Shown here piece by piece: positions 1-64,000 of a DNA stretch of 64,000 nt. This DNA comes from Alicyclobacillus acidocaldarius subsp. acidocaldarius Tc-4-1 (GTDB lineage Bacteria; Bacillota; Bacilli; Alicyclobacillales; Alicyclobacillaceae). Location: assembly GCF_000219875.1 (NCBI RefSeq), contig NC_017167.1, forward strand, positions 1,299,092 to 1,363,091, written 5' to 3'. The translations under genes were made by a program, and so were the position numbers. Numbering within the stretch: the first letter of the stretch is position 1; each line of letters starts with the position of its first letter. The notes under the pieces are model-generated. The model ran no database searches, had not been told where the DNA came from, and was given only the letters and a program-made list of their open reading frames with translations.

Positions 1-651
1 CGGAAAGGCGACATAGAGCACTTCGCCAGCGGGGTCCATTTCGAGCAGAGTTTCTGTCCAGGGGCAACAGGTTGGCAAGACCAAAAGCGCAGGCTCCTTG
101 CGAGCCGCATAAGCCGCTTTCACAATCTCCGTCGCCTGAATTCGGCTGATCTCGTGGTTCGCGTAGTTCATGAGAATCTGCGTAGCAAAGTCTAAAGCTC
201 GCTCGAAGGCTCGGTTTTCGTCCTCCTGCGAATTCCACGGCGGATTGAAGGAGCTCACGAGCTCCGAGATTCCCTTGATTCGCATGTCCCGCTCTAGGTC
301 GATTCCGTTGTCGATCGCGTCGATAGCCTGAAAGAGTTTGTCGTCGATGTTGCTGGATATCAGCGCTCGATCCTCTTCCCGCTCCACACCAAGGGATTCC
401 AGAAATCGGTCACCAAAATCGCGCCAGATGAGGCCGGCGGAAGCGTAGGGAATGCCGTTCGGGCGATGTACCTTTTGGACGCTGTGGTGATCGTAAGGGC
501 CACCGCCGACGTCGACGACGAGATCGCATTGCGCCAGCACCGATTTATTTCGGGTGCGGACGATGCGGGCGTCTGGATAAATCGCTTTGAGTATCGCGAC
601 GGCGAATACTTCATCGGCATGGAACTTTCCATGGTGCGTACCTATTTTCAT
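1..651 (-). CDS. MYG1/UPF0160 family protein, C-terminus cut by window edge
   Basis: Read on the complement from an ATG at 651, this frame stays open to the window edge, giving 217 residues without a stop. The N-terminus holds the family's histidine/aspartate motifs: THHGKFHADE at residues 5-14 and DVGGGPYDHH at 47-56. DAIDNGI (111-117), a NPPWN stretch (about 136-140) and CPWTETL (196-202) follow in the order seen in eukaryotic MYG1. Human MYG1 is reported as a 3'-5' RNA exonuclease with a DHH-like metal site; the bacterial role is not established. AAGGTGG lies 11 bases before the start. The gene is divergent from topA. Function in this organism is inference; family membership is clear from the motifs. 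Confidence 0.85.
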   Translation of the reverse strand, partial: MKIGTHHGKFHADEVFAVAILKAIYPDARIVRTRNKSVLAQCDLVVDVGGGPYDHHSVQKVHRPNGIPYASAGLIWRDFGDRFLESLGVEREEDRALISSNIDDKLFQAIDAIDNGIDLERDMRIKGISELVSSFNPPWNSQEDENRAFERALDFATQILMNYANHEISRIQATEIVKAAYAARKEPALLVLPTCCPWTETLLEMDPAGEVLYVAFP

Positions 652-817
652 AAGGATATGAACCACCTTGCCAACGGATGGACGGCGCGATCCGCCTTTG
701 CCTTCACGTTACCATTCACGAAGTGCACAGCACAACTGGAACTTTCGCTCCATCTGTCCAGGACGAAACGGCGCGCGCACGCAAGCTGCGCAAAGTGAGG
801 GACGGCGCGTCCACCGT

Positions 818-845
818 TTGCAAAGGAAAGGATCCCGGTGATAAT
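818..845 (+). promoter_or_regulatory. Putative sigma-A promoter of topA
   Basis: TTGCAA at 818-823 and GATAAT at 840-845 are separated by 16 bases and lie about 55 bases before the topA start. The -10 box matches five of six consensus positions and the -35 box four of six. It would drive the topA-trmFO-xerC-hslVU transcription unit. Sequence-only prediction. Confidence 0.5.
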
Positions 846-901
846 ATGGTTTGAACCAAGGACAGGGTTTGCCAAGGCTGCGACGAATGGAGGATCGTGG
901 C

Positions 902-2992
902 GTGTCAGACTATCTGGTCATCGTCGAGTCGCCTGCCAAGGCGAAGACGATTGGGAAGTATCTGGGGAGCAAGTACACAGTGAAAGCCTCCATGGGCCAC
1001 GTGCGAGACTTGCCCAAGAGCCAACTCGGCGTCGACGTGGAACATGGTTTCGAACCGAAATATATTACCATCCGCGGGAAGGGCGATGTCATCAAGGCGC
1101 TCCGCGAGGCGAGTAAGAAGGCGAAAAAGGTCTATCTCGCGGCGGACCCTGATCGCGAAGGGGAAGCCATCGCTTGGCACCTGCAACATCTGCTCGATCT
1201 CAATCCTGACGATGACTGTCGCGTCGTGTTTCACGAGATCACGAAGGACGCAGTCAAACAGGCGTTTCAACATCCGAGGAAGATCAACCTGGATCTCGTG
1301 AACGCGCAACAAACGCGGCGCATTCTGGATCGTCTTGTAGGCTACAAGCTGAGTCCGTTGCTGTGGCGAAAGGTGAAAAAGGGCCTCTCGGCAGGCCGCG
1401 TGCAGTCAGTGGCGCTGAGGCTCATTGTCGACCGCGAAAACGAAATTCGAGCGTTTCAGCCTGAGGAATACTGGACTGTCGACGCCCACGGCCAAGTACA
1501 CGGAAAGAAGCTCGTCGCTCGCTTTCATGGTTATGGTGAGGAAAAGACACCGCTTCCGAACGAAGAGGCCGTGCGCGAACTGTTGGCCCGTGTGGAAGGC
1601 CATTCACTGGTCGTGCGTCGGGTCAGGAAATCCGAACGGAAGCGAAATCCCGCTGCGCCGTTCACGACGAGCAGTCTCCAACAAGAGGCGGCACGAAAAC
1701 TCGGGTTCCGAGCGTACAAGACCATGCAAATTGCGCAGCAGTTATACGAAGGGCTGGATGTGCCGGGCGAAGGCACGGTCGGTCTCATCACCTACATGCG
1801 AACGGATTCGACGCGCATCGCGCAATCCGCGCAGGAAGAAGCGAGAGCTTATATTCGGCAATCGTTTGGCGAGGATTACGTGCCGGATCGGCCGCGGCAA
1901 TATGCAAAAAACGAAGACGCACAAGACGCGCACGAGGCGATTCGCCCCACGTCAGTGATGCGGCATCCGGACCGGCTGAAGGATCACCTGTCGCGCGATC
2001 AGTATCGCCTGTACAAGCTCATCTGGGAACGATTCGTCGCGAGTCAGATGGAGTCGGCCATTCTCGACACAACGTCGGTCGATCTCGAGGCAAACGGTGC
2101 GTGGTTTCGCGCGACCGGTTCCGTCGTCCGGTTTCCTGGATTCATGGCGCTTTACACCGAGGGGCGCGACGACGAGAGCGAAGAAGAGGAAGGGAAACTG
2201 CTCCCTCCCCTCGAAGAGGGTGATGTGGTCCAGGTGAAGACCTGGAAACCCGAGCAGCATTTTACGCAGCCGCCGCCGCGCTACACGGAGTCGTCGCTCG
2301 TCAAAGCCATGGAAGAACTGGGGATTGGTCGGCCGAGCACGTACGCGCCGACCATCGACATCCTGTTGAAGCGCGGGTACGTAACGCTTGATCAAAAGCG
2401 ATTTGTCCCAACGGAACTCGGGGAAATTGTGGTGAACATCCTGAAGGAACACTTTCCCCAACTCATCGACGTGTCCTTCACCGCCGACATGGAAAGTCGA
2501 CTAGACAAGGTCGAGGAGGGTCATGCGAACTGGATCGAGCTGCTCGATCAGTTTTATCATGACTTTGAGAAGGATTTAAAGAAGGCGGAAAGCGCACTGG
2601 GGCACGTGGAATTGAAGGAAGAGGTTTCGGACGTGCGGTGTGAAAAGTGCGGCCGCCTGATGGTCTACAAAACGGGCAAGTATGGGAAGTTTCTCGCGTG
2701 TCCAGGTTTCCCCGAGTGTCGAAACACCAAGCCGGTGCTGAAAGAAATTTCGGTCTCCTGCCCAAAGTGCGGGAAACCGCTTGTGGAACGTCGAGGCAAG
2801 TCGAGAAAAGTGTTCTACGGCTGCAGCGGGTATCCCGAGTGTGATTACGTGCTTTGGCAGCGCCCAACGGGTCAGGTGTGCCCGGTCTGCGGGCATCCGA
2901 TGGTCGAAAAGGGCGGGAAGGGAAAGACCGTGGTGGTGTGCAGCAACGAAAAGGCTCATCCAATGGTGGCGACCGAGGCACAGGCAAAATGA
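902..2992 (+). CDS. topA: DNA topoisomerase I
   Basis: Type IA topoisomerase that relaxes negatively supercoiled DNA by cutting one strand. The GTG at 902 is chosen because GGAGG lies at 889-893, eight bases upstream, and the resulting N-terminus (VSDYLVIVESPAKAKTI) matches the family; an open frame extends back to 851 without better support. The protein is 696 residues, close to B. subtilis TopA. The Toprim domain comes first, then the catalytic GLITYMRTDS motif with Tyr298. The C-terminus carries Cys-pair zinc-ribbon repeats (CEKCG, CPKCG, CPVCG). The third repeat ends CSNEKAH and lacks the usual fourth cysteine. trmFO follows 12 bases downstream. Confidence 0.97.
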   Translation: MSDYLVIVESPAKAKTIGKYLGSKYTVKASMGHVRDLPKSQLGVDVEHGFEPKYITIRGKGDVIKALREASKKAKKVYLAADPDREGEAIAWHLQHLLDLNPDDDCRVVFHEITKDAVKQAFQHPRKINLDLVNAQQTRRILDRLVGYKLSPLLWRKVKKGLSAGRVQSVALRLIVDRENEIRAFQPEEYWTVDAHGQVHGKKLVARFHGYGEEKTPLPNEEAVRELLARVEGHSLVVRRVRKSERKRNPAAPFTTSSLQQEAARKLGFRAYKTMQIAQQLYEGLDVPGEGTVGLITYMRTDSTRIAQSAQEEARAYIRQSFGEDYVPDRPRQYAKNEDAQDAHEAIRPTSVMRHPDRLKDHLSRDQYRLYKLIWERFVASQMESAILDTTSVDLEANGAWFRATGSVVRFPGFMALYTEGRDDESEEEEGKLLPPLEEGDVVQVKTWKPEQHFTQPPPRYTESSLVKAMEELGIGRPSTYAPTIDILLKRGYVTLDQKRFVPTELGEIVVNILKEHFPQLIDVSFTADMESRLDKVEEGHANWIELLDQFYHDFEKDLKKAESALGHVELKEEVSDVRCEKCGRLMVYKTGKYGKFLACPGFPECRNTKPVLKEISVSCPKCGKPLVERRGKSRKVFYGCSGYPECDYVLWQRPTGQVCPVCGHPMVEKGGKGKTVVVCSNEKAHPMVATEAQAK

Positions 2993-3004
2993 GGGGGTGA
3001 CGAC

Positions 3005-4318
3005 ATGACTCATGTCACGGTCATCGGCGCAGGGCTCGCGGGTTCGGAGGCTGCGTGGCAGGCTGCGAATCGGGGCGCCAAGGTCACGCTGTATGAGATG
3101 CGGCCGGTTCAGATGACACCTGCGCATCACACCGATCGGTTCGCGGAGTTGGTGTGCACGAATTCCTTGCGGTCCAACAGCATCACGAACGCGGTGGGGC
3201 TGCTGAAGGAAGAGATGCGCAGGCTCGATTCCGTCATCATGCGGGCCGCGGATGCTCACGCGGTTCCGGCCGGCAATGCGCTTGCCGTCGATCGCGACAG
3301 CTTTTCGCAACGCGTAACAGAACTCGTTTCGCAGCATCCGAACATCACCGTCGTTCGCGAAGAAGTCACCGAGATCCCGAAGGACGGCGTCGTCGTGGTT
3401 GCGACCGGGCCTCTCACGTCTCCGGCGCTGTCGGAGGATATCCGCCGCCTGGTGGGGCACGGAGAACTTTACTTCTACGATGCTGCGGCGCCGATTGTCA
3501 CCAAGGAATCCATCGACATGTCGAAGGTCTTTTTTCAGTCGAGATATGATCAAGGAGATGCGGCGTACATCAACTGTCCGATGACCGAGGAGGAGTTTGA
3601 GGCGTTCTACGACGCGCTCGTCCACGCGGAGTGCGCCGAACTCAAGGACTTCGAAGAGGAACGGTATTTTGAGGGTTGCATGCCTATCGAGGCGCTGGCG
3701 AAGCGCGGAAAGCAAACCCTCCTGTTCGGCCCCATGAAGCCAGTAGGTCTTCGCGATCCGAGGACGGGCAGGCGTCCATTCGCGGTCGTCCAGCTTCGGC
3801 AGGACAACGCCGCCGCCACGCTGTACAACATGGTGGGTTTTCAAACGCACCTGAAGTGGGGCGAGCAGAAACGCGTGTTCCGGATGATCCCCGGGCTTGA
3901 ACAAGCGGAGTTTGTGCGATACGGGGTCATGCACCGGAATACGTATATCAACAGCCCGGTTGCGCTTCTGCCCACGTATCAGGCCAAGGCGCGTCCGACG
4001 CTGTTTTTTGCCGGTCAGATGACGGGCGTCGAGGGGTACGTGGAATCCGCAGCCTCCGGCCTCATCGCGGGCATCAACGCGGCTCGGGTGGCGGCCGGGC
4101 AGGACGCACTCGTCTTCCCTCCGACGACCTCCATGGGCAGCTTGGCGCATTACATCACCCATGCGTCGCCGCAAGGGTTTCAGCCCATGAATGCCACCTT
4201 TGGCATCTTTCCGCCGCTCGATCCGCCGGTCAAAGACAAAAAGGCTCGCTACGAGCGCTATGCGGAGCGAGCGCTGGAGGATCTCCGGGTTTTCAGTAGG
4301 GAGCTGCAGCGCGTGTGA
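3005..4318 (+). CDS. trmFO: Methylenetetrahydrofolate--tRNA-(uracil-5-)-methyltransferase TrmFO
   Basis: Folate- and FAD-dependent enzyme that makes 5-methyluridine at position 54 of tRNA, using methylene-THF instead of SAM. The 437-residue product opens with the dinucleotide-binding GAGLAG motif (residues 8-13). It contains the family-typical VCTNSLRSN segment (about 50-58) with the conserved cysteine, and [15 protein letters not shown] near residue 340. GAGGGGGTGA precedes the ATG. It sits between topA and xerC, as in Bacillus, and its TGA overlaps the xerC GTG start. Confidence 0.97.
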
Positions 4319-5238
4319 CGCCGCCTGTCGAGGATGCGGTACGAGCTTTTCTGGACGATGCGGAACTTCGTTTCAGCCCGCGAACCGTGCGCAGTTACCG
4401 GCAAGACCTTGAGGCTTTCCGCCAATGGCTCGCCGGCCGCGGCGTCCACCATCTGGACGCCCTTTCCACTCGCGATGTGCGCATGCACGCGAGCGATCTG
4501 CTGATGAAAGGGGCAGCCAAATCAAGCGTGGCGAGGCGGCTTTCATGTCTCCGCACGTTCTTGCGGTTCTGTGCGGAGCGGGGCTGGGTGCGGCAGGTGA
4601 TGGCTGAACAGGTTCGCCTACCTAAGCAGGACAGGCGACTTCCGCGCTATCTGCACGAGGAAGAAGTGGCGGCGCTCCTCGATCATGTCGCGGGCGACGA
4701 TTTTTTGGCCCTGCGGGATCGAGCGCTGTTGGAGTTTCTCTACGCGACAGGCGTGCGCGTAAGCGAATGTGTTCAGTTGGATATCGGCGATCTCGACCTG
4801 TCGGCCGGTTTTGCGCGCGTCCTAGGCAAAGGGGGGCGAGAACGGTACGTGATGGTCGGGCGGCGGGCCGTCGAGGCGCTTTTGCGCTATCTTCCGCTTC
4901 GCGATCGGATGGCGCGCTGCTCTGCGGTGTTCATCAATCGCCGTGGCGGACGCCTGACGGACCGAAGTGTGCGGCGCGTGTTGGAGCGACGGATTCAGGA
5001 AGTTCCCGGACTCCGCTCTATTCACGTGCACGGCCTTCGGCACTCATTCGCGACACACATGCTAAACGGAGGAGCGGACCTCCGGAGCGTCCAGGAGTTG
5101 TTGGGGCACGCAAGCCTCACGAGCACACAGATTTACACACACACGAGCCGTGAGCAGTTGGCTCGGGCGTACTACGCAGCGCATCCCCGCGCACGCCGAG
5201 GGACACAAGGACGGGAGTCGAACGACGATGGGATATGA
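4315..5238 (+). CDS. xerC: Tyrosine recombinase XerC (CodV)
   Basis: Site-specific recombinase that resolves chromosome dimers at dif together with XerD. The 307-residue protein has a SAM-like N-terminal core-binding domain (about 1-95) and a C-terminal catalytic domain. The full active-site set is visible: Arg148 (TGVRVSE), Lys172 (GKGGRER), His239 and Arg242 ([10 protein letters not shown]), His265 (LLGH) and Tyr274 (TQIYTH). GTG at 4315 overlaps the trmFO stop, indicating translational coupling. In B. subtilis this gene (codV) heads the codV-clpQ-clpY-codY operon; the same order without codY is seen here. Confidence 0.95.
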
Positions 5239-5772
5239 GATGCACGGTACGACGATTTTTGCTATGCTGCGCGACGGGCGCGGCGCGATGGCGGGCGATG
5301 GCCAGGTGACCTTTGGCAACAGCATGGTCATGAAGCACGGCGCCCGCAAGGTAAGACGGCTTTATCACGATCGCATCGTGGCCGGATTCGCCGGCTCCGT
5401 CGCGGACGCCTTCACGTTGTTTGAGAGGTTTGAGAAAAATTGGAGGAATTCCAGGGCAACCTTCCGAGGGCTGCTGTGGAACTTGCGAAAGTATGGCGAT
5501 CCGACAAGATCCTCCAGAAGCTCGAAGCCATGCTCGTCGTCATGGACGCGCGTGACCTCCTGATCGTGTCGGGAGGCGGCGAGGTCATCCAGCCGGACGA
5601 CGGGATCTGCGCCATCGGGTCCGGGGGCGGATACGCGCTCGCGGCGGGTCGGGCGTTGGCCCGGAATACGGAACTCGAGCCTGCCGAGATCGCGAAGCAG
5701 GCTCTTCTCATTGCCTCCGAAATTTGTGTATATACGAACGATCAAATCGTTCTGGAGACTGTTGGGGTATAG
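5228..5772 (+). CDS. hslV: ATP-dependent protease subunit HslV (ClpQ), frameshifted in this sequence
   Basis: Proteolytic core of the HslVU (ClpQY) protease. From ATG 5228 the frame reads [13 protein letters not shown] and continues through GDGQVTFGN and [18 protein letters not shown], then leaves frame at an A5 run (5435-5439). The rest ([17 protein letters not shown] onward, ending [16 protein letters not shown]) is in the next frame. Adding one A restores 181 residues, the usual ClpQ length. The paired Thr-Thr before IFA corresponds to the N-terminal nucleophile region. MHG at 5240 is an alternative start. The 3' end abuts hslU. A sequencing error is likelier than loss of function, because everything else is intact. 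Confidence 0.9.
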
Positions 5773-5782
5773 GGGGATGGCC

Positions 5783-7177
5783 ATGCCCAGCGAGCGAGAG
5801 TTAACACCGAGGGAGATCGTCGAGTACCTCGATCGGTATATTGTGGGCCAAAAGAAGGCGAAGCGAGCGGTCGCCATTGCGCTGAGAAACCGGTATCGCC
5901 GTTCGAAGCTGTCGCCAGAAATGCAAGCCGAGGTGACGCCGAAGAACATCCTCATGATTGGGCCCACGGGCGTGGGCAAGACGGAGATTGCGCGCAGGCT
6001 GAGCAAGCTCGTGGGTGCGCCTTTCATCAAAGTGGAGGCCACCAAGTTTACCGAGGTGGGCTACGTCGGCCGGGACGTGGAATCCATGGTGCGGGACCTC
6101 GTGGAGACGGCGGTTCGAATGGTGAAGGCGGAGCACGCGGAGCGCGTGAAGAGTGAAGCGGAGGCTCGCGCGAACGACCGGATCGTCGAAGCGCTGGTGC
6201 CCGATCCGGGGGCGAGATCGCGCGCGAGAAATCCGTTCGAAATGCTGTTCAGCGGGGGATTCGCGTCGGAGCGGCCGCAGGAGCCTTCGTCGGACCAGAT
6301 ACGCGAGGAGCGCCGCCGCGTCAAGCAGAAACTGCTCATGGGGGCGCTTGAGGATCACTACGTGGAGGTCGACGTCGAGGAGCAGGCGGGTCCTATGGCG
6401 CTCGGATTCATCCCGGGAATGGGTGCGGAAAGCCTCGGAAATCTGCAGGAGATGCTCGGGAACTTGTTGCCGAAATCCACAAAGAAGCGCAAAATGACCG
6501 TTCGCGAGGCTCGCAAGGTGCTCACGCAGGAAGAAGCGCAAAAGCTGATTGATATGGATGCGGTGACGGCTGAGGCCATCTACCGCGCGGAAAATCACGG
6601 GATCATTTTCATCGACGAGATGGACAAAATCGCGGGACGCGAAACGCACGGACCGGACGTCTCCCGGGAGGGCGTGCAGCGAGACATCCTGCCCATTGTC
6701 GAGGGGTCGACGGTCTCGACCAAGTACGGCGCGGTGAAGACGGATTACATGCTGTTCATTGGCGCGGGCGCCTTCCATGTCGCGAAACCGTCCGATCTCA
6801 TTCCCGAGCTCCAGGGCCGCTTCCCCATCCGCGTGGAGCTTGAACCTTTGACCAAGGAGGATTTCGTTCGCATCTTGCGAGAACCTGAGAATTCGCTCAT
6901 CAAGCAATACACTGCGCTCCTCGAAACAGAAGGAGTTCGCGTGGAGTTTACCGACGAGGCCATCGAGCGAATCGCAGAGATGGCGCAGAAGGTCAACGAG
7001 GAGACAGAGAACATCGGTGCGCGCCGCCTTCACACGTTGGTGGAGAAGGTGCTCGAAGATCTTTCGTTTGAGGCGCCCGAGATTCACCTCGGTGAAATCA
7101 AAATTACACGGGCGTACGTCGACGAAAAGCTCGGCGATATCGTGCAAAACCGGGATCTGAGTCAGTTCATTCTTTGA
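5783..7177 (+). CDS. hslU: ATP-dependent protease ATPase subunit HslU (ClpY)
   Basis: AAA+ unfoldase that feeds substrates to HslV. The 464-residue protein has Walker A GPTGVGKT at residues 60-67 and Walker B IIFIDE at 274-279. Between them lies a variable intermediate (I) domain. The C-terminus DLSQFIL resembles the tail HslU inserts into HslV. ATG 5783 is preferred because AGGGGG (5771-5776), which overlaps the hslV stop, is six bases away; ATG 5777 would have no spacing. codY, which follows in Bacillus, is missing: a terminator and flgB come next. Confidence 0.97.
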
Positions 7178-7208
7178 AGTGCCATGGAAGTTCCATAACG
7201 CCCCAAAC

Positions 7209-7244
7209 GGATGGCCTCGATTCCGAGGTCATCCTTTTTTTCTT
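7209..7244 (+). terminator. Intrinsic terminator after hslU
   Basis: GGATGGCCTCG (7209-7219) pairs with CGAGGTCATCC (7224-7234) around an ATTC loop with one mismatched position, followed by TTTTTTTCTTT. This ends the topA-hslU unit and separates it from the flagellar block. Confidence 0.9.
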
Positions 7245-7332
7245 TGCTTTTGATGGTTGTGCAACCGCTGACGGACCTCTGAGCTCGATTCATAAGAAAA
7301 ACTTAACTGCTTCTAGCAGGATTCCGGTCGGA

Positions 7333-7370
7333 TTCGACGAATTTGTAGTTTCGACCTGAAGTTCGTCGAA
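7333..7370. repeat. Paired palindromes TTCG(A/T)CGAA upstream of flgB
   Basis: TTCGACGAA (7333-7341) and TTCGTCGAA (7362-7370) are exact reverse complements. Each is itself palindromic around its central base, and their centres are 29 bases apart. The pair lies just before the flgB ribosome binding site (GGGGGAGAG, 7378-7386). It could be a two-site operator for the fla/che operon, or the arms of a leader hairpin. I found no convincing sigma-A or sigma-D promoter between 7245 and 7332. Confidence 0.5.
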
Positions 7371-7394
7371 TTTTGTCGGGGGAGAGCCCAGGCC

Positions 7395-7799
7395 ATGACG
7401 GTTTTCGAGCTGTTGCAGAGCGCTCTCGACGCCTCGACGCTCCGGCAGGCGGTGTACGCAAATAACATCGCGAACGCCGGGACGCCCGGCTATAAGCGCC
7501 AGGATGTGGCGTTTGAGACGCTGCTTCAAAGTGCGCTGGGGAGTGGAACGAGTGGCGCGCTCGGCGAGGCGCAGATCCCCATCGGGGAGGAAGAGCCGAA
7601 ATACGATCTGAGCACGTTGCCGAATATCGTTCCCCAGGTGTACACCGATACGTCCACAACCGTGAACAGCAATGGTAACAACGTGGACATTACGGAAGAA
7701 ATGGTCTTGATGGCTGAAAATCAGGTGAGGTACGACACCCTGGTGCAGGACATCTCGGACCGACTGGATCGGCTGCGCACGGCCATCATGGGGAGCTGA
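7395..7799 (+). CDS. flgB: Flagellar basal-body rod protein FlgB
   Basis: Proximal rod component of the flagellar basal body, exported by the type III apparatus. The 134-residue protein carries the rod/hook signature early (YANNIANAGTPGYKRQDVAFE, about residues 21-40) and a C-terminal amphipathic helix (EMVLMAENQVRYDTLVQDI). The ATG follows GGGGGAGAGCCC. It is the first gene of the long fla/che block, and flgC starts five bases after its stop, as in Bacillus. Confidence 0.95.
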   Translation: MTVFELLQSALDASTLRQAVYANNIANAGTPGYKRQDVAFETLLQSALGSGTSGALGEAQIPIGEEEPKYDLSTLPNIVPQVYTDTSTTVNSNGNNVDITEEMVLMAENQVRYDTLVQDISDRLDRLRTAIMGS

Positions 7800-7804
7800 G
7801 GTCC

Positions 7805-8239
7805 ATGTTTGACAACACGAGCATGAACATCTCGGCGAGCGGACTTGCGGCGAATCAATTGTGGCTCAACGTGATCGCCAACAATATCGCGAACGTGAAT
7901 ACCACCCGCACTCCGCAGGGGGGACCTTATCGCGCCGAGATCGTCAATTTTTCGCCCGTGGAAAATGACGTGTCCTTTCAAACGGCCCTGGGACAGGCTG
8001 TCCAAGGGGTGGGTGGAGGCGTTGAGGTGACAAGCATCACACAGGACACGAGTCCGTTCCAGCTGATTTACGATCCGTCCAATCCGGACGCCGTGAACGG
8101 CTACGTGGAGACCTCGAACGTCAACCTAACCACGCAGATGGTCGACTTGATTCAGGCGACGCGCGCCTATCAGGCGAACGCCACGGCCTTTGACGCGGCC
8201 AAACAGATGGCCGTGACGGCGCTAGGAATCGGCAAGTGA
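7805..8239 (+). CDS. flgC: Flagellar basal-body rod protein FlgC
   Basis: Rod component stacked with FlgB. The 144-residue product has the N-terminal signature LWLNVIANNIANVNTTRT (about 17-34) and the C-terminal rod/hook helix with SNVNLTTQMVDLIQATRAYQANA. Length and order flgB-flgC-fliE match the family. Starts at ATG 7805, with the end of flgB and GAGGTCC just before it. Confidence 0.95.
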   Translation: MFDNTSMNISASGLAANQLWLNVIANNIANVNTTRTPQGGPYRAEIVNFSPVENDVSFQTALGQAVQGVGGGVEVTSITQDTSPFQLIYDPSNPDAVNGYVETSNVNLTTQMVDLIQATRAYQANATAFDAAKQMAVTALGIGK

Positions 8240-8250
8240 GGTGAAGGAGT

Positions 8251-8547
8251 ATGGTTGTGCCCGTGTCATCTGCTTTGACACCCAGTGCGGGCGCCACAGC
8301 GTCTACGGGGAATGGTTTTTCGGGCGGTCTAAGTTTCTCCGACTATCTTGGAAAGGCGCTCGACGAGGTCAACCAGGTGGCCGCTCGCGCGGACAACCTG
8401 GCGGTGGAATACGCGAGCGGCGGCCCCGTGTCCACGGCGGATCTGATGATTGCCGAGACCCAGGCTTCGCTTGCGGTAGACCTTTTGTCTCAAACCGCCA
8501 CCCGCGTGCAACAGGCGTACACCACGTTGATGAACATGCAGATTTAA
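8251..8547 (+). CDS. fliE: Flagellar hook-basal body complex protein FliE
   Basis: Small rod-to-MS-ring adaptor. The 98-residue protein has an N-terminal low-complexity Ser/Thr/Gly stretch (about 5-27). It then shows the typical FliE core, FSDYLGKALDEVN, and the C-terminal block DLMIAETQASLAVDLLSQ. GGTGAAGGAGT directly precedes ATG 8251. Located between flgC and fliF, as expected. Confidence 0.93.
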   Translation: MVVPVSSALTPSAGATASTGNGFSGGLSFSDYLGKALDEVNQVAARADNLAVEYASGGPVSTADLMIAETQASLAVDLLSQTATRVQQAYTTLMNMQI

Positions 8548-8577
8548 CCTACTACGAGGGGGATAGGGTGAGATGCG

Positions 8578-10101
8578 TTGAACGAAGCCCTGCGAAACAT
8601 CTGGACCCAGGCTCGGGGGAAATGGGCGGGGCTTCCAGCGCGATCGCGCCGAAATGTGATCATCGCCGCGTCCGCGCTTCTGGCAGCCCTTCTGGTGGTG
8701 GTGTTTGCGGCGACACGGCCGCACTACGTGACCATCATGGAGGGTTTGGATGACAAGTCCCTTGGCCAGGTTCAGCAAGAGCTAGACACCTTGAAGATTC
8801 CCAACGAGATTCAGGGTACGGCGGTGCTTGTGCCTGCGCGATACGCGGACGAGGCGCGCATCCAACTGGCGATGGCGGGGCTGCCCCAAAGCGGTTACGA
8901 CGCGTATTCGGGGATCACGACCTCGCTTGGTGAGACGCAGGACGAGTTCAACCTGCAGGTGTTGAACGCGCTGCAGCAGAGTCTGTCGGCGACCATCAGC
9001 GACATCAATGGCGTCGAATCCGCGCAAGTGCATATCGTCATGCCGCAGCAGCAGTTGTTCGTGACACAGCCGACGACCGATGCCAAGGCTTCGGTTTTCG
9101 TCGATCTCGGCCCGGGTGTGCAGTTGTCGTCCGCGCAGGTGTACGGCATTCAGCAGCTTGTGGCGCACTCCGTGCCTGGGCTCACGGTCGGCAATGTGAC
9201 GGTCGTGGACCAGTACGGCAATGTGCTGTCGAGCGACGTGACCCAAAACAACTCATCCAGTCCGGTGGGTTCGGCGGCGTCAGAACTCGCGATGAGAGAA
9301 AAGCTCGAAAACGATCTGCAGCAGACACTCATCTCTGGATTGCAGCAGATTGTGGGGGCCCAGAACGCCGTGGTGGTGGTGCACGCGAACGTGACGTTCA
9401 ACCAGACGCAGACCACCACGCACACGCTCATCAATGCTCCGGGATCGAACACCGGATTTATCACGAGCCAAGAGGTCCAGAAATCCCAGTCCTCGAGCGG
9501 ATCGCCCGGGGGCGCGGCGGGCCAGGCCGGGAGCAATCCCAATCTGAACAGCACCTATGCGGCGGCGGGAGGGGGAGCGACGAACTCCACGTCGTCTAAC
9601 ACCATCACGAACTACGCGTACAGCTATCAAAATCAGCAGACGACTGCGGATCCGATGCAAGTCCTCGGCTACTCGGTCGGTGTCTTACTCAACAGCAACG
9701 ACAAGAGCATTACGCCGGCCGTCGAGGCGCAGATTCGCAATTTTGTGCTCAGCGTGTTGGGATCCACGCCGACCCAGGGCAAGAACGTCGTGAGTGTCTC
9801 GGCCGTTCCGTTCGCGAATCCGATGCAGGCTGTTCCTGCGGCGCCCGGCGGGCGGACATGGGTGTTTGCGCTTGGAGGGCTGTTGCTTGCGGCCTTGGTT
9901 GTGGTGGGGTATCTGGTCTTCCGCCGTCGTCGGCAGCCTTCCGGCGAGGTGATTGAAATCCCAGCGGGTGAAACGTTCGAGCAGCCGCTCGAGGAGCTGC
10001 CGCTGACGCAGGAGGAGGTCCTGCGCAATCAGCTCATCCATCTGGCACAGCATCGACCGGACGACTTCGCGAGCTTGCTGAGGACCTGGCTGTCCGAATG
10101 A
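8578..10101 (+). CDS. fliF: Flagellar MS-ring protein FliF
   Basis: Membrane-embedded MS ring that nucleates flagellar assembly. The 507-residue protein has a first membrane helix around residues 23-45 and a second around 428-452. The conserved periplasmic YscJ-like region lies between them (for example LNALQQSLSATISDINGVESAQVHIVMP). A Ser/Gly/Asn/Gln-rich segment occupies roughly residues 300-350. The cytoplasmic tail would bind FliG, the next gene. The TTG start at 8578 has AGGGTGAG upstream. Confidence 0.95.
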   Translation: MNEALRNIWTQARGKWAGLPARSRRNVIIAASALLAALLVVVFAATRPHYVTIMEGLDDKSLGQVQQELDTLKIPNEIQGTAVLVPARYADEARIQLAMAGLPQSGYDAYSGITTSLGETQDEFNLQVLNALQQSLSATISDINGVESAQVHIVMPQQQLFVTQPTTDAKASVFVDLGPGVQLSSAQVYGIQQLVAHSVPGLTVGNVTVVDQYGNVLSSDVTQNNSSSPVGSAASELAMREKLENDLQQTLISGLQQIVGAQNAVVVVHANVTFNQTQTTTHTLINAPGSNTGFITSQEVQKSQSSSGSPGGAAGQAGSNPNLNSTYAAAGGGATNSTSSNTITNYAYSYQNQQTTADPMQVLGYSVGVLLNSNDKSITPAVEAQIRNFVLSVLGSTPTQGKNVVSVSAVPFANPMQAVPAAPGGRTWVFALGGLLLAALVVVGYLVFRRRRQPSGEVIEIPAGETFEQPLEELPLTQEEVLRNQLIHLAQHRPDDFASLLRTWLSE

Positions 10102-10132
10102 GGTCCGTACAGAGAGACTGGAGGCGATGGGT

Positions 10133-11143
10133 GTGCAGCGGCGGTCGTCGTTGACCGGGAGGCAGAAGGCTGCGGTGCTCATGATTGCGCTCGGCCAGGA
10201 CGTGGCCGCGCAGGTCATGAAGCGCTTGTCGCCGGAAGAGGTGGAGCAACTCACGTTCGAGATTGCCAACGTGAACAAGGTCGGGATGGAACAGCGGGAA
10301 GCGATTCTCGAGGAATTTCGCGATCTCGCCATGGCTCGGGACTACATTCAGACAGGCGGGATCGACTATGCGCGCGAGGTGTTGGAGCGGGCGCTCGGCG
10401 CACAGGGAGCGCAGGAGGTGCTTGCCAGGCTGACGTCGTCTCTCCAGGTTCGGCCTTTTCACTTTGCGCGCAAGGCCGATCCGAGTCAGATTTTGAGTTT
10501 TTTGCAGGATGAACACCCTCAGACGATTGCGCTGGTGCTCGCGTACTTGGAGCCCAGTCAAGCTGCGGCTATCCTCTCGGCCTTGCCCTCTGATCTCCAG
10601 GCGGAAGTGGCGCGGCGGATCGCCACGATGAAAGGCACCTCGCCTGACGTCGTGGCGGAGGTGGAAGAGATTTTGGAGAGCAAACTGTCCACCATGACGA
10701 GCGTGGATAACCAGCAGGCCGGCGGCATCGAGGCGATCGTCGAGATCCTGAATGGCGTGGATCGCGCCACGGAGAAAACCATTCTCGAGGAGCTGGCCAA
10801 ACGGGATCCAGAACTCGTCGACGAGATCAAGAAACGAATGTTTGTCTTCGAGGACATCATTTTCCTCGATTCGAAGGCCATCCAGCGCGTCATTCGCGAG
10901 GTGGATGCGAGAGATCTCCAGCTCGCGCTTCGCGTCGCGAGGGACGACGTCAAGGAGGTCATCTTCAATAACATGTCCAAACGCATGGCGGAGCAGTTCA
11001 AAGAGGATATGGAGTACATGGGCCCCGTCCGGCTTCGCGATGTGGAGGACGCTCAACAGCGCATCGTCGGTGTGATCCGCCATCTCGAGGATCTCGGCGA
11101 AATTGTCGTTTCGCGCGGAGGAGGGGACGACATCATTGTCTAG
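10133..11143 (+). CDS. fliG: Flagellar motor switch protein FliG
   Basis: C-ring protein that couples the stator to rotation and switching. It carries the family motif DEHPQTIALVLAYLEP mid-protein and a C-terminal charged motor domain (KRMAEQFKEDMEYMGPVRLRDVEDAQQ). The GTG at 10133 is preferred over the in-frame ATG at 10127, because GGAGG (10120-10124) is then eight bases away rather than two; the product is 336 residues. The 3' end overlaps fliH by a few bases. Confidence 0.95.
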   Translation: MQRRSSLTGRQKAAVLMIALGQDVAAQVMKRLSPEEVEQLTFEIANVNKVGMEQREAILEEFRDLAMARDYIQTGGIDYAREVLERALGAQGAQEVLARLTSSLQVRPFHFARKADPSQILSFLQDEHPQTIALVLAYLEPSQAAAILSALPSDLQAEVARRIATMKGTSPDVVAEVEEILESKLSTMTSVDNQQAGGIEAIVEILNGVDRATEKTILEELAKRDPELVDEIKKRMFVFEDIIFLDSKAIQRVIREVDARDLQLALRVARDDVKEVIFNNMSKRMAEQFKEDMEYMGPVRLRDVEDAQQRIVGVIRHLEDLGEIVVSRGGGDDIIV

Positions 11144-11924
11144 CGTCGTCAAGCGAGGTCGAATCGCGCCATTCGACGATGTTGTTCCGATTCCAGCTTT
11201 CTCGCAGGCGGTTGCGCCGGAAGCGAAGTTGGATGCTGCGAGCGCTGCTCCCAGCGTGCCCTCGGAAGAAGCCGCATGGCCGCTGTTGGCAGAGCGCATT
11301 CTGGCGGATGCGGAGCGGAAGGCCCAGCAGATCATTGCCGAGGCGATGGAAAGGGCGGCTTCCATCCTGGATGAGGCGCGGCTGGAGATGGAGCGGCGCG
11401 CACAGGCGGCCGAGCAGGAGGCACGCGAGCGGGGCATGGAGGAGGGGCGCCGCGCGGCGCGGTTGGAACTTGCGGAGGAGAAGTCGCGGCTACAGGCAAA
11501 GATGGACGCGCTCGCGCAGGAGCTTCGCGAGGATCACATCCGCTGGATCCAGGAGCAGCGCAAACCGATGGTCGACCTCGTCATGGCGGCTGCGCGCCGG
11601 CTCTTGCAGCGCGAACTGGCGCTATCGCCTGCGGACGTCGCCACACTCGTGGACGAGCTTCTCGGGCAGGTCGTGGCGGCATCCACGGTGTACGTGCGTG
11701 TGCATCCCGACGACTGCGAGTCGGTGCGCGAAGCCTCACCGCAGATCTCGCTGCGGCACGGCGGGGCCGTCGCCATTCAGGTGGTGCCCGACGTTTCGCT
11801 CGCACGAGGGGACTGCGTGATTGCGGCGGACGCCGTCGAGATCGACGCGCGGGTGGAGGTCCGTCTGAACGAGTTATCTCGCGTGCTTGCCGAACTCGCG
11901 GAGGAGGGGCCTCATGGCGCGTGA
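11136..11924 (+). CDS. fliH: Flagellar assembly protein FliH
   Basis: Regulator/stalk of the flagellar export ATPase FliI, related to V/F-ATPase E/b subunits. The 262-residue protein has a Glu/Arg/Ala-rich coiled-coil middle (about 45-130, ADAERKAQQIIAEAMERAA). Its C-terminal domain includes LARGDCVIAADAVEIDARVEVRL. I place the start at TTG 11136, nine bases after GGAGGAGGGG (11117-11126) and overlapping the fliG stop; an upstream TTG at 11103 is possible. It also overlaps fliI at its 3' end. Confidence 0.9.
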   Translation: MSSVVKRGRIAPFDDVVPIPAFSQAVAPEAKLDAASAAPSVPSEEAAWPLLAERILADAERKAQQIIAEAMERAASILDEARLEMERRAQAAEQEARERGMEEGRRAARLELAEEKSRLQAKMDALAQELREDHIRWIQEQRKPMVDLVMAAARRLLQRELALSPADVATLVDELLGQVVAASTVYVRVHPDDCESVREASPQISLRHGGAVAIQVVPDVSLARGDCVIAADAVEIDARVEVRLNELSRVLAELAEEGPHGA

Positions 11925-13239
11925 TTCGAGTTGGGTGGCCGAGGCGATTCGGGAGGTGGAGCGGAGGCAGTTCGTACGCCGCGCGGGGCGCGTGATGCGC
12001 GTCATTGGCCATACGCTCGAGGTCGCGGGGCCGACAGCGTCCCTCGGCGAACTGTGTGCGCTGGGTCGGGACGCGTCGGAAGGGCTGGGCGAGGTCATCG
12101 GATTTCACGAAGGGCGTCTCTATGTGGTCCCTCTGGGGCCTCTGCCTGACGTGTCGCCCGGAACGCCGGTTCGCTTTCTGGAGAGACAGTTTCGCATTCG
12201 TTGCGGGCCTGGCTTGGTCGGCCGGGTGTTGAACGGGCTCGGGGAGCCCATCGATGACCGAGGCCCCTTGGAAGGGCCGCTCGTGTGGCGGACCGTGGAT
12301 GCGCCGGCCATCTCTCCGCTTCGGCGGGGGCGCATCCGGTCGCCTTACGCCACGGGGGTGCGCGCCATCGACGCGCTGCTCACCATTGGCCGAGGCCAGC
12401 GCGTCGGTCTGTTCGCGGGAAGCGGCGTGGGCAAAAGTACGCTCCTCAGCATGATGGCCCGCGGCGGCCGTGCGGACGTGCACGTCATCGCGCTCGTCGG
12501 CGAGCGGGGCCGAGAGGTGAGAGAGTTCTTGGAGGACGATCTCGGCGAAGAGGGGATGAGGCGAAGCGTCGTGATCGTCTCCACCTCGGATGAGCCGGCC
12601 TACGTCCGAAGCAAGGCGGCCTTCGTGGCTACAGCTATTGCCGAACATTTTCGCGACGAAGGGATGCACGTGACGCTCATGATGGACTCGCTCACGCGTT
12701 TCGCGATGGCGGAGCGCGAGGTGGGGCTCGCCATGGGAGAGCCTCCTTCGTCTCGAGGGTACACGCCGAGCGTGTTTGCGAAGCTCCCTGTCCTTCTCGA
12801 GCGCACAGGACCGGGACCCGTGGGCGCCATTACGGCCGTGTACACGGTCTTGGTGGAGGGCGATGATCTCAACGACCCCATCGCCGACGCGGTGCGAGGC
12901 ATCCTGGATGGACATATCGTGCTTTCGCGCTCGCTCGCCAATCGAGGTCAGTTTCCCGCCATCGACGTCCTTCAGAGTCTTTCGCGTCTGTTTCCGTCCA
13001 TCGCCAAGGACGATCACCGTCGAGCGGCGGAGCGCGTGCGGGAATGGATGGCGCGGTATGGCGAGATCGAGGACCTGCTCCGCATTGGCGCGTACCGCGA
13101 GGGTACGGATCCGGCGGTGGATGAGGCCATCCGGCGCATGCCGGAGATCCTCGAGTTTCTTCGGCAACAAAAGAAGGAGACGGTTGCGTTTGAACAAGCT
13201 GTCGCGCAGTTGTTGAACCTCGCGGGGGATCGGGAATGA
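11914..13239 (+). CDS. fliI: Flagellum-specific ATP synthase FliI
   Basis: Hexameric ATPase that energises flagellar protein export. The 441-residue protein is F1-beta-like, with Walker A GSGVGKST at residues 169-176 and the family signature PPSSRGYTPSVFAKLP. The Walker B region is VTLMMDSLTRFAMAEREV. ATG 11914 follows GGAGGAGGGG and lies inside the fliH 3' end. Its stop overlaps the fliJ start (ATGA), consistent with coupled translation of fliHIJ. Confidence 0.96.
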   Translation: MARDSSWVAEAIREVERRQFVRRAGRVMRVIGHTLEVAGPTASLGELCALGRDASEGLGEVIGFHEGRLYVVPLGPLPDVSPGTPVRFLERQFRIRCGPGLVGRVLNGLGEPIDDRGPLEGPLVWRTVDAPAISPLRRGRIRSPYATGVRAIDALLTIGRGQRVGLFAGSGVGKSTLLSMMARGGRADVHVIALVGERGREVREFLEDDLGEEGMRRSVVIVSTSDEPAYVRSKAAFVATAIAEHFRDEGMHVTLMMDSLTRFAMAEREVGLAMGEPPSSRGYTPSVFAKLPVLLERTGPGPVGAITAVYTVLVEGDDLNDPIADAVRGILDGHIVLSRSLANRGQFPAIDVLQSLSRLFPSIAKDDHRRAAERVREWMARYGEIEDLLRIGAYREGTDPAVDEAIRRMPEILEFLRQQKKETVAFEQAVAQLLNLAGDRE

Positions 13240-13691
13240 ACAACTCCATTCACCGGTTGGCGAAGCGATACGAGGCGATTTGTTCCAAGAGGCGAGCCAT
13301 CGCCGAGCGAGAGTACGCGACCTCGGTCAGGGTAGAGAGCGAGGTCGCGGATCGACTGAAGGAGACGGAAGCGCGCCTCTTCCAAGCGCTCGCGGCGGCA
13401 TCGAACCTCCGCGAGGCGCGAGAATGGAGCGTTGTGGGGGCGTTTGCGAGCTATCTGGAGCAATTGGAGAGCCGGTTGACAGCCGAATGGGAAGCGAGCG
13501 CAGACGATGTAGAACGAAAGCGGCGTGAACTTCAGGCGCGGTACGGTGAGGCCGAGATGTGGAAGTCCTTGCGAGCGCGCCTCGACAACGCCAAGAGAAA
13601 CCGTGAGGAACGAGCGTGGCAGGCCGAGTTGGACGAATACGCCATCATGCGGGGGGCACGACGTTCATGGAAGCCAAGCGATCTTCGGTGA
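13236..13691 (+). CDS. fliJ: Flagellar export chaperone FliJ
   Basis: Coiled-coil stalk protein of the FliHIJ export ATPase complex. The 151-residue product is almost entirely predicted helix, rich in Arg, Glu and Ala, with RKRRELQARYGEAEMWKSL in its C-terminal half. This composition and the position after fliI identify it. ATG 13236 overlaps the fliI TGA. Family sequence conservation is low, so position weighs heavily in the call. Confidence 0.85.
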   Translation: MNNSIHRLAKRYEAICSKRRAIAEREYATSVRVESEVADRLKETEARLFQALAAASNLREAREWSVVGAFASYLEQLESRLTAEWEASADDVERKRRELQARYGEAEMWKSLRARLDNAKRNREERAWQAELDEYAIMRGARRSWKPSDLR

Positions 13692-14401
13692 GTGCGCGGA
13701 CCAAGTTGGAGGGAACGCCGCGGGGCGCAGCCCGCGAACCGCAACGGACATCAGGCCGGGCACCTCGCGAAGCGGACGGCCTGGGCGATTCGGCCGGACC
13801 GGCGCTCGATGACGGGAAGCCAGGGGTGGGCCGGAGAATCGTCACCATCGTCCTCTTGGTGTTCGTGCCGCTGGTCGTCGCCGCCGCTGCCATCGCGGCC
13901 GTGCTCGTCGTCCTGGGGGTTCCTGTGTGGCAAGACCTCCAACACCTGTTCAGGGGCAAAGGGTCACAGCCGTCCTCTGCCCAAGATGCAGCGCTGCGGC
14001 AGACTATCGCCATTGAGCGTTCGCAGATCCAATCGCTCGAATCTCAAGTGACTTCACTGAATCAACAGCTGTCGGCATCGCGCCAACAGGTTGCCTCGCT
14101 GCAGAACCAGGTGAAGAGCTTGCGCGCTGAGTTATCCTCCATCTCCAGCGGGCAGAAGCAGGGCGCGGCGGAGGCGAAGGTCCTCGCCCAGATGGATCCG
14201 TCGGCTGCAGCGCAGGTGCTTGAACACATGCCGGCATCTCAAGCGGCGTGGGCCATTGAATCGCTAAGCCCGGACGCGTCCGGGCCCATCCTTCAGGCGT
14301 TGCCGCCGGCAATGGCCAGCGCTTTGCTGCAGCAGTCCGCGCGGGACAGTCAAATCGCTTCGCTGTCCAACAGCACGGCGAATGCCGTCCCCTCTCCGTG
14401 A
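13667..14401 (+). CDS. MotE/YlxF-like protein with MgtE-N-type domain
   Basis: A 244-residue protein with a polar N-terminus (about 1-60), one membrane helix (IVTIVLLVFVPLVVAAAAIA and onward, about 63-90) and a coiled coil (about 120-165, IQSLESQVTSLNQQLSASRQ). A C-terminal MgtE-N-like helical repeat follows (AKVLAQMDPSAAAQVLEHMP). YlxF occupies the same fliJ-fliK slot in B. subtilis; related MotE proteins are proposed stator or motor chaperones. ATG 13667 lies 10 bases after GGGGGG, inside the end of fliJ. Role is inferred from position and architecture. Confidence 0.8.
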   Translation: MEAKRSSVSARTKLEGTPRGAAREPQRTSGRAPREADGLGDSAGPALDDGKPGVGRRIVTIVLLVFVPLVVAAAAIAAVLVVLGVPVWQDLQHLFRGKGSQPSSAQDAALRQTIAIERSQIQSLESQVTSLNQQLSASRQQVASLQNQVKSLRAELSSISSGQKQGAAEAKVLAQMDPSAAAQVLEHMPASQAAWAIESLSPDASGPILQALPPAMASALLQQSARDSQIASLSNSTANAVPSP

Positions 14402-14430
14402 TCGCTGGACTCCAGAAAGGAGGTGAATCT

Positions 14431-15684
14431 GTGGACGTGATGCGAGTGACCGGAGCACCGGCCCAGGCGAATGCAGACGATGGAGGCAAAAAACCCGCGG
14501 CGAAAGGTAAGCATGAGCTGGACCTGTCCGAGGTTTGGGCAGCTATCTTTGCGCAAGCCGGGGCGCTGTACCGCACGGCCGGACACGCGGCAGCGAGCGC
14601 AAGGGGGGAGGTGCAAGAATCCCCGTCGGGGCGCGCCGAAACGCCTTCTGCAGCGGAAACATCGCTTGTCCGTGCGCCAGGCGATGTGAGCACCGAGCGC
14701 ATGCTCTCTCAGGGATGGGCGATGGTGCACCGGCCGTCTGCGACAGCCACTCCTTCGGATGGCATCCAACGGGCGGACGGAGGCGCGGAGGGTACGCCTC
14801 AAGCGGGCGATCGACTTTTGGATACGCGTGACCGCGGGGCATGGGTGCATTCCGCCCGAACCGCACAGGTGGCTGAAAAGGCGCAGGAGACAGCGGCCGT
14901 GCAACGTACTCCCCAGGCGGATCCGCACGCAAGTGTCGCCACACGCGGCGTCCAGCGCGTGGCACGCGTGTCGGTCGATCACATCGGGGTGTCAAGTGTG
15001 AGAGGCACGAGCGGATCCGAGGTCAGCGTCGAATCAAACCGCGTGCTCCTTGGAAACGACGCCATGGCGAAACCGGAACGGACCCATGGGCGAACCGAGC
15101 GTCCGATATCGTCTTCGAGCGGCGAGACGACTTCCCACTCGGCGGCGGTAAACGAATTGCGCGCGTCGGTCGCGGCGCCGGTCATTGGATCGGTTGATCA
15201 ATACGCACAACGGAGCGACGTCGCGAAATCCGACATTCGAGCATCGGTGACGTCAACGCTCGGCTCGCTGGGCGAGGATCTGCGAGCGTGGGTGACGTCG
15301 ACGGAGGGCGCCGACCCGAAGACGTTGACCGTGGCGCTCGAACCCAAAGAGTTGGGATCCATGAAAGTGATTGTCCACCACGGCGACGAAGGTCTCCAGA
15401 TCCAGCTTGTGGCTTCGACCGCCGCAAGCGCGAACCTATTGGCCGCACAGCTTCCGACGCTGATGCAACAGATGGCGCAGGGCGGCTTGTCCGTCCGCGA
15501 CGTGAGCGTCGGATTGGCGACGGACGCTGGCGAAGCGGGAGGCGGGGAGCGGCAACGAGATCGAGGCGACGGTTCGGTGGGGGGAACCGCGGGCGCCGGG
15601 ACCCTCAGTTCCAGCCGCCTGGCGCGCGCGGGGTATGGAGCCAAGGGCGAATACCCGATGTCGCTCATCAATCTCTATGCGTGA
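14431..15684 (+). CDS. fliK: Flagellar hook-length control protein FliK
   Basis: Ruler and substrate-specificity switch for hook export. The 417-residue protein has a long, low-conservation polar N-terminal region. Its C-terminal Flg_hook domain holds LTVALEPKELGSMKVIV, then AAQLPTLMQQMAQGGLSVRD. GTG 14431 is chosen over the GTG at 14398, because a near-perfect AAAGGAGGTGA (14416-14426) ends four bases before it. Located between the motE-like gene and flgD, as in Bacillus. Confidence 0.92.
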   Translation: MDVMRVTGAPAQANADDGGKKPAAKGKHELDLSEVWAAIFAQAGALYRTAGHAAASARGEVQESPSGRAETPSAAETSLVRAPGDVSTERMLSQGWAMVHRPSATATPSDGIQRADGGAEGTPQAGDRLLDTRDRGAWVHSARTAQVAEKAQETAAVQRTPQADPHASVATRGVQRVARVSVDHIGVSSVRGTSGSEVSVESNRVLLGNDAMAKPERTHGRTERPISSSSGETTSHSAAVNELRASVAAPVIGSVDQYAQRSDVAKSDIRASVTSTLGSLGEDLRAWVTSTEGADPKTLTVALEPKELGSMKVIVHHGDEGLQIQLVASTAASANLLAAQLPTLMQQMAQGGLSVRDVSVGLATDAGEAGGGERQRDRGDGSVGGTAGAGTLSSSRLARAGYGAKGEYPMSLINLYA

Positions 15685-15695
15685 GGAGGGGAATT

Positions 15696-16175
15696 GTGGC
15701 GGTCAACCCAACTTCGTCTCTCAGCACACCTGTAAACGGTTTGGCCAGCGCGCAGACGGCCGCGCAGAGCGGGACCACGAGTTCTTCCAGTGCCAACGCT
15801 TCACAGACCTGGATGAACTCGCTGAACGAGAACGACTTCATGCAGCTTTTGGTCACGCAGTTGCAAAATCAGGATCCGCTCGATCCCGTCGATAACACGC
15901 AGATGCTCGCGCAGTTGGCGCAGTTCAGCGCACTCGAGGAGATGACTCAGGTGGCACAGACCGATGCGCAGGTTCTGAACGCTGTCCAAAACTTGGAGAG
16001 CGAGATGAGCCTGCTGATGGCGCACAGCCTCATTGGGGCGTCGGTCACGGTCCAGGACGCGAGTGGGAATCAGGTTCAGGGAACGGTGTCGTCTGTGACC
16101 ATGAATCAAGGCACACCTCAAATCGTCGTCAATGGAACTTCGTATCCGTTGACTCAGGTGGTTGGCATGGCGTGA
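15696..16175 (+). CDS. flgD: Flagellar hook assembly (capping) protein FlgD
   Basis: Hook-cap scaffold required for hook polymerisation. The 159-residue protein has a Ser/Ala-rich N-terminus, then the conserved block NDFMQLLVTQLQNQDPLDP with NTQMLAQLAQFSALEEM. A short C-terminal region follows (GASVTVQDASGNQVQGTVSS). GTG 15696 follows GAGGAGGGGAATT. It ends overlapping the GTG of the next gene. The protein is shorter than proteobacterial FlgD, as is usual in Firmicutes. Confidence 0.93.
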   Translation: MAVNPTSSLSTPVNGLASAQTAAQSGTTSSSSANASQTWMNSLNENDFMQLLVTQLQNQDPLDPVDNTQMLAQLAQFSALEEMTQVAQTDAQVLNAVQNLESEMSLLMAHSLIGASVTVQDASGNQVQGTVSSVTMNQGTPQIVVNGTSYPLTQVVGMA

Positions 16176-16555
16176 TCGATCCGGTTTCCTGGGCATGGCA
16201 GGGTGCCAATCTTTCGATCCATGGAGGCACACTCGCTTCGACAACGCGCAGTGAACCTGGGGCGTTTCGCCAGTTGATGCAGGACGCGCTTGCATCCTGG
16301 CGCGTGAGTCAGCACGCCACGCATCGCATGGAGGAGCGCGGCATCTCGCTGACTTCCGCGGACTGGCGGGCGATGGAGCAGGCGGCCAAACAGGCCGAAT
16401 CGAAGGGCGCGCGGGACGCCTACATGGTGATGGGAGATGTCGGTTTTGTGGTGCACCTGCCGTCGCGAACGCTGGTGACCGCCTTGAAGCACGAGGAACA
16501 TCCTATTGTCACCCAAATCGACAGCGTCGTCTTTGTGTCCAGGCCGGACCGCTAG
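16172..16555 (+). CDS. Flagellar operon protein (TIGR02530/Flg_new type)
   Basis: A 127-residue protein of the small family usually found between flgD and flgE in Firmicutes. The diagnostic core is VSQHATHRMEERGISLTSAD, then a helix rich in Ala/Lys (EQAAKQAESKGARDAYMVMG), then TLVTALKHEE and ending IDSVVFV. The biochemical role is not known; association with hook assembly is from gene neighbourhood. GTG 16172 overlaps the flgD TGA. Confidence 0.85.
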   Translation: MIDPVSWAWQGANLSIHGGTLASTTRSEPGAFRQLMQDALASWRVSQHATHRMEERGISLTSADWRAMEQAAKQAESKGARDAYMVMGDVGFVVHLPSRTLVTALKHEEHPIVTQIDSVVFVSRPDR

Positions 16556-16563
16556 GGGGCCTG

Positions 16564-16589
16564 CCCGGAGGGACCGACCGAACTCCGGG
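16564..16589 (+). other. RNA hairpin before the hook gene
   Basis: CCCGGAG (16564-16570) pairs with CTCCGGG (16583-16589) across a 12-base loop in the 61-base gap before flgE. No U-tract follows, so it is not a classical terminator. It may be an mRNA processing or stabilising element. Confidence 0.45.
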
Positions 16590-16616
16590 GGACGGCGCGA
16601 TTGGAGGGAACTTGAC

Positions 16617-17680
16617 ATGCTTCGTTCCATGAATTCGGCCATCTCAGGCATGCAGGCCTTTCAGACGGATCTCGACGTGGTGGGCAACAACATCGCGAAC
16701 GTCGAGACGGTGGGATTTAAGCAATCAGATGTGCAATTCGCAGATCTACTAAGCCAGACGATGTCCTTGGGCACGGCCGGAACAGCGCCGGGCACGGGCG
16801 GTTCCAGTGCCACGACAGGCCTCGGCGGAACGAACCCGGAGCAGGTGGGGCTCGGCGTGCAGGTGGCGGCGACCCAGATGGACATGTCGCAGGGTCCGGA
16901 CGAGACCACGGGCGTTCCGACGAACGTCGCCATTCAGGGCAACGGGTTCTTTGTCGTGACGGATGGGACGAACACGTATCTGACCCGGGCCGGGAACTTC
17001 TCGGTGGACAGCGCGGGCAACCTCGTGTTGCCGAACGGGGTGGTTGCCGAAGGGTATGAGGCGACCTCAGGTTCTTCGTCTTCTGGATCGTCGTCTTCTG
17101 GTTCGTCCGGTTCTGGGTCGACTTCTAGTTCGACGTCGCCTTCTCCGCCCTCAACCGCGTCCACGAGTCCTCCGTCGAAGCAAGTCAACGTGGCGCAATG
17201 GGCTCTGGACTGGGTGCAAAAAACGTATCATCAGCCGGTTCGGCAACTGCTTCCCAGGTCCAGGTGTCGAATGTGAGCATCGGGTCGAACGGTGCGATCA
17301 CCGCGACGTTTACGTACACTCCATCTTCGGGAAACTCTTCGGGGACTACTGGAACTTCCACGTCGAGCGGGCCGACGACATACACCGAAGTGCTCGGTTA
17401 CCTCGCCCTCGCCCAGGTTCCGAATCCGCAAGGGCTCGTGAGCGTGGGCGACAACCTGTTCAGCGCGTCGAGCCCGGCGGCTGGTCAGCCGACCTATTGG
17501 ACACCAGGGCAGGGGACGTACGGCACGCTTGCGTCTGGCGAACTGGAGGGTTCGAACGTCGACTTGTCGCAGCAGTTCGCGGAAATGATCGTCGCGCAGA
17601 ACGCGTACGTGGCGAACACGCACATGATCGGCACCGACAACGCCATCCTGCAGGCGCTTGTCAATATGAAGAACTCGTGA
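16617..17680 (+). CDS. flgE: Flagellar hook protein FlgE-type, frameshifted in this sequence
   Basis: Hook subunit. It starts MLRSMNSAISGMQAFQ with the rod/hook motif VVGNNIANVETVGFKQ, then VAIQGNGFFVV, and ends with SNVDLSQQFAEMIVAQNAYV. The frame breaks at an A6 run (17218-17223); one added A rejoins the halves into 354 residues. Bacillus FlgE is about 264. The excess lies largely in a Ser/Gly/Thr/Pro-rich tract (about residues 150-190) and a second near SSGNSSGTTGTST. GGAGGG precedes the ATG. Hairpins flank the gene on both sides. The break is most likely a homopolymer sequence error. Confidence 0.88.
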
Positions 17681-17689
17681 GGCGAGTGA

Positions 17690-17710
17690 GGGCGCGGCCT
17701 TGCCGCGCCC
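17690..17710 (+). other. Perfect 9-bp RNA hairpin after the hook gene
   Basis: GGGCGCGGC (17690-17698) and GCCGCGCCC (17702-17710) form a perfect stem with a CTT loop, 10 bases after the flgE stop and before the swrD ribosome binding site. No U-tract follows. It could stabilise the upstream hook message, cause partial termination, or dampen downstream expression. Confidence 0.55.
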
Positions 17711-17725
17711 CAGGGAGATGCGCGC

Positions 17726-17944
17726 ATGATTGCTTTGACGCGATTAAATGGGACCGTCGTTTGGCTTAATCCGCTGCATATCGAGTTGGTCGAAGGGACG
17801 CCGGACTCCGTAGTGACGCTGACCAACGGACACAAGTACGTGGTTTTGGAGGATCCGGAGACCATCGCGTCAAAGATGATCGAGGTGTACCGGCGGATTG
17901 GCCTCGTTGCGGCGCCCGTGCGCGATGAGGAGGGCGGGGCATGA
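17726..17944 (+). CDS. swrD: SwrD/FlbD family flagellar protein
   Basis: A 72-residue protein with the FlbD signature MIALTRLNGTVVWLNPLHIELVE and TNGHKYVVLEDPETI. In B. subtilis SwrD (YlzI) increases flagellar power and swarming. It sits between flgE and fliL, as there. GGGAGATGCGCGC precedes ATG 17726. The stop overlaps the fliL start. Confidence 0.9.
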   Translation: MIALTRLNGTVVWLNPLHIELVEGTPDSVVTLTNGHKYVVLEDPETIASKMIEVYRRIGLVAAPVRDEEGGA

Positions 17945-18375
17945 AGAAGGCTGTGCGGACGATGCTGATGATCGTTCTCGGCATCGTGGTGATCGCCGGA
18001 GCGGCCATCGGCTATTTGCTGTATTCCAAGAAACATCACGCTGCAGGCGGCGCTCCGCCCAAGCTCTCCGCGAAACAGATGGCGGATCTTCAGGTCACCT
18101 TGCCCCAGATGACCACCAACCTGGCCGGAAGCGGGATCATTCAATTCACGCTGACCTTGCAGGCGGATTCCAAGAGTACGAAGAACGAGCTGAACCTGAT
18201 GGAGCCGCAGATTTCGGACGCGGTGAACGGCATCATGCGCGAGTTCACGTCGGACGAACTTCGCACCGACGCCGGTTTGAACCGCCTGAAGGCGACCATC
18301 GTGAGCCAGGTTAACCGCCTGCTTCCAGCAGGAAAAGTCACGGCGGTGTATCTTTCGCAAGTCCTGGTGCAGTGA
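17941..18375 (+). CDS. fliL: Flagellar basal body-associated protein FliL
   Basis: Single-pass inner-membrane protein near the stator. The 144-residue product has a short basic N-terminus (MKKAVR) and one membrane helix (about 8-27, MLMIVLGIVVIAGAAIGYLL). The extracytoplasmic domain ends with the typical KVTAVYLSQVLVQ. ATG 17941 overlaps the swrD stop (ATGA), and fliM follows after 12 bases. Confidence 0.93.
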   Translation: MKKAVRTMLMIVLGIVVIAGAAIGYLLYSKKHHAAGGAPPKLSAKQMADLQVTLPQMTTNLAGSGIIQFTLTLQADSKSTKNELNLMEPQISDAVNGIMREFTSDELRTDAGLNRLKATIVSQVNRLLPAGKVTAVYLSQVLVQ

Positions 18376-18387
18376 GGAGGTGAGACG

Positions 18388-19383
18388 TTGTCCGAGGTCT
18401 TATCCCAGTCTGAAATCGATGCCCTGCTCTACGCGATTCGGACGGGCGAGATCGATCCCGAAGCCGAGCAACGGGCGAACGCCCATCCGCGGGTGAGGGT
18501 CTACGATTTTCGGCGCGCGATGCGGTTTTCGAAGGACCATCTGCGCGTGCTGCGGCGCATGCACGAACACTTTTGCCGGCTGCTGACGAGCCAGCTCTCG
18601 GGGCAACTGAGGTCGGTGCCGCAGATTCAGGTGGAGTCGGTCGACCAGGTTCCGTATGACGAGTTCATTCGTTCCATTCCGCCGCTCACCGTCCTGCAGG
18701 TCTACGATATGCACCCTCTCGAGGGTCGCATGGTGATGGAGATGAATCCGCAAGTCGTGTTCGCCATGCTGGACAAGTACATGGGCGGCGACAGCGCGGG
18801 ACCGTATCGCGTGCGAGAGCTGACAGACATCGAAGTTTCCCTGTTTCGCCGGTTGTTTGAACAAGTGCCGACCATCCTGGCCGAGGCTTGGAAGAGCGTG
18901 ATCGACCTCGATCCCCAGTTTGTGTCGCTCGAGAGCAACCCGCAGTTCTTGCAGCTCACCACGCCCAATGAGACGGTGCTCGTGGTGACCATCAGCGTCC
19001 GCGTGGGTGAAACGACGGGGCTGGTCAATCTGTGCATTCCGCACGTGACCATCGAACCGGTTCTGTCCAAGCTGAGCAATCGGTATTACATGGACCCGGC
19101 GTTTCATAGCGGCAGGCGGCAGGTAAATGACGAACTGCGCGCCAAGCTTTTGAGCGTTCCTGTGAACGTTCGGGTGGAAGTCGGGCAGGCCGAGTTGACC
19201 GTTCGGGAGATCCTCGACCTATGCGAGGGCGATACCATCGTGCTGCGGCAAACCATTCGCGATCCGGCCGTCGTCTACGTGGATGGAAGACCTGCGTTCT
19301 GGGCGAGCGTTGGGAAGCGAAACCGCATGTACGCGGTGAAGATCGTGGGCCAGTGGGAGGCGGATGTCGATGGTGGACGATGA
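18388..19383 (+). CDS. fliM: Flagellar motor switch protein FliM
   Basis: C-ring protein that receives CheY-P and sets the switching state. The 331-residue protein opens with MSEVLSQSEIDALL, the N-terminal CheY-docking peptide. The CheC-like middle domain follows (MGGDSAGPYRVRELTDIE), then a C-terminal SpoA/FliN-like domain (VNVRVEVGQAELTVREILDL). TTG 18388 follows GAGGAGGTGAGACG. The stop lies inside the start of fliY. Confidence 0.96.
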   Translation: MSEVLSQSEIDALLYAIRTGEIDPEAEQRANAHPRVRVYDFRRAMRFSKDHLRVLRRMHEHFCRLLTSQLSGQLRSVPQIQVESVDQVPYDEFIRSIPPLTVLQVYDMHPLEGRMVMEMNPQVVFAMLDKYMGGDSAGPYRVRELTDIEVSLFRRLFEQVPTILAEAWKSVIDLDPQFVSLESNPQFLQLTTPNETVLVVTISVRVGETTGLVNLCIPHVTIEPVLSKLSNRYYMDPAFHSGRRQVNDELRAKLLSVPVNVRVEVGQAELTVREILDLCEGDTIVLRQTIRDPAVVYVDGRPAFWASVGKRNRMYAVKIVGQWEADVDGGR

Positions 19384-20503
19384 CATGAAACTGTCTCAGG
19401 ACGAGATCGACGCCCTGCTGCGCGCTGGGGCGGCTGAACAGGCGGCCGCGAGTGGCGGGAAGGCGCAGTTGACAGAGGACGAGATCGACGTCTTGGGGGA
19501 AATAGGAAACATCTGCTTTGGATCGGCCGCCACTTCGCTTTCGTCCCTGCTCGGCCGGCGGGTGGATATCACGACGCCCGTTGTGAGCATCCTTCCGCGC
19601 TCCGAGGTGGAGAGCCGGTTCCCGACGCCGTACGTGTTAGTGCAGGTGGATTTTACCGAAGGGTTGCAAGGCACGAATGCGCTCGCCATCGAAATTGAGG
19701 ACGCAAGACGTATTGCGGATCTCATGATGGGGCGGGCGCCGGACGACTCAAGCGGCGACCTTGGCGATCTGGAACTCAGCGCCGTAGGCGAAGCGATGAA
19801 TCAGATGATGGGCAGTGCGGCCACGGCCATGAGCCAGCTGTTCGGCCGGTACATTAACATCTCTCCGCCCTCCGTCAGGGTGGTGACGTTCACGCCGGAC
19901 GAAGCGCAGGCGGCCTTTGGGCCTGCGGAGGAACTCGTCAACGTCGAGTTTCGCCTGTATGTGCATGACCTCATCGATTCGCACATCATGCAGCTGATGC
20001 CCGTTCCATTCGCGCGCGAATTGGTGCGGTCCATGCAAGTACATACGAACGCGACGGCGTCCGAGGCTTGGCAAGCCGGTGAGGGGCGCGACAGCGTTGC
20101 CGCAGATTCCGCCGGAACTGAGCCGCGCGACGATGCACAGGCCTCGAATCGCGGGCAAGCGGACGAAGCGCCGAGCGTTGCCGTCAAGCGTCCGGTTTTT
20201 CCAGAGTTCGAAGACGAGACGAAGCCGCGCGACGGGCGACCGGTGGCCAATCTGTCGCTGCTATACGACGTGCCGCTCAACGTGACCGTGGAGCTCGGGC
20301 GCGCCAAGAAACTCATTCGCGAGATTCTGGAACTTGCTCCCGGTTCGATTTTGGAATTGGACAAGCTTGCGGGTGAACCGGTGGATATCTACGTGAACCA
20401 AAAGAAGATCGCGATCGGCGAGGTGGTCGTGATCGACGAAAACTTCGGTGTGCGCGTCACCGATATTGTGCAGGCGGATAAACGGATCGACCCGCTGCCC
20501 TGA
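19364..20503 (+). CDS. fliY: Flagellar motor switch phosphatase FliY
   Basis: Firmicute C-ring protein that combines a CheC-like CheY-P phosphatase with a FliN domain. In the 379-residue product an LSQDEIDALL peptide occurs near residues 9-18. Both phosphatase Glu/Asn sites are kept (DVLGEIGNICFGSA and SAVGEAMNQMMGSA). A linker (about 225-295) precedes the FliN-like domain (NVTVELGRAKKLIREILEL). The start overlaps fliM; ATG 19370 is an alternative with better spacing from GGGAGG. Likely dephosphorylates CheY, encoded next. Confidence 0.95.
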   Translation: MSMVDDDMKLSQDEIDALLRAGAAEQAAASGGKAQLTEDEIDVLGEIGNICFGSAATSLSSLLGRRVDITTPVVSILPRSEVESRFPTPYVLVQVDFTEGLQGTNALAIEIEDARRIADLMMGRAPDDSSGDLGDLELSAVGEAMNQMMGSAATAMSQLFGRYINISPPSVRVVTFTPDEAQAAFGPAEELVNVEFRLYVHDLIDSHIMQLMPVPFARELVRSMQVHTNATASEAWQAGEGRDSVAADSAGTEPRDDAQASNRGQADEAPSVAVKRPVFPEFEDETKPRDGRPVANLSLLYDVPLNVTVELGRAKKLIREILELAPGSILELDKLAGEPVDIYVNQKKIAIGEVVVIDENFGVRVTDIVQADKRIDPLP

Positions 20504-20533
20504 GCGAAATACACCTGGTGGGAGGCATGGGCC

Positions 20534-20893
20534 ATGGCAAACATTCTGGTGGTGGATGACGCCGCCTTCATGCGGATGATGATCAAAGACATCCTGACCA
20601 AGAACGGGCACGTCGTGGTGGGAGAGGCGGCTGACGGGGCGCAGGCCGTCGAGCGTTATCAAGAGCTCCGCCCGGACCTTGTCACGATGGATATCACGAT
20701 GCCGGAGGTCGACGGGATTGAAGCCATCAAGCGCATTCGGCAAATCGACCCGAACGCGCGCATTATCGTCTGCTCTGCGATGGGGCAGCAGGCGATGGTC
20801 ATCGAGGCTATTCAGGCGGGGGCCAAGGATTTTATCGTCAAGCCGTTTCAGGCCGATCGCGTCGTCGAAGCGGTGCAGAAGGCGCTCCGGTGA
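20534..20893 (+). CDS. cheY: Chemotaxis response regulator CheY
   Basis: Single-domain receiver that carries the CheA signal to FliM. The 119-residue protein has acidic residues Asp8 and Asp9, phosphoacceptor Asp53 (TMDITMPEVDG), Ser81 and Lys103 (IVKPF), the complete receiver set. TGGGAGGCATGG precedes ATG 20534. It sits between fliY and fliO, as in B. subtilis; its stop overlaps the next start. Confidence 0.96.
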   Translation: MANILVVDDAAFMRMMIKDILTKNGHVVVGEAADGAQAVERYQELRPDLVTMDITMPEVDGIEAIKRIRQIDPNARIIVCSAMGQQAMVIEAIQAGAKDFIVKPFQADRVVEAVQKALR

Positions 20894-21354
20894 TGCGCTC
20901 CATGGGACGATGGTCCGCGGCCCAGAGCGTGGGGAGCGCGGTAGCGTGCGCGCTCATCCTCATGATCCCGCAAACCATATGGGCGGCGAAAGATGAACCG
21001 CTTGCGGCGGGCAGCGGCGTGTGGGCGTACATCCAGCTGGTGGTGGCGCTCGCGGTCATTCTCCTCCTCATCGCGTTTTTGTTCCGAGTGCTCGGCAGGC
21101 GCGCAGGAGTCTCGGCCCGAGGACATATCGAGGTGGTGGCTGCGCGCCAGGTGGCGCCGAACAAGTCGGTGCAAGTCGTGCGTGTGGGCGCGAAGCTGTA
21201 TCTCATCGGCGTCGGCGAGGACGTTCGCCTCTTGGCGGACGTCACGGACGAGTATCCGCATTTTCAAGAGGCGCTTGCGGAGGATCCGGAGGGCTTTGCC
21301 GCCGCACTGCGGGAGGCCTTGGACCGATTGAGAGAAAGGCGGCGGGAGGAATGA
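20890..21354 (+). CDS. fliO: Flagellar biosynthetic protein FliO (FliZ)
   Basis: Small assembly factor for the FliPQR export gate. The 154-residue product has a hydrophobic signal-like N-terminus (about 12-32) and a second membrane helix (IQLVVALAVILLLIAFLF, about 48-66). A cytoplasmic domain follows (VVAARQVAPNKSVQVVRVGA). GTG 20890 or ATG 20893 may be the start; both overlap the cheY stop. FliO is poorly conserved, but topology and position fit. Confidence 0.88.
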   Translation: MMRSMGRWSAAQSVGSAVACALILMIPQTIWAAKDEPLAAGSGVWAYIQLVVALAVILLLIAFLFRVLGRRAGVSARGHIEVVAARQVAPNKSVQVVRVGAKLYLIGVGEDVRLLADVTDEYPHFQEALAEDPEGFAAALREALDRLRERRREE

Positions 21355-22169
21355 GGAGCAAAGGCCGGGATGGCCGGGGACGGTGCCTCGCGGGCGCGGT
21401 CGGAGTGGCTCTGGGGATGGCGGTCTTCGTCTTAGGTTGGCATCCGCCGTTTGTGCACGCGCAAACTTCGCCGACCGCACCTGCGATACCCGGGGTGAGC
21501 GTCTCCGTCGGAGGCTCCGGACCCACAGCGGTGGCCAACACGGTGAAGATCGTGCTTTTGTTGACCGCGCTCACGTTGGCACCCGCAGCGCTCATCCTGA
21601 TGACCTGTTTCACTCGCGTGATTGTGGTCTTGTCGTTTGTGCGCAACGCGTTGTCGCTGCAGACGTCGCCCCCCAACCAGGTGTTGGTCGGGCTTGCACT
21701 GTTTATCACGTTGTTCGTCATGCAACCGACGCTGCAACAGGCCAATACACAGGCGCTTCAGCCCTACCTTCGCGGACAGATCTCGCAAACGGTCGCCATC
21801 GAGCGGGCGGAAGCGCCCTTCAAGGTCTTCATGGCCAAGCAGACGAGGACAGAGGATCTGGAACTCTTCCTCGCCTATCGCCACGAGACCTTGACCCCCG
21901 AGATGGAGCGCCACCCTGAAAGCATCGCGATGTCTGCGTTGGTGCCGGCGTTCACCCTCAGCGAGTTGCAGACGGCGTTCCAAATCGGGTTCATGATCTA
22001 TCTTCCGTTTCTGGTGATTGATCTCGTCGTGTCCACGACGCTCATGTCCATGGGCATGATGATGTTGCCGCCTGTCATGATCTCGCTACCGTTCAAGGTG
22101 CTGTTATTTGTGATGGTCAACGGCTGGTACCTCGTCGTCAAATCGCTGCTCGCCGGCTACGCCTCATAG
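21351..22169 (+). CDS. fliP: Flagellar export gate protein FliP
   Basis: Core export-gate membrane protein. The 272-residue product starts with a basic stretch and a hydrophobic signal segment ending near FVHAQ (about residue 38). Membrane helices follow, with the FliP hallmarks LILMTCFTRVIVVLSFVRNA, then AFQIGFMIYLPFLVIDLVVS, then GMMMLPPVMISLPFKVLLF. ATG 21351 overlaps the fliO stop and has GGGAGGA immediately before it. Confidence 0.96.
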   Translation: MRSKGRDGRGRCLAGAVGVALGMAVFVLGWHPPFVHAQTSPTAPAIPGVSVSVGGSGPTAVANTVKIVLLLTALTLAPAALILMTCFTRVIVVLSFVRNALSLQTSPPNQVLVGLALFITLFVMQPTLQQANTQALQPYLRGQISQTVAIERAEAPFKVFMAKQTRTEDLELFLAYRHETLTPEMERHPESIAMSALVPAFTLSELQTAFQIGFMIYLPFLVIDLVVSTTLMSMGMMMLPPVMISLPFKVLLFVMVNGWYLVVKSLLAGYAS

Positions 22170-22186
22170 CGCAGGGAGGAAGCCCG

Positions 22187-22456
22187 ATGACCGATACCTA
22201 CGTGATTGGCCTTGCGGCCCAGGTGATGTGGCTCGTCGTCAAGATTACGGCGCCAGTCCTTCTTCTCGGATTGGCCATGGGACTGGTAGTAAGCATTTTC
22301 CAGGCGACGACACAGCTTCAGGAGCAGACGCTGGCGTTCATTCCGAAGATTATCGCGGTCGTGATCGCGCTCCTGGCCTTCGGACCGTGGATGTTGCAAA
22401 ACCTCATCGATTTTACGAACTCCATACTCGGCAACCTGATGCAGTACGTGATGTGA
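22187..22456 (+). CDS. fliQ: Flagellar export gate protein FliQ
   Basis: Two-helix export-gate subunit. The 89-residue product has two hydrophobic helices (about 13-35 and 52-75), with the conserved VSIFQATTQLQEQTLAFIPK between them. GGGAGGAAGCCCG precedes ATG 22187. fliR starts immediately after its stop. Confidence 0.96.
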   Translation: MTDTYVIGLAAQVMWLVVKITAPVLLLGLAMGLVVSIFQATTQLQEQTLAFIPKIIAVVIALLAFGPWMLQNLIDFTNSILGNLMQYVM

Positions 22457-23233
22457 ATGGTAAACGACATCCTCGAACATGTGAACTTGTTTTTGCTCAT
22501 GGCCGCGAGAACCAGCGGGTTCATCCTCGCTGCGCCCATTTTGTCCAGCGCCTATTGGCCGAATCTCGCCAAAGTGGCGCTTGCCCTGGCGCTGGCTGCA
22601 TTCGCGGTGCCTTCAGTCCATGCTTTGGTTCCCGACATTGCGACCCAACCGGGGGCGTTTGTCGTCGACTTCGCGCTCGAGGCGGTCGTCGGGGTCGTGT
22701 TGGGTTTTGTGGCCACGTGGCTTTTCAACACCATCAACATCGCGGGCCAACTGGTCGATCTTCAAATCGGCATGGCGGTCGCCGATCTCGCCATGCCGGG
22801 ATTCGGGCAGCAGGCAGGCGTGTTCAGCAGCGTGTACAACGTGTGGTTTTCTCTGTTGTTCATCGGCATGGGGGGGCTTGGCGGGCTATCGAATGCCGTC
22901 CTCGAGTCCTTCCGGCTCATCCCCATCGCGGATTGGCACCTTCCAAAGGACTGGATGACGCTCTGTGCTCAGACCATGGGCACCGTCATGCTCATGGGTG
23001 TCGACGTGGCCCTTCCTGTGTTTGCCAGCCTGTTTTTGTGCGACGTCACGTTCGCGCTTCTTGCGCGCGCCGTGCCGCAGATGAACGCTTTTGTGGTCGA
23101 GTTGCCCGCCAAGCTCTTCATCGGGCTCGCCTCGTTCGCGGTCGCCCTACCGGTGACCGTGGGTTTGTTCCGTCAGTTGCTGAACGTCGTGTTTCTGAAT
23201 CTGCAAAGTGTCATGCGCCTAATCGGAGGGTGA
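22457..23233 (+). CDS. fliR: Flagellar export gate protein FliR
   Basis: Export-gate membrane protein of 258 residues with several hydrophobic helices. Family-typical segments include FLLMAARTSGFILAAPILSS near the N-terminus and TINIAGQLVDLQIGMAVADL mid-protein. It begins directly after the fliQ stop, so coupled translation is likely. flhB follows after three bases. Confidence 0.95.
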   Translation: MVNDILEHVNLFLLMAARTSGFILAAPILSSAYWPNLAKVALALALAAFAVPSVHALVPDIATQPGAFVVDFALEAVVGVVLGFVATWLFNTINIAGQLVDLQIGMAVADLAMPGFGQQAGVFSSVYNVWFSLLFIGMGGLGGLSNAVLESFRLIPIADWHLPKDWMTLCAQTMGTVMLMGVDVALPVFASLFLCDVTFALLARAVPQMNAFVVELPAKLFIGLASFAVALPVTVGLFRQLLNVVFLNLQSVMRLIGG

Positions 23234-23236
23234 AGG

Positions 23237-24322
23237 ATGCGTACGCTGCAACTCCAGCGATTCGCCGCGGGTGAACGCACCGAACAGGCGACTCCCAGGC
23301 GGCGCCAGGAAGCACGGAAGGAAGGTCGCGTGGCCCGCAGCTCCGAGCTGACTTCGGCTGTGGCATTTGCGGCGGTGCTTGTGGCGCTTCGCATCCTCGG
23401 CCCCGCGGTGTGGGGCGAATGGGAAAACCTGATTCAGCGCGATCTCGGCGGCTCTATCCCGAGGTCGTGGACGGTCGAAAGTGTTCGCGCCTTGATGGCA
23501 GCCCAGGTCGTGGCTGCTGCACACATGATGTTGCCCATCGCCGCGGTGGCTGCCGTGATTGGACTGGCCGCGGCGCTGATGCAGGTTCGACCGATGTTTG
23601 TCCCGCAGCTTCTGCTGCCAGACTTGAATCGCATCTCGCCTGCGACGGGCTTGCGTCGGATCGCGAGCCTGCAAGGGGCGCTTGAAGCGCTCAAGTCACT
23701 GCTCAAGCTCGCGGTCGTGGTGGGTGTCGCGTACACGTCCCTGGCATCGCTCGCCCATCAGATGGTCAATCTTTCCGCGGTGGAACTCGATGCCGTGCCA
23801 GGGATCCTCGGCCGCGCTGTCTTCAACCTCGCGATTCGCGTCGCGTGCGCGATGGTCGCCATCGCTGCCATCGACTACGCGTATCAACGTTACAGCCTGG
23901 AGCGCAGCCTTCGCATGTCCAAGCAGGAGCTAAAAGACGAACTCAAGGAGACGGAAGGCAATCCGCTCCTCAAGTCCGCCGTGCGCCGGCGCGCCCGCCA
24001 GATTGCTTCCAGGCGCATGATGCAGAACGTCGCCAAGGCGGACGTCGTGATTACGAACCCGACACACTATGCGGTGGCCCTGGTTTACCAGAGCGACAAG
24101 ATGAACGCGCCGCAGGTGGTGGCAAAAGGAGCCGACTTCGTCGCGCAAGAGATCCGCAGGAGGGCCGAAGAGCATCAAGTACCGCTTGTGGAGAATCCAC
24201 CCCTCGCTCAGACGCTGTACCGAACGGTCGACATCGGTCAAGAGATCCCGCCCGATCTGTATCAGGCGGTTGCGGAAGTGCTCGCGTATGTGTACCGCAT
24301 GCGGGCAAAAGGGCGGAGGTGA
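23237..24322 (+). CDS. flhB: Flagellar export switch protein FlhB
   Basis: Export-apparatus protein whose autocleavage switches substrate class from rod/hook to filament. The 361-residue protein begins with the conserved EQATPRRRQEARKEGRVARS (about 16-35) and has four membrane helices. The cytoplasmic domain contains the cleavage motif NPTH at residues 274-277, in VVITNPTHYAVAL. Starts at ATG 23237 after GGAGGGTGAAGG. Confidence 0.96.
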   Translation: MRTLQLQRFAAGERTEQATPRRRQEARKEGRVARSSELTSAVAFAAVLVALRILGPAVWGEWENLIQRDLGGSIPRSWTVESVRALMAAQVVAAAHMMLPIAAVAAVIGLAAALMQVRPMFVPQLLLPDLNRISPATGLRRIASLQGALEALKSLLKLAVVVGVAYTSLASLAHQMVNLSAVELDAVPGILGRAVFNLAIRVACAMVAIAAIDYAYQRYSLERSLRMSKQELKDELKETEGNPLLKSAVRRRARQIASRRMMQNVAKADVVITNPTHYAVALVYQSDKMNAPQVVAKGADFVAQEIRRRAEEHQVPLVENPPLAQTLYRTVDIGQEIPPDLYQAVAEVLAYVYRMRAKGRR

Positions 24323-24328
24323 CGGGCG

Positions 24329-26377
24329 ATGGCCAAGTGGTTGAAGCGGACCGATCTGATGGTCATGCTGTTCGTCCTTTGGACCATCGTGATGATCGTG
24401 ATTCCCATCCCGCGCCCGCTGTTGGACGTGCTGATTCTGTTCAACATGTTCGTGTCCATGACCATTCTGCTCGTCGCCATGAACACGGCCGAGCCGCTTG
24501 AGTTTTCCATTTTTCCGTCCCTGCTCCTGGTCACCACGCTGTACCGGCTGTCGCTGAACATCTCGACGACGCGGCTCATCCTGAGCCAGGGCAACGCGGG
24601 GGCGGTCATTCAGACGTTCGGGAACTTTGTCATCGGGAACAACCCGGTCGTCGGATTTATCGTGTTTCTCATCATTATCATTGTGCAGTATGTCGTCATC
24701 ACGCGCGGGGCGGAGCGCGTGGCGGAGGTGGCGGCCCGCTTCACGCTCGACGCGATGCCAGGGAAACAGCTCGCCATTGACGCGGATCTCAACGCCGGAC
24801 TCATTCAGGAGGCCGAGGCGCGCAGGCGGCGCGAGAAGATCCAGCAGGAGGCCGACTTTTACGGAGCGATGGACGGCGCATCCAAGTTTGTCAAGGGCGA
24901 CGCGATCGCGTCCATGGTCATCGTGGTCATCAATGTCGTCGCGGGGCTCATCATCGGCGTCGCGATGCAGCACGACTCGTTCAGCCAAGCGCTGCACACG
25001 TACACGATGCTCTCTGTGGGCGACGGCCTCGTGAGCCAGATTCCGGCCCTCCTCCTGTCGACCGCCACCGGGCTCATGGTGTCTCGCGCAGCCACGGACC
25101 AAAACATGGGCGCGGACGTGGTCAAGCAGGTGTTTGGCTACGCCCGGGCCCTGTATGTGGTGAGCGGCGCCCTCTTGTTGCTCGGCCTCATCACGCCCAT
25201 CGGAATCTTGCCGGTCATCCCCATTGCCGGCGGCGCAACCTTGATGGCTCGGCGGGCCGAGCGAAGCCGGGCGCAGCAGCGGAAGCGGGAAGAAGAGGAG
25301 AAGGCCCGGCAGAAGCGGTCCGAGGCGAAGAAGCCCGAGAACGTCTATCAACTCATCACGGTGGAGCCGGTTGAGTTCGAATTTGGGTATGGCCTCATCC
25401 CGCTGGTGGACGCGCGGCAGGGCGGCGATTTCATGGAGCGCGTGGCCATGATTCGCAGGCAGCTCGCCACGGACCTGGGAGTCGTCCTGCCCATGGTGCG
25501 CATGCGGGACAACGTGCTCCTCAAGCCCACGCAATACGTGATCAAGTTGAAAGGGGTTGAAGTCGCGCGAGGCGAAATCCTCATGGGACACTGGCTCGCG
25601 CTGAGCCCCGGGATCGACAATCCGGAGATCAAGGGCATTCCGACCCGAGATCCCACGTTCGGCCTACCCGCGCTCTGGGTGACCGGTGACATGAAGTTGC
25701 GCGCCGAGGCGAGCGGGTATACCGTCGTCGATCCGCCATCTGTCATGGCGACGCACCTCACGGAGGTGCTTCGGCGCCACGCGCACGAGCTGCTCGGCCG
25801 CCAGCAAGTGAAGGAACTGCTGGATCATCTCAAGCAGACGCATCCCGCCGTGGTCGAAGACGTGTATCCCGGTACGCTGTCGCTTGGGCACATTCAGCGC
25901 GTGCTCTGCAACCTGCTCGAAGAAGGCGTTCCGATTCGCGATCTGGTGACCATCCTCGAGGCGCTGGCCGACGCGGGTCGGCAGACGCAGGACGTGGATC
26001 AGCTCACCGAGAAGGTCCGGCAGCGCTTGGCGCGCCACATCTGCGCGCAATACACCCAGGGTGACGACGGGCTCACCGTGCTCACGTTCGATCCGGCCCT
26101 CGAGCGCGAGATGCAGCAGGCTGTCGTTGAACAGGGCGGCGCGTTGTCCATCGGCCTGGAGCCTCAAAGGGCGCAGGCCTTGTTCCGCAGGCTCAAAGAA
26201 CAGTGGACCGAGCTCCAAGGCACAGGAAAATCCCCTGTCCTTCTGGTTCATCCTCGGCTGCGGCTGCCACTGAGCCGCTTGGTTCGCCGCTACGTGCCGG
26301 ATTTGCCTGTCTTGTCGTTTGCCGAACTGGATCCGTCCATCTCGATTCATAGCGGAGGCGTGGTGAATGTGACGTGA
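24329..26377 (+). CDS. flhA: Flagellar export apparatus protein FlhA
   Basis: Largest export-gate component. The 682-residue product has about eight N-terminal membrane helices (residues 10-310). The FHIPEP-family block VVITRGAERVAEVAARFTLD is followed by AMPGKQLAIDADLNAG. The cytoplasmic docking domain occupies the C-terminal half. ATG 24329 follows GGCGGAGGTGACGGGCG. Its stop overlaps the flhF GTG. Confidence 0.97.
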   Translation: MAKWLKRTDLMVMLFVLWTIVMIVIPIPRPLLDVLILFNMFVSMTILLVAMNTAEPLEFSIFPSLLLVTTLYRLSLNISTTRLILSQGNAGAVIQTFGNFVIGNNPVVGFIVFLIIIIVQYVVITRGAERVAEVAARFTLDAMPGKQLAIDADLNAGLIQEAEARRRREKIQQEADFYGAMDGASKFVKGDAIASMVIVVINVVAGLIIGVAMQHDSFSQALHTYTMLSVGDGLVSQIPALLLSTATGLMVSRAATDQNMGADVVKQVFGYARALYVVSGALLLLGLITPIGILPVIPIAGGATLMARRAERSRAQQRKREEEEKARQKRSEAKKPENVYQLITVEPVEFEFGYGLIPLVDARQGGDFMERVAMIRRQLATDLGVVLPMVRMRDNVLLKPTQYVIKLKGVEVARGEILMGHWLALSPGIDNPEIKGIPTRDPTFGLPALWVTGDMKLRAEASGYTVVDPPSVMATHLTEVLRRHAHELLGRQQVKELLDHLKQTHPAVVEDVYPGTLSLGHIQRVLCNLLEEGVPIRDLVTILEALADAGRQTQDVDQLTEKVRQRLARHICAQYTQGDDGLTVLTFDPALEREMQQAVVEQGGALSIGLEPQRAQALFRRLKEQWTELQGTGKSPVLLVHPRLRLPLSRLVRRYVPDLPVLSFAELDPSISIHSGGVVNVT

Positions 26378-27519
26378 TCGTGCGCCGTTATGTGGTCAAG
26401 GACATGCCTGAGGCCGTCGCGTCCATCCGGCGGGAACTCGGCCAAGATGCGGTCATCCTGAGCACGCGGAATATTCGCGTGCGCAAGTGGCTCGGCCTTC
26501 GATCCGAGCGCCGCATCGAGGTGATGGCAGCTGCAAAAGAGGAGCTCGCTGCGACGGCTGGGGCGAGCTTCGGGCAAGCCCTGAGGATGGCGATGTTGGG
26601 ATCCGCGGGGGAACGTTCGTCCGCGCCGCCGGCTCGGGAGGTGTGGTCTCAGCTAGCGAGTGAGATCGCCGAGATCAAGCAAATGCTCGCCGAGGTGAAA
26701 CAGCGGGGTGACGCGCCATCGGGCGGTGATCACGAGCCACTGCAACGCTGGCGCACCTTCCTGCAGGCAGAAGGTGTCGACGCAGTCCTGGCGGATCGGT
26801 GGGCGCGCATGGCGCTCGGTCACCCCGTCGCGCCGGGAGACCGTCCGGCTCTCGCGGCAGCGCTCATCGAAGCGATTCAGTCCGATCTCGGGGCACTCGC
26901 CCTTCCTGCACCCATTCGGCGGGACAGTCGCATGGTCGCCTTCGTGGGTCCGACTGGCGTGGGAAAGACGACGACCATCGCCAAAATTGCCGCACTGCAC
27001 GTCCTCGCCGGTAAGCGCCGCGTCGGCCTCTTGACCACGGACACGTTTCGCATTGCGGCGGTGGAGCAGCTGAAGACGTATGCGGACATCCTGAACGTGC
27101 CGATTGCGATTGCGGATGAACCAGAGGATGTGCCTTCTGCCCTGGCCGCCCTTTCGTCGTGCGATCTCGTCCTCGTGGACACCGCGGGAAGAAACTTTTT
27201 GAACCCGGCTTCCATCGAGCAGACCAAGCGCATGCTCGCGCCCATCGAGGCGGATGAGGTGCTGCTCGTCGTCTCGCTCGCCACGAAGCCAGCCGACGCG
27301 CTGAAAATTGCTGACATGGCGAAACCGCTGAGCGTGGACAAGTTCATCTTCACAAAGCTGGATGAGACCTCATCCGTCGGCATGATCCCAAGTCTTGTGG
27401 CCATGTGCCAGTTGCCCATCGCCTATGTGACCACCGGCCAGAATGTCCCGGACGACATCGACATCCTGTCGGTGTCGGACCTGTTGACGCCGTGGAGGGA
27501 GGCTCATGGCCATGGCTGA
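26374..27519 (+). CDS. flhF: Flagellar SRP-like GTPase FlhF
   Basis: SRP-type GTPase that places the flagellar basal body. The 381-residue protein has a basic N-terminal region (MIVRRYVVKDMPEAVASIRR), a linker, and an NG domain. The G1 motif GPTGVGKT is at residues 192-199; TTDTFRIAAVEQLKTYADIL and DTAGR follow. GTG 26374 overlaps the flhA stop, and flhG begins within its last codons. Together with FlhG it controls flagellar number and position. Confidence 0.96.
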   Translation: MIVRRYVVKDMPEAVASIRRELGQDAVILSTRNIRVRKWLGLRSERRIEVMAAAKEELAATAGASFGQALRMAMLGSAGERSSAPPAREVWSQLASEIAEIKQMLAEVKQRGDAPSGGDHEPLQRWRTFLQAEGVDAVLADRWARMALGHPVAPGDRPALAAALIEAIQSDLGALALPAPIRRDSRMVAFVGPTGVGKTTTIAKIAALHVLAGKRRVGLLTTDTFRIAAVEQLKTYADILNVPIAIADEPEDVPSALAALSSCDLVLVDTAGRNFLNPASIEQTKRMLAPIEADEVLLVVSLATKPADALKIADMAKPLSVDKFIFTKLDETSSVGMIPSLVAMCQLPIAYVTTGQNVPDDIDILSVSDLLTPWREAHGHG

Positions 27520-28398
27520 TCAGGCGTCGCGCCTCCGAGAGCAGATGTCGCTCTGGCGGAAAGAACAACAGGTTGCCCCTGACACTTCATCCCAACCTGT
27601 CGGCCGCGAGGCGGGTTTTTGGTCTGCGCCCGTGTTTGCCATCATGAGCGGAAAAGGGGGGTCGGAAAGTCGAACCTGTGCGTCAACCTGGCGATCGCGT
27701 TCGCGGAAGACGCCATGCGGGTGCTCCTCATTGACGCGGATGCGGGGTTCGCCGACGTGGAGATTCTGTTTGACTCGACGCCCGTCCTGACCCTCTGCGA
27801 CGTCGCCGCGGGCGCGCCGCTGGAGGAAGCCCTGCTGGCGCCCAGGCCGCACGTGGACGTGCTGGCAGGCGGGAGTGGGAGGTTTTTCGACGACGTGGGC
27901 GGAAGTGGCTGGGACAGGCTTTGGCAAAGCATTGCGCGCGTCTCGGCGAGGTATGCCTGGGTGCTCTTGGACTGCGCGCCGGGCGTGCACGCGTTCGCGG
28001 AGCGGATGTTGCGACAGGGGGCGCATCCCATTTGCGTGGTCACGCCGGAGCCCACAGCCATCACGGATGGATATGCGCTTTTGAAGTGGATGCACGCGAA
28101 GGGACTCGGCGTGGAACCGTGGCTCGTTGTGAATCGAGCGAAGTCCAAGGCGGAAGCTGACGACACGGCCGCGCGTCTTGTGGACGCGGCCGCGAAGTTC
28201 CTGCACATGCGGGTGACGTACGCAGGAATGATTCGGGACGATCCGGCGCTGGTGACGAGCGTCATGGCGCGGCGGCCGCTGCTGCAACATGTGCCGGGAT
28301 CGCCCGCTGCCGTGGGTTATCGCCAACTGGCCCGCTGGATTCGAGAACGAGTGCATTCTCGCGGGCATCGCGTGAACGGAGAGGGGGCGGCCCGATGA
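27506..28398 (+). CDS. flhG: Flagellar number regulator FlhG (MinD-like), frameshifted in this sequence
   Basis: MinD/ParA-type ATPase that activates FlhF GTPase. From ATG 27506 the frame reads to FAIMSGKGG, then breaks in a G6 run (27656-27661) that codes for the deviant Walker A loop. One added G gives KGGVGKSNLCVNLAIAF and an uninterrupted 297-residue protein, matching B. subtilis YlxH in length. Later motifs VLLIDADAGFADVEIL and VLLDCAPGV are intact in the second frame. The start overlaps flhF; the stop overlaps cheB (ATGA). A base miscount in the G run is the simplest explanation. Confidence 0.9.
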
Positions 28399-28994
28399 CC
28401 GAAGGCGCGCACGGCATCCGGCAGCTCATCGTGATGGGCGCTTCGACGGGCGGCCCAGCTGCGGTTACCGCGATTTTACGGGAACTTCCGCTTCTCGACG
28501 CATGCGCCGTCCTGATTGCGCAACATTTGCCCGCGACCTTCACAGCACCGTTTGCGGAGCGGCTTCATCGGGAGAGTGCCTGGCCCGTGCGCGAGGCGCG
28601 AGACGGGTTGGCTGTCACAGCGGGACAATGCTACGTCGCGCCGGGCGGCAGGGTTACCGAGGTCGTGCTTGACGGCGGCGAGCTTCGCTGCCGGGTTCGG
28701 CCGCCGACGCCCACAGACCGCTACCTGCCTTCGATCGACGCGTTGTTTTCGAGCGCGGCTTGCCTTCCCGGCATTCGAGCCATCGGGGTGCTGCTCACGG
28801 GCATGGGGCGAGATGGAGTGGACGGCCTCCGAGCCATTCGCGAATCTGGGGGCCTTGCCATTGCAGAGGCCCGGGAGACGGCCGTCGTCGACGGGATGCC
28901 GCGCCGCGCGAGAGAGTATGGATGGGTGGACGAGGTTGTCCCGCTCGGATCCATCGCCCATCGTCTGACCGACTTGTGTCAGGTCGGGAGGTGA
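28395..28994 (+). CDS. cheB: Receiver-less CheB-type methylesterase
   Basis: Protein-glutamate methylesterase catalytic domain, which removes methyl groups from chemoreceptors. The 199-residue product holds the triad Ser17 (GASTGG), His44 (IAQHLPATF) and Asp140 (LTGMGRDGVDG). Normal CheB is about 350 residues with an N-terminal receiver; here the protein begins at the esterase domain. The ATG overlaps the flhG stop, so there is no room for a lost receiver. Activity may not depend on CheA phosphorylation, or may rely on another partner; that is inference. Confidence 0.93.
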   Translation: MTEGAHGIRQLIVMGASTGGPAAVTAILRELPLLDACAVLIAQHLPATFTAPFAERLHRESAWPVREARDGLAVTAGQCYVAPGGRVTEVVLDGGELRCRVRPPTPTDRYLPSIDALFSSAACLPGIRAIGVLLTGMGRDGVDGLRAIRESGGLAIAEARETAVVDGMPRRAREYGWVDEVVPLGSIAHRLTDLCQVGR

Positions 28995-28998
28995 CACG

Positions 28999-30993
28999 GT
29001 GCACGAGGAATACCTGGAAGCCTTTTTGGCGGAGGCGATGGAAAACGTCGAACGCTTGGAGACGCTCTGCCTCACGCTTGAGCGAGACGGTTCGAGGCCT
29101 GATCTGCTCGACGAGATGTTTCGGGCCGCGCACACCCCGAAAGGCATGAGCGCGACCATGGGGTTCTCCAAGTTGGCGACCTTGACCCACCGCGTGGAGG
29201 ACCTACTTGGAGCCCTTCGCGACGCGCATGTTCCTGTGGAGCCGCGGCACGTGGACGCCCTGCTGTCGGCGGTCGACCGCATGCGAGCACGGCTACAGGC
29301 TATCGCCGCCTCATCTCAGGAACCTGAAGAGACGGATGACGACGTGCTGGCGGCGCTCGCAGGCGCGCTTTCCCGATCCGAAGGCACGTTCGAGCCGCGC
29401 GACTCGTCCCGCGCACCTTTTGCGAATCTTTCGGATTGGGCGCGCCGGGCTGCGGCAGAGAACAAAGAGCTTTATACCATCCATCTCCGCCTCGTCCCCG
29501 AGTGCATCATGCCCGGCGTGCGTTTGGCGATGGCGTACCAAGCCTTGAAGGCTTCGGCGACGTTCATGGGGGCCCATCCTGCAGAAGACCAAGTCATGGC
29601 CGGACAGGTCGAGGCCACAGAGGCTTTCGCGGCCGTCCTCGTATCGCCTGGCGAGATCGCGCGTGTGCGCGAGGCCGTGCTGGACATCACCGACGTGTCG
29701 GCCTGTGACGTCTCCAAGGTGAACGAGGTTCCTTCCACGCCTGTGACAGATAAGCCCCGTCCAGAGCGGGACGATCTGTCCGTCAAGGACTCGATGTCGC
29801 GGCCATCGTTCGGCGCGCTCGCTTCCGGTGCGGATTTGCGGCGGGACGCGACCCTTCGTGTCCCGGTCCGCAAGGCGGACGAGCTCATGAATGCCTTGAG
29901 CGATCTCGTCATCACCAAGACGCGGCTTGCCACCTTGGTGGCAGCCTCGGATGACCCAGACTTAAAGGAGGCGGCTGAGCGGTTGGACCGCCTTGTGGCC
30001 GACATCCAGGACGGGCTGACGCGCCTTAGAATGGTCCTGGTCGAAACGGTCTTCCATCGCTATCCGCGCATGATGCGCGACCTCGAGCGCCGTCTTCGCC
30101 GTGAGCTCGACTTTGTGATGACCGGCCTGGACACGGAGATGGATCGTGTCGTCCTCGAGGAGATGGGCGAGGTGCTTGTGCATCTTCTCCGAAATGCGGT
30201 CGATCACGGCCTTGAGCCCCCCGAAGTACGTGAGTCTCAAGGCAAGCCCCGGCGCGGCACCGTTCGGCTTTCCGCGTACACATCGGGCGGCCAGGTGTTT
30301 CTCGAGGTGTCGGACGATGGCCGTGGGATTGACCGCGATCGGGTTTTGCAGACAGCTATTGCCAAGGGATGGGTTGCGCCGGAGGAAGGTGCATCCATGT
30401 CGGACGAGTCGGTTTTCGCGCTTCTGTTTCGGCCGGGGTTCAGCACCGCGGAGCGCGTCTCGGACATCTCAGGGCGGGGCGTAGGGCTTGACGCCGTGCG
30501 AGAAAAAGTCGAGGCCCTGGGGGGCCAGATTCGCTTGCAGTCGGTTCTCGGGGCGGGGACGACGTTCATCATTCAATTGCCGCTGACGCTCGCTATCCTG
30601 CCGGCCCTCTTGGTGTCAGTCCGAGGGCAGGTATTCGCCATCCCGACGGCGAATGTGGATGAGGTGCGAAGGCTGACAAGAGATGACATACGTCACGTGC
30701 AGGAGCGACCCGTGCTTCGAGATGAGAAGGGCATTGTGCCCATTGTGGACCTGGCGGAGCGATTGGCGCTGGGCGCTCGCCGCGAGGGGTACCCGCAGAC
30801 GGTGGTCGTGTGCCGAGATGGGAAGCGGAGGCTCGCTCTTCTCGTCGATCAAGTCCTAGATGAGCTCGAGGTCGTGAACAAGCCGCTCGGCCGATTTCTG
30901 CAGCATGTTCGGGAGTTCGCCGGCGCCACAGTTCTCGGCGATGGCCGAGTGTCGCTCATTCTCGACGTGCGCTTTATTGCCAATTCCGCGTAG
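28999..30993 (+). CDS. cheA: Chemotaxis histidine kinase CheA
   Basis: Sensor kinase that phosphorylates CheY. The 664-residue protein has an Hpt (P1) domain with phosphoacceptor His45 in RAAHTPKGMSATMGF, a P2-like region (about 155-250) and the dimerisation P3 segment (about 285-345). The P4 kinase domain shows the N box (HLLRNAVDHGLE, Asn399), DDGRGID and GRGVGLDAV; a CheW-like P5 domain ends the protein. Residue 47 is proline where the usual motif is HTLKG. GTG 28999 follows GTCGGGAGGTGACAC. Confidence 0.96.
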   Translation: MHEEYLEAFLAEAMENVERLETLCLTLERDGSRPDLLDEMFRAAHTPKGMSATMGFSKLATLTHRVEDLLGALRDAHVPVEPRHVDALLSAVDRMRARLQAIAASSQEPEETDDDVLAALAGALSRSEGTFEPRDSSRAPFANLSDWARRAAAENKELYTIHLRLVPECIMPGVRLAMAYQALKASATFMGAHPAEDQVMAGQVEATEAFAAVLVSPGEIARVREAVLDITDVSACDVSKVNEVPSTPVTDKPRPERDDLSVKDSMSRPSFGALASGADLRRDATLRVPVRKADELMNALSDLVITKTRLATLVAASDDPDLKEAAERLDRLVADIQDGLTRLRMVLVETVFHRYPRMMRDLERRLRRELDFVMTGLDTEMDRVVLEEMGEVLVHLLRNAVDHGLEPPEVRESQGKPRRGTVRLSAYTSGGQVFLEVSDDGRGIDRDRVLQTAIAKGWVAPEEGASMSDESVFALLFRPGFSTAERVSDISGRGVGLDAVREKVEALGGQIRLQSVLGAGTTFIIQLPLTLAILPALLVSVRGQVFAIPTANVDEVRRLTRDDIRHVQERPVLRDEKGIVPIVDLAERLALGARREGYPQTVVVCRDGKRRLALLVDQVLDELEVVNKPLGRFLQHVREFAGATVLGDGRVSLILDVRFIANSA

Positions 30994-31013
30994 CGGGGAA
31001 GGAGGGACGTTTC

Positions 31014-31478
31014 GTGGATTCGTATGTCGTCATGCGCGTGGGCTCCGAGCGGTACGGCGCGCATGTCTCTCAGGTGAGATCGGTGGAACGCGTCGGGGAT
31101 ATCACGCCCGTGCCGCGGACCTTGCCCTTCATCAAGGGCGTCATGCATTTGCGCGGCGCGATTGTCCCGGTGATCGATCTCGCGGAACGCGTCGGGTTGA
31201 GGCACGTGTCCGTGGACGACGAAGAGAGGCGAATTGTCGTCGCGGAGCTAGACGGGATGGCCGTAGGCATGTTGGTGGATGCGGTCGAAGACGTGGTCCC
31301 AATCGCGCCGGAATCCGTGGAGCCCCCGCCGTCTGTCGTTGGAGGTCTGGAGGCCGTGTACCTTCGGGGTGTCGCGCGACTCGGCGACGATCTCCTTGTG
31401 CTGCTCAACTTGGAACGGGTCTTTTCGGCCGTTGAATCGGAGCAACTCAAACAGGTGGAAAAGTTGGTGTACGGATGA
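31014..31478 (+). CDS. cheW: Chemotaxis coupling protein CheW
   Basis: SH3-like adaptor that links chemoreceptors to CheA. The 154-residue product follows the CheW pattern throughout, with RSVERVGDITPVPRTLPFIK and GVMHLRGAIVPVIDLAERVG. The end of the domain reads DDLLVLLNLERVFS. GGAAGGAGGGACGTTTC precedes GTG 31014. The stop overlaps the cheC start. Confidence 0.95.
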   Translation: MDSYVVMRVGSERYGAHVSQVRSVERVGDITPVPRTLPFIKGVMHLRGAIVPVIDLAERVGLRHVSVDDEERRIVVAELDGMAVGMLVDAVEDVVPIAPESVEPPPSVVGGLEAVYLRGVARLGDDLLVLLNLERVFSAVESEQLKQVEKLVYG

Positions 31479-32095
31479 ATCCCTATGATCTTAGCGCAGC
31501 CGATCTCGACGCGCTGCGGGAGTTCGGCAATATCGGAGCGGGACACGCCGCCACGGCGTTTTCCGCATTGCTGGGCGGCGTTGTGCGCATGTCGGTCACG
31601 GACGCCAGGCTGTGCCGATTCGCGGAGGTGGTGGACGTCGTCGGCGGCAACGACACGATGGTCGTCGCCGTGTATATCCGGATCGAGGGCGAGATCGCGG
31701 GGAATATGTTTGTTGTGTTGTCGATCGAGAGCGCGGAGCGCCTCGTGAATGAGCTTATTCCGGGGCGGGAACGCGGCCATCCCTACGGCGAGATGGAGTA
31801 TTCCGCGCTCGGAGAGGTTGGCAATATCCTTTCAGGGGCCTACGTCGCCGCGATTGCCGATTTGTGCGGCTTTCGCATCACGCAATCCATCCCGGCAGTC
31901 GCCGTCGATATGGCCTCAGCGCTTCTCGACATTGGGCTCATGTATGGAAGCGGAGAGGACAATCAGGTGCTGCTCATCTCGACGCTCGTCACACATGGTG
32001 GGCGTGAGATTCAAATGCATTTTTTCCTTCTTCCGGATTTCGAGAGCGCTTCGAGACTCTTTGACACCCTTCGGGGAAAGATGCCTCGTGGTTGA
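31475..32095 (+). CDS. cheC: CheY-P phosphatase CheC
   Basis: Phosphatase of CheY-P and partner of CheD in Bacillus-type adaptation. In the 206-residue protein both Glu/Asn active sites are kept: LREFGNIGAGHAATAFSALL (near residues 15-34) and ALGEVGNILSGAYVAAIADL. ATG 31475 overlaps the cheW stop. cheD starts inside its last codons, consistent with tight coupling of the interacting pair. Confidence 0.95.
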   Translation: MNPYDLSAADLDALREFGNIGAGHAATAFSALLGGVVRMSVTDARLCRFAEVVDVVGGNDTMVVAVYIRIEGEIAGNMFVVLSIESAERLVNELIPGRERGHPYGEMEYSALGEVGNILSGAYVAAIADLCGFRITQSIPAVAVDMASALLDIGLMYGSGEDNQVLLISTLVTHGGREIQMHFFLLPDFESASRLFDTLRGKMPRG

Positions 32096-32576
32096 CGATG
32101 AGGTCGAGATTCGCGTGGGCATCGCCGAAGGGGCCATCCTCCGCGGTCCGGGTCGGCTGGTGACGACAGGCCTCGGCTCGTGCGTGGGTGTGGTGATCTA
32201 CGATGCCGTAGGCCATGTGGCGGGATTGGCACATGTGATGCTGCCCGAGAGCCCTTCGCCTGACACCAAGGCGCCGCAAAAATACGCGGACACCGCGATT
32301 GACTGGCTCATCCGCGAGATTGTGCATGCGGGCGGGAGTCCTCTGCGCCTCCGCGCGAAGTACGCCGGCGGAGCGCAGATGTTTCAAGGCGTGAAGATGG
32401 AGACGCTTCGCGTCGGAGAGCGCAATGCGGAGGCGGTGAAAAAGCGGCTTGCGGACAGAGGAATCCCTGTTATCGGAAGAGACGTGGGTGGACATCAAGG
32501 CAGGACCTTATGGTTTGACTTGCCGTCGTGTGTGCTCACTGTGCGAACGGTCAGAGGCGACATGCGAGTGCTTTGA
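32088..32576 (+). CDS. cheD: Chemoreceptor glutamine deamidase CheD
   Basis: Deamidates receptor glutamines and stimulates CheC. GTG 32088 gives 162 residues with active-site Cys31 (TTGLGSCVGVVIYD) and His48 (AGLAHVMLP). The CheC-contact helix region is near KYAGGAQMFQ, and the protein ends LPSCVLTVRTVRG. A longer frame upstream lies entirely within cheC and is rejected. In B. subtilis sigD follows; here the next gene is swrB-like, 24 bases on. Confidence 0.94.
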   Translation: MVDDEVEIRVGIAEGAILRGPGRLVTTGLGSCVGVVIYDAVGHVAGLAHVMLPESPSPDTKAPQKYADTAIDWLIREIVHAGGSPLRLRAKYAGGAQMFQGVKMETLRVGERNAEAVKKRLADRGIPVIGRDVGGHQGRTLWFDLPSCVLTVRTVRGDMRVL

Positions 32577-32600
32577 CGCGAGGAAGGGGGGAACGAAAAG

Positions 32601-33307
32601 GTGTGGGAGACGCTCATCTTGGCCGCGGTGTGTATGGTGCTCCTCGCCATGCTGTACGCCTTAAGTGGCGCTTGGAAAACGCACCCGGGTATCCGAGGTT
32701 TTTCCGGTGGATGGCATCTCAATGGCGCTTGCGCGGCGCGAGCCAGGGCTCGCCCAAAAACGCTGGTTTGTCAGCAGAACGCGCGCGGTGGGAACCCGTG
32801 GCCGTTGAGAGGACCTCGGACGCGCGTTTGGCGATCCAGGTTCTCGAAGAGTTGTACCGGGAATGGGACCAGCGAAGCCGAATACTCGAGGCGCGAATTC
32901 AGGCGCTTGAGACGGCGGTGGCTCGGATGACCGCAGAGGTCGGCGAGGCTCTGCATGGTGCGAGGCATGGCGGGAACCACGCGGTAAACGGCGATTTTGT
33001 CCCCAAGCAGATGGAGGGGCTCTCTGAACTTGACTTTCAGCACGAAGCTCCGCTTGAGTCGGCTGCGGAGAAGGGCGAGCAAGGGGCCTCGGCGGGGGCG
33101 GTTGACGCGTGGACGGAGGACCGCGAGCCTGCGCGCCCGAGCGTCCATGCGTCTCAAGAGCGCCTGTATTTTTCGATTCTTGACCTCCTTCACGAAGGCC
33201 GATCTCGAGACGAGATTCGGGATCTGCTGGGCGTGTCGGCGGACGAGATCGCAAGGGTCGAGCAGCTGTTGTGTAGGGTAGAGCCTTCAGAGCCGGGCGT
33301 TCATTGA
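32601..33307 (+). CDS. SwrB-like (DUF6115-type) membrane protein, frameshifted in this sequence
   Basis: GTG 32601, with GAGGAAGGGGGG upstream, starts a membrane anchor (WETLILAAVCMVLLAMLYAL, residues 2-21). The frame then breaks, probably at A4 32676-32679; one added A continues as KNAPGYPRFFRWMASQWRLR and yields 235 residues. A coiled coil follows (LEELYREWDQRSRILEARIQ), then an acidic linker. The C-terminal helical domain reads RLYFSILDLLHEGRSRDEIR and DLLGVSADEIARVEQLL. This anchor-coil-helix architecture and the end-of-che-operon position match SwrB, which in B. subtilis promotes assembly of the FliP export gate. The family call is by architecture. Confidence 0.7.
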
Positions 33308-33639
33308 CGAGCCCCTGCGTCGCTTGGGTGCTATCCACGCCCTCCCGAGCCGTCACCGTTTTCCTTCCTCGTCGCGTACAATGGGCCATGCGTGTGTTCA
33401 GCCAGCTTTGGCTTTGGACGTCGCTTTACAGACCGCGATGGGGCGAGGGAGAACGGGTGAAGACGAGTGGACATCGTGTGCTGAAGGGGCGGTGCAGGGC
33501 TCCTGCCTCGAGGGCGTGGATCGCACCATCGGTGTGGCGTGCAGGGATCGAGAGAGGCGCAGATCCGGGTGGAGGACAAGGAAAAATTCGGTCAGACGAG
33601 CGGCGCGTGGGAGAGCCGAATGCGGGCGCAGTAGGTGCT
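33308..33639. other. Spacer without a supported gene
   Basis: This 332-base stretch follows the swrB-like gene. Several frames are open, but none shows a recognisable domain or a ribosome binding site. A TACAAT at 33377-33382 resembles a -10 box without a convincing -35. It may hold the promoter of the small gene at 33640. Confidence 0.4.
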
Positions 33640-33900
33640 GTGTCTGAAGCGCTCAAGACCCCCATTCGCCTGGAATCCCAGGAGATTCACATCGGAGACG
33701 TCGTCACTGTGTACACGCTGGGCCTCGGCCCTGCCAACCCAGGGTTTACCGGCGTGGTGCTGAGATCGACGCCCTCCTACTTGCACCTCGGATTGTTTGC
33801 GCACGAGGGAGAGTCTGGCAGCACTCAGTGCCCCGTGGTCGCCGAAGCCATCATTCGCTACGACCAAATCGCCTGTGTGGTGCGCCGCATATCGCGTTGA
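33640..33900 (+). CDS. Small beta-rich protein, paralog A of a convergent pair
   Basis: An 86-residue protein starting VSEALKTPIRLESQEIHIGD and continuing VVTVYTLGLGPANPGFTG. The pattern (hydrophobic-x-G-D/E-VVTVY/F, then GFTG/GYTG, then YLHLGL/NLYLLL, then a final I-x-x-D/G-Q-I-x-x-V/I) matches the minus-strand gene at 33982-34260 along its length, so the two look like diverged paralogs. Alternating polar and hydrophobic residues suggest a small beta-barrel. Start chosen because the lead before the core (15 residues) then matches the paralog's 14; the ribosome binding site is weak. The frame is open upstream to 33304 without support. Function unknown. Confidence 0.55.
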   Translation: MSEALKTPIRLESQEIHIGDVVTVYTLGLGPANPGFTGVVLRSTPSYLHLGLFAHEGESGSTQCPVVAEAIIRYDQIACVVRRISR

Positions 33901-33945
33901 GCGAGTGGTAAGCTTCTTGGGTGCGACGTGCAAAACAAGGGAATC

Positions 33946-33976
33946 CGCGAGCGAGAGGAGAGTCCTCTCGCCCGCG
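33946..33976. terminator. Long hairpin between the convergent small genes
   Basis: CGCGAGCGAGAGGA (33946-33959) pairs with TCCTCTCGCCCGCG (33963-33976) with a single mismatch and a three-base loop. On the minus strand it is followed by a T-rich segment (GATTCCCTTGTTTTG), fitting termination of the minus-strand gene. No T run follows on the plus strand. Confidence 0.65.
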
Positions 33977-33981
33977 AGAAC

Positions 33982-34260
33982 TCACAAGTCGTTTTGGATG
34001 ATCGACGTGATCTGGCCGAGCGGAATCGTTGCGAGCGCGCCGAACGTGGTTCCGCTTCCCGCTGTGCCGAAGGTTCCGGTGGCGCCACTCGGCGCAGAAG
34101 CGGGCGCGAGCAGGAGGTAGAGGTTGTTGCTGTCCACCCCGACGATAGCGCCCGTGTACCCACCTCCGCCCGTTCCACCCGCGGTGGTAAACACGGTGAC
34201 GACTTCCCCGAGATGAAGTTGGCGAATCGAGTTGGCGATATTGAAGTTGTTCGTCGCCAT
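33982..34260 (-). CDS. Small beta-rich protein, paralog B of a convergent pair
   Basis: A 92-residue protein from ATG 34260, with GAGGGAA four bases upstream. It begins MATNNFNIANSIRQLHLGEV, continues VVTVFTTAGGTGGGGYTGAI, and closes with FGALATIPLGQITSIIQNDL. A Gly/Ala/Ser/Thr-rich loop occupies about residues 55-75. The layout (short lead, strand, Gly-rich turn, NLYLLL strand, IPLGQI strand) resembles a small Sm-like or spore-coat-type beta-barrel, but I do not recognise the family. It faces its likely paralog at 33640-33900. Composition differs from the housekeeping neighbours, and no function is assigned. Confidence 0.7.
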   Translation of the reverse strand: MATNNFNIANSIRQLHLGEVVTVFTTAGGTGGGGYTGAIVGVDSNNLYLLLAPASAPSGATGTFGTAGSGTTFGALATIPLGQITSIIQNDL

Positions 34261-34292
34261 GGGCTTCCCTCGCTTTCCAGGCAGGTTTTGCA

Positions 34293-34315
34293 CCGCGAAC
34301 CGCGCGCTTTCGCGG
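34293..34315. repeat. Inverted repeat upstream of paralog B
   Basis: CCGCGAA (34293-34299) and TTCGCGG (34309-34315) are exact reverse complements, nine bases apart, about 33 bases before the minus-strand gene start. It may be an operator or a 5' leader hairpin of that gene. Confidence 0.4.
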
Positions 34316-34433
34316 CACACTGTAGACAATGCAGAAGCAGGAAGCCGGGTCACGGACGAAACACCTGGGTGATATGCCTTAAAAATGGAGTGAAATGGGT
34401 AGTTCCGGTGGGCGCGCCGATGGCTACGGACGG

Positions 34434-34463
34434 TTGCTGGTGTTCGTATCGCTGTGGTATAGT
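34434..34463 (+). promoter_or_regulatory. Putative sigma-A promoter of rpsB
   Basis: TTGCTG (34434-34439) and TATAGT (34458-34463) are separated by 18 bases. This is the best promoter match between the minus-strand small gene and rpsB, and would start the rpsB-tsf-pyrH-frr transcript about 110 bases before rpsB. Confidence 0.65.
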
Positions 34464-34471
34464 ATGGAGCG

Positions 34472-34582
34472 GTGCGTACCTTTGAATCGAATACGCACGG
34501 ATCGGGATGCGGCGTACGGTGCCCGATGGGTCGGCGTTGCGGATGATCGGTCCGGAGGGAAAACAAAAAGGAGGAAATCGGC
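34472..34582 (+). promoter_or_regulatory. Structured rpsB leader
   Basis: The leader between promoter and rpsB contains GTGCGTA/TACGCAC (34472-34478 with 34492-34498). Directly after comes ATCGGG (34501-34506) with a downstream CCCGAT. AAAAAGGAGGAAA, the strong ribosome binding site, follows. Such paired elements suit S2-mediated autoregulation, known for rpsB in other bacteria, but I cannot match a described Firmicute motif. Confidence 0.4.
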
Positions 34583-35284
34583 TTGGCCATCATTTCGATG
34601 AAGCAGTTGCTCGAGGCGGGCGTGCACTTCGGACACCAGACGCGCCGCTGGAATCCGAAGATGGCGCGGTACATTTTCACGGAGCGCAACGGTATCTACA
34701 TCATCGACCTGCAGAAGACCGTTCGCAAGGTGGAAGAGGCGTACAACTTCGTGCGAGATCTCGCCGCGTCGGGTGGCACCGTGCTGTTCGTCGGCACGAA
34801 GAAGCAGGCTCAGGAGGCTGTCAAGGAAGAGGCCGAGCGCTGCGGGATGTTTTACGTGAACCAGCGCTGGCTGGGCGGCACGCTGACGAACTTCAATACG
34901 ATTCAGAAGCGCATTCGCCGCCTGCAGGAGCTCGAGCAGATGGAGGAGGATGGGACGTTCGAAGTCCTGCCGAAGAAAGAGGTCATCCTGCTCCGGAAGG
35001 AACGCGAGCGGCTGGAGAAGTTCTTGGGCGGCATCAAGGGGATGAAAAAGCTTCCGGACGCGCTCTTCATTATTGATCCTCGCAAGGAGCGCATTGCGGT
35101 GGCTGAAGCTCGCAAGCTCGGGATTCCGATTGTGGCCATTGTCGACACGAATTGCGATCCTGACGAGATTGACTACGTGATCCCGGGCAACGACGACGCG
35201 ATTCGCGCCGTGCGCCTTCTGACGAGCAAGATTGCGGACGCTGTGCTGGAAGGCACGCAGGGTGGGGAAGAGACCACCGCGTGA
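34583..35284 (+). CDS. rpsB: 30S ribosomal protein S2
   Basis: Small-subunit protein located on the 30S neck. The 233-residue product starts [20 protein letters not shown] and includes [20 protein letters not shown] and the later signature [23 protein letters not shown] 34583 is nine bases from GGAGG. rpsB-tsf order is universal in this group. Confidence 0.98.
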
Positions 35285-35288
35285 GATG

Positions 35289-35328
35289 AAAGGTGGCGGG
35301 TGCGTCGCGCGCTCTCGTCACCTTTTTT
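35289..35328 (+). terminator. Terminator or attenuator between rpsB and tsf
   Basis: AAAGGTG (35289-35295) pairs with CACCTTT (35319-35325) around a GC-rich partly paired middle, followed by TTTTTTG. tsf has no clear promoter of its own, so partial read-through that lowers tsf relative to rpsB is likely. Confidence 0.75.
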
Positions 35329-35383
35329 GTGCCGCGCGGCGCGAAATGTGATAGAGGATACAGACGGTTGAGGAGGAAACATC

Positions 35384-36040
35384 GTGGCTGAAATCACAGC
35401 AGCAATGGTGAAGGAGTTGCGCGAGCGCACGGGCGCTGGCATGATGGACTGCAAAAAGGCGCTGACTGAGGCTGGCGGCGATATGGAGCAGGCCATCGTC
35501 ATTTTGCGTGAACGCGGTCTCGCGCAGGCGGCCAAGAAGGCCGGTCGGATTGCCGCGGAGGGCGTGGTGGAGGCCTATATCCACGGCGGCGGCCGCATCG
35601 GTGTCCTCGTCGAGGTCAACTGCGAGACGGATTTCGTGGCGAAGAACGAGGAGTTCCGCACCTTTGTGAAAGACATCGCGATGCACATCGCGGCGTCGAA
35701 TCCGCAGTACGTGCGTCGGGAAGAGGTGCCGCAGGACGTCATTGAACGGGAACGCGAGATTCTGCGCGCTCAGACGTTAAACGAGGGTAAGCCCGAACAC
35801 GTGGTGGACAAAATCGTGGAAGGGCGCTTGGAGAAGTTTTTCAAGGAGAATTGCCTCCTGGAGCAGCCGTTCGTCAAGGATCCCGACAAAACGGTCGACA
35901 CGCTGGTGAAGGAAAAGATCGCGACGATTGGCGAAAACATCTCGATTCGCCGGTTTGCTCGGTTCGTGGTCGGGGAAGGGATCGAGCGCCAGGAGACGAA
36001 CTTCGTGGAAGAGGTCATGTCTCAGGTTCGCCTGTCGTAA
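35384..36040 (+). CDS. tsf: Elongation factor Ts
   Basis: Guanine nucleotide exchange factor for EF-Tu. The 218-residue product has the N-terminal UBA-like motif [20 protein letters not shown], then [20 protein letters not shown]. It is a short-form EF-Ts (E. coli is 283), as in other thermophiles and some Firmicutes. GTG 35384 follows GAGGAGGAAACATC. Confidence 0.97.
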
Positions 36041-36047
36041 GGCTGGT

Positions 36048-37407
<1,360 letters not shown>

Positions 37408-37433
37408 GTTCCAAGGTAGCTGGATTAAGGGGG

Positions 37434-38216
37434 ATGCCAGCCTTGTTCAAGGGTTTTGGGCGTTCGCAGCGTGCCAGCGCGGCGGCGGTCGAGCAGGTCG
37501 AGCAGCCAGCGCTCGACGTGAAGCCCCGGCATATCGGTCTCATTATGGACGGAAATGGCCGCTGGGCGCAAAAGCGCGGTCTTCCCCGAATTGCGGGTCA
37601 CCACGCGGGCATGTTGGCCATGAAGGAAGCCATCCGCGCGTGTGACGATTTCGGCATCGAATGCGTCACGCTGTATGCTTTCTCGACCGAAAATTGGAAA
37701 AGGCCTGCGGCCGAAGTGGATTACCTCATGCGGCTGCCTGAGCAGTTCTTTCGGAGCGAGATTGACGAGCTGGTGAGGCGCAACGTCCGCGTGCGTTTCA
37801 TCGGCGACACTGAGCGCCTCCCCGCCCACACGCAGGAAACCGTTCGCCGCGCCATTCAGCGCACTCAGCACAATACCGGGATGATCGTCAACTTCGCGCT
37901 CAATTACGGGGGGCGAATGGAGATCGTGGCGGCGATGGAGCGCTACGCCCGCGAAGTCATGGAAGGTCGGGCGACCGTGGGGCAGCTCACGGAGGCCACG
38001 TGCGATCGGTATCTCGACACGGCGGGGCTTCCGCCGCTCGATCTCGTCATCCGCACGAGTGGCGAGATCCGACTGAGCAACTTCCTCTTGTGGCAGGCGG
38101 CTTATGCCGAACTCTGGTTTACGGATGTGTTGTGGCCGGACTTTACACGCGACGATCTCTACCAGGCGATTTGCGATTACGCAAAGCGCAAGCGGAGGTT
38201 CGGCGCGATCGAGTAG
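37434..38216 (+). CDS. uppS: Isoprenyl transferase (undecaprenyl diphosphate synthase)
   Basis: Adds isopentenyl units to make the C55 lipid carrier for cell wall synthesis. The 260-residue product has the cis-prenyltransferase motif HIGLIMDGNGRWA with Asp39. It also has LYAFSTENWKRP and the C-terminal RTSGEIRLSNFLLWQAAYAE followed by LWFTDVLWPDF. The N-terminal 30 residues are a polar extension. ATG 37434 is close to AAGGGGG; an in-frame TTG at 37443 has better spacing. Confidence 0.96.
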   Translation: MPALFKGFGRSQRASAAAVEQVEQPALDVKPRHIGLIMDGNGRWAQKRGLPRIAGHHAGMLAMKEAIRACDDFGIECVTLYAFSTENWKRPAAEVDYLMRLPEQFFRSEIDELVRRNVRVRFIGDTERLPAHTQETVRRAIQRTQHNTGMIVNFALNYGGRMEIVAAMERYAREVMEGRATVGQLTEATCDRYLDTAGLPPLDLVIRTSGEIRLSNFLLWQAAYAELWFTDVLWPDFTRDDLYQAICDYAKRKRRFGAIE

Positions 38217-38228
38217 GTGTCCATTCCC

Positions 38229-39023
38229 ATGCTCAAGCAGCGGGTCGTCACGGCTGTCATCGCAGGACTCGTGGTCCTGTTCGTGTTGTTGTTTGGGGGA
38301 CTGACCGGCTGGCGATGTCTTGTGTGGATTGCGACGTTGGCCGGGGTGTTGGAATTTTGTCAGATGTTCGGGCAGCGGTGGTTCGACCCGGCTGCGTGGT
38401 TCGGGGCCATCGCGATCACGCTCGCCGATTGGTTCCCGAAACAAGCGTTTCACCCGTTCGTCCTGTTCTTGGCTGTGGCGGTGGTTTTCGCGCTGCCCGT
38501 CATCACTCGAAGACCGAATGACTTGCGCACCTACGCCGTGACGGCGTTCGGCGCGCTGTATCTCGCCGCGGGCGGCGCGTCGCTCATCGGCCTTCGCGCT
38601 TTGCCAGAAGGATGGTTCTGGATCTGGCTGTTTCTCGTGGCGGCGTGGATGTCCGACACGGCGGCCTATTTTGTCGGCCGATTGGTTCAAGGTCCCAAGT
38701 TGCTTCCGGCCATCAGCCCGAAGAAGACCGTGAGCGGTGCCCTCGGCGGAGTGGCGGGCGCGGTCGTCGGCGCAGTGGTGTTCGGAGAGATTGCCGACCC
38801 GCGGTACAGCGTTTGGGTGTTCGCGGCCGTGGGGCTTCTGGTGGCGCTGACGGGCCAGGTGGGGGATCTGGTCGAGAGCGCCTACAAGCGCGCGGCCGGT
38901 GTGAAAGACTCCGGCCGGATGTTGCCGGGTCACGGGGGCGTACTGGACCGGATCGACAGCTTGCTGTTCGCGGCGCCCTTCGCTTTGTGGTTCATCTCCG
39001 GCGTGCTGAACGGCTGGATGTAG
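38229..39023 (+). CDS. cdsA: Phosphatidate cytidylyltransferase
   Basis: Makes CDP-diacylglycerol, the branch point of phospholipid synthesis. The product is a polytopic membrane protein of 264 residues with the family signature SDTAAYFVGRLVQGPKLLP followed by SPKKTVSGALGG. The C-terminus holds KDSGRMLPGHGGVLDRIDSL. ATG 38229 gives MLKQRVVTAVIAG, resembling the B. subtilis N-terminus; GTG 38217, directly after the uppS stop, is the alternative. Confidence 0.95.
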   Translation: MLKQRVVTAVIAGLVVLFVLLFGGLTGWRCLVWIATLAGVLEFCQMFGQRWFDPAAWFGAIAITLADWFPKQAFHPFVLFLAVAVVFALPVITRRPNDLRTYAVTAFGALYLAAGGASLIGLRALPEGWFWIWLFLVAAWMSDTAAYFVGRLVQGPKLLPAISPKKTVSGALGGVAGAVVGAVVFGEIADPRYSVWVFAAVGLLVALTGQVGDLVESAYKRAAGVKDSGRMLPGHGGVLDRIDSLLFAAPFALWFISGVLNGWM

Positions 39024-39046
39024 AGGAGCCTGGTGGAGGAGAAAAC

Positions 39047-40198
39047 ATGAAGCGCATCGCCATTTTGGGGAGCACGGGCACCATTGGAGTGCAGGCGCTC
39101 GACGTGTTGTCCCAGTTGGATACATACGAGGTCGTCGCGCTTGCGGCGGGGCGCAATGTGCAGCGGTTGGCGGAACAGATTCGCCGATACCGCCCGAAGC
39201 TCGTTGGCGTTGCCGACGAGGCAGCCCGGCGCGCGCTGCTCGAACTCTTACCGGGTGAACAGGTGGACATCGTCGTCGGAGACGAGGGGCTCGTCGCCTG
39301 TGCCGCGTATCCGTCGGATGTGGTGCTGAATGCGGTGGTGGGGGCCCGGGGGATTCTGCCTGCGCTTGCTGCGGTCGGCCGCGGCGCGCGGCTGGCGCTC
39401 GCCAACAAGGAGTGCCTTGTGGCAGCGGGAGATCTGATCCTTCGCGCCATGCAAGACGCAGGCGGCGAGATTGTCCCAGTGGACAGCGAACACTGCGCCC
39501 TTCACCAGTGTCTGCGATCCGGCAGGCCCGAGGAGGTCCTGCAGCTCGTCCTCACCGCTTCGGGAGGCCCCTTCCGCTCCTGGCCGAAGGCGCGCATGGC
39601 GGAGGTCACAGTCCGCGATGCTCTGCGCCATCCAAACTGGAACATGGGCCAGAAGATCACCATCGACAGCGCCACGATGATGAACAAGGGGCTCGAGGTG
39701 ATTGAGGCGCATCATTTGTTTGCCGTGCCATATGATAAGATAGCTGTGCTTGTACATCCGGAAAGCATCGTGCACTCCATGGTGGAGTTTGTGGACGGCT
39801 CGGTGGTGGCACAGCTCGCGACGGCCGACATGCGCTTGCCCATTCAGTACGCCGTGACGTATCCTGAGCGCCTCGCCGCGCCTTGGCCGCGGCTGAACCT
39901 GGCGGGTGTTGGAGCACTTCACTTCGAGGAACCCGATCTCGACAAGTTTCCCTGCCTGCGTCTCGCCGTCGAGGCGGGCCGCGCAGGCGGCATCGCGCCC
40001 TGCGTCCTGAACGCGGCGAACGAAGTGGCGGTCGACGCGTTTTTACATGAAAAGATCCCGTTTTTGCGGATCCCTGAGGTTGTGGAAGCGGTGCTGGAAC
40101 GCTTGCCGAACGAAGCCCCTCAGTCTGTCGACGATATCCTTCGCGCGGATGCACAAGCTCGGCGTCTAGCTGAATTCTACGTGGCAAAGGGCGGATGA
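39047..40198 (+). CDS. dxr: 1-deoxy-D-xylulose 5-phosphate reductoisomerase
   Basis: NADPH-dependent enzyme of the MEP isoprenoid pathway, making MEP from DXP. The 383-residue protein has the nucleotide-binding ILGSTGTIGVQALDVL, LANKECLVAAGDLI, then VPVDSEHCALHQCL and TASGGPFRSWPK near the active site. ATG 39047 follows GGTGGAGGAGAAAAC. It supplies precursors for the UppS product encoded two genes upstream. Confidence 0.97.
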   Translation: MKRIAILGSTGTIGVQALDVLSQLDTYEVVALAAGRNVQRLAEQIRRYRPKLVGVADEAARRALLELLPGEQVDIVVGDEGLVACAAYPSDVVLNAVVGARGILPALAAVGRGARLALANKECLVAAGDLILRAMQDAGGEIVPVDSEHCALHQCLRSGRPEEVLQLVLTASGGPFRSWPKARMAEVTVRDALRHPNWNMGQKITIDSATMMNKGLEVIEAHHLFAVPYDKIAVLVHPESIVHSMVEFVDGSVVAQLATADMRLPIQYAVTYPERLAAPWPRLNLAGVGALHFEEPDLDKFPCLRLAVEAGRAGGIAPCVLNAANEVAVDAFLHEKIPFLRIPEVVEAVLERLPNEAPQSVDDILRADAQARRLAEFYVAKGG

Positions 40199-40202
40199 AC
40201 AG

Positions 40203-41470
40203 TTGCCAATGTTAGCGCACCTCGAGTTCTATGCAGAGGCGGCGATCGCCATTGTGCTCGTGTTTGGCGTCTGCGTAACGTTGCACGAGTTTGGTCATTT
40301 TTACGTCGCCAAACGATGTGGTGTCGCGGTGCCCGTGTTTGCCATCGGCTTTGGCCCGAAGGTGATATCCGTGGTGCGCGGAGGAACGGAGTATTCGCTC
40401 AGGCTCATTCCGCTCGGTGGGTTTGTGCAGTTGGCGGGCGAGGCTCCACAAGAGTCGTGGTTTCCCGTCGGCCAATCCGTCGCGTACGAACTCGACGACT
40501 TGGGGCGGATCACCGCACTCGGGGAGCCCCGCGATCTGCCCAACGCGCGCGTGGGCGTGGTGCGCGAGGTCGATCTGACCGATGAGATGACCATGACCTT
40601 GCAGACGGACGAAGGACTTCGGCGCTTTCCCGTGAAGGAGGGCGCCCGGGTCATGCTGAGCCGGCGCTCGTCCATTCCCATCGTCCCGAAGGATCAGCAG
40701 ATGATTGGCAAGCCGCTTTGGCAGCGAGCTGCCGTCATCCTGGCCGGACCTGTGATGAACCTCATCCTGGCGGGTGTGTTGTTCTCCGCGGTGAACACGT
40801 ACACAGGCGTGCCGACAACCACCGTGGGACATGTCGAGCCTGGGACGCCCGCGGCGCATGCTGGCCTCGCTCCTGGCGACACCATCGTGGCCGTCGATGG
40901 CCGCCCCATTCACTCCTGGGCGGGACTTGTGCGCGCGGTGTCCGAGGAGGGTGCGCGTGATGGCCATCCGGAACCGCTTGTCCTTGAGGTGAAAACGGAC
41001 GAAGGCACGCGGTCCGTCGTCGTCACGCCCCGCCTCGTCAGCGGCGAGCCGATGATCGGCATCGACGCCGAGATTTCTCACAGCCCTCTCCACACCGTCC
41101 CCGCCGGATTTTCGGCGCTGGTCCGAGACATCGTCATGACCATCCAAGGCTACGTGGGGCTGTTCGTGCATCACCAGTTCCAGTCGCTCTCGGGCCCCGT
41201 CGGGATCGCGCACGTGATCACGGAGCAGGTTCGATTCGGTATTTGGAACGTGGTTGCCGTGACGGGCGCGCTCAGCCTCGGGCTCGGCTTGTTCAACCTG
41301 CTCCCCATTCCAGCGCTGGATGGCGGGCGGCTGTTGTTCATGGCCATCGAGCTCATTCGAGGGCGGCGGGTGGACCCGGAAAAGAAGGATTTGTTCATTT
41401 TGTGGGTTTTGCGATTGTGATGTTGTTCGCGGTCGTGATCACGTATCGCGACGTGACGCATTGGTTCTAG
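40203..41470 (+). CDS. rseP: Site-2 intramembrane metalloprotease RseP (RasP), frameshifted near its C-terminus
   Basis: Intramembrane zinc protease that cleaves anti-sigma factors and signal-peptide remnants. The HEFGH zinc motif (residues 28-32) lies in the first membrane helix. A PDZ-like domain includes VEPGTPAAHAGLAPGDTIVA, and the second active-site motif is NLLPIPALDGGRLLF. The frame breaks at A4 41380-41383. With one added A it continues DPEKEGFVHFVGFAIVMLFA to the stop at 41470, giving 422 residues, the B. subtilis RasP length. Without correction the last membrane helix would be lost. proS, which follows in Bacillus, is absent. Confidence 0.92.
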
Positions 41471-41491
41471 AGGGGAGCGCGAGATGAGGCC

Positions 41492-44400
41492 ATGGCCATC
41501 ACCGAACACGCCGTCCGGGAGCGGGCGCTCGCTAGGGTTCGAAGCGTCCGCGTGCGTCGGGCGACCCGGGAGATCCGCGTCAACGTGGAGTCACCCTTCG
41601 GCACCTTGGGGCCTGAGGCAGACGCGTTCTCTTCCTTCTATCGCGATCTCGCCGAGATCCACGAGCTGTGCGCCTCGGCGTTTGGGACGTCCTGCGCATG
41701 GAGCATCGAAGTCATGTCTGCCGACGTCGTATCCACACGGGAGGCGGAATGCGCAATGCGCGCTCTTGCCGCTGCCTATGAGGAGCGGTCTCACGTTTCG
41801 GGCAAATGGCTGTCGCAGGCGAGACTGACCGTGGAGGCTGTGGACGAGCCCGCGCGGTTTCGCGCCAGCATCCGCGTCCCGAGCCAACCGATTGCGGATC
41901 AGCTCAAGCAGAAAGGTGTTGCGGAGTGGCTCACCTCGGAGGCTCGTCGCGCGTTTGGCCTTCATGTGACGGTCCTCGTCGAGGTGGATGAGACGGCTTG
42001 TGAAGACCTCCTCGCGGCGGGCGAGAAACTGAAGCAGGAGGCCGAGGCGCGTTGGTGGCGCCAGCTTGCCGAAGAGGCGAAATCAGCGAAAGACCAGCCC
42101 AAGGAGTCGGAAGGGCGGAGTGACACCGGCGCTGCGCAGGGCGTGGAGCCGCTTGTCGTCGGCCAGATGTACGAGGAGCCCACACCCATCCCATTGCGGG
42201 ACATCGCCGATGAGATGCGGCGTGCCACCGTGGTGGGCGAGGTCTTCGGCGTAGAACGCAGGACGCTGGCGAGCGGGCGCACGCTCATTCAATTTGCCAT
42301 CACGGATCACACGGACTCCATCTCGGCCAAGATGTTCGTGCAGTCGGAGCGAGATCTGCAGGCCACGTCTCATCTCGCGGATGGCGTGTGGGTGAAAATT
42401 CAGGGTCAGGTGCAGTTCGATCCGTATGCCAAGGAACTCGTGTTTATGGTCCAGTCGATGCGCCCTCAGGATGCGCCTCGGCGGGCGGATACGGCGGAGG
42501 TGAAGAGGATTGAGCTGCACGCCCACACCACGATGTCGGCGCTGGATGGCGTCGTGAGTGCTGCAGCGTTGGTGAAGCGCGCCGCGGAATGGGGGCACGA
42601 CGCCATTGCCATCACGGACCACGGCGTGTGCCAGGCGTATCCGGAAGCGTATCAAGCGGCCAAGAAACACGGAGTGCGACTCGTGCTTGGCGTCGAGGCG
42701 TACGTGGTGGACGATGGTGGGCTTTTGGTCTATCGCGAGTGCGATCGGCCGCTGGACGACGAGACCGAGTATGTCGTGTTTGACACGGAGACGACCGGGC
42801 TCAACGCGCGGGAAGACACGCTCATCGAGATCGCCGCGGTCAAGGTCAAGGCGGGGCACATCGTGGACACGTACGCGACGCTCATCGATCCCGAGCGGCC
42901 GCTCGACCCGAAAATCGTCGAGTTGACGGGCATCACGAACGAGATGGTGGTCGGTCAGCCGAAGCTGAAGGAGGCGCTTGACGGATTCCGCCAATTCGCG
43001 CGCGGCGCCGTGCTCGTGGCCCATAACGCGGAGTTCGACGTGGGATTCTTGAATCAATGCGCGGAGCGCTTGGGCCTCGATCCGTGGGAAGAACCCGTCA
43101 TTGACACCCTGGCGCTCGCCCGCGTGCTCTACCCGGGCGAGAAGAACTACAAGCTGAAGACGCTCACCCAGAAGTTTTCCGTCGAGCTCGTCAACCACCA
43201 TCGGGCGCTGGCGGACAGCGAGGCGACAGCCAAAGTATTCGTGCGCATGCTCCAAGACGCGAAGGCGCGCGGGATCCACAACCTGTTGGATATGAACCAT
43301 CTCCGCGGTCAGATTGACATCTCGCGCGTTCGGCCGTTCCACGCCACCGTGCTGGTCCGCAATCGCGAGGGGCTGCGGAATCTGTACCGCCTCGTCTCCA
43401 TCGCGCATACGCAGTATCTGCACCGCGTGCCGCGCATTCCGAAAAGCGCGCTCGCTCGCCACCGCGAAGGGCTGCTGATCGGCACAGCGTGTCGCCAAGG
43501 AGAGCTTATCGAGGCGTTCTTTCGCGGCAAATCCGAGGACGAGATCGACACGTTGCTCGAGTTCTACGACTATCTGGAGATCCAGCCGATAAGTCATTAC
43601 GAGCCGCTTGTGCGAGAGGGCGTCGTGGCGTCGTTTGAGCAGGTGCGCGAACTCCTGCGCAACATCGTGGAGATTGGCAAGCGCCTGAACAAGCCGGTCG
43701 TGGCCACGGGCGACGTGCATTATCTGGACGAGCACGACGCCATCTTCCGAGAGATCTTTCTGCAGTCGCAAAAGCTGGATACCAAGCAGCCGCCCCTTCA
43801 CTTCCGAACGACCGATGAGATGCTCGAGGAGTTCGCGTTTTTGGGAGAAGAGGACGCGCGCGCCGTCGTGATCGACAACCCGCGCCGTCTGGTGGCGCTG
43901 TGTGACGACGTGAAGCCGATTCCGGATGAGCTTCACACGCCGGTCATCGAAGGAGCGGAAGAGGAAATCCGTAGGCTCGCTTACGACAAGGCGAAGCGCA
44001 TCTACGGGGATCCGCTGCCCGAGCTCGTCGAGAAGCGGCTCGAGCGCGAGCTCAACGCCATTATCTCACACGGCTATGCGGTCATCTACTTGATTGCCCA
44101 CAAGCTGGTTACGAAGTCTCTGAGCGACGGGTACTTGGTCGGCAGCCGCGGTTCGGTCGGCTCGTCGTTGGTGGCCACCATGACGGATATCACCGAGGTC
44201 AATCCACTGCCGCCCCACTACGTGTGCCTGTCGTGTCACTATCACGAGTTTTTCCTGCAAGGTGAGTACGGATCTGGCTTCGACCTCCCGGACAAGGCGT
44301 GCCCCAACTGCGGCGCGAAGTTGCACAAGGACGGGCAGGACATCCCGTTCGAGACGTTCATGGGCTTCGATGGGGACAAGGTGCCCGACATCGACCTGAA

Positions 44401-45814
44401 CTTCTCTGGGGAGTATCAGCCGAGGGCGCACCGGTACACGGAAGAGTTGTTTGGGAAGGACCACGTGTTCCGGGCGGGCACCATCTCCGTAGTGGCCGAG
44501 AAGACGGCCTACGGGTATGTGCGGAAGTTCGCCGAGGAGCGCGGGTTGGTGCTGCGCAATGCCGAGATCGAGCGCTTGGTCCGAGGATGCACGGGCGTGA
44601 AACGGACCACCGGCCAACATCCGGGCGGGCAGGTGGTGGTGCCGCATTATGTCGAGATCTATGATTTCACGCCGATTCAATACCCCGCGGACGATACGTC
44701 GTCGGAGACGCTCACGACTCACTTCGACTACCACTCCGGGCTCGAGAACTGCCTGTTGAAGCTCGACATCCTCGGCCACGACGATCCGACCGTCATCCGC
44801 ATGCTGCAGGATCTCACGGGCGTGGATCCGAAGTCCATCCCGCTCGACGATCCCGACGTGCTGGAGCTGTTTCGGAGCACGCGTCCGCTCGGCGTGACCC
44901 CGGAGGAAATCCGGTCGACCACCGGCACGTACGCCATTCCGGAGTTCGGCACGCGCTTTGTCCGCCAGATGCTCGAGGATACGCGGCCCACGACGTTCTC
45001 GGAGCTCGTGCGCATTTCGGGGTTGTCGCACGGCACGGACGTCTGGCTGAACAACGCTCAGACCCTCATTCGCGACAAGATTGCGACCCTGTCTGAGGTC
45101 ATCTGCGCCCGAGACGACATCATGCTCTACCTCATCCAGAAGGGGCTCGATCCGGCGCGTGCATTCAAGATTATGGAAGGTATCCGCAAGGGGAAGGGCG
45201 TCAAACCGGAAGACGAGGTGTACATGCGGGAGCACGGCGTGCCGGAGTGGTACATCGAGTCGGGCAAGAAGATCAAGTACATGTTTCCGAAGGCGCACGC
45301 CGCGGCGTACGTGCTGATGGCCGTTCGAATCGCGTGGTTCAAAGTGCACCGGCCGCTCGCATTTTACGCGACCTATTTCACGGTGCGTGCGGACGACTTC
45401 GACGTGGCCGTGATGACCGCGGGCCGGGAGGCCATCTTGAAGAAGATCGAGGAGATCGAGGCGAAGGGCAACGTGGCCTCAGCCAAGGAGAAGAGCTTCT
45501 TGACGGTCCTCGAGGTTGCGCTCGAGATGGTGGCCCGTGGATACCGGTTCTTGCCTATCGATCTGTACAAGTCGCATGCGACCCAGTTCCTCATTGAGGA
45601 AGAGGCGCAGGGGCTCAGGCCGCCTTTCGCCGCCATTCCCGGAATTGGGGAGACGGCGGCGCGCAACCTGTATGAAGCGGCGCAGCAGGGCGAATTCCTG
45701 TCGCTCGAAGATCTTCAGTCGCGGGCGCGCGCTTCGCGGGCCGTGATCGACGTGCTCATGGAACTCGGTTGCCTCGACGGGCTGCCGGAGACCAATCAGC
45801 TTTCCTTGTTCTGA
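41492..45814 (+). CDS. polC: DNA polymerase III alpha subunit, PolC type
   Basis: Main replicative polymerase of low-GC Gram-positives. The 1440-residue protein has an N-terminal domain (about 1-210) and an OB-fold (about 235-320). A PHP domain starts at LHAHTTMSALDG and is split by an inserted 3'-5' exonuclease (FDTETTGL, near 430). The zinc site is CLSC plus CPNC, and the polymerase core has PDIDLNFSGEYQ near residue 965. Length and layout match PolC, not DnaE. ATG 41492 lies 21 bases after rseP. Confidence 0.98.
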   Translation: MAITEHAVRERALARVRSVRVRRATREIRVNVESPFGTLGPEADAFSSFYRDLAEIHELCASAFGTSCAWSIEVMSADVVSTREAECAMRALAAAYEERSHVSGKWLSQARLTVEAVDEPARFRASIRVPSQPIADQLKQKGVAEWLTSEARRAFGLHVTVLVEVDETACEDLLAAGEKLKQEAEARWWRQLAEEAKSAKDQPKESEGRSDTGAAQGVEPLVVGQMYEEPTPIPLRDIADEMRRATVVGEVFGVERRTLASGRTLIQFAITDHTDSISAKMFVQSERDLQATSHLADGVWVKIQGQVQFDPYAKELVFMVQSMRPQDAPRRADTAEVKRIELHAHTTMSALDGVVSAAALVKRAAEWGHDAIAITDHGVCQAYPEAYQAAKKHGVRLVLGVEAYVVDDGGLLVYRECDRPLDDETEYVVFDTETTGLNAREDTLIEIAAVKVKAGHIVDTYATLIDPERPLDPKIVELTGITNEMVVGQPKLKEALDGFRQFARGAVLVAHNAEFDVGFLNQCAERLGLDPWEEPVIDTLALARVLYPGEKNYKLKTLTQKFSVELVNHHRALADSEATAKVFVRMLQDAKARGIHNLLDMNHLRGQIDISRVRPFHATVLVRNREGLRNLYRLVSIAHTQYLHRVPRIPKSALARHREGLLIGTACRQGELIEAFFRGKSEDEIDTLLEFYDYLEIQPISHYEPLVREGVVASFEQVRELLRNIVEIGKRLNKPVVATGDVHYLDEHDAIFREIFLQSQKLDTKQPPLHFRTTDEMLEEFAFLGEEDARAVVIDNPRRLVALCDDVKPIPDELHTPVIEGAEEEIRRLAYDKAKRIYGDPLPELVEKRLERELNAIISHGYAVIYLIAHKLVTKSLSDGYLVGSRGSVGSSLVATMTDITEVNPLPPHYVCLSCHYHEFFLQGEYGSGFDLPDKACPNCGAKLHKDGQDIPFETFMGFDGDKVPDIDLNFSGEYQPRAHRYTEELFGKDHVFRAGTISVVAEKTAYGYVRKFAEERGLVLRNAEIERLVRGCTGVKRTTGQHPGGQVVVPHYVEIYDFTPIQYPADDTSSETLTTHFDYHSGLENCLLKLDILGHDDPTVIRMLQDLTGVDPKSIPLDDPDVLELFRSTRPLGVTPEEIRSTTGTYAIPEFGTRFVRQMLEDTRPTTFSELVRISGLSHGTDVWLNNAQTLIRDKIATLSEVICARDDIMLYLIQKGLDPARAFKIMEGIRKGKGVKPEDEVYMREHGVPEWYIESGKKIKYMFPKAHAAAYVLMAVRIAWFKVHRPLAFYATYFTVRADDFDVAVMTAGREAILKKIEEIEAKGNVASAKEKSFLTVLEVALEMVARGYRFLPIDLYKSHATQFLIEEEAQGLRPPFAAIPGIGETAARNLYEAAQQGEFLSLEDLQSRARASRAVIDVLMELGCLDGLPETNQLSLF

Positions 45815-45828
45815 GGAGGTACCCACGC

Positions 45829-46218
45829 ATGGCGATGATCAAGCTGGAACATACGGGCATTATGGTGTCGAATTTGGAGCGCTCCATCGCGTTTTACACC
45901 GATGTGCTCGGCATGCAACTCCTGGGCACGCTCGACCACAACACGCCTGGCATCCGGCTCGCGTTTCTGTCCTATCCCGGGCAGACTGCGCAGCTCGAGC
46001 TCATCGAGGGCTATGCGGATGAACTGCCGGACGAGGGGCAAGTGCACCACGTGGCCATCACAGTCGATGACATCGAAGCCGAGGTGGATCGGCTGCGCGC
46101 GAAGGGCGTGCGTTTTCTCGATGAGGCCATCACGACGCTCCGAAACGGCGCTCGATACATCTTCTTTGCAGGTCCCGACGGCGAGCGGCTGGAACTGTTC
46201 CAGCCAGCGCGCGGGTGA
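45829..46218 (+). CDS. VOC/glyoxalase-fold family protein
   Basis: A 129-residue vicinal-oxygen-chelate protein. All four metal ligands are present: His8, Glu57, His74 and Glu122, in the order typical for glyoxalase I and methylmalonyl-CoA epimerase-like members. ATG 45829 follows GAGGAGGTACCC. An open frame reaches back to 45769, inside polC, and is rejected. The substrate cannot be told from sequence. It lies between polC and pheA and is probably cotranscribed with pheA. Confidence 0.85.
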   Translation: MAMIKLEHTGIMVSNLERSIAFYTDVLGMQLLGTLDHNTPGIRLAFLSYPGQTAQLELIEGYADELPDEGQVHHVAITVDDIEAEVDRLRAKGVRFLDEAITTLRNGARYIFFAGPDGERLELFQPARG

Positions 46219-46234
46219 AAGGTGAGGTGGATGC

Positions 46235-47131
46235 GTGAGCGCGTGGGAACTCATGTATCTCGGGCCCGAGGGCACGCACAGCCACGAGGCCGCGGATCGC
46301 ATCGCGTCGGCTCTCTTGGCGGGCGAGCCGGTCAAGCAAGTGGCGATGCAGAGCTTCGATGAGATCTTCGAGGCGCCGAAATCGGCGCGCCGATTCGCTT
46401 GCGTTCCGATTGAAAACAGCATTCAGGGATCCGTCTGGCAAGTTTGGGACGCGCTCACGCGCGAACACCAGGAGGAGGGTGCGCGCCAAATCCTCGCCGC
46501 GGTGACGCTGCCCATTCATCAATACGCCATCTATCGGGAGGGGCTCGATCTCGACGAGGTCGACGAGGTGGTCTCTCATCCCCAGGCGCTCGCCCAGTGC
46601 AAGGAGCACATCCGGCTCCGATTTCCCGGCGCCCGGGAGGTCGCGGTCTCGAGCACGGCCGAGGCTGTCCGGCAGATCGCCATGGGCGAGCGCGCCCGCG
46701 CGGTGGCTATCGGCAGTCGGCGCGCCGCCCAATCGTATGGGCTGTCGGTGTGGCCGGAGCCCTTCGAGGATCGGCCGGGCAACGTGACGCGCTTTGCCCT
46801 CGTCGGATCGCCTGAGGTCGCGTTGCCGAATCCTCCATGGAGCCTCACGGACTGGACGGCGTCCTTGTGTCTTCGGGGCGTGCCGCATCGCCCAGGAGGA
46901 CTCGCGCTCGCGCTGCACACCTTTGCAGCAGCCAACCTGAACCTCACGCGCCTTGAGTCGCGCCCAGTAGGCGATGCTATCGGCAACTACGTGTATTACC
47001 TGGATGCCTCCGTCCGGCCCTACGAGGACCGCGGCGAGCGGGTGCTCTCTGTAGTTCGGGAGCTCTTGGCGCTCCAGGGCGTGGAGATTCTCGCGCTCGG
47101 CGTCTATCCCGTCTACAGTCCTGTGGGATGA
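46235..47131 (+). CDS. pheA: Prephenate dehydratase
   Basis: Converts prephenate to phenylpyruvate in phenylalanine synthesis. The 298-residue protein has a catalytic domain (about 1-190) with YLGPEGTHSHEAA, VPIENSIQGSV and the NVTRFALVG motif holding the active-site Thr. A C-terminal ACT domain follows (RPGGLALALHTFAAANLNLT, then LESRP) that would sense phenylalanine. GTG 46235 follows GAAAGGTGAGGTGGATGC. It ends at the convergent terminator shared with typA. Confidence 0.95.
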   Translation: MSAWELMYLGPEGTHSHEAADRIASALLAGEPVKQVAMQSFDEIFEAPKSARRFACVPIENSIQGSVWQVWDALTREHQEEGARQILAAVTLPIHQYAIYREGLDLDEVDEVVSHPQALAQCKEHIRLRFPGAREVAVSSTAEAVRQIAMGERARAVAIGSRRAAQSYGLSVWPEPFEDRPGNVTRFALVGSPEVALPNPPWSLTDWTASLCLRGVPHRPGGLALALHTFAAANLNLTRLESRPVGDAIGNYVYYLDASVRPYEDRGERVLSVVRELLALQGVEILALGVYPVYSPVG

Positions 47132-47132
47132 T

Positions 47133-47172
47133 GAAGCGGCGTCAGGTCACGCCTGGCGCCGCTTCACCTTTT
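47133..47172 (+). terminator. Terminator of pheA embedded in the typA 3' end
   Basis: GAAGCGGCGTCAGG (47133-47146) and CCTGGCGCCGCTTC (47152-47165) form a 14-bp stem with one T-G pair and a five-base loop, then ACCTTTTCTC. The typA stop codon (47147-47149 on the complement) lies in the loop. No T run is present in the minus direction. Confidence 0.8.
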
Positions 47173-48976
47173 CTCGCTCGCTTTTGTTGAGGATTTTCTT
47201 CCGAAGCCGAATGGACTGCGGCGTGACCTCGCACAGCTCGTCCTCCTCGATGTACGTGATGGCCTCTTCGAGGGACAAAAGGCGCGGCGCCTTCAGCTTC
47301 ACCGTCTCCTCTTTGGTCGAGGATCGGATATTGGTCTGATGCTTTTCTTTGGTGACGTTGACGACGAGGTCGTTCTCGCGATTGTGCTCGCCGACAATCA
47401 TGCCTTCATACACCGGCGTGCCGGGCGTGATGAACATCACCCCGCGGTCCTCGAGGTTGCTGATGGCGTACGCCGTCGCGAGTCCTGTTTCGCTCGCCAC
47501 GAGCACGCCCTGCCGACGCGCCTGGATGGGTCCCCGCCATGGCGCGTACGCCTGAAAGCGGTGATGCATGATCCCGTAACCGCGGGTCATCGTAAGGAAG
47601 AGGGAGCGAAACCCGATGAGCCCTCGGGTGGGCACCTGGAAGACGAGCCTGACCATGCCGCCTTGGCCGAGTGGGTGCATGGCGACGAGTTCGCCCTTTC
47701 GCAGCCCGACTTCCGCAATCACGCTGCCGGACGCATCCTCGGGCACGTCGGCGACGAGTTCTTCGATGGGTTCGAGGCGCTCGCCCGCCTCTTCGCGCAC
47801 GATCACGCGCGGCTTGGACACCGCGAGCTCGTAGCCCTCGCGCCGCAAGGTCTCGATGAGAATGGAGAGGTGAAGCTCTCCGCGGCTCTTGACAAGGAAC
47901 GCGTCGGTGTCGTCGGTGTCCTCAACGTGCAGGCTGACGTCCGACTGCATCGCCAGGTACAGGCGGTCCCGCAGCTTACGGCTCGTCACGTGCTGTCCTT
48001 CGCGGCCCGCAAACGGGCTGTCGTTGACGTGAAACGTCATTTCGAGCGTCGGTTGGTCAATCTCGATGACCGGAAGCGGCTCGGGTCGATCCGGCGCGGC
48101 GAGCGTGTCCCCGACCGTGATGTCTGCAAGGCCGGCAATGGCCACGATGTCACCGGCGGATGCGGATTCGACCTCCACGCGCCCCAGACCTTGGTACACG
48201 AAGAGCTTCTGCACGCGCCCTTCGACCAGGTCGTCCGCCCCACGCAGACGCACCACGGCCTGCCCTTGGCGGATCTCGCCTCGGTGGACGCGCCCGATGC
48301 CGATGCGCCCGAGATACTCATCGTAATCAATGATGGTGACCTGCCACTGAAAGGGGCCTTTGGCGTCCACCTGCGGGCTCGGGATGTGGGCGACAATGGC
48401 GTCAAACAGCGGGCGCATATCGGTACCCAGGTTCATGGGATCGGTCGACGCGCGTCCTTCAAGCGCTGATGCATAAATCACTGGAAAGTCGAGCTGCTCC
48501 TCCGACGCGCCGAGGTCGATGAACAGCTCGAGCACTTCGTCGATCACGTCCGCGGGGCGCGCGTTCGGCCGATCCATCTTGTTGATGACCACAATCGGGA
48601 CGAGATCGGCGGACAAGGCCTTGTCGAGGACGAAGCGCGTCTGTGGCATCACGCCCTCGAAGGCGTCTACCACGAGGAGCACGCCGTCCACCATGCGGAG
48701 GATGCGTTCGACCTCGCCGCCGAAGTCGGCGTGACCCGGCGTATCCACGATGTTGATGCGGTACGACTCGTACGGGATGGCCGTCGCCTTCGCGAGAATC
48801 GTAATTCCTCGTTCGCGCTCAAGGTCATTGTAGTCAAGCGCCCGCTCCGCGATGTGTTGGTTGTCGCGGAAGAGGCCGGATTGGCGAAGCATTTGATCGA
48901 CAAGGCTGGTCTTGCCGTGATCGACGTGAGCGACAATCGCCACGTTTCGCAATCGATCGGGCGTAATGGTACGCAT
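47147..48976 (-). CDS. typA: Ribosome-associated GTPase TypA/BipA
   Basis: Translational GTPase of the EF-G family, involved in ribosome assembly and stress growth. ATG 48976 follows AAAGGAGGACGTC and gives 609 residues beginning [15 protein letters not shown], with the G1 loop AHVDHGKTS at residues 16-24. [28 protein letters not shown] and the [10 protein letters not shown] motif follow. The C-terminal BipA-specific domain contains [20 protein letters not shown]. It is the only minus-strand gene in the 33-kb housekeeping half and interrupts the usual polC-rimP adjacency. Confidence 0.97.
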
Positions 48977-49006
48977 GACGTCCTCCTTTGCGCGGTTGCG
49001 GTAATC

Positions 49007-49035
49007 ACGATAACACGTCGTTTCGCCCAAGACAA
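49007..49035 (-). promoter_or_regulatory. Putative sigma-A promoter of typA
   Basis: On the complement, TTGTCT (49035-49030) and TATCGT (49012-49007) are separated by 17 bases, about 30 bases before the typA start. The -10 box is imperfect, but spacing and position fit. Confidence 0.45.
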
Positions 49036-49054
49036 CGAAGGATGGCGCCTCACG

Positions 49055-49083
49055 TTGCGAAATCCAGACGGCAGTGATATACT
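49055..49083 (+). promoter_or_regulatory. Sigma-A promoter of the rimP-nusA-infB operon
   Basis: TTGCGA (49055-49060) and TATACT (49078-49083) with a 17-base spacer form the best promoter match in the divergent typA/rimP gap. Transcription would give a leader of about 120 bases before rimP. Confidence 0.75.
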
Positions 49084-49116
49084 GGCTCCGTCAGGCTTCG
49101 TATACCGTGTGCGGAC

Positions 49117-49139
49117 AAGAGTGGGGCCCCCCCACTCTT
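49117..49139 (+). promoter_or_regulatory. Leader hairpin before rimP (possible attenuator)
   Basis: AAGAGTGGGG (49117-49126) and CCCCACTCTT (49130-49139) form a perfect 10-bp stem with a CCC loop, followed by TGATTTATG. The U-tract is poor, so it may be a weak, NusA-sensitive attenuator. It lies between the promoter and rimP, in the operon that encodes NusA. Confidence 0.6.
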
Positions 49140-49214
49140 TGATTTATGCTCGGCACTTTTTGGCGTACGCGAGGCGAGGAATGGAGACACAAGCGGCATG
49201 TGGGAGGATGACGC

Positions 49215-49688
49215 GTGACGAGAGATCGCGTGACCGAAATCGTTGAACGCTTGGTGCTGCCCATCGTGGAGCGGGAAGCGGTCGAACTGGTGGACATCGA
49301 GTACACGAAGGAAGGGAAGAATTGGTATCTGCGCGTGTACATCGACAAGCCGGGCGGCGTCGACATCGACGACTGCAGCCGCGTGAGCGAGCAGTTGTCG
49401 GAGGAGCTCGACCGCGTGGACCCGATTCCGAACGCGTACTTCCTCGAAGTGTCTTCGCCCGGCGCGGAGCGGCCTCTCAAGAGGCCGGCGGACTTTGAGC
49501 GCGCTGTGGGCCGATACGTGCACGTGTCGCTGTACGAGCCGCTTATGGGAGCCAAGACGCACGAAGGGACGCTCGTTTCCTACGACGGGGAACGTTTGAT
49601 CCTCGAGATCAAGCGCCGCTCTAAGACCGTCACGCTGGCAGTGCCCATGGAAAAGATTGCGCACGCGCGGCTGGCTCTGGAGTGGTGA
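49215..49688 (+). CDS. rimP: Ribosome maturation factor RimP
   Basis: 30S assembly factor. The 157-residue protein has the N-terminal domain with VELVDIEYTKEGKNWYLRVY and IDKPGGVDIDDCSRVSEQLS. EVSSPGAERPLKRPADFERA follows, then an SH3-like C-terminal domain. GTG 49215 follows GGGAGGATGACGC. First gene of the nusA operon, as in Bacillus. Confidence 0.96.
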   Translation: MTRDRVTEIVERLVLPIVEREAVELVDIEYTKEGKNWYLRVYIDKPGGVDIDDCSRVSEQLSEELDRVDPIPNAYFLEVSSPGAERPLKRPADFERAVGRYVHVSLYEPLMGAKTHEGTLVSYDGERLILEIKRRSKTVTLAVPMEKIAHARLALEW

Positions 49689-49731
49689 CCCGAACGCGCC
49701 TGAGATTTCGCGAAGGGGAGGTTCCCTAGTC

Positions 49732-50853
49732 ATGAATGTGGATTTTCTGGAAGCTCTAGACCAACTGGCGCGCGAAAAGGGGATTGACAAGGAAGTTCTG
49801 CTCGAGGCGATTGAGGCGGCGCTGATTGCGAGCTACCGCCGCAACTTCCACTCGGCGGCAAACGTGCGCGTGGAGGTGAAACGCGACACTGGCGAGGTAC
49901 ACGTGTATGCGCGCAAGACCGTCGTCGAGGAACCGAAGGACACGCGCCTCGAGATCTCGCTCGACGCCGCGCGGGACATCAATCCAAGCTATCAAATCGG
50001 AGATGTCGTGGAAATTGAGGTCACCCCGCGCGACTTCGGGCGCATCGCCGCGCAGGCCGCCAAGCAGGTCGTCATGCAGCGTGTGAAGGAAGCCGAGCGG
50101 TCCGTCATTTACAGCAAATTCGCGGATCGCGAGGAAGAGGTCGTGAGCGGGACCATCAGTCGGCTCGAACCGCGCGTGGCGTATGTCGACCTCGGCGATA
50201 CGGAGGCCATTCTGCCCCAATCGGAGCAGATGGCGTCTGACAAGCTTCAGGTCGGCAAGCGGTTGAAGGTCTTCATCGCGCGCGTGGAGCGCACGTCGAA
50301 GGGTCCGCAGATTGTGGTGTCCCGCACGCACCCGGGCCTGCTTCGCCGCTTATTTGAACTCGAGGTGCCAGAAATCTACGAGGGCATCGTGGAGATCAAG
50401 GCCGTGGCCCGCGAGGCGGGATCGCGTTCCAAAATCGCGGTTCATTCGCGCAATCCGGAAGTGGATCCCATCGGGGCGTGCGTTGGCGCACGGGGTTCGC
50501 GCGTTCAGGCGATTGTGAACGAATTGAACGGTGAAAAGGTCGACATCGTGGAGTGGAGCGAGGATCCGGCGACCTTCGTGGCGAATGCGCTGTCTCCCGC
50601 AAAGGTCATCGACGTGCACATCTACGAGGACGAGCGCGTGGCGCGGACGGTGGTCCCGGATTACCAGCTGTCCCTGGCGATTGGGAAGGAGGGACAGAAC
50701 GCCCGGCTTGCCGCGCGGCTCACGGGCTGGAAGATCGACATCAAGAGCGAGTCGCAGATGGCCTCTCATTCACTTCTCGATCAGCTCGAGGACACGAACG
50801 AGGAAGAGCCCGAGTTCGCCACGCTGTCCGACGACTGGCTGAACGAACCCTGA
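49732..50853 (+). CDS. nusA: Transcription termination/antitermination factor NusA
   Basis: RNA polymerase-associated factor affecting pausing and termination. ATG 49732 gives 373 residues: N-terminal polymerase-binding domain ([20 protein letters not shown]), S1 domain (about 135-200, with [19 protein letters not shown]), then two KH domains ([20 protein letters not shown] and [20 protein letters not shown]). It lacks the acidic repeats of E. coli NusA, as expected in Firmicutes. GGGGAGGTTCCC precedes the start. Confidence 0.97.
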
Positions 50854-50869
50854 ACCGGGAGGGCGCCGC

Positions 50870-51151
50870 ATGAATCGCGTGAGAAAGGTGCCGCTTCGCA
50901 AGTGCGTGGGTTGCCAGGAGATGAAGCCGAAGGCGGAACTCACGCGCATTGTGCGAACGCCAGAGGGAGACATCGTGCTGGATTCCACCGGGAAGCGGAA
51001 TGGCCGAGGCGCGTATCTTTGCCCGTCTGAAGCGTGCCTCCATATCGCGGTGAAGCGCAGGGCGCTTGAACGGGCGTTGAAAGTGGCCATTCCGCAGGAG
51101 ATCCATGAATCTCTCCGCCGCCAGCTGGTGGGAGACGGAGATGCGCACTGA
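50870..51151 (+). CDS. rnpM: RNase P modulator RnpM (YlxR)
   Basis: A 93-residue YlxR-family RNA-binding protein. It has the diagnostic VPLRKCVGCQEMKPKAELTR and GRGAYLCPSEACLHIAVKR. The B. subtilis protein has been reported to bind and modulate RNase P. ATG 50870 follows GGGAGGGCGCCGC. The gene overlaps the start of ylxQ by 11 bases. Confidence 0.92.
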   Translation: MNRVRKVPLRKCVGCQEMKPKAELTRIVRTPEGDIVLDSTGKRNGRGAYLCPSEACLHIAVKRRALERALKVAIPQEIHESLRRQLVGDGDAH

Positions 51152-51590
51152 CAAGGAGAGCATCTTGGGGCTGCTCGGCTTGGCGCGCCGGGCTAGGGCC
51201 GTGATCGACGGCCAGAAGCGCGTGTTGGACGCGGTGAGAACGCGGCGAGCCCAATTGGTGATGATCGCGGTAGACGCGGGAGACAATGGCCGAAAGAAAC
51301 TGATGGACAAGGCGGCGTCGTACGGCATTCAGGTCGTGTGTTTCGGGACCAAAGCGGAGATCGGTCGAGCCATTGGACGGGATACGTCCGGTGCCGTTGC
51401 CGTCGTGGAGCCTGGATTTGCGCGCGAGGTCTTGGCGCGGCTTGGGGAATTCCACGGAGGTGGAGCGTTTGACGAAGTTGAGAGTGTACGAGTACGCAAA
51501 GCAGATGAACATGTCGAGCAAGGAGATCTTGACCATCCTCAATCGGCTCGGCGTGCCCGTCGCGAATCACATGAGCGTGATGGACGATGA
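51141..51590 (+). CDS. L7Ae-family RNA-binding protein YlxQ, C-terminus extended into infB
   Basis: A kink-turn-binding L7Ae-like protein. ATG 51141, with GGTGGGAGACGGAG before it, starts [20 protein letters not shown]. Later blocks are [20 protein letters not shown] and [20 protein letters not shown]. As written it runs 149 residues and overlaps infB by 122 bases in another frame, while family members have about 100. One extra base near the G4 run at 51444-51447 would end it at TGA 51470-51472, overlapping the infB TTG (TTGA), at 110 residues. The last 40 residues are therefore doubtful. Confidence 0.8.
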
Positions 51591-54060
51591 GATGATTCAA
51601 AAGGTCGAACAGTTCTTTGAAGACGTGAAGCGCCGTGCGGCGGAAAGGCGTGCACAGGAGATGGAGAAGGAATTGCGCGAGCGCCAGCAGAAGGCGAAGG
51701 CCGAAGCGCAGGCTGAGCAGGGCCAGAGCCGGGCGCAGGCGGCGCAGGCGAACGGGCCCAATCGCCACGCCCAAGGTCAGCGAGACGCGGATCCTGCAAG
51801 CACCGGCGCTCAGGCGAACCAGCCTCGGCGCGATCGCGACAGCCGGGATCGAGGCGGCGCACAGGGCCGCGGCCGGGATCGGCGGGAAGGAGCGCCAAAC
51901 GGATCCGGGGATGCGCGGACCCGCTCGGATCGCCCCGCGGGCCAGCGGAACTCGAACGGCAGCTACGCGCGCAACGGTGGGCAAGGGCAAGGGGATAGGA
52001 ATCGGGATCGAGGGAGCTACGCAGGCCGTCCTCAGGGACAGCAGGGTCACGGGGACCGCGCCAACGGGCGCGGGCGGGACGGCCAGCGTTCCGCGTCTGG
52101 CAACGGCGGCGGAGCTCGCTTCCCGCGCGCGCCGCGGCCGCCCCAGGTGGTGGCGGTGCAGGCGGCTCAGCAGAAGCCTGTTGCGCCGGGATCGCAGCGC
52201 AAGGAAAAGGAGCGCAAGGAACGCGAAGGGTATCAGCGCCACGAGGAGTTCAACGAGACCAAACTTCAGCGGGCGCCGAAGCGGCGCGCGGGTAAACAGG
52301 AGAAGCCACTGCCAACCGAGGTGACCGTCGAGGGGCCGATGACGGTCGGCGAGTTTGCCAAGCTTCTGCAGCGCGAGCCGGCGGAGATCATCAAGCGCCT
52401 GCTCATGCTCGGCGTGATGGCGACCATCAACCAGGACATCGACACGGACACGATGGAACTCATCGGTTCGGATCTCGGCGTCACCGTGCACGTGAAGGAG
52501 CCGGTCGACGAGGAGGCGCTCGAGCTCCTGGTGGAGCCGGATGATCCTTCGGAGCTCGTGCCGCGTCCGCCCGTGGTCACCATCATGGGCCACGTCGATC
52601 ACGGCAAGACGACGCTATTGGACGCGTTGCGCGAAAGCCGCGTGGCTGCGGGCGAAGCCGGAGGCATCACGCAGCACATTGGCGCATATCAGGTCGAAAT
52701 TGGCGGACGGCTCATCACGTTCCTGGATACGCCCGGACATGAGGCGTTCACGACCATGCGCGCCCGCGGTGCCCAGGTGACGGACGTCACCATCCTCGTC
52801 GTGGCGGCGGACGACGGCGTGATGCCGCAGACGGTGGAGGCCATTAACCATGCGAAGGCTGCGAACGTGCCCATCATTGTGGCCATCAACAAGATTGACA
52901 AGCCGGATGCCAATCCGGATCGCGTGAAGCAGGAGCTCGTGCAGTACGGCCTCGTCCCCGAGGAGTGGGGCGGTGACACGGTCTTCGTCGAGATCTCCGC
53001 GCTCAAGCGCTTGAACCTCGACACCCTGCTCGAGATGGTTCTGCTCGTCGCCGACATGCAGGATCTGAAGGCGAATCCGAATGCGCGCCCGCGCGGAACC
53101 GTGATCGAGGCGAAGCTCGATCGCGGCCGTGGTCCGGTGGCGACGGTGCTGGTGCAAAACGGCACGCTAAAGGTCGGCGACATCGTGATCGCCGGCACGA
53201 CGTATGGTCGCGTCCGGGCGATGGTCAACGAGAACGGTCGGCGCCTGAAAGCCGCTCCGCCGTCGACGCCCGTGGAGATCCAGGGCCTCAACGGCGTGCC
53301 GCAGGCAGGCGACCAGTTTGTGGTGTACGATGACGAGAAGAGCGCCCGCGCCGTCGTGGAGCGCCGCCTCGAGCGGGAGCGGCAGCAGATGCAGGCGACC
53401 GCGCGCGTCACGCTGGACGATCTCTACCGTCAGATCAAGGAAGGCAACGTCGCCGAGTTGAACGTGATTGTGAAGGCGGACGTGCAGGGGTCGGTCGAGG
53501 CGCTGGTGCAGTCCATCGAGAAGATCAACGTGGAGGGCGTCCGAGTGCGGGTGATTCACAAGGGCGTCGGCGCCATCACGGAGTCCGACGTGCAGCTCGC
53601 CTCGGCGTCGAACGCCATCATCATCGGTTTCCACGTGCGTCCAGACGCGAACGCGCGGCGGGTCGCGGAACAGCAGAAGATCGATATCCGCCTGTACCGC
53701 GTGATCTACGACGCCATCGCGGAAATCGAGTCGGCCATGAAGGGCATGCTGGCGCCGGAGTACAAGGAGGTCATCGTCGGCCACGCGGAGGTGCGCGAGA
53801 CGTTCAACATCTCGAAAGTCGGCACCGTCGCGGGATGTTATGTCACGGACGGTCGTATCCCGCGCGACGCAGATGTGCGCGTGGTGCGCGATGGCGTCGT
53901 GATTTACGAGGGCAAGCTGTCGTCTCTCCGCCGCTTTAAGGACGACGTGCGCGAGGTGGCGGCAGGCTACGAATGCGGCATGACCATCGAGAAGTTCAAC
54001 GACATCAAGGTGGGCGACGTGATCGAGGCGTTCACGATGGAAGAGGTCGCGCGGGTGTGA
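51469..54060 (+). CDS. infB: Translation initiation factor IF-2
   Basis: GTPase that delivers initiator tRNA to the ribosome. TTG 51469 (GGAGGTGG at 51456-51463) gives 863 residues beginning [20 protein letters not shown], the IF-2 N-terminal domain. A linker of about 180 residues (about 80-260) is rich in Arg, Gly, Gln and Asn. The G domain holds [14 protein letters not shown] (near 374) and [20 protein letters not shown], followed by domains II to IV. Upstream in-frame codons from 51373 lie in ylxQ and are rejected. ylxP, next in Bacillus, is absent. Confidence 0.97.
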
Positions 54061-54088
54061 CGAGGAACGCCGTGGAGGTGCGTGAACG

Positions 54089-54445
54089 TTGACGCGGATT
54101 CGGGCACAGAAAGTCGCCGAACAGATGAAGAAGGAACTCGCGGATCTCCTTCAGCACGAGCTGAAGGATCCGCGGATTGGCTTTGTGACCATCACGCGCG
54201 TGGAGGTCTCGGGCGACCTCCAGCACGCCAAGATCTACGTGAGCGTGTACGGCAGCGGAGCGGAAAAGGAGGCCACGCTCAGCGTGCTGACCAAGGCGGC
54301 TGGGTTTCTCCGAGGCGAGATCGCGCGCAGGCTGCATATGCGTATGGCGCCGGAGCTCGTGTTTCGGCTTGACGAGTCCGGCGAATACAGCGAGCGCATT
54401 GAACAGGTGCTGAAGTCGCTCAAAGAACATGAAACGAACGATTGA
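54089..54445 (+). CDS. rbfA: Ribosome-binding factor A
   Basis: 30S maturation and cold-adaptation factor with a KH-like fold. The 118-residue protein contains QMKKELADLLQHELKDPRIG and FVTITRVEVSGDLQHAKIYV, then LRGEIARRLHMRMAPELVF. TTG 54089 follows GTGGAGGTGCGTGAACG. It lies between infB and nrnA. Confidence 0.95.
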   Translation: MTRIRAQKVAEQMKKELADLLQHELKDPRIGFVTITRVEVSGDLQHAKIYVSVYGSGAEKEATLSVLTKAAGFLRGEIARRLHMRMAPELVFRLDESGEYSERIEQVLKSLKEHETND

Positions 54446-54466
54446 GCGCCCGAGGGGAGTCAGGGG

Positions 54467-55486
54467 ATGACGAGTTGGCAGCCCGAGCCACGGGACAAGG
54501 ACGCCATCGCGCGCGCCGCAGAGGCGCTTCGAACCCTCGATGACTGGTTGATTGTCACGCACGAGCGTCCAGACGGGGATGCGCTGGGGAGCGCGCTTGC
54601 GGTGGCGCACATGCTGGATGCGCTCGGCAAGCGGTACGCCATCGCGGCCGGCGAGGCATTGCCCCCGCGGTTCCGCTTCCTGCCTATGTACGATCGCATT
54701 CAATCCATCGACCATCTGGTTCCACGCCAGTTTCAGCACATCGTCGCGGTCGACTGCGCGGATGAACAGCGGTTTGCGCCGGTCGCGCCGCTCCTCGCGC
54801 AGGATCGGTTTGTCGTGAACATCGATCACCACCAGACGAACCCCCGCTACGGGCGGGTGGCGTGCGTGGATCCGTTAGCGGCCGCGACTTGCGAGGTCCT
54901 GTATCACGTGGCGAGGGCGCTCGACGTGCCGCTCGCCGTCGATCTCGCCAAGTGCCTGTACACGGGCATCTTGACGGACACGGGCGGCTTCAGCTACCCC
55001 AACACGACGCGCGAGGTGCACCAGATTGCCGCGGAACTCTTGGCGAGCGGGGTCCAGCCGTACGACATCGCCGAGCCCGCCCTCGAGGCGCGGACGCTCG
55101 AGCAGATGAGGCTTCTCCAGATTGCGCTGCGAGAGATGACCATCGCGCCCGACGGGCAGTACGCGTTCATCCTCGTCAGCCAGGCGATGCTCGCGTCGTG
55201 CAATGCCAGCGAGGACGACGTCGAGGGCCTCGTCGCGTTCGCGCGATCCGTCGAGACCGTCGAGGTAGGTGTCCTACTGCGGGAGCGGCCGGACGGGCTC
55301 GTGAAGGCGAGTCTCCGCTCCAAGCGGCGTGTGGACGTGGCGGCCATTGCCCAGCGGTTCGGCGGGGGCGGACACGCCCGTGCCGCCGGGTGCGTCCTCG
55401 AAGGCCCGTTGGAGGAGGCGAAGCAGGCCGTGGAGGCGGCCGTGATCGCGGCCCTGAAGGAAGTGGATGAAGCGTGCAAGCGTTAG
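54467..55486 (+). CDS. nrnA: DHH-family oligoribonuclease/pAp phosphatase NrnA
   Basis: Degrades nano-RNAs and 3'-phosphoadenosine 5'-phosphate. The 339-residue protein has metal-site motifs THERPDGDALGS, VAVDCAD, NIDHHQTN and LTDTGGF. The C-terminal DHHA1 motif is RFGGGGHARAAG. GGGGAGTCAGGGG precedes ATG 54467. truB starts within its last codons. Confidence 0.94.
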   Translation: MTSWQPEPRDKDAIARAAEALRTLDDWLIVTHERPDGDALGSALAVAHMLDALGKRYAIAAGEALPPRFRFLPMYDRIQSIDHLVPRQFQHIVAVDCADEQRFAPVAPLLAQDRFVVNIDHHQTNPRYGRVACVDPLAAATCEVLYHVARALDVPLAVDLAKCLYTGILTDTGGFSYPNTTREVHQIAAELLASGVQPYDIAEPALEARTLEQMRLLQIALREMTIAPDGQYAFILVSQAMLASCNASEDDVEGLVAFARSVETVEVGVLLRERPDGLVKASLRSKRRVDVAAIAQRFGGGGHARAAGCVLEGPLEEAKQAVEAAVIAALKEVDEACKR

Positions 55487-56382
55487 ACGGCGTCCTGCTC
55501 ATCGATAAGCCTAAGGGAATGACGTCCCATGACGTGGTCCATCGCGTCCGCCGCAAGCTCGGCGTGCGGCGCGTCGGGCACGCGGGCACGCTCGACCCGA
55601 TGGCGACGGGCCTTTTGATGATCTGCGTCGGCCGCGTCACCCGCCTTCTCGAATACCTCGGCCAGGGCGACAAGGAGTACTGCGGCACGGTAGTGTTCGG
55701 CGTCGGCACGGACACCGACGACGCGGAGGGCACCGTCGTGGCGCAGGCGCAGGCCACGGGTCTGGATCTCGCCGCCGTGCGCGAGGCCGCGGCCCGGCTC
55801 ACCGGCGAAATTCGGCAGCGGCCGCCCGCATACTCCGCGATTCACATCGACGGTCGCCGGGCTTACGATCTCGCTCGCCAGGGCAAGAAGGTGGAAATCC
55901 CAGAGCGGACCGTTCACGTTCGAACCTTGACCCTCGACGAGTTCCATCACGAGGGCGAACTCGCTGTGGCCCGCTTTCACGTCCGCTGCTCGAAAGGCAC
56001 TTACGTCCGGGCCCTGTGCCGCGATCTCGGCGCGCTCGTCGGTGTGCCCGCACACATGCGCTCGCTTCGCCGGCTCGCCATCGGCTGCGCGCGCGTCGAG
56101 GACGCCATTCCTCTCGACGACTGGATGGCTTCGGCGAATCCCGCCTCGCACCTACGCGATCCGCTCCTGTACCTCGAGGACCTGCCAATGTGGCACCCCC
56201 CGCGCGAGGTGCTGGAGCGCCTTGCGAACGGCCAGACGGTCGAGGTGGGCGACGCGCTGTCGCTCTCGCCTGGCGATCTCGTCCTCGTGATACACGCCGG
56301 CGCCGTGGCCGCCGTCGGTGAAGTCGTCGATCGCCAGCCGGCCGCGGTCCGGCCGAAGAAGGTGTTTTGGAAGAGGGGATGA
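55474..56382 (+). CDS. truB: tRNA pseudouridine-55 synthase TruB
   Basis: Makes pseudouridine 55 in the tRNA T-arm. The 302-residue protein has the KPKGMTSHDVV motif and the catalytic GHAGTLDPMATGLL with Asp41. RQRPPAYSAIHIDGRRAYDL and CSKGTYVRALCRDLG follow, then a PUA-like C-terminus. GTG 55474 overlaps nrnA and follows GAAGGAAGTGGATGAAGC. Confidence 0.96.
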   Translation: MQALDGVLLIDKPKGMTSHDVVHRVRRKLGVRRVGHAGTLDPMATGLLMICVGRVTRLLEYLGQGDKEYCGTVVFGVGTDTDDAEGTVVAQAQATGLDLAAVREAAARLTGEIRQRPPAYSAIHIDGRRAYDLARQGKKVEIPERTVHVRTLTLDEFHHEGELAVARFHVRCSKGTYVRALCRDLGALVGVPAHMRSLRRLAIGCARVEDAIPLDDWMASANPASHLRDPLLYLEDLPMWHPPREVLERLANGQTVEVGDALSLSPGDLVLVIHAGAVAAVGEVVDRQPAAVRPKKVFWKRG

Positions 56383-56386
56383 GTCC

Positions 56387-57364
56387 GTGGAATTCATCGT
56401 CATGGAGGGAAAGGCGCCCACATCGCCCGCGCCGCAGGTTTTAGCGATCGGGAAATTCGACGGCGTGCACTTGGGTCACCGCGCCATCGTGAACGCCGCG
56501 CGAGGGCTGTTGACCCCGGACGAGCGCCTCGCCGTGATGAGCTTTGAGCCGCATCCGACATTTGCGTTGACGGGCAACCCGGAGTACGCCAGATGGCTCA
56601 CCCCTCGCCCCGAGCGCGTCCGGATCTTCGCCGAACTTGGTGTCGACGCGTTCTACATCGCCCGCTTCGATCGCGCGTTTCAGCAACTGGAACCTGTGGC
56701 CTTCGTCGACGGGTATCTCGTGCCCTTGCGCGTGCGGCACGTCGTGGTGGGGCCCGATTTCCGCTTTGGACGGGGTGGACAAGGGACCGTTGACCTTCTG
56801 CGCGAACTCGGGCGAGAACGGGGCTTCGACGTGAAGGTGGTCCAGCCGGTGGAAGAGCACGGCCACAAAATCTCAAGTTCTCGCATTCGCGAGCACCTGC
56901 GCGAGGGGCGCGTCGAGGCAGCTCAAGCACTGCTCGGCAGGCCGTACATCATCGCCGGTGAGGTCGTCCACGGGGACAAGCGCGGCCGCACCATCGGATT
57001 TCCCACGGCAAATCTGGGTGGCATCGACGAGTACGTCTTGCCGAAGGCCGGGGTATACGCCGCGTTTGTCGAAGTGGAAGAGGGGCCTCACCTCTGTTCC
57101 GGCCACGCGTTCGGCGTGCTGAACGCGGGATACCGCCCGACGGTCGACGGACGCGCCTTTCAGCTCGAAGTGCACGTGCTCGATTTCGACGGCGACCTGT
57201 ACGGGAAGACGCTCCGCGTCTCGTTTCTCCGCCGGATCCGCGACGAGATGAAGTTTGCCAGCCTCGAGGCCTTGCGCGCTCAAATCGCTCGTGACTGTGA
57301 GCTGGCTCGCGCGCTGGTCGGCCTCTCCAGCGGCGCGCAGTCGGGGCGACCGGTGTCGACCTGA
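56387..57364 (+). CDS. ribF: Bifunctional riboflavin kinase/FAD synthetase
   Basis: Makes FMN and FAD from riboflavin. GTG 56387 (GAGGGGATGAGTCC upstream) gives 325 residues. The N-terminal FAD synthetase half has AIGKFDGVHLGHRAIV and VVGPDFRFGRGGQGT, with SSSRIREHLREG at its end. The C-terminal kinase half has GEVVHGDKRGRTIGFPTANL and AFQLEVHVLDFDGDLYGKTL. The upstream frame from 56318 lies in truB and is rejected. Confidence 0.96.
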   Translation: MEFIVMEGKAPTSPAPQVLAIGKFDGVHLGHRAIVNAARGLLTPDERLAVMSFEPHPTFALTGNPEYARWLTPRPERVRIFAELGVDAFYIARFDRAFQQLEPVAFVDGYLVPLRVRHVVVGPDFRFGRGGQGTVDLLRELGRERGFDVKVVQPVEEHGHKISSSRIREHLREGRVEAAQALLGRPYIIAGEVVHGDKRGRTIGFPTANLGGIDEYVLPKAGVYAAFVEVEEGPHLCSGHAFGVLNAGYRPTVDGRAFQLEVHVLDFDGDLYGKTLRVSFLRRIRDEMKFASLEALRAQIARDCELARALVGLSSGAQSGRPVST

Positions 57365-57381
57365 GGGCGGGATGGGCAGAC

Positions 57382-57768
57382 ATGGCGCATCATACGGTGT
57401 TCGTCTATGGCACATTGCGCCGAGGGCAGCCTAATCGCGTCGTCATGCGACCCCACCTGGTGCGCGATCTCGGCCCAGGCCGCATCCGCGGCGTCCTGTA
57501 CGACTGGGGATCGTATCCAGCCGCGACCCTCGACGAGGACGGCGTGATCGCCGGGGAGTGGGTGGTCGTCACCGACGAGGGAATGCACGCCCTGGATGCG
57601 TTGGAAGACTACCCTCATCTGTATACGCGGACCATCGTATCGGATGAGGTGCGCGACCTTCGCGGGTGGGTCTACTGCATGCCTGCGGAGCAGGCGAGGC
57701 GCGGCGGGCCGCGCATCGCGGGTGGCGACTGGGTGGCTCACGTGGCGAGACGCCACGGCCCTCGTTGA
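57382..57768 (+). CDS. Gamma-glutamylcyclotransferase-like (AIG2/GGCT fold) protein
   Basis: A 128-residue protein with the fold's signature VYGTLRRGQPN at residues 8-18. The expected catalytic glutamate is Glu75, in ALDALEDYPHLYTR. Members open gamma-glutamyl dipeptides or gamma-glutamylamines to 5-oxoproline; the substrate here cannot be told. It begins 17 bases after ribF and has no counterpart at this place in B. subtilis. The downstream rpsO has its own promoter. Confidence 0.85.
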   Translation: MAHHTVFVYGTLRRGQPNRVVMRPHLVRDLGPGRIRGVLYDWGSYPAATLDEDGVIAGEWVVVTDEGMHALDALEDYPHLYTRTIVSDEVRDLRGWVYCMPAEQARRGGPRIAGGDWVAHVARRHGPR

Positions 57769-57819
57769 TGGCGGACCGCATCGCGGGGCACGGCGTGACT
57801 GGCATTCGCATGGATACTG

Positions 57820-57828
57820 TGGTATAGT
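57820..57828 (+). promoter_or_regulatory. Putative extended -10 promoter of rpsO
   Basis: TGG followed by TATAGT (57823-57828) forms an extended -10 element. No good -35 box is seen at 16-18 bases upstream. It would produce a leader of about 90 bases. Confidence 0.5.
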
Positions 57829-57913
57829 GTTGACCGTGTGCGCAACACGATGAACTGCACCGCGGATCAGGAACCTCCGGCCTGTTCTTCGATGCAGCGA
57901 TTCCATGTTCAAG
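57827..57913 (+). promoter_or_regulatory. Structured leader of rpsO
   Basis: Several pairings are visible: GTGTTG with CAACAC near 57827-57848, CTGCA (57855-57859) with TGCAG (57893-57897), and CAGG with CCTG inside that arm. The nested arms resemble the multi-helix S15-binding leaders known upstream of rpsO. The match to the described Bacillus/Geobacillus element is by general layout only. Confidence 0.4.
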
Positions 57914-57923
57914 GAGGATCATC

Positions 57924-58190
57924 ATGCTCGAAGCGGACAAGAAGAAGGAAATTATTGCGAAATATCAGTTGCATGATCTCGACACGGGTTCGCCGGAAGT
58001 GCAGATTGCGCTTCTGACGGAGCGCATCAATTCGCTGACGGAGCACTTCCGCGTTCACAAGAAGGACCATCACTCGCGCCGCGGCCTTTACAAACTGATT
58101 GGCCGCCGCCGCAACCTGTTGAACTACTTGCGGAAGAAGGACATCAACCGGTACCGGCAGTTGATTGAATCCCTCGGATTGCGCCACTGA
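57924..58190 (+). CDS. rpsO: 30S ribosomal protein S15
   Basis: Primary 16S rRNA-binding protein of 88 residues. It contains [20 protein letters not shown], then [20 protein letters not shown] and [16 protein letters not shown] precedes ATG 57924. It is followed by a terminator and then pnp, as in most bacteria. Confidence 0.98.
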
Positions 58191-58196
58191 GACGAG

Positions 58197-58219
58197 GCGG
58201 GCTTCGGCCCGCTTCTTTT
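58197..58219 (+). terminator. Terminator after rpsO
   Basis: GCGGGC (58197-58202) pairs with GCCCGC (58207-58212) over a stable TTCG tetraloop, followed by TTCTTTT. Partial read-through into pnp is possible, as no strong pnp promoter is evident between 58220 and 58300. Confidence 0.85.
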
Positions 58220-58300
58220 GCATGTGGCGTGGAACCCCCGTTTGTACATAGGAAGGCACGCGGCATCCGGCCGCTTGAGAGGGTAGGAGGTAGGAGATCC

Positions 58301-60508
58301 ATGGTGGTTCGCCATGAGTTTGAAGTGGCGGGCCGGCGTTTTGTCCTGGAGACTGGGAAACTGGCTCGACAGGCGACGGCGGCGGTCCACGTTCAGTACG
58401 GTGAAACGGTGGTGTTGGCCACAGTCACCGCTTCCAAAGAGCCGAAGGAGCTCGACTTTTTCCCGCTCACCGTGAACTACGAAGAACGACTTTACGCGGT
58501 CGGGAAAATTCCCGGCGGCTTCATCAAGCGCGAGGGGCGGCCGAGTGAGCACGCGATTCTCGCGTCGCGCCTCATTGACCGCCCCATCCGGCCGCTGTTT
58601 CCAGAAGGATTCCGCAACGACGTGCAGATCGTCGATCTCGTCCTCTCCGTCGACCAAGACTGTGCGCCGGAAATCGCGGCGATGATCGGAACATCGGCGT
58701 CGCTCACCATTTCGGACATTCCCTTTAACGGGCCCATCGGCGGCGTCATTGTGGGGCTCGTGGATGGACAATTTGTCATCAACCCCACCGTCGAACAGTC
58801 CGAAAAGAGCGACCTGCATCTCGTCGTCGCCGGCACGAAAGACGCCATCGTGATGGTGGAGGCAGGAGCCAACCAAGTGCCGGAAGAGATTGTGCTCGAG
58901 GCCATCCTGTATGGTCACCAGGTCATTCAGACCATCTGCGACGAGATCAACGCGTTTGCGGCAAAGGTCGGCGTCAAGAAGCGCGAGGTCGAACTGCACA
59001 AGGTGGATCCGGAGCTGGAGGCCGCAGTGCGCGCGTACGCCACGGAGAAAGTGAGCGTGGCGGTTCGGAATCCGGACAAGCTCGCGCGCGAAGAGGCGCT
59101 CGCGAATCTGAACGCCGAAGTCCTAGAGCACTTCAAGGAGACGTTCCCCGAGAAGGAGGCGGACATCGCCGAGGTCATGCACACCATCCTCAAGGAGCGG
59201 GTGCGCGAGGCCATTCTGCGGGAAGGCATCCGCCCAGACGGCCGGCGCCTAGACGAAATTCGCCCCATCTCGTGCGAGGTGGGCCTTTTGCCGAGGACGC
59301 ACGGATCGGCGCTGTTCACGCGCGGTCAGACGCAGGCGCTGTCGGTGTGCACCCTGGGTTCCATGGGCGATGAGCAGTTGCTTGACGGGCTCGAGATAGA
59401 GAAGTCCAACCGATACATGCACCATTACAACTTCCCGCCGTTTAGCGTCGGGGAGGCGAAGCCGTTGCGCGCGCCGAGCCGGCGGGACATCGGCCACGGG
59501 GCGCTCGGCGAGCGCGCGCTCGATCCCGTCATTCCCTCGCCCGAGGAGTTTCCGTACGCCATCCGCGTGGTATCGGAGATCCTCGAGTCGAACGGTTCCA
59601 CGTCCCAGGCGAGCATCTGCGGCAGCACCATGGCGCTGATGGACGCGGGTGTGCCCATCAAGGCGCCAGTGGCCGGGATCGCGATGGGACTTGTAAAGGA
59701 AGGCGATCAGGTCGCCATTTTGAGCGACATCCAGGGCATCGAGGATCATCTGGGCGACATGGATTTCAAAGTCGCCGGCACGGAGCGGGGCGTGACTGCG
59801 CTGCAGATGGACATCAAGATCAGCGGCATTGACCGGTCCATTCTGGAGCGCGCGTTGAAGCAGGCGCGCGAAGGTCGGATGTACATCTTGAGCAAGATGA
59901 TGGAGGCCATTTCCGAGCCCCGCGCTGACCTGTCGAAATTCGCGCCGAGGGTCATCACGGTCAAGATCCATCCCGATAAAATCCGCGATGTCATCGGCCC
60001 GGGTGGGCGCGTGATCAACAAAATCATCGAGGAGACGGGCGTCAAAATCGACATCGAGCAAGACGGCCGCGTGTACATTCACAGCACCGACGCCGAGCAG
60101 GCGAATCGGGCCCGGGAGATGGTCGAGAACATCGTCCGCGACGTCGAGATCGGTGCCACGTACACGGGGAAAGTCACCCGCGTCGAGAAGTACGGGGCGT
60201 TTGTTGAGATTCTCCCTGGCAAAGAGGGGCTTGTGCATATCTCGCAGCTCGACCTGAACCGCGTTGCGAAGGTGGAGGACGTCTGCCAGGTCGGCGACAC
60301 GCTCACGGTGAAGGTCACCGAGATCGACAACCAGGGTCGAATCAACCTATCGCGCAAAGAGGTGTTGAAGGCCATGCAGCCGCCTGCACCGCCTCAGCCG
60401 CCGCGTCCGTCGAGCGGTCCGGGGCGCGGTCCGCAGGGCGGACATGGGCGGCGGGATCACGGCCACAGCGCCGGGCCGAAGGCTGCGCCAAGAAGGACCC
60501 ATCCGTGA
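58301..60508 (+). CDS. pnp: Polyribonucleotide nucleotidyltransferase (PNPase)
   Basis: Phosphorolytic 3'-5' exoribonuclease. ATG 58301 (TAGGAGGTAGGAG upstream) gives 735 residues. Two RNase PH-like domains are seen ([20 protein letters not shown], and in the second [20 protein letters not shown]), then a KH domain ([20 protein letters not shown]) and an S1 domain ([20 protein letters not shown]). The last 40 residues form a Pro/Gly/Arg/His-rich tail ([20 protein letters not shown]). The upstream extension to 58229 lacks a ribosome binding site. Confidence 0.97.
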
Positions 60509-60527
60509 TTGACCCCTCGCTTGTGGA

Positions 60528-60566
60528 GGCATCCTAATCCGCGTGGAATGCGGATGGAGGGATGCC
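60528..60566 (+). promoter_or_regulatory. Hairpin covering the ylxY ribosome binding site
   Basis: Outer arms GGCATCC (60528-60534) and GGATGCC (60560-60566) and inner arms ATCCGC (60537-60542) and GCGGAT (60550-60555) form a two-part stem. The ylxY GGAGGGA (60556-60562) falls in the internal loop and outer arm. No U-run follows, so it could restrain ylxY translation or shape the pnp 3' end. Confidence 0.55.
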
Positions 60567-60568
60567 TG

Positions 60569-61531
60569 ATGAAGCCAAGGCAGATGGCCCTTAGTGTATG
60601 CGCGGGTGCATGCATTTGGACGTTCGGCGCCTTGTTCTGGACACGCGCGGACGTTGCACCCCAACCGGCGCCCGCCTCGTCGGTGCGCGTGTGGGAGGAG
60701 GTGAGCCGCGCGTGGGCGAATCCTCCTGTGGATGCCCGGCGAGACCGCGTGTGGCACAACATTCCGGGCCTGTCCGGCTTTTCCCTCGATGCGGCGGCGA
60801 GCGAGCGTGAGACGGCGCGGTTCCACGACGGCGCGCTTCACCTCGTGTGGCGGGTGGTGCCGCCGAAGGTGCGGCTCCGGGACCTCCCGCCTGATGTGAT
60901 CTATCGCGGTCCGAGGGAGGAAAAGTCTGTCGCCCTCATGGTGAACGTGTCCTGGGGCGAGGCGTACGTTCCGAGGATGCTTCAGATCTTGCGGGACGCG
61001 CACGTGAAGGCGACGTTCTTTGTCGACGGCGCCTGGGCGAAGAAGTTTCCCCATCTCGTCCGCGCCATGGCTCGAGACGGGCACGCCGTGGAATCCCACG
61101 GATACGGACACCCGGACTTTCGGCGGCTGAACGACGCGAAGCTGGCGGCGCAGATCGACGAAACGAACCGAATACTCGCGGCCATCACGGGCAGAGCGCC
61201 GCGGCTCATCGCGCCGCCCGCCGGCTCGTACAATGCTCGCCTCGCGCCGCTTGCAAAGTCGCGCGGCATGTACGTCATCCTGTGGACGGCGGACACCGTG
61301 GACTGGAGGAACCCGCCTCCCTCCGACATTGTGGCGCGGGTGCAGCGGGGGGCAGAGCCAGGCGCGCTCGTGCTTATGCACCCGACGGCGTCGACCGTCG
61401 AGGCGCTCCCAGCGGTCATCCGCTGGCTCGAGGCGCGTGGGTACCGGATGAAGACAGTGGAAGACGTGATCGATGAGCGGCCGGCCGTGACACCGCCCAC
61501 GGTCCTGGCGCGGGAGACCATCCGCTCATGA
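60569..61531 (+). CDS. YlxY-type polysaccharide deacetylase-fold protein
   Basis: A 320-residue exported or membrane-anchored NodB-fold protein at the ylxY position after pnp. A hydrophobic N-terminal segment (MALSVCAGACIWTFGALFW, about 6-24) is likely a signal or anchor. The deacetylase domain (about 115-295) has HVKATFFVDGAWAKKFPHLV and ESHGYGHPDF. Where active enzymes have TFDDG it reads VNVSWGEA, so the catalytic Asp pair is missing; this is usual for the YlxY group and argues against classical deacetylation. ATG 60569 follows GGAGGGA. Confidence 0.88.
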   Translation: MKPRQMALSVCAGACIWTFGALFWTRADVAPQPAPASSVRVWEEVSRAWANPPVDARRDRVWHNIPGLSGFSLDAAASERETARFHDGALHLVWRVVPPKVRLRDLPPDVIYRGPREEKSVALMVNVSWGEAYVPRMLQILRDAHVKATFFVDGAWAKKFPHLVRAMARDGHAVESHGYGHPDFRRLNDAKLAAQIDETNRILAAITGRAPRLIAPPAGSYNARLAPLAKSRGMYVILWTADTVDWRNPPPSDIVARVQRGAEPGALVLMHPTASTVEALPAVIRWLEARGYRMKTVEDVIDERPAVTPPTVLARETIRS

Positions 61532-61575
61532 AGGCGCGGCGCCGTGCGACGGCGTCATCAGCGATGTAGGAGGCC

Positions 61576-62847
61576 ATGCGGTTGACATACCGAACCACAT
61601 TGAGAAACGGGATTCGCGTGGTGGGGGAAGAGATGTCCTCCATCCGCTCGGTGAGCTTGGGGATCTGGGTGGAAACCGGATCTCGCTATGAATCCCAGAG
61701 CGAGAACGGCATCAGCCACTTTCTTGAACATATGTTTTTCAAAGGGACGTCGCGCCACTCCGCCAAGGAATTGGCGCATTTGTTTGACGATCTCGGCGGC
61801 CAGGTGAACGCGTTCACCGCGAAGGAGTTCACGTGCTTTTACGCGCGCGTGCTCGATGAGCATTTCTCCATTGCGCTCGAAACCCTGGCCGAGATGCTCA
61901 CGGATTCGCGCTTCGCGCCTGAAGAGATGGAAAAGGAAAAGCGCGTCGTGATCGAGGAGATCCGCATGTACGAGGACACGCCGGACGAGCTCGTCATGGA
62001 TCTGATTGCGCGCGGCGTCTATGGGGAGCATCCGCTGGGGTACGCCATTCTCGGCCGTGACGAAAATCTGCTCCGGTTTTCGCGGGAGGACCTCGTCCGG
62101 TACGTGAACCGGCACTACCGGCCGGAGCGCATGGTGGTTTCGGTCGCGGGGCATGTCCCCGAGGATGTGGTGATTCGCGAAGTGGAGCGCGTCTTTGGCG
62201 GGTTGAGCAAAGGCGCGGATGGCGCCCCGGCGTTAGTCCCCCCGCCTTTCCACAAGACCGTGACAACCGAAGATAAGGACATCGAGCAGGTGCACATCTG
62301 TTTGGCGGCGCCGGGGTATCCGGCCGGATCGCGCGAATTGTACCCACTGCTTCTGTTGAACAACGTGCTCGGAGGTACGCAATCCTCCCGCTTGTTTCAG
62401 GAAATTCGGGAGGAGCGCGGGATGGCCTACTCTGTGTACTCCTTTCACACGGGCTACCGCGATGCGGGCATGTTCGGCATTTACGTGGGCACCTCGCCAG
62501 AGACGGCCGAGGAGGTCCTGGCGCTCGTTCAACAGGTCACGGCGCGCATGTGGCAAGAGCCCATTTCTCGCGACGAGCTCGAAAAAGCCAAGCGACAGGT
62601 GAAAGGGGCGCTCATGCTTGGGCTCGAGAGCTCAGGGAGCCGGATGAGCCGGCTGGCGAAAAAGGAGATTCTGCTCGGCCGCGAGGTCCCGCTCGAGGAG
62701 ACCCTCGCGGGCATTGATGCGGTTGCGCCCGAGGACATCCAGCGCGTTGCCGAGGACGTCTTGAGCCACGGGTTCGCGCTCGCGGCTGTTGGGCCGCTCG
62801 CCGAGTTCGCGTTCGATCGCGCCGCAAAGGTGTGTGTATCGTCATGA
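61576..62847 (+). CDS. M16-family zinc peptidase (MlpA/YmxG type)
   Basis: A 423-residue protein with the inverted zinc motif HFLEH (His48, Glu51, His52). A downstream glutamate-rich helix completes the site (KRVVIEEIRMYEDTPDE). A second, inactive-like domain follows (RLFQEIREERGMAYSVYSFH). B. subtilis MlpA occupies the same place after ylxY. GTAGGAGGCC precedes ATG 61576. The natural substrate is unknown. Confidence 0.94.
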   Translation: MRLTYRTTLRNGIRVVGEEMSSIRSVSLGIWVETGSRYESQSENGISHFLEHMFFKGTSRHSAKELAHLFDDLGGQVNAFTAKEFTCFYARVLDEHFSIALETLAEMLTDSRFAPEEMEKEKRVVIEEIRMYEDTPDELVMDLIARGVYGEHPLGYAILGRDENLLRFSREDLVRYVNRHYRPERMVVSVAGHVPEDVVIREVERVFGGLSKGADGAPALVPPPFHKTVTTEDKDIEQVHICLAAPGYPAGSRELYPLLLLNNVLGGTQSSRLFQEIREERGMAYSVYSFHTGYRDAGMFGIYVGTSPETAEEVLALVQQVTARMWQEPISRDELEKAKRQVKGALMLGLESSGSRMSRLAKKEILLGREVPLEETLAGIDAVAPEDIQRVAEDVLSHGFALAAVGPLAEFAFDRAAKVCVSS

Positions 62848-62861
62848 TGGAGGGGTGGGAG

Positions 62862-63311
62862 ATGGAGGTCAAAGTCCAAATCGTGTCGCCCCTCCTCACC
62901 CCTGACGATCTCCCTCAGTACGCCACGGAGGGCTCCGCTGGGATGGATTTGCGCGCTTGCCTGGAAGCACCCCGGGTCGTGCGGCCGGGCGAGATTGTAC
63001 CCGTGCCAACGGGCCTCGCCATTCAACTGCCGCGACGGGACGCGGTCGCCCTCGTATACGCGCGAAGTGGGCTCGCAGCCAAACACGGCATCGCGCTCGC
63101 GAATGGCGTCGGGGTCATCGACAGTGACTATACGGGCGAGATCGTCGTTCCGCTTCACCACCTCGGCGCGCAGGAGTTTGTCCTGCAACCGAAGGAGCGC
63201 ATCGCTCAGCTCGTCATTGCGCCCATCTATGTGGCGCGCCTTGTGGCGGTCGACCATCTCGGCGCCACGGCGCGCGGCGCTGGCGGATTTGGATCGACGG
63301 GGCGGGTGTGA
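62862..63311 (+). CDS. dut: dUTP diphosphatase
   Basis: Hydrolyses dUTP to dUMP, keeping uracil out of DNA. The 149-residue trimeric-type dUTPase shows all five motifs: GMDLRA, ARSGLA, GVGVIDSDYTGEI, ERIAQLVI and the C-terminal RGAGGFGSTG. ATG 62862 follows GGAGGGGTGGGAG; the frame upstream to 62832 is not needed. It lies where ymxH is found in B. subtilis. Confidence 0.96.
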   Translation: MEVKVQIVSPLLTPDDLPQYATEGSAGMDLRACLEAPRVVRPGEIVPVPTGLAIQLPRRDAVALVYARSGLAAKHGIALANGVGVIDSDYTGEIVVPLHHLGAQEFVLQPKERIAQLVIAPIYVARLVAVDHLGATARGAGGFGSTGRV

Positions 63312-63352
63312 TCTCTCACCTCGACAACTCCATATCGAGGAGGGCCAGGTAG

Positions 63353-63390
63353 GAGGCTCAGGTGTCAGCGGGCACCTGGGCCTCATTTCG
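63353..63390 (+). terminator. Terminator-like hairpin after dut
   Basis: GAGGCTCAGGTG (63353-63364) pairs with CACCTGGGCCTC (63373-63384) with one mismatch and an eight-base loop, followed by ATTTCG. The stem is strong but the U-tract short. It separates dut from dpaA. Confidence 0.7.
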
Positions 63391-63395
63391 TGCGC

Positions 63396-63423
63396 ACCCC
63401 TCGTGGGCGGGCGTCATAAGCTA
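63396..63423 (+). promoter_or_regulatory. Putative sigma-K promoter of dpaA
   Basis: AC at 63396-63397 and CATAAGCTA at 63415-63423 are 17 bases apart. They fit the mother-cell sigma-K pattern (AC, about 16-17 bases, CATANNNTA) exactly in the -10 region. It lies 30 bases before dpaA, and its B. subtilis counterpart spoVFA is transcribed late in sporulation by sigma-K. Confidence 0.6.
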
Positions 63424-63452
63424 TGGCGCATGCCAATGGCGAGGTGACCTCG

Positions 63453-64000
63453 ATGCTCACTGGGAAACACCTGGTCTTCGTCGGCGGTGACAGGCGTCAG
63501 TTGGAAGTCATCGCGCAGATCACCGACAACGACGCGAGCGCCACGCTCATCGGCTTCTCGGAACTCGGGCGGACGTTTGCCGACACGACATTTGCCGAGC
63601 CGAGTGAGGCGGTGTTTGCGCAGGCGGACGCGCTCGTGCTGCCCGTCGCGGGCATGGAGGACGACGGGCGCGTCGATACCGCTTTCGCGCCGCAGCCCGT
63701 GGAATTGAAAGAGTCCCATTTTCAGGCCATGCGGCCCGGCACCTTCGTCTTCACGGGCATCGCGCATCGCGTGCTCACGGAGTGGTGCGAACGATACTCG
63801 CTCCGCCTGGTGAAGTTGATGGAGCTCGACGACGTGGCGATTTTGAATTCGATTCCCACTGCCGAAGGGGCCATTGCCATCGCGATGCAAGAGACAGACA
63901 TCACGCTGCACGGCGCCAAGACCGTCGTTCTCGGCTTCGGGCGGTGTGGCCAAACCCTCGCGCACAAGTTGCACGCCATGGGGGCCGTCGTCCACGTGTG
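63453..64000 (+). CDS. dpaA: Dipicolinate synthase subunit A, 3' end outside window
   Basis: First 182 residues of SpoVFA/DpaA, which with DpaB makes dipicolinic acid for the spore core. It begins MLTGKHLVFVGGDRRQLEVI, and VFTGIAHRVLTEWCERYSL follows. The Rossmann motif VVLGFGRCGQTLAHKLHAMG is near the visible end. GAGGTGA lies five bases before ATG 63453. Its presence shows an endospore former. Confidence 0.94.
   Translation, partial: MLTGKHLVFVGGDRRQLEVIAQITDNDASATLIGFSELGRTFADTTFAEPSEAVFAQADALVLPVAGMEDDGRVDTAFAPQPVELKESHFQAMRPGTFVFTGIAHRVLTEWCERYSLRLVKLMELDDVAILNSIPTAEGAIAIAMQETDITLHGAKTVVLGFGRCGQTLAHKLHAMGAVVHV

Follow-up and report, generated by a model that had tools for sequence, protein, structure and literature searches.

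Two small convergent genes of Alicyclobacillus acidocaldarius subsp. acidocaldarius Tc-4-1, here called A and B, are probably ancient paralogs within an undescribed family of Sm/Hfq-barrel sporulation proteins, which would be made late in the mother cell and form rings or sheets in the spore envelope. Profile comparisons place A-type, B-type and clostridial-type proteins in one family by full-length similarity, and this family has no name or model in the libraries searched (Pfam and NCBIfam). Both proteins are predicted to adopt five-stranded Sm/Hfq-like barrels with a common strand order, promoter signatures upstream of most members argue for sporulation control, and we infer the spore-envelope location and the ring assembly of A and B.

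A paralogous gene pair between the che operon and rpsB

We analysed a 64,000-nt stretch of DNA (the window) from the source genome, a single contig of 3.12 Mb. A preliminary description of the window had reported open reading frames of 86 and 92 residues facing each other between the che operon and rpsB, and both are there (Table 1), with cheA, cheW, cheC, cheD and a swrB-like gene upstream and rpsB and tsf downstream. The four genomes compared share no start codon for gene A, which leaves its start uncertain. The named relatives matched were Alicyclobacillus mali and A. sendaiensis. The gene at 32601-33307, which we take to be swrB-like and whose product has a weak match to DUF2802, is split into two frames here versus one open frame in G010, G012 and G014, reflecting either a strain-specific frameshift or a sequence error. 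In B. subtilis, sigD sits between cheD and swrB; the interval between cheD and the swrB-like gene in the window (32576-32601) is too short for it.

Table 1 Features of the A/B locus (window coordinates)
Feature	Position	Strand	Description
Two short conserved blocks	33350-33384	+	After the swrB-like gene; alignment of four genomes
Gene A	33640-33900	+	86 aa as called, GTG start; A-type; homology from about residue 12
Hairpin	33946-33976		Arms 33946-33959 and 33963-33976, 14 nt, 93% complementary, 3-nt loop
Gene B	33982-34260	-	92 aa, ATG start; B-type
GAGGG	34267-34271	-	Likely ribosome-binding site of B; read directly off the sequence
Putative mother-cell promoter of B	34323-34360	-	SpoIIID-like box and sigma-K-like elements
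-10-like element CATTGTCTA	34323-34331	-	Sigma-K-like; B promoter
AC of the -35	34349-34350	-	Sigma-K-like; B promoter
SpoIIID-like box TTCGTCCG	34353-34360	-	Conserved in 8/9 B-type genes

The two proteins had been described as paralogs, and profile–profile comparison bears this out. In its own 3.1-Mb genome, B had A as its sole other match at E ≤ 1 (E 3.3e-4), and A matched B (E 3.1e-4) and one weak, unrelated place (0.76). A single A against a single B aligned over only 12 residues by BLASTP (E 0.001). Profiles of five sequences each aligned over 72 columns with 31% identity (E 1.9e-10), and hhalign of eight A-type against nine B-type sequences returned a probability of 98.2% over 78 columns, indicating full-length homology; the clostridial types aligned with A-types at 97.1% and with B-types at 98.7%. 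B orthologs from three genomes are 85–91% identical. Across six genome pairs, dN/dS was 0.05–0.13 for B and 0.09–0.34 for the core of A; A evolves faster than B, and four genomes keep the frame of its core open. Both are therefore real proteins under selection.

The 14-bp hairpin that had been noticed between the facing genes was also found, between the two stop codons, and it forms a more stable fold than shuffled sequences do (z -4.9). The three other genomes with the pair carry hairpins at the same site (z -6.2, -2.4 and -2.5). Neither a T-run terminator nor a sigma-70 promoter was found in the hairpin region, and the hairpin is possibly a shared transcript end of A and B that lacks a T-run.

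A genome survey showed that the two genes occur linked, in more than one layout. Within the genus, 4 of 15 genomes have the pair, always as convergent neighbours. With profile searches, members turned up in 7/59 genomes of the order and in 7/398 of the class, one of the latter (G147) being new. Three of the four class carriers outside the genus (G038, G048 and G147) have a tandem order instead: both genes share a strand, A follows B at a distance of about 65–75 nt and an inverted repeat is visible between them. In G056, two B-types and one A-type are spread over three contigs, the A-type at a contig end. No functional context was found among the neighbour genes in G147 and G048. In the tree, all eight A-types fall on one side of a branch with support of 100/99; B-types are not cleanly split from clostridial types in this unrooted tree. 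Because the A-types group with this support and the order is tandem elsewhere, the convergent layout is a local variant, and the A/B split is older. The tail-to-tail inverted duplication put forward in the preliminary description as the origin of the pair is thus opposed by both the tree and the gene order, and inverted matches between A and B at the DNA level are short and chance-like. Two clostridial-type members, L083 and L099 (G966:C66:38843-39574), are convergent like the window pair, so this arrangement may have evolved repeatedly.

Members extend well beyond the class. A phylum sample contained the family in 9 of 398 genomes (the window's own and eight others), and in another class it is carried by 21 of 245 genomes, 14 of them with two to four matches each; in 11 of these 14, at least two matches are no more than 3 kb apart. 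What members from that class have in common is a core like GETVTIFTTSGG-GSGFTG, and their insert between strands 3 and 4 is longer and often Cys/Gly-rich. The family alignment comprises 30 members, including 13 clostridial-type rows out of 54 matches. The pair had been singled out as an undescribed element, and no Pfam or NCBIfam model fits it: Pfam gave no family for A or B at E ≤ 10 and no convincing match among 20 members scanned, and none of the 30 alignment members convincingly matched an NCBIfam model. In neither library did one protein alone show a clear match to an unrelated family. For the two window proteins, PHROGs returned nothing beyond phrog_13935 (E 0.024); sequence searches of the PDB gave only weak, unrelated matches, plasmid records had no match to the one clostridial-type and one B-type member searched, and a word-based literature search returned no paper recognisable by its title or the start of its abstract as being about this family.

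Weak matches to RimP_C, DUF2642, Lustrin_cystein, Tubulin, MM0924, Soli_cterm and a toxin-subunit model were rejected as chance or below cut-off. DUF2642 (PF10842) was considered as a parent family: its beta1-beta2 stretch aligns in register with the A/B family, and one clostridial member reached 13.7 bits against a cut-off of 22.7. Its hhalign probability was 17.6% for the whole family and 0.8–29% by subset, and no match above cut-off was present in the window's genome; it finds no support in this role.

Predicted fold and structural neighbours

The AlphaFold2 model of A (pLDDT 79.4, 30-sequence alignment) has strands at residues 21–26, 35–43, 47–53, 66–73 and 77–82, and that of B (pLDDT 64.9, 10-sequence alignment) has a helix at 8–13 and strands at 20–25, 35–42, 46–51, 76–80 and 84–89, with a GGTGGGGYTG loop and a Gly/Ala-rich loop between strands 3 and 4. 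Because both alignments mix A and B types, the models are not fully independent tests; within that limit the two predicted folds resemble each other, and the Sm-like fold that had been suggested is predicted for both proteins, with five strands in Sm order.

Structural searches with these models returned many small barrels. Foldseek gave no match reaching E 0.001 for either protein; the best for B was 9bxa_E from the Mnx complex (E 0.013), followed by Lsm and Hfq chains, whereas A scored best against a long-loop Hfq (E 0.008) and had 9bxa_E in rank 36 (E 0.076). In VIA, B was matched by CgeA (Z 7.7, rmsd 2.0 over 65 residues), a designed small barrel (7.5), GerQ (7.2), many Hfq structures (about 7) and 9bxa_E (6.7), and A by GerQ (Z 8.2, rmsd 2.3 over 65 residues), a Kuenenia cytochrome domain (8.1) and Hfq (7.2–7.9), with CgeA and 9bxa_E absent from the best 50 matches of A. 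Z values of 6.7–8.2 may reflect a common arrangement only. The presence of the spore proteins GerQ, CgeA and MnxE among the predicted-fold neighbours, beside many Hfq structures and with none significant alone, is suggestive. On account of these neighbours, the 'Sm-like' fold of the preliminary description and its alternative, a 'small spore-surface barrel', may coincide. Both models have among their best structural matches the Kuenenia domain, a C-terminal domain of the diheme cytochrome c Kustd1711 (PDB 7zs0-7zs2), with 23–25% identity over about 55 residues.

GerQ, a Bacillus spore-coat protein (PDB 8zra), is like the models of A and B a five-stranded barrel of similar size. It differs in having a longer N-terminal part and a single gene, and no sequence relation to A or B was found: its Pfam model was unmatched by A and B at E ≤ 10 and was not among the matches of 17 members. 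In GerQ, strands link the nine subunits of each layer into a continuous sheet, and the layers stack as filaments (PMC11405398). Nine-subunit rings have been shown for GerQ, and for A and B we only infer them. MnxE and MnxF (PDB 9bxa) are likewise paired small proteins, with a barrel fold that may be similar to the one predicted for B (Foldseek rank 1, VIA Z 6.7); those of Bacillus sp. PL-12 form an MnxE3F3 hexamer for which alternation has been proposed (PMC5622069). They differ from A and B in that no multicopper oxidase was found among the A/B neighbours scanned, and no sequence relation was detected. CgeA of the B. subtilis spore crust (PDB 9l9d) is also a barrel and, as the top VIA match of B, may resemble it in predicted fold. 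Hfq and other Sm-like proteins have the predicted strand order and barrel type in common with A and B but differ in that A and B have no Pfam match and show the pattern of sporulation proteins.

Promoter signatures and the link to sporulation

A role at the spore surface had been raised in the preliminary description, and a link to sporulation is now supported at the sequence level, by sigma-K-type promoter signatures and by the presence of SpoIVA in all carriers tested. SpoIVA (PF09547) was found in 36/36 carriers versus 29/44 sampled non-carriers (Fisher p 6e-5), in 21/21 carriers of one class versus the same 44 non-carriers (p 0.0014) and, at completeness of at least 90%, in 31/31 carriers versus 26/35 non-carriers, genomes being treated as independent in the Fisher tests. 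Non-carriers were sampled from the 224 of one class by taking every fifth from G800, with carriers skipped, plus G701, which gave the 44. These counts indicate that carriers look like spore-formers, yet most sampled spore-formers lack the family.

The putative promoter of B can be written as a composite motif, TT[TC]GTCC[AG]-N20/21-CATNNNNTA, that precedes 8/9 B-type genes and the G056 A-type gene, and is absent from G147. Because the motif was drawn from B-type upstream regions after they had been viewed, it fits B-types by construction; its tests are its absence elsewhere and its match before the G056 A-type gene, which had been left out of the writing. There was no other match in the 541 kb searched (overlapping), the copy before B was the sole strict match in the window, and 50 shuffles of the window gave one match in total. 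The SpoIIID consensus is WWRRACARNY. Read on the other strand, the boxes of eight genes agree with it at 9–10 of 10 positions, and the window's copy at 7 of 10. The AC at -35 and the -10 before these genes agree with the published description of sigma-K promoters (PMC3789822), but the Alicyclobacillus -10 has CATT, not CATA.

A similar pattern recurs in distant members, where AC-N16/17-CATANNNT lies 20–130 nt upstream of 24/38 genes and is absent from 14/38, compared with a mean of 0.8 and a maximum of 5 in 1,000 shuffles and 3 on the reverse strand. This set comprised 38 of the 54 distinct matches, with starts assigned by a mechanical rule, and many of its genes are close relatives. Most members thus appear to have upstream the AC at -35 and a CATANNNT-like -10 of the mother-cell sigma-K regulon. 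The search for sigma-K-like patterns upstream of A came out negative in this clade. The two conserved blocks there, CGTCACCG and CGTACAATGG / CGTAC(A/G)ATGG, fit no promoter pattern tried and are possibly the promoter of A. In G932 (L105 5221-10254), a row of three family genes has CotJA, CotJB, a Mn catalase and a cupin protein as neighbours, about 2 kb away.

Proposed role, alternatives and significance

We suggest that the mother cell makes the A/B family proteins late in sporulation under sigma-K with SpoIIID, and that the proteins would then go to the coat or the exosporium; among the genomes tested, the family was found only in those with spoIVA. The barrels could associate through their edges to give rings or sheets, for which GerQ and MnxE/MnxF provide precedents; the loop linking strands 3 and 4, which varies and is rich in Gly/Ala or in Cys, would then be exposed. 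A and B would perhaps share one ring, as MnxE does with MnxF. This narrower proposal, that A and B together build a heteromeric spore-envelope ring within an unnamed Sm-fold sporulation family, is put forward tentatively, as a plausible idea that falls short of being probable.

Several other roles would fit parts of these data. As small mother-cell proteins, A and B might act in the manner of GerQ, bringing a germination enzyme or some other client to the coat instead of forming a structural layer; GerQ heads the VIA matches of A and is listed for B. We regard this as unlikely, given that many unrelated barrels score alike, that no sequence relation of GerQ to A or B was found and that no client gene was found adjoining the pair. 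Rather doubtful, too, is a heteromeric copper-binding ring of MnxE/MnxF-like accessory proteins serving a spore-surface multicopper oxidase: 9bxa_E is the best Foldseek match of B and two small proteins are adjacent in both systems, but the low rank of 9bxa_E for A, the lack of a detected sequence relation and the failure to find a multicopper oxidase when 8 neighbouring proteins in the window and 17 elsewhere were scanned argue against it. An RNA-binding function of the Hfq/Sm type would account for the Hfq and Lsm chains that dominate the fold lists of both proteins; it seems very improbable, as neither A and B (E ≤ 10) nor 17 members (E ≤ 1) matched the Hfq/LSM families and as a protein of the envelope would agree better with the sporulation promoters and with inserts rich in Cys and Gly.

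The pair might also be functionally unequal, with only B working in this clade and A a leftover paralog that lost its promoter on moving behind the che operon. The faster evolution of A and its lack of a recognised promoter or a conserved start codon are consistent with such a loss, to which we nevertheless attach little weight: the dN/dS of the A core lies at 0.09–0.34 in each of the six pairs, its frame is open in four genomes and two conserved blocks lie upstream. We favour the reading of A and B as ancient paralogs of an undescribed Sm/Hfq-barrel sporulation family with a place in the spore envelope.

The Sm/Hfq barrel is best known for holding RNA. Small Sm-fold spore proteins are already known by example, and the A/B family itself is without a name in the libraries searched. 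To our knowledge, the outer-spore proteins of organisms beyond Bacillus and a few Clostridia are mostly unknown. With members in two classes of spore-formers, candidate sporulation promoters and no model in the databases, the A/B family provides a concrete, testable set of genes. If A and B do build a heteromeric ring, then, with GerQ, MnxE/F and CgeA, the Sm/Hfq barrel would have been recruited repeatedly to build bacterial spore surfaces; and if the barrels form rings, repeated recruitment of the Sm fold to tile spores would become directly testable.
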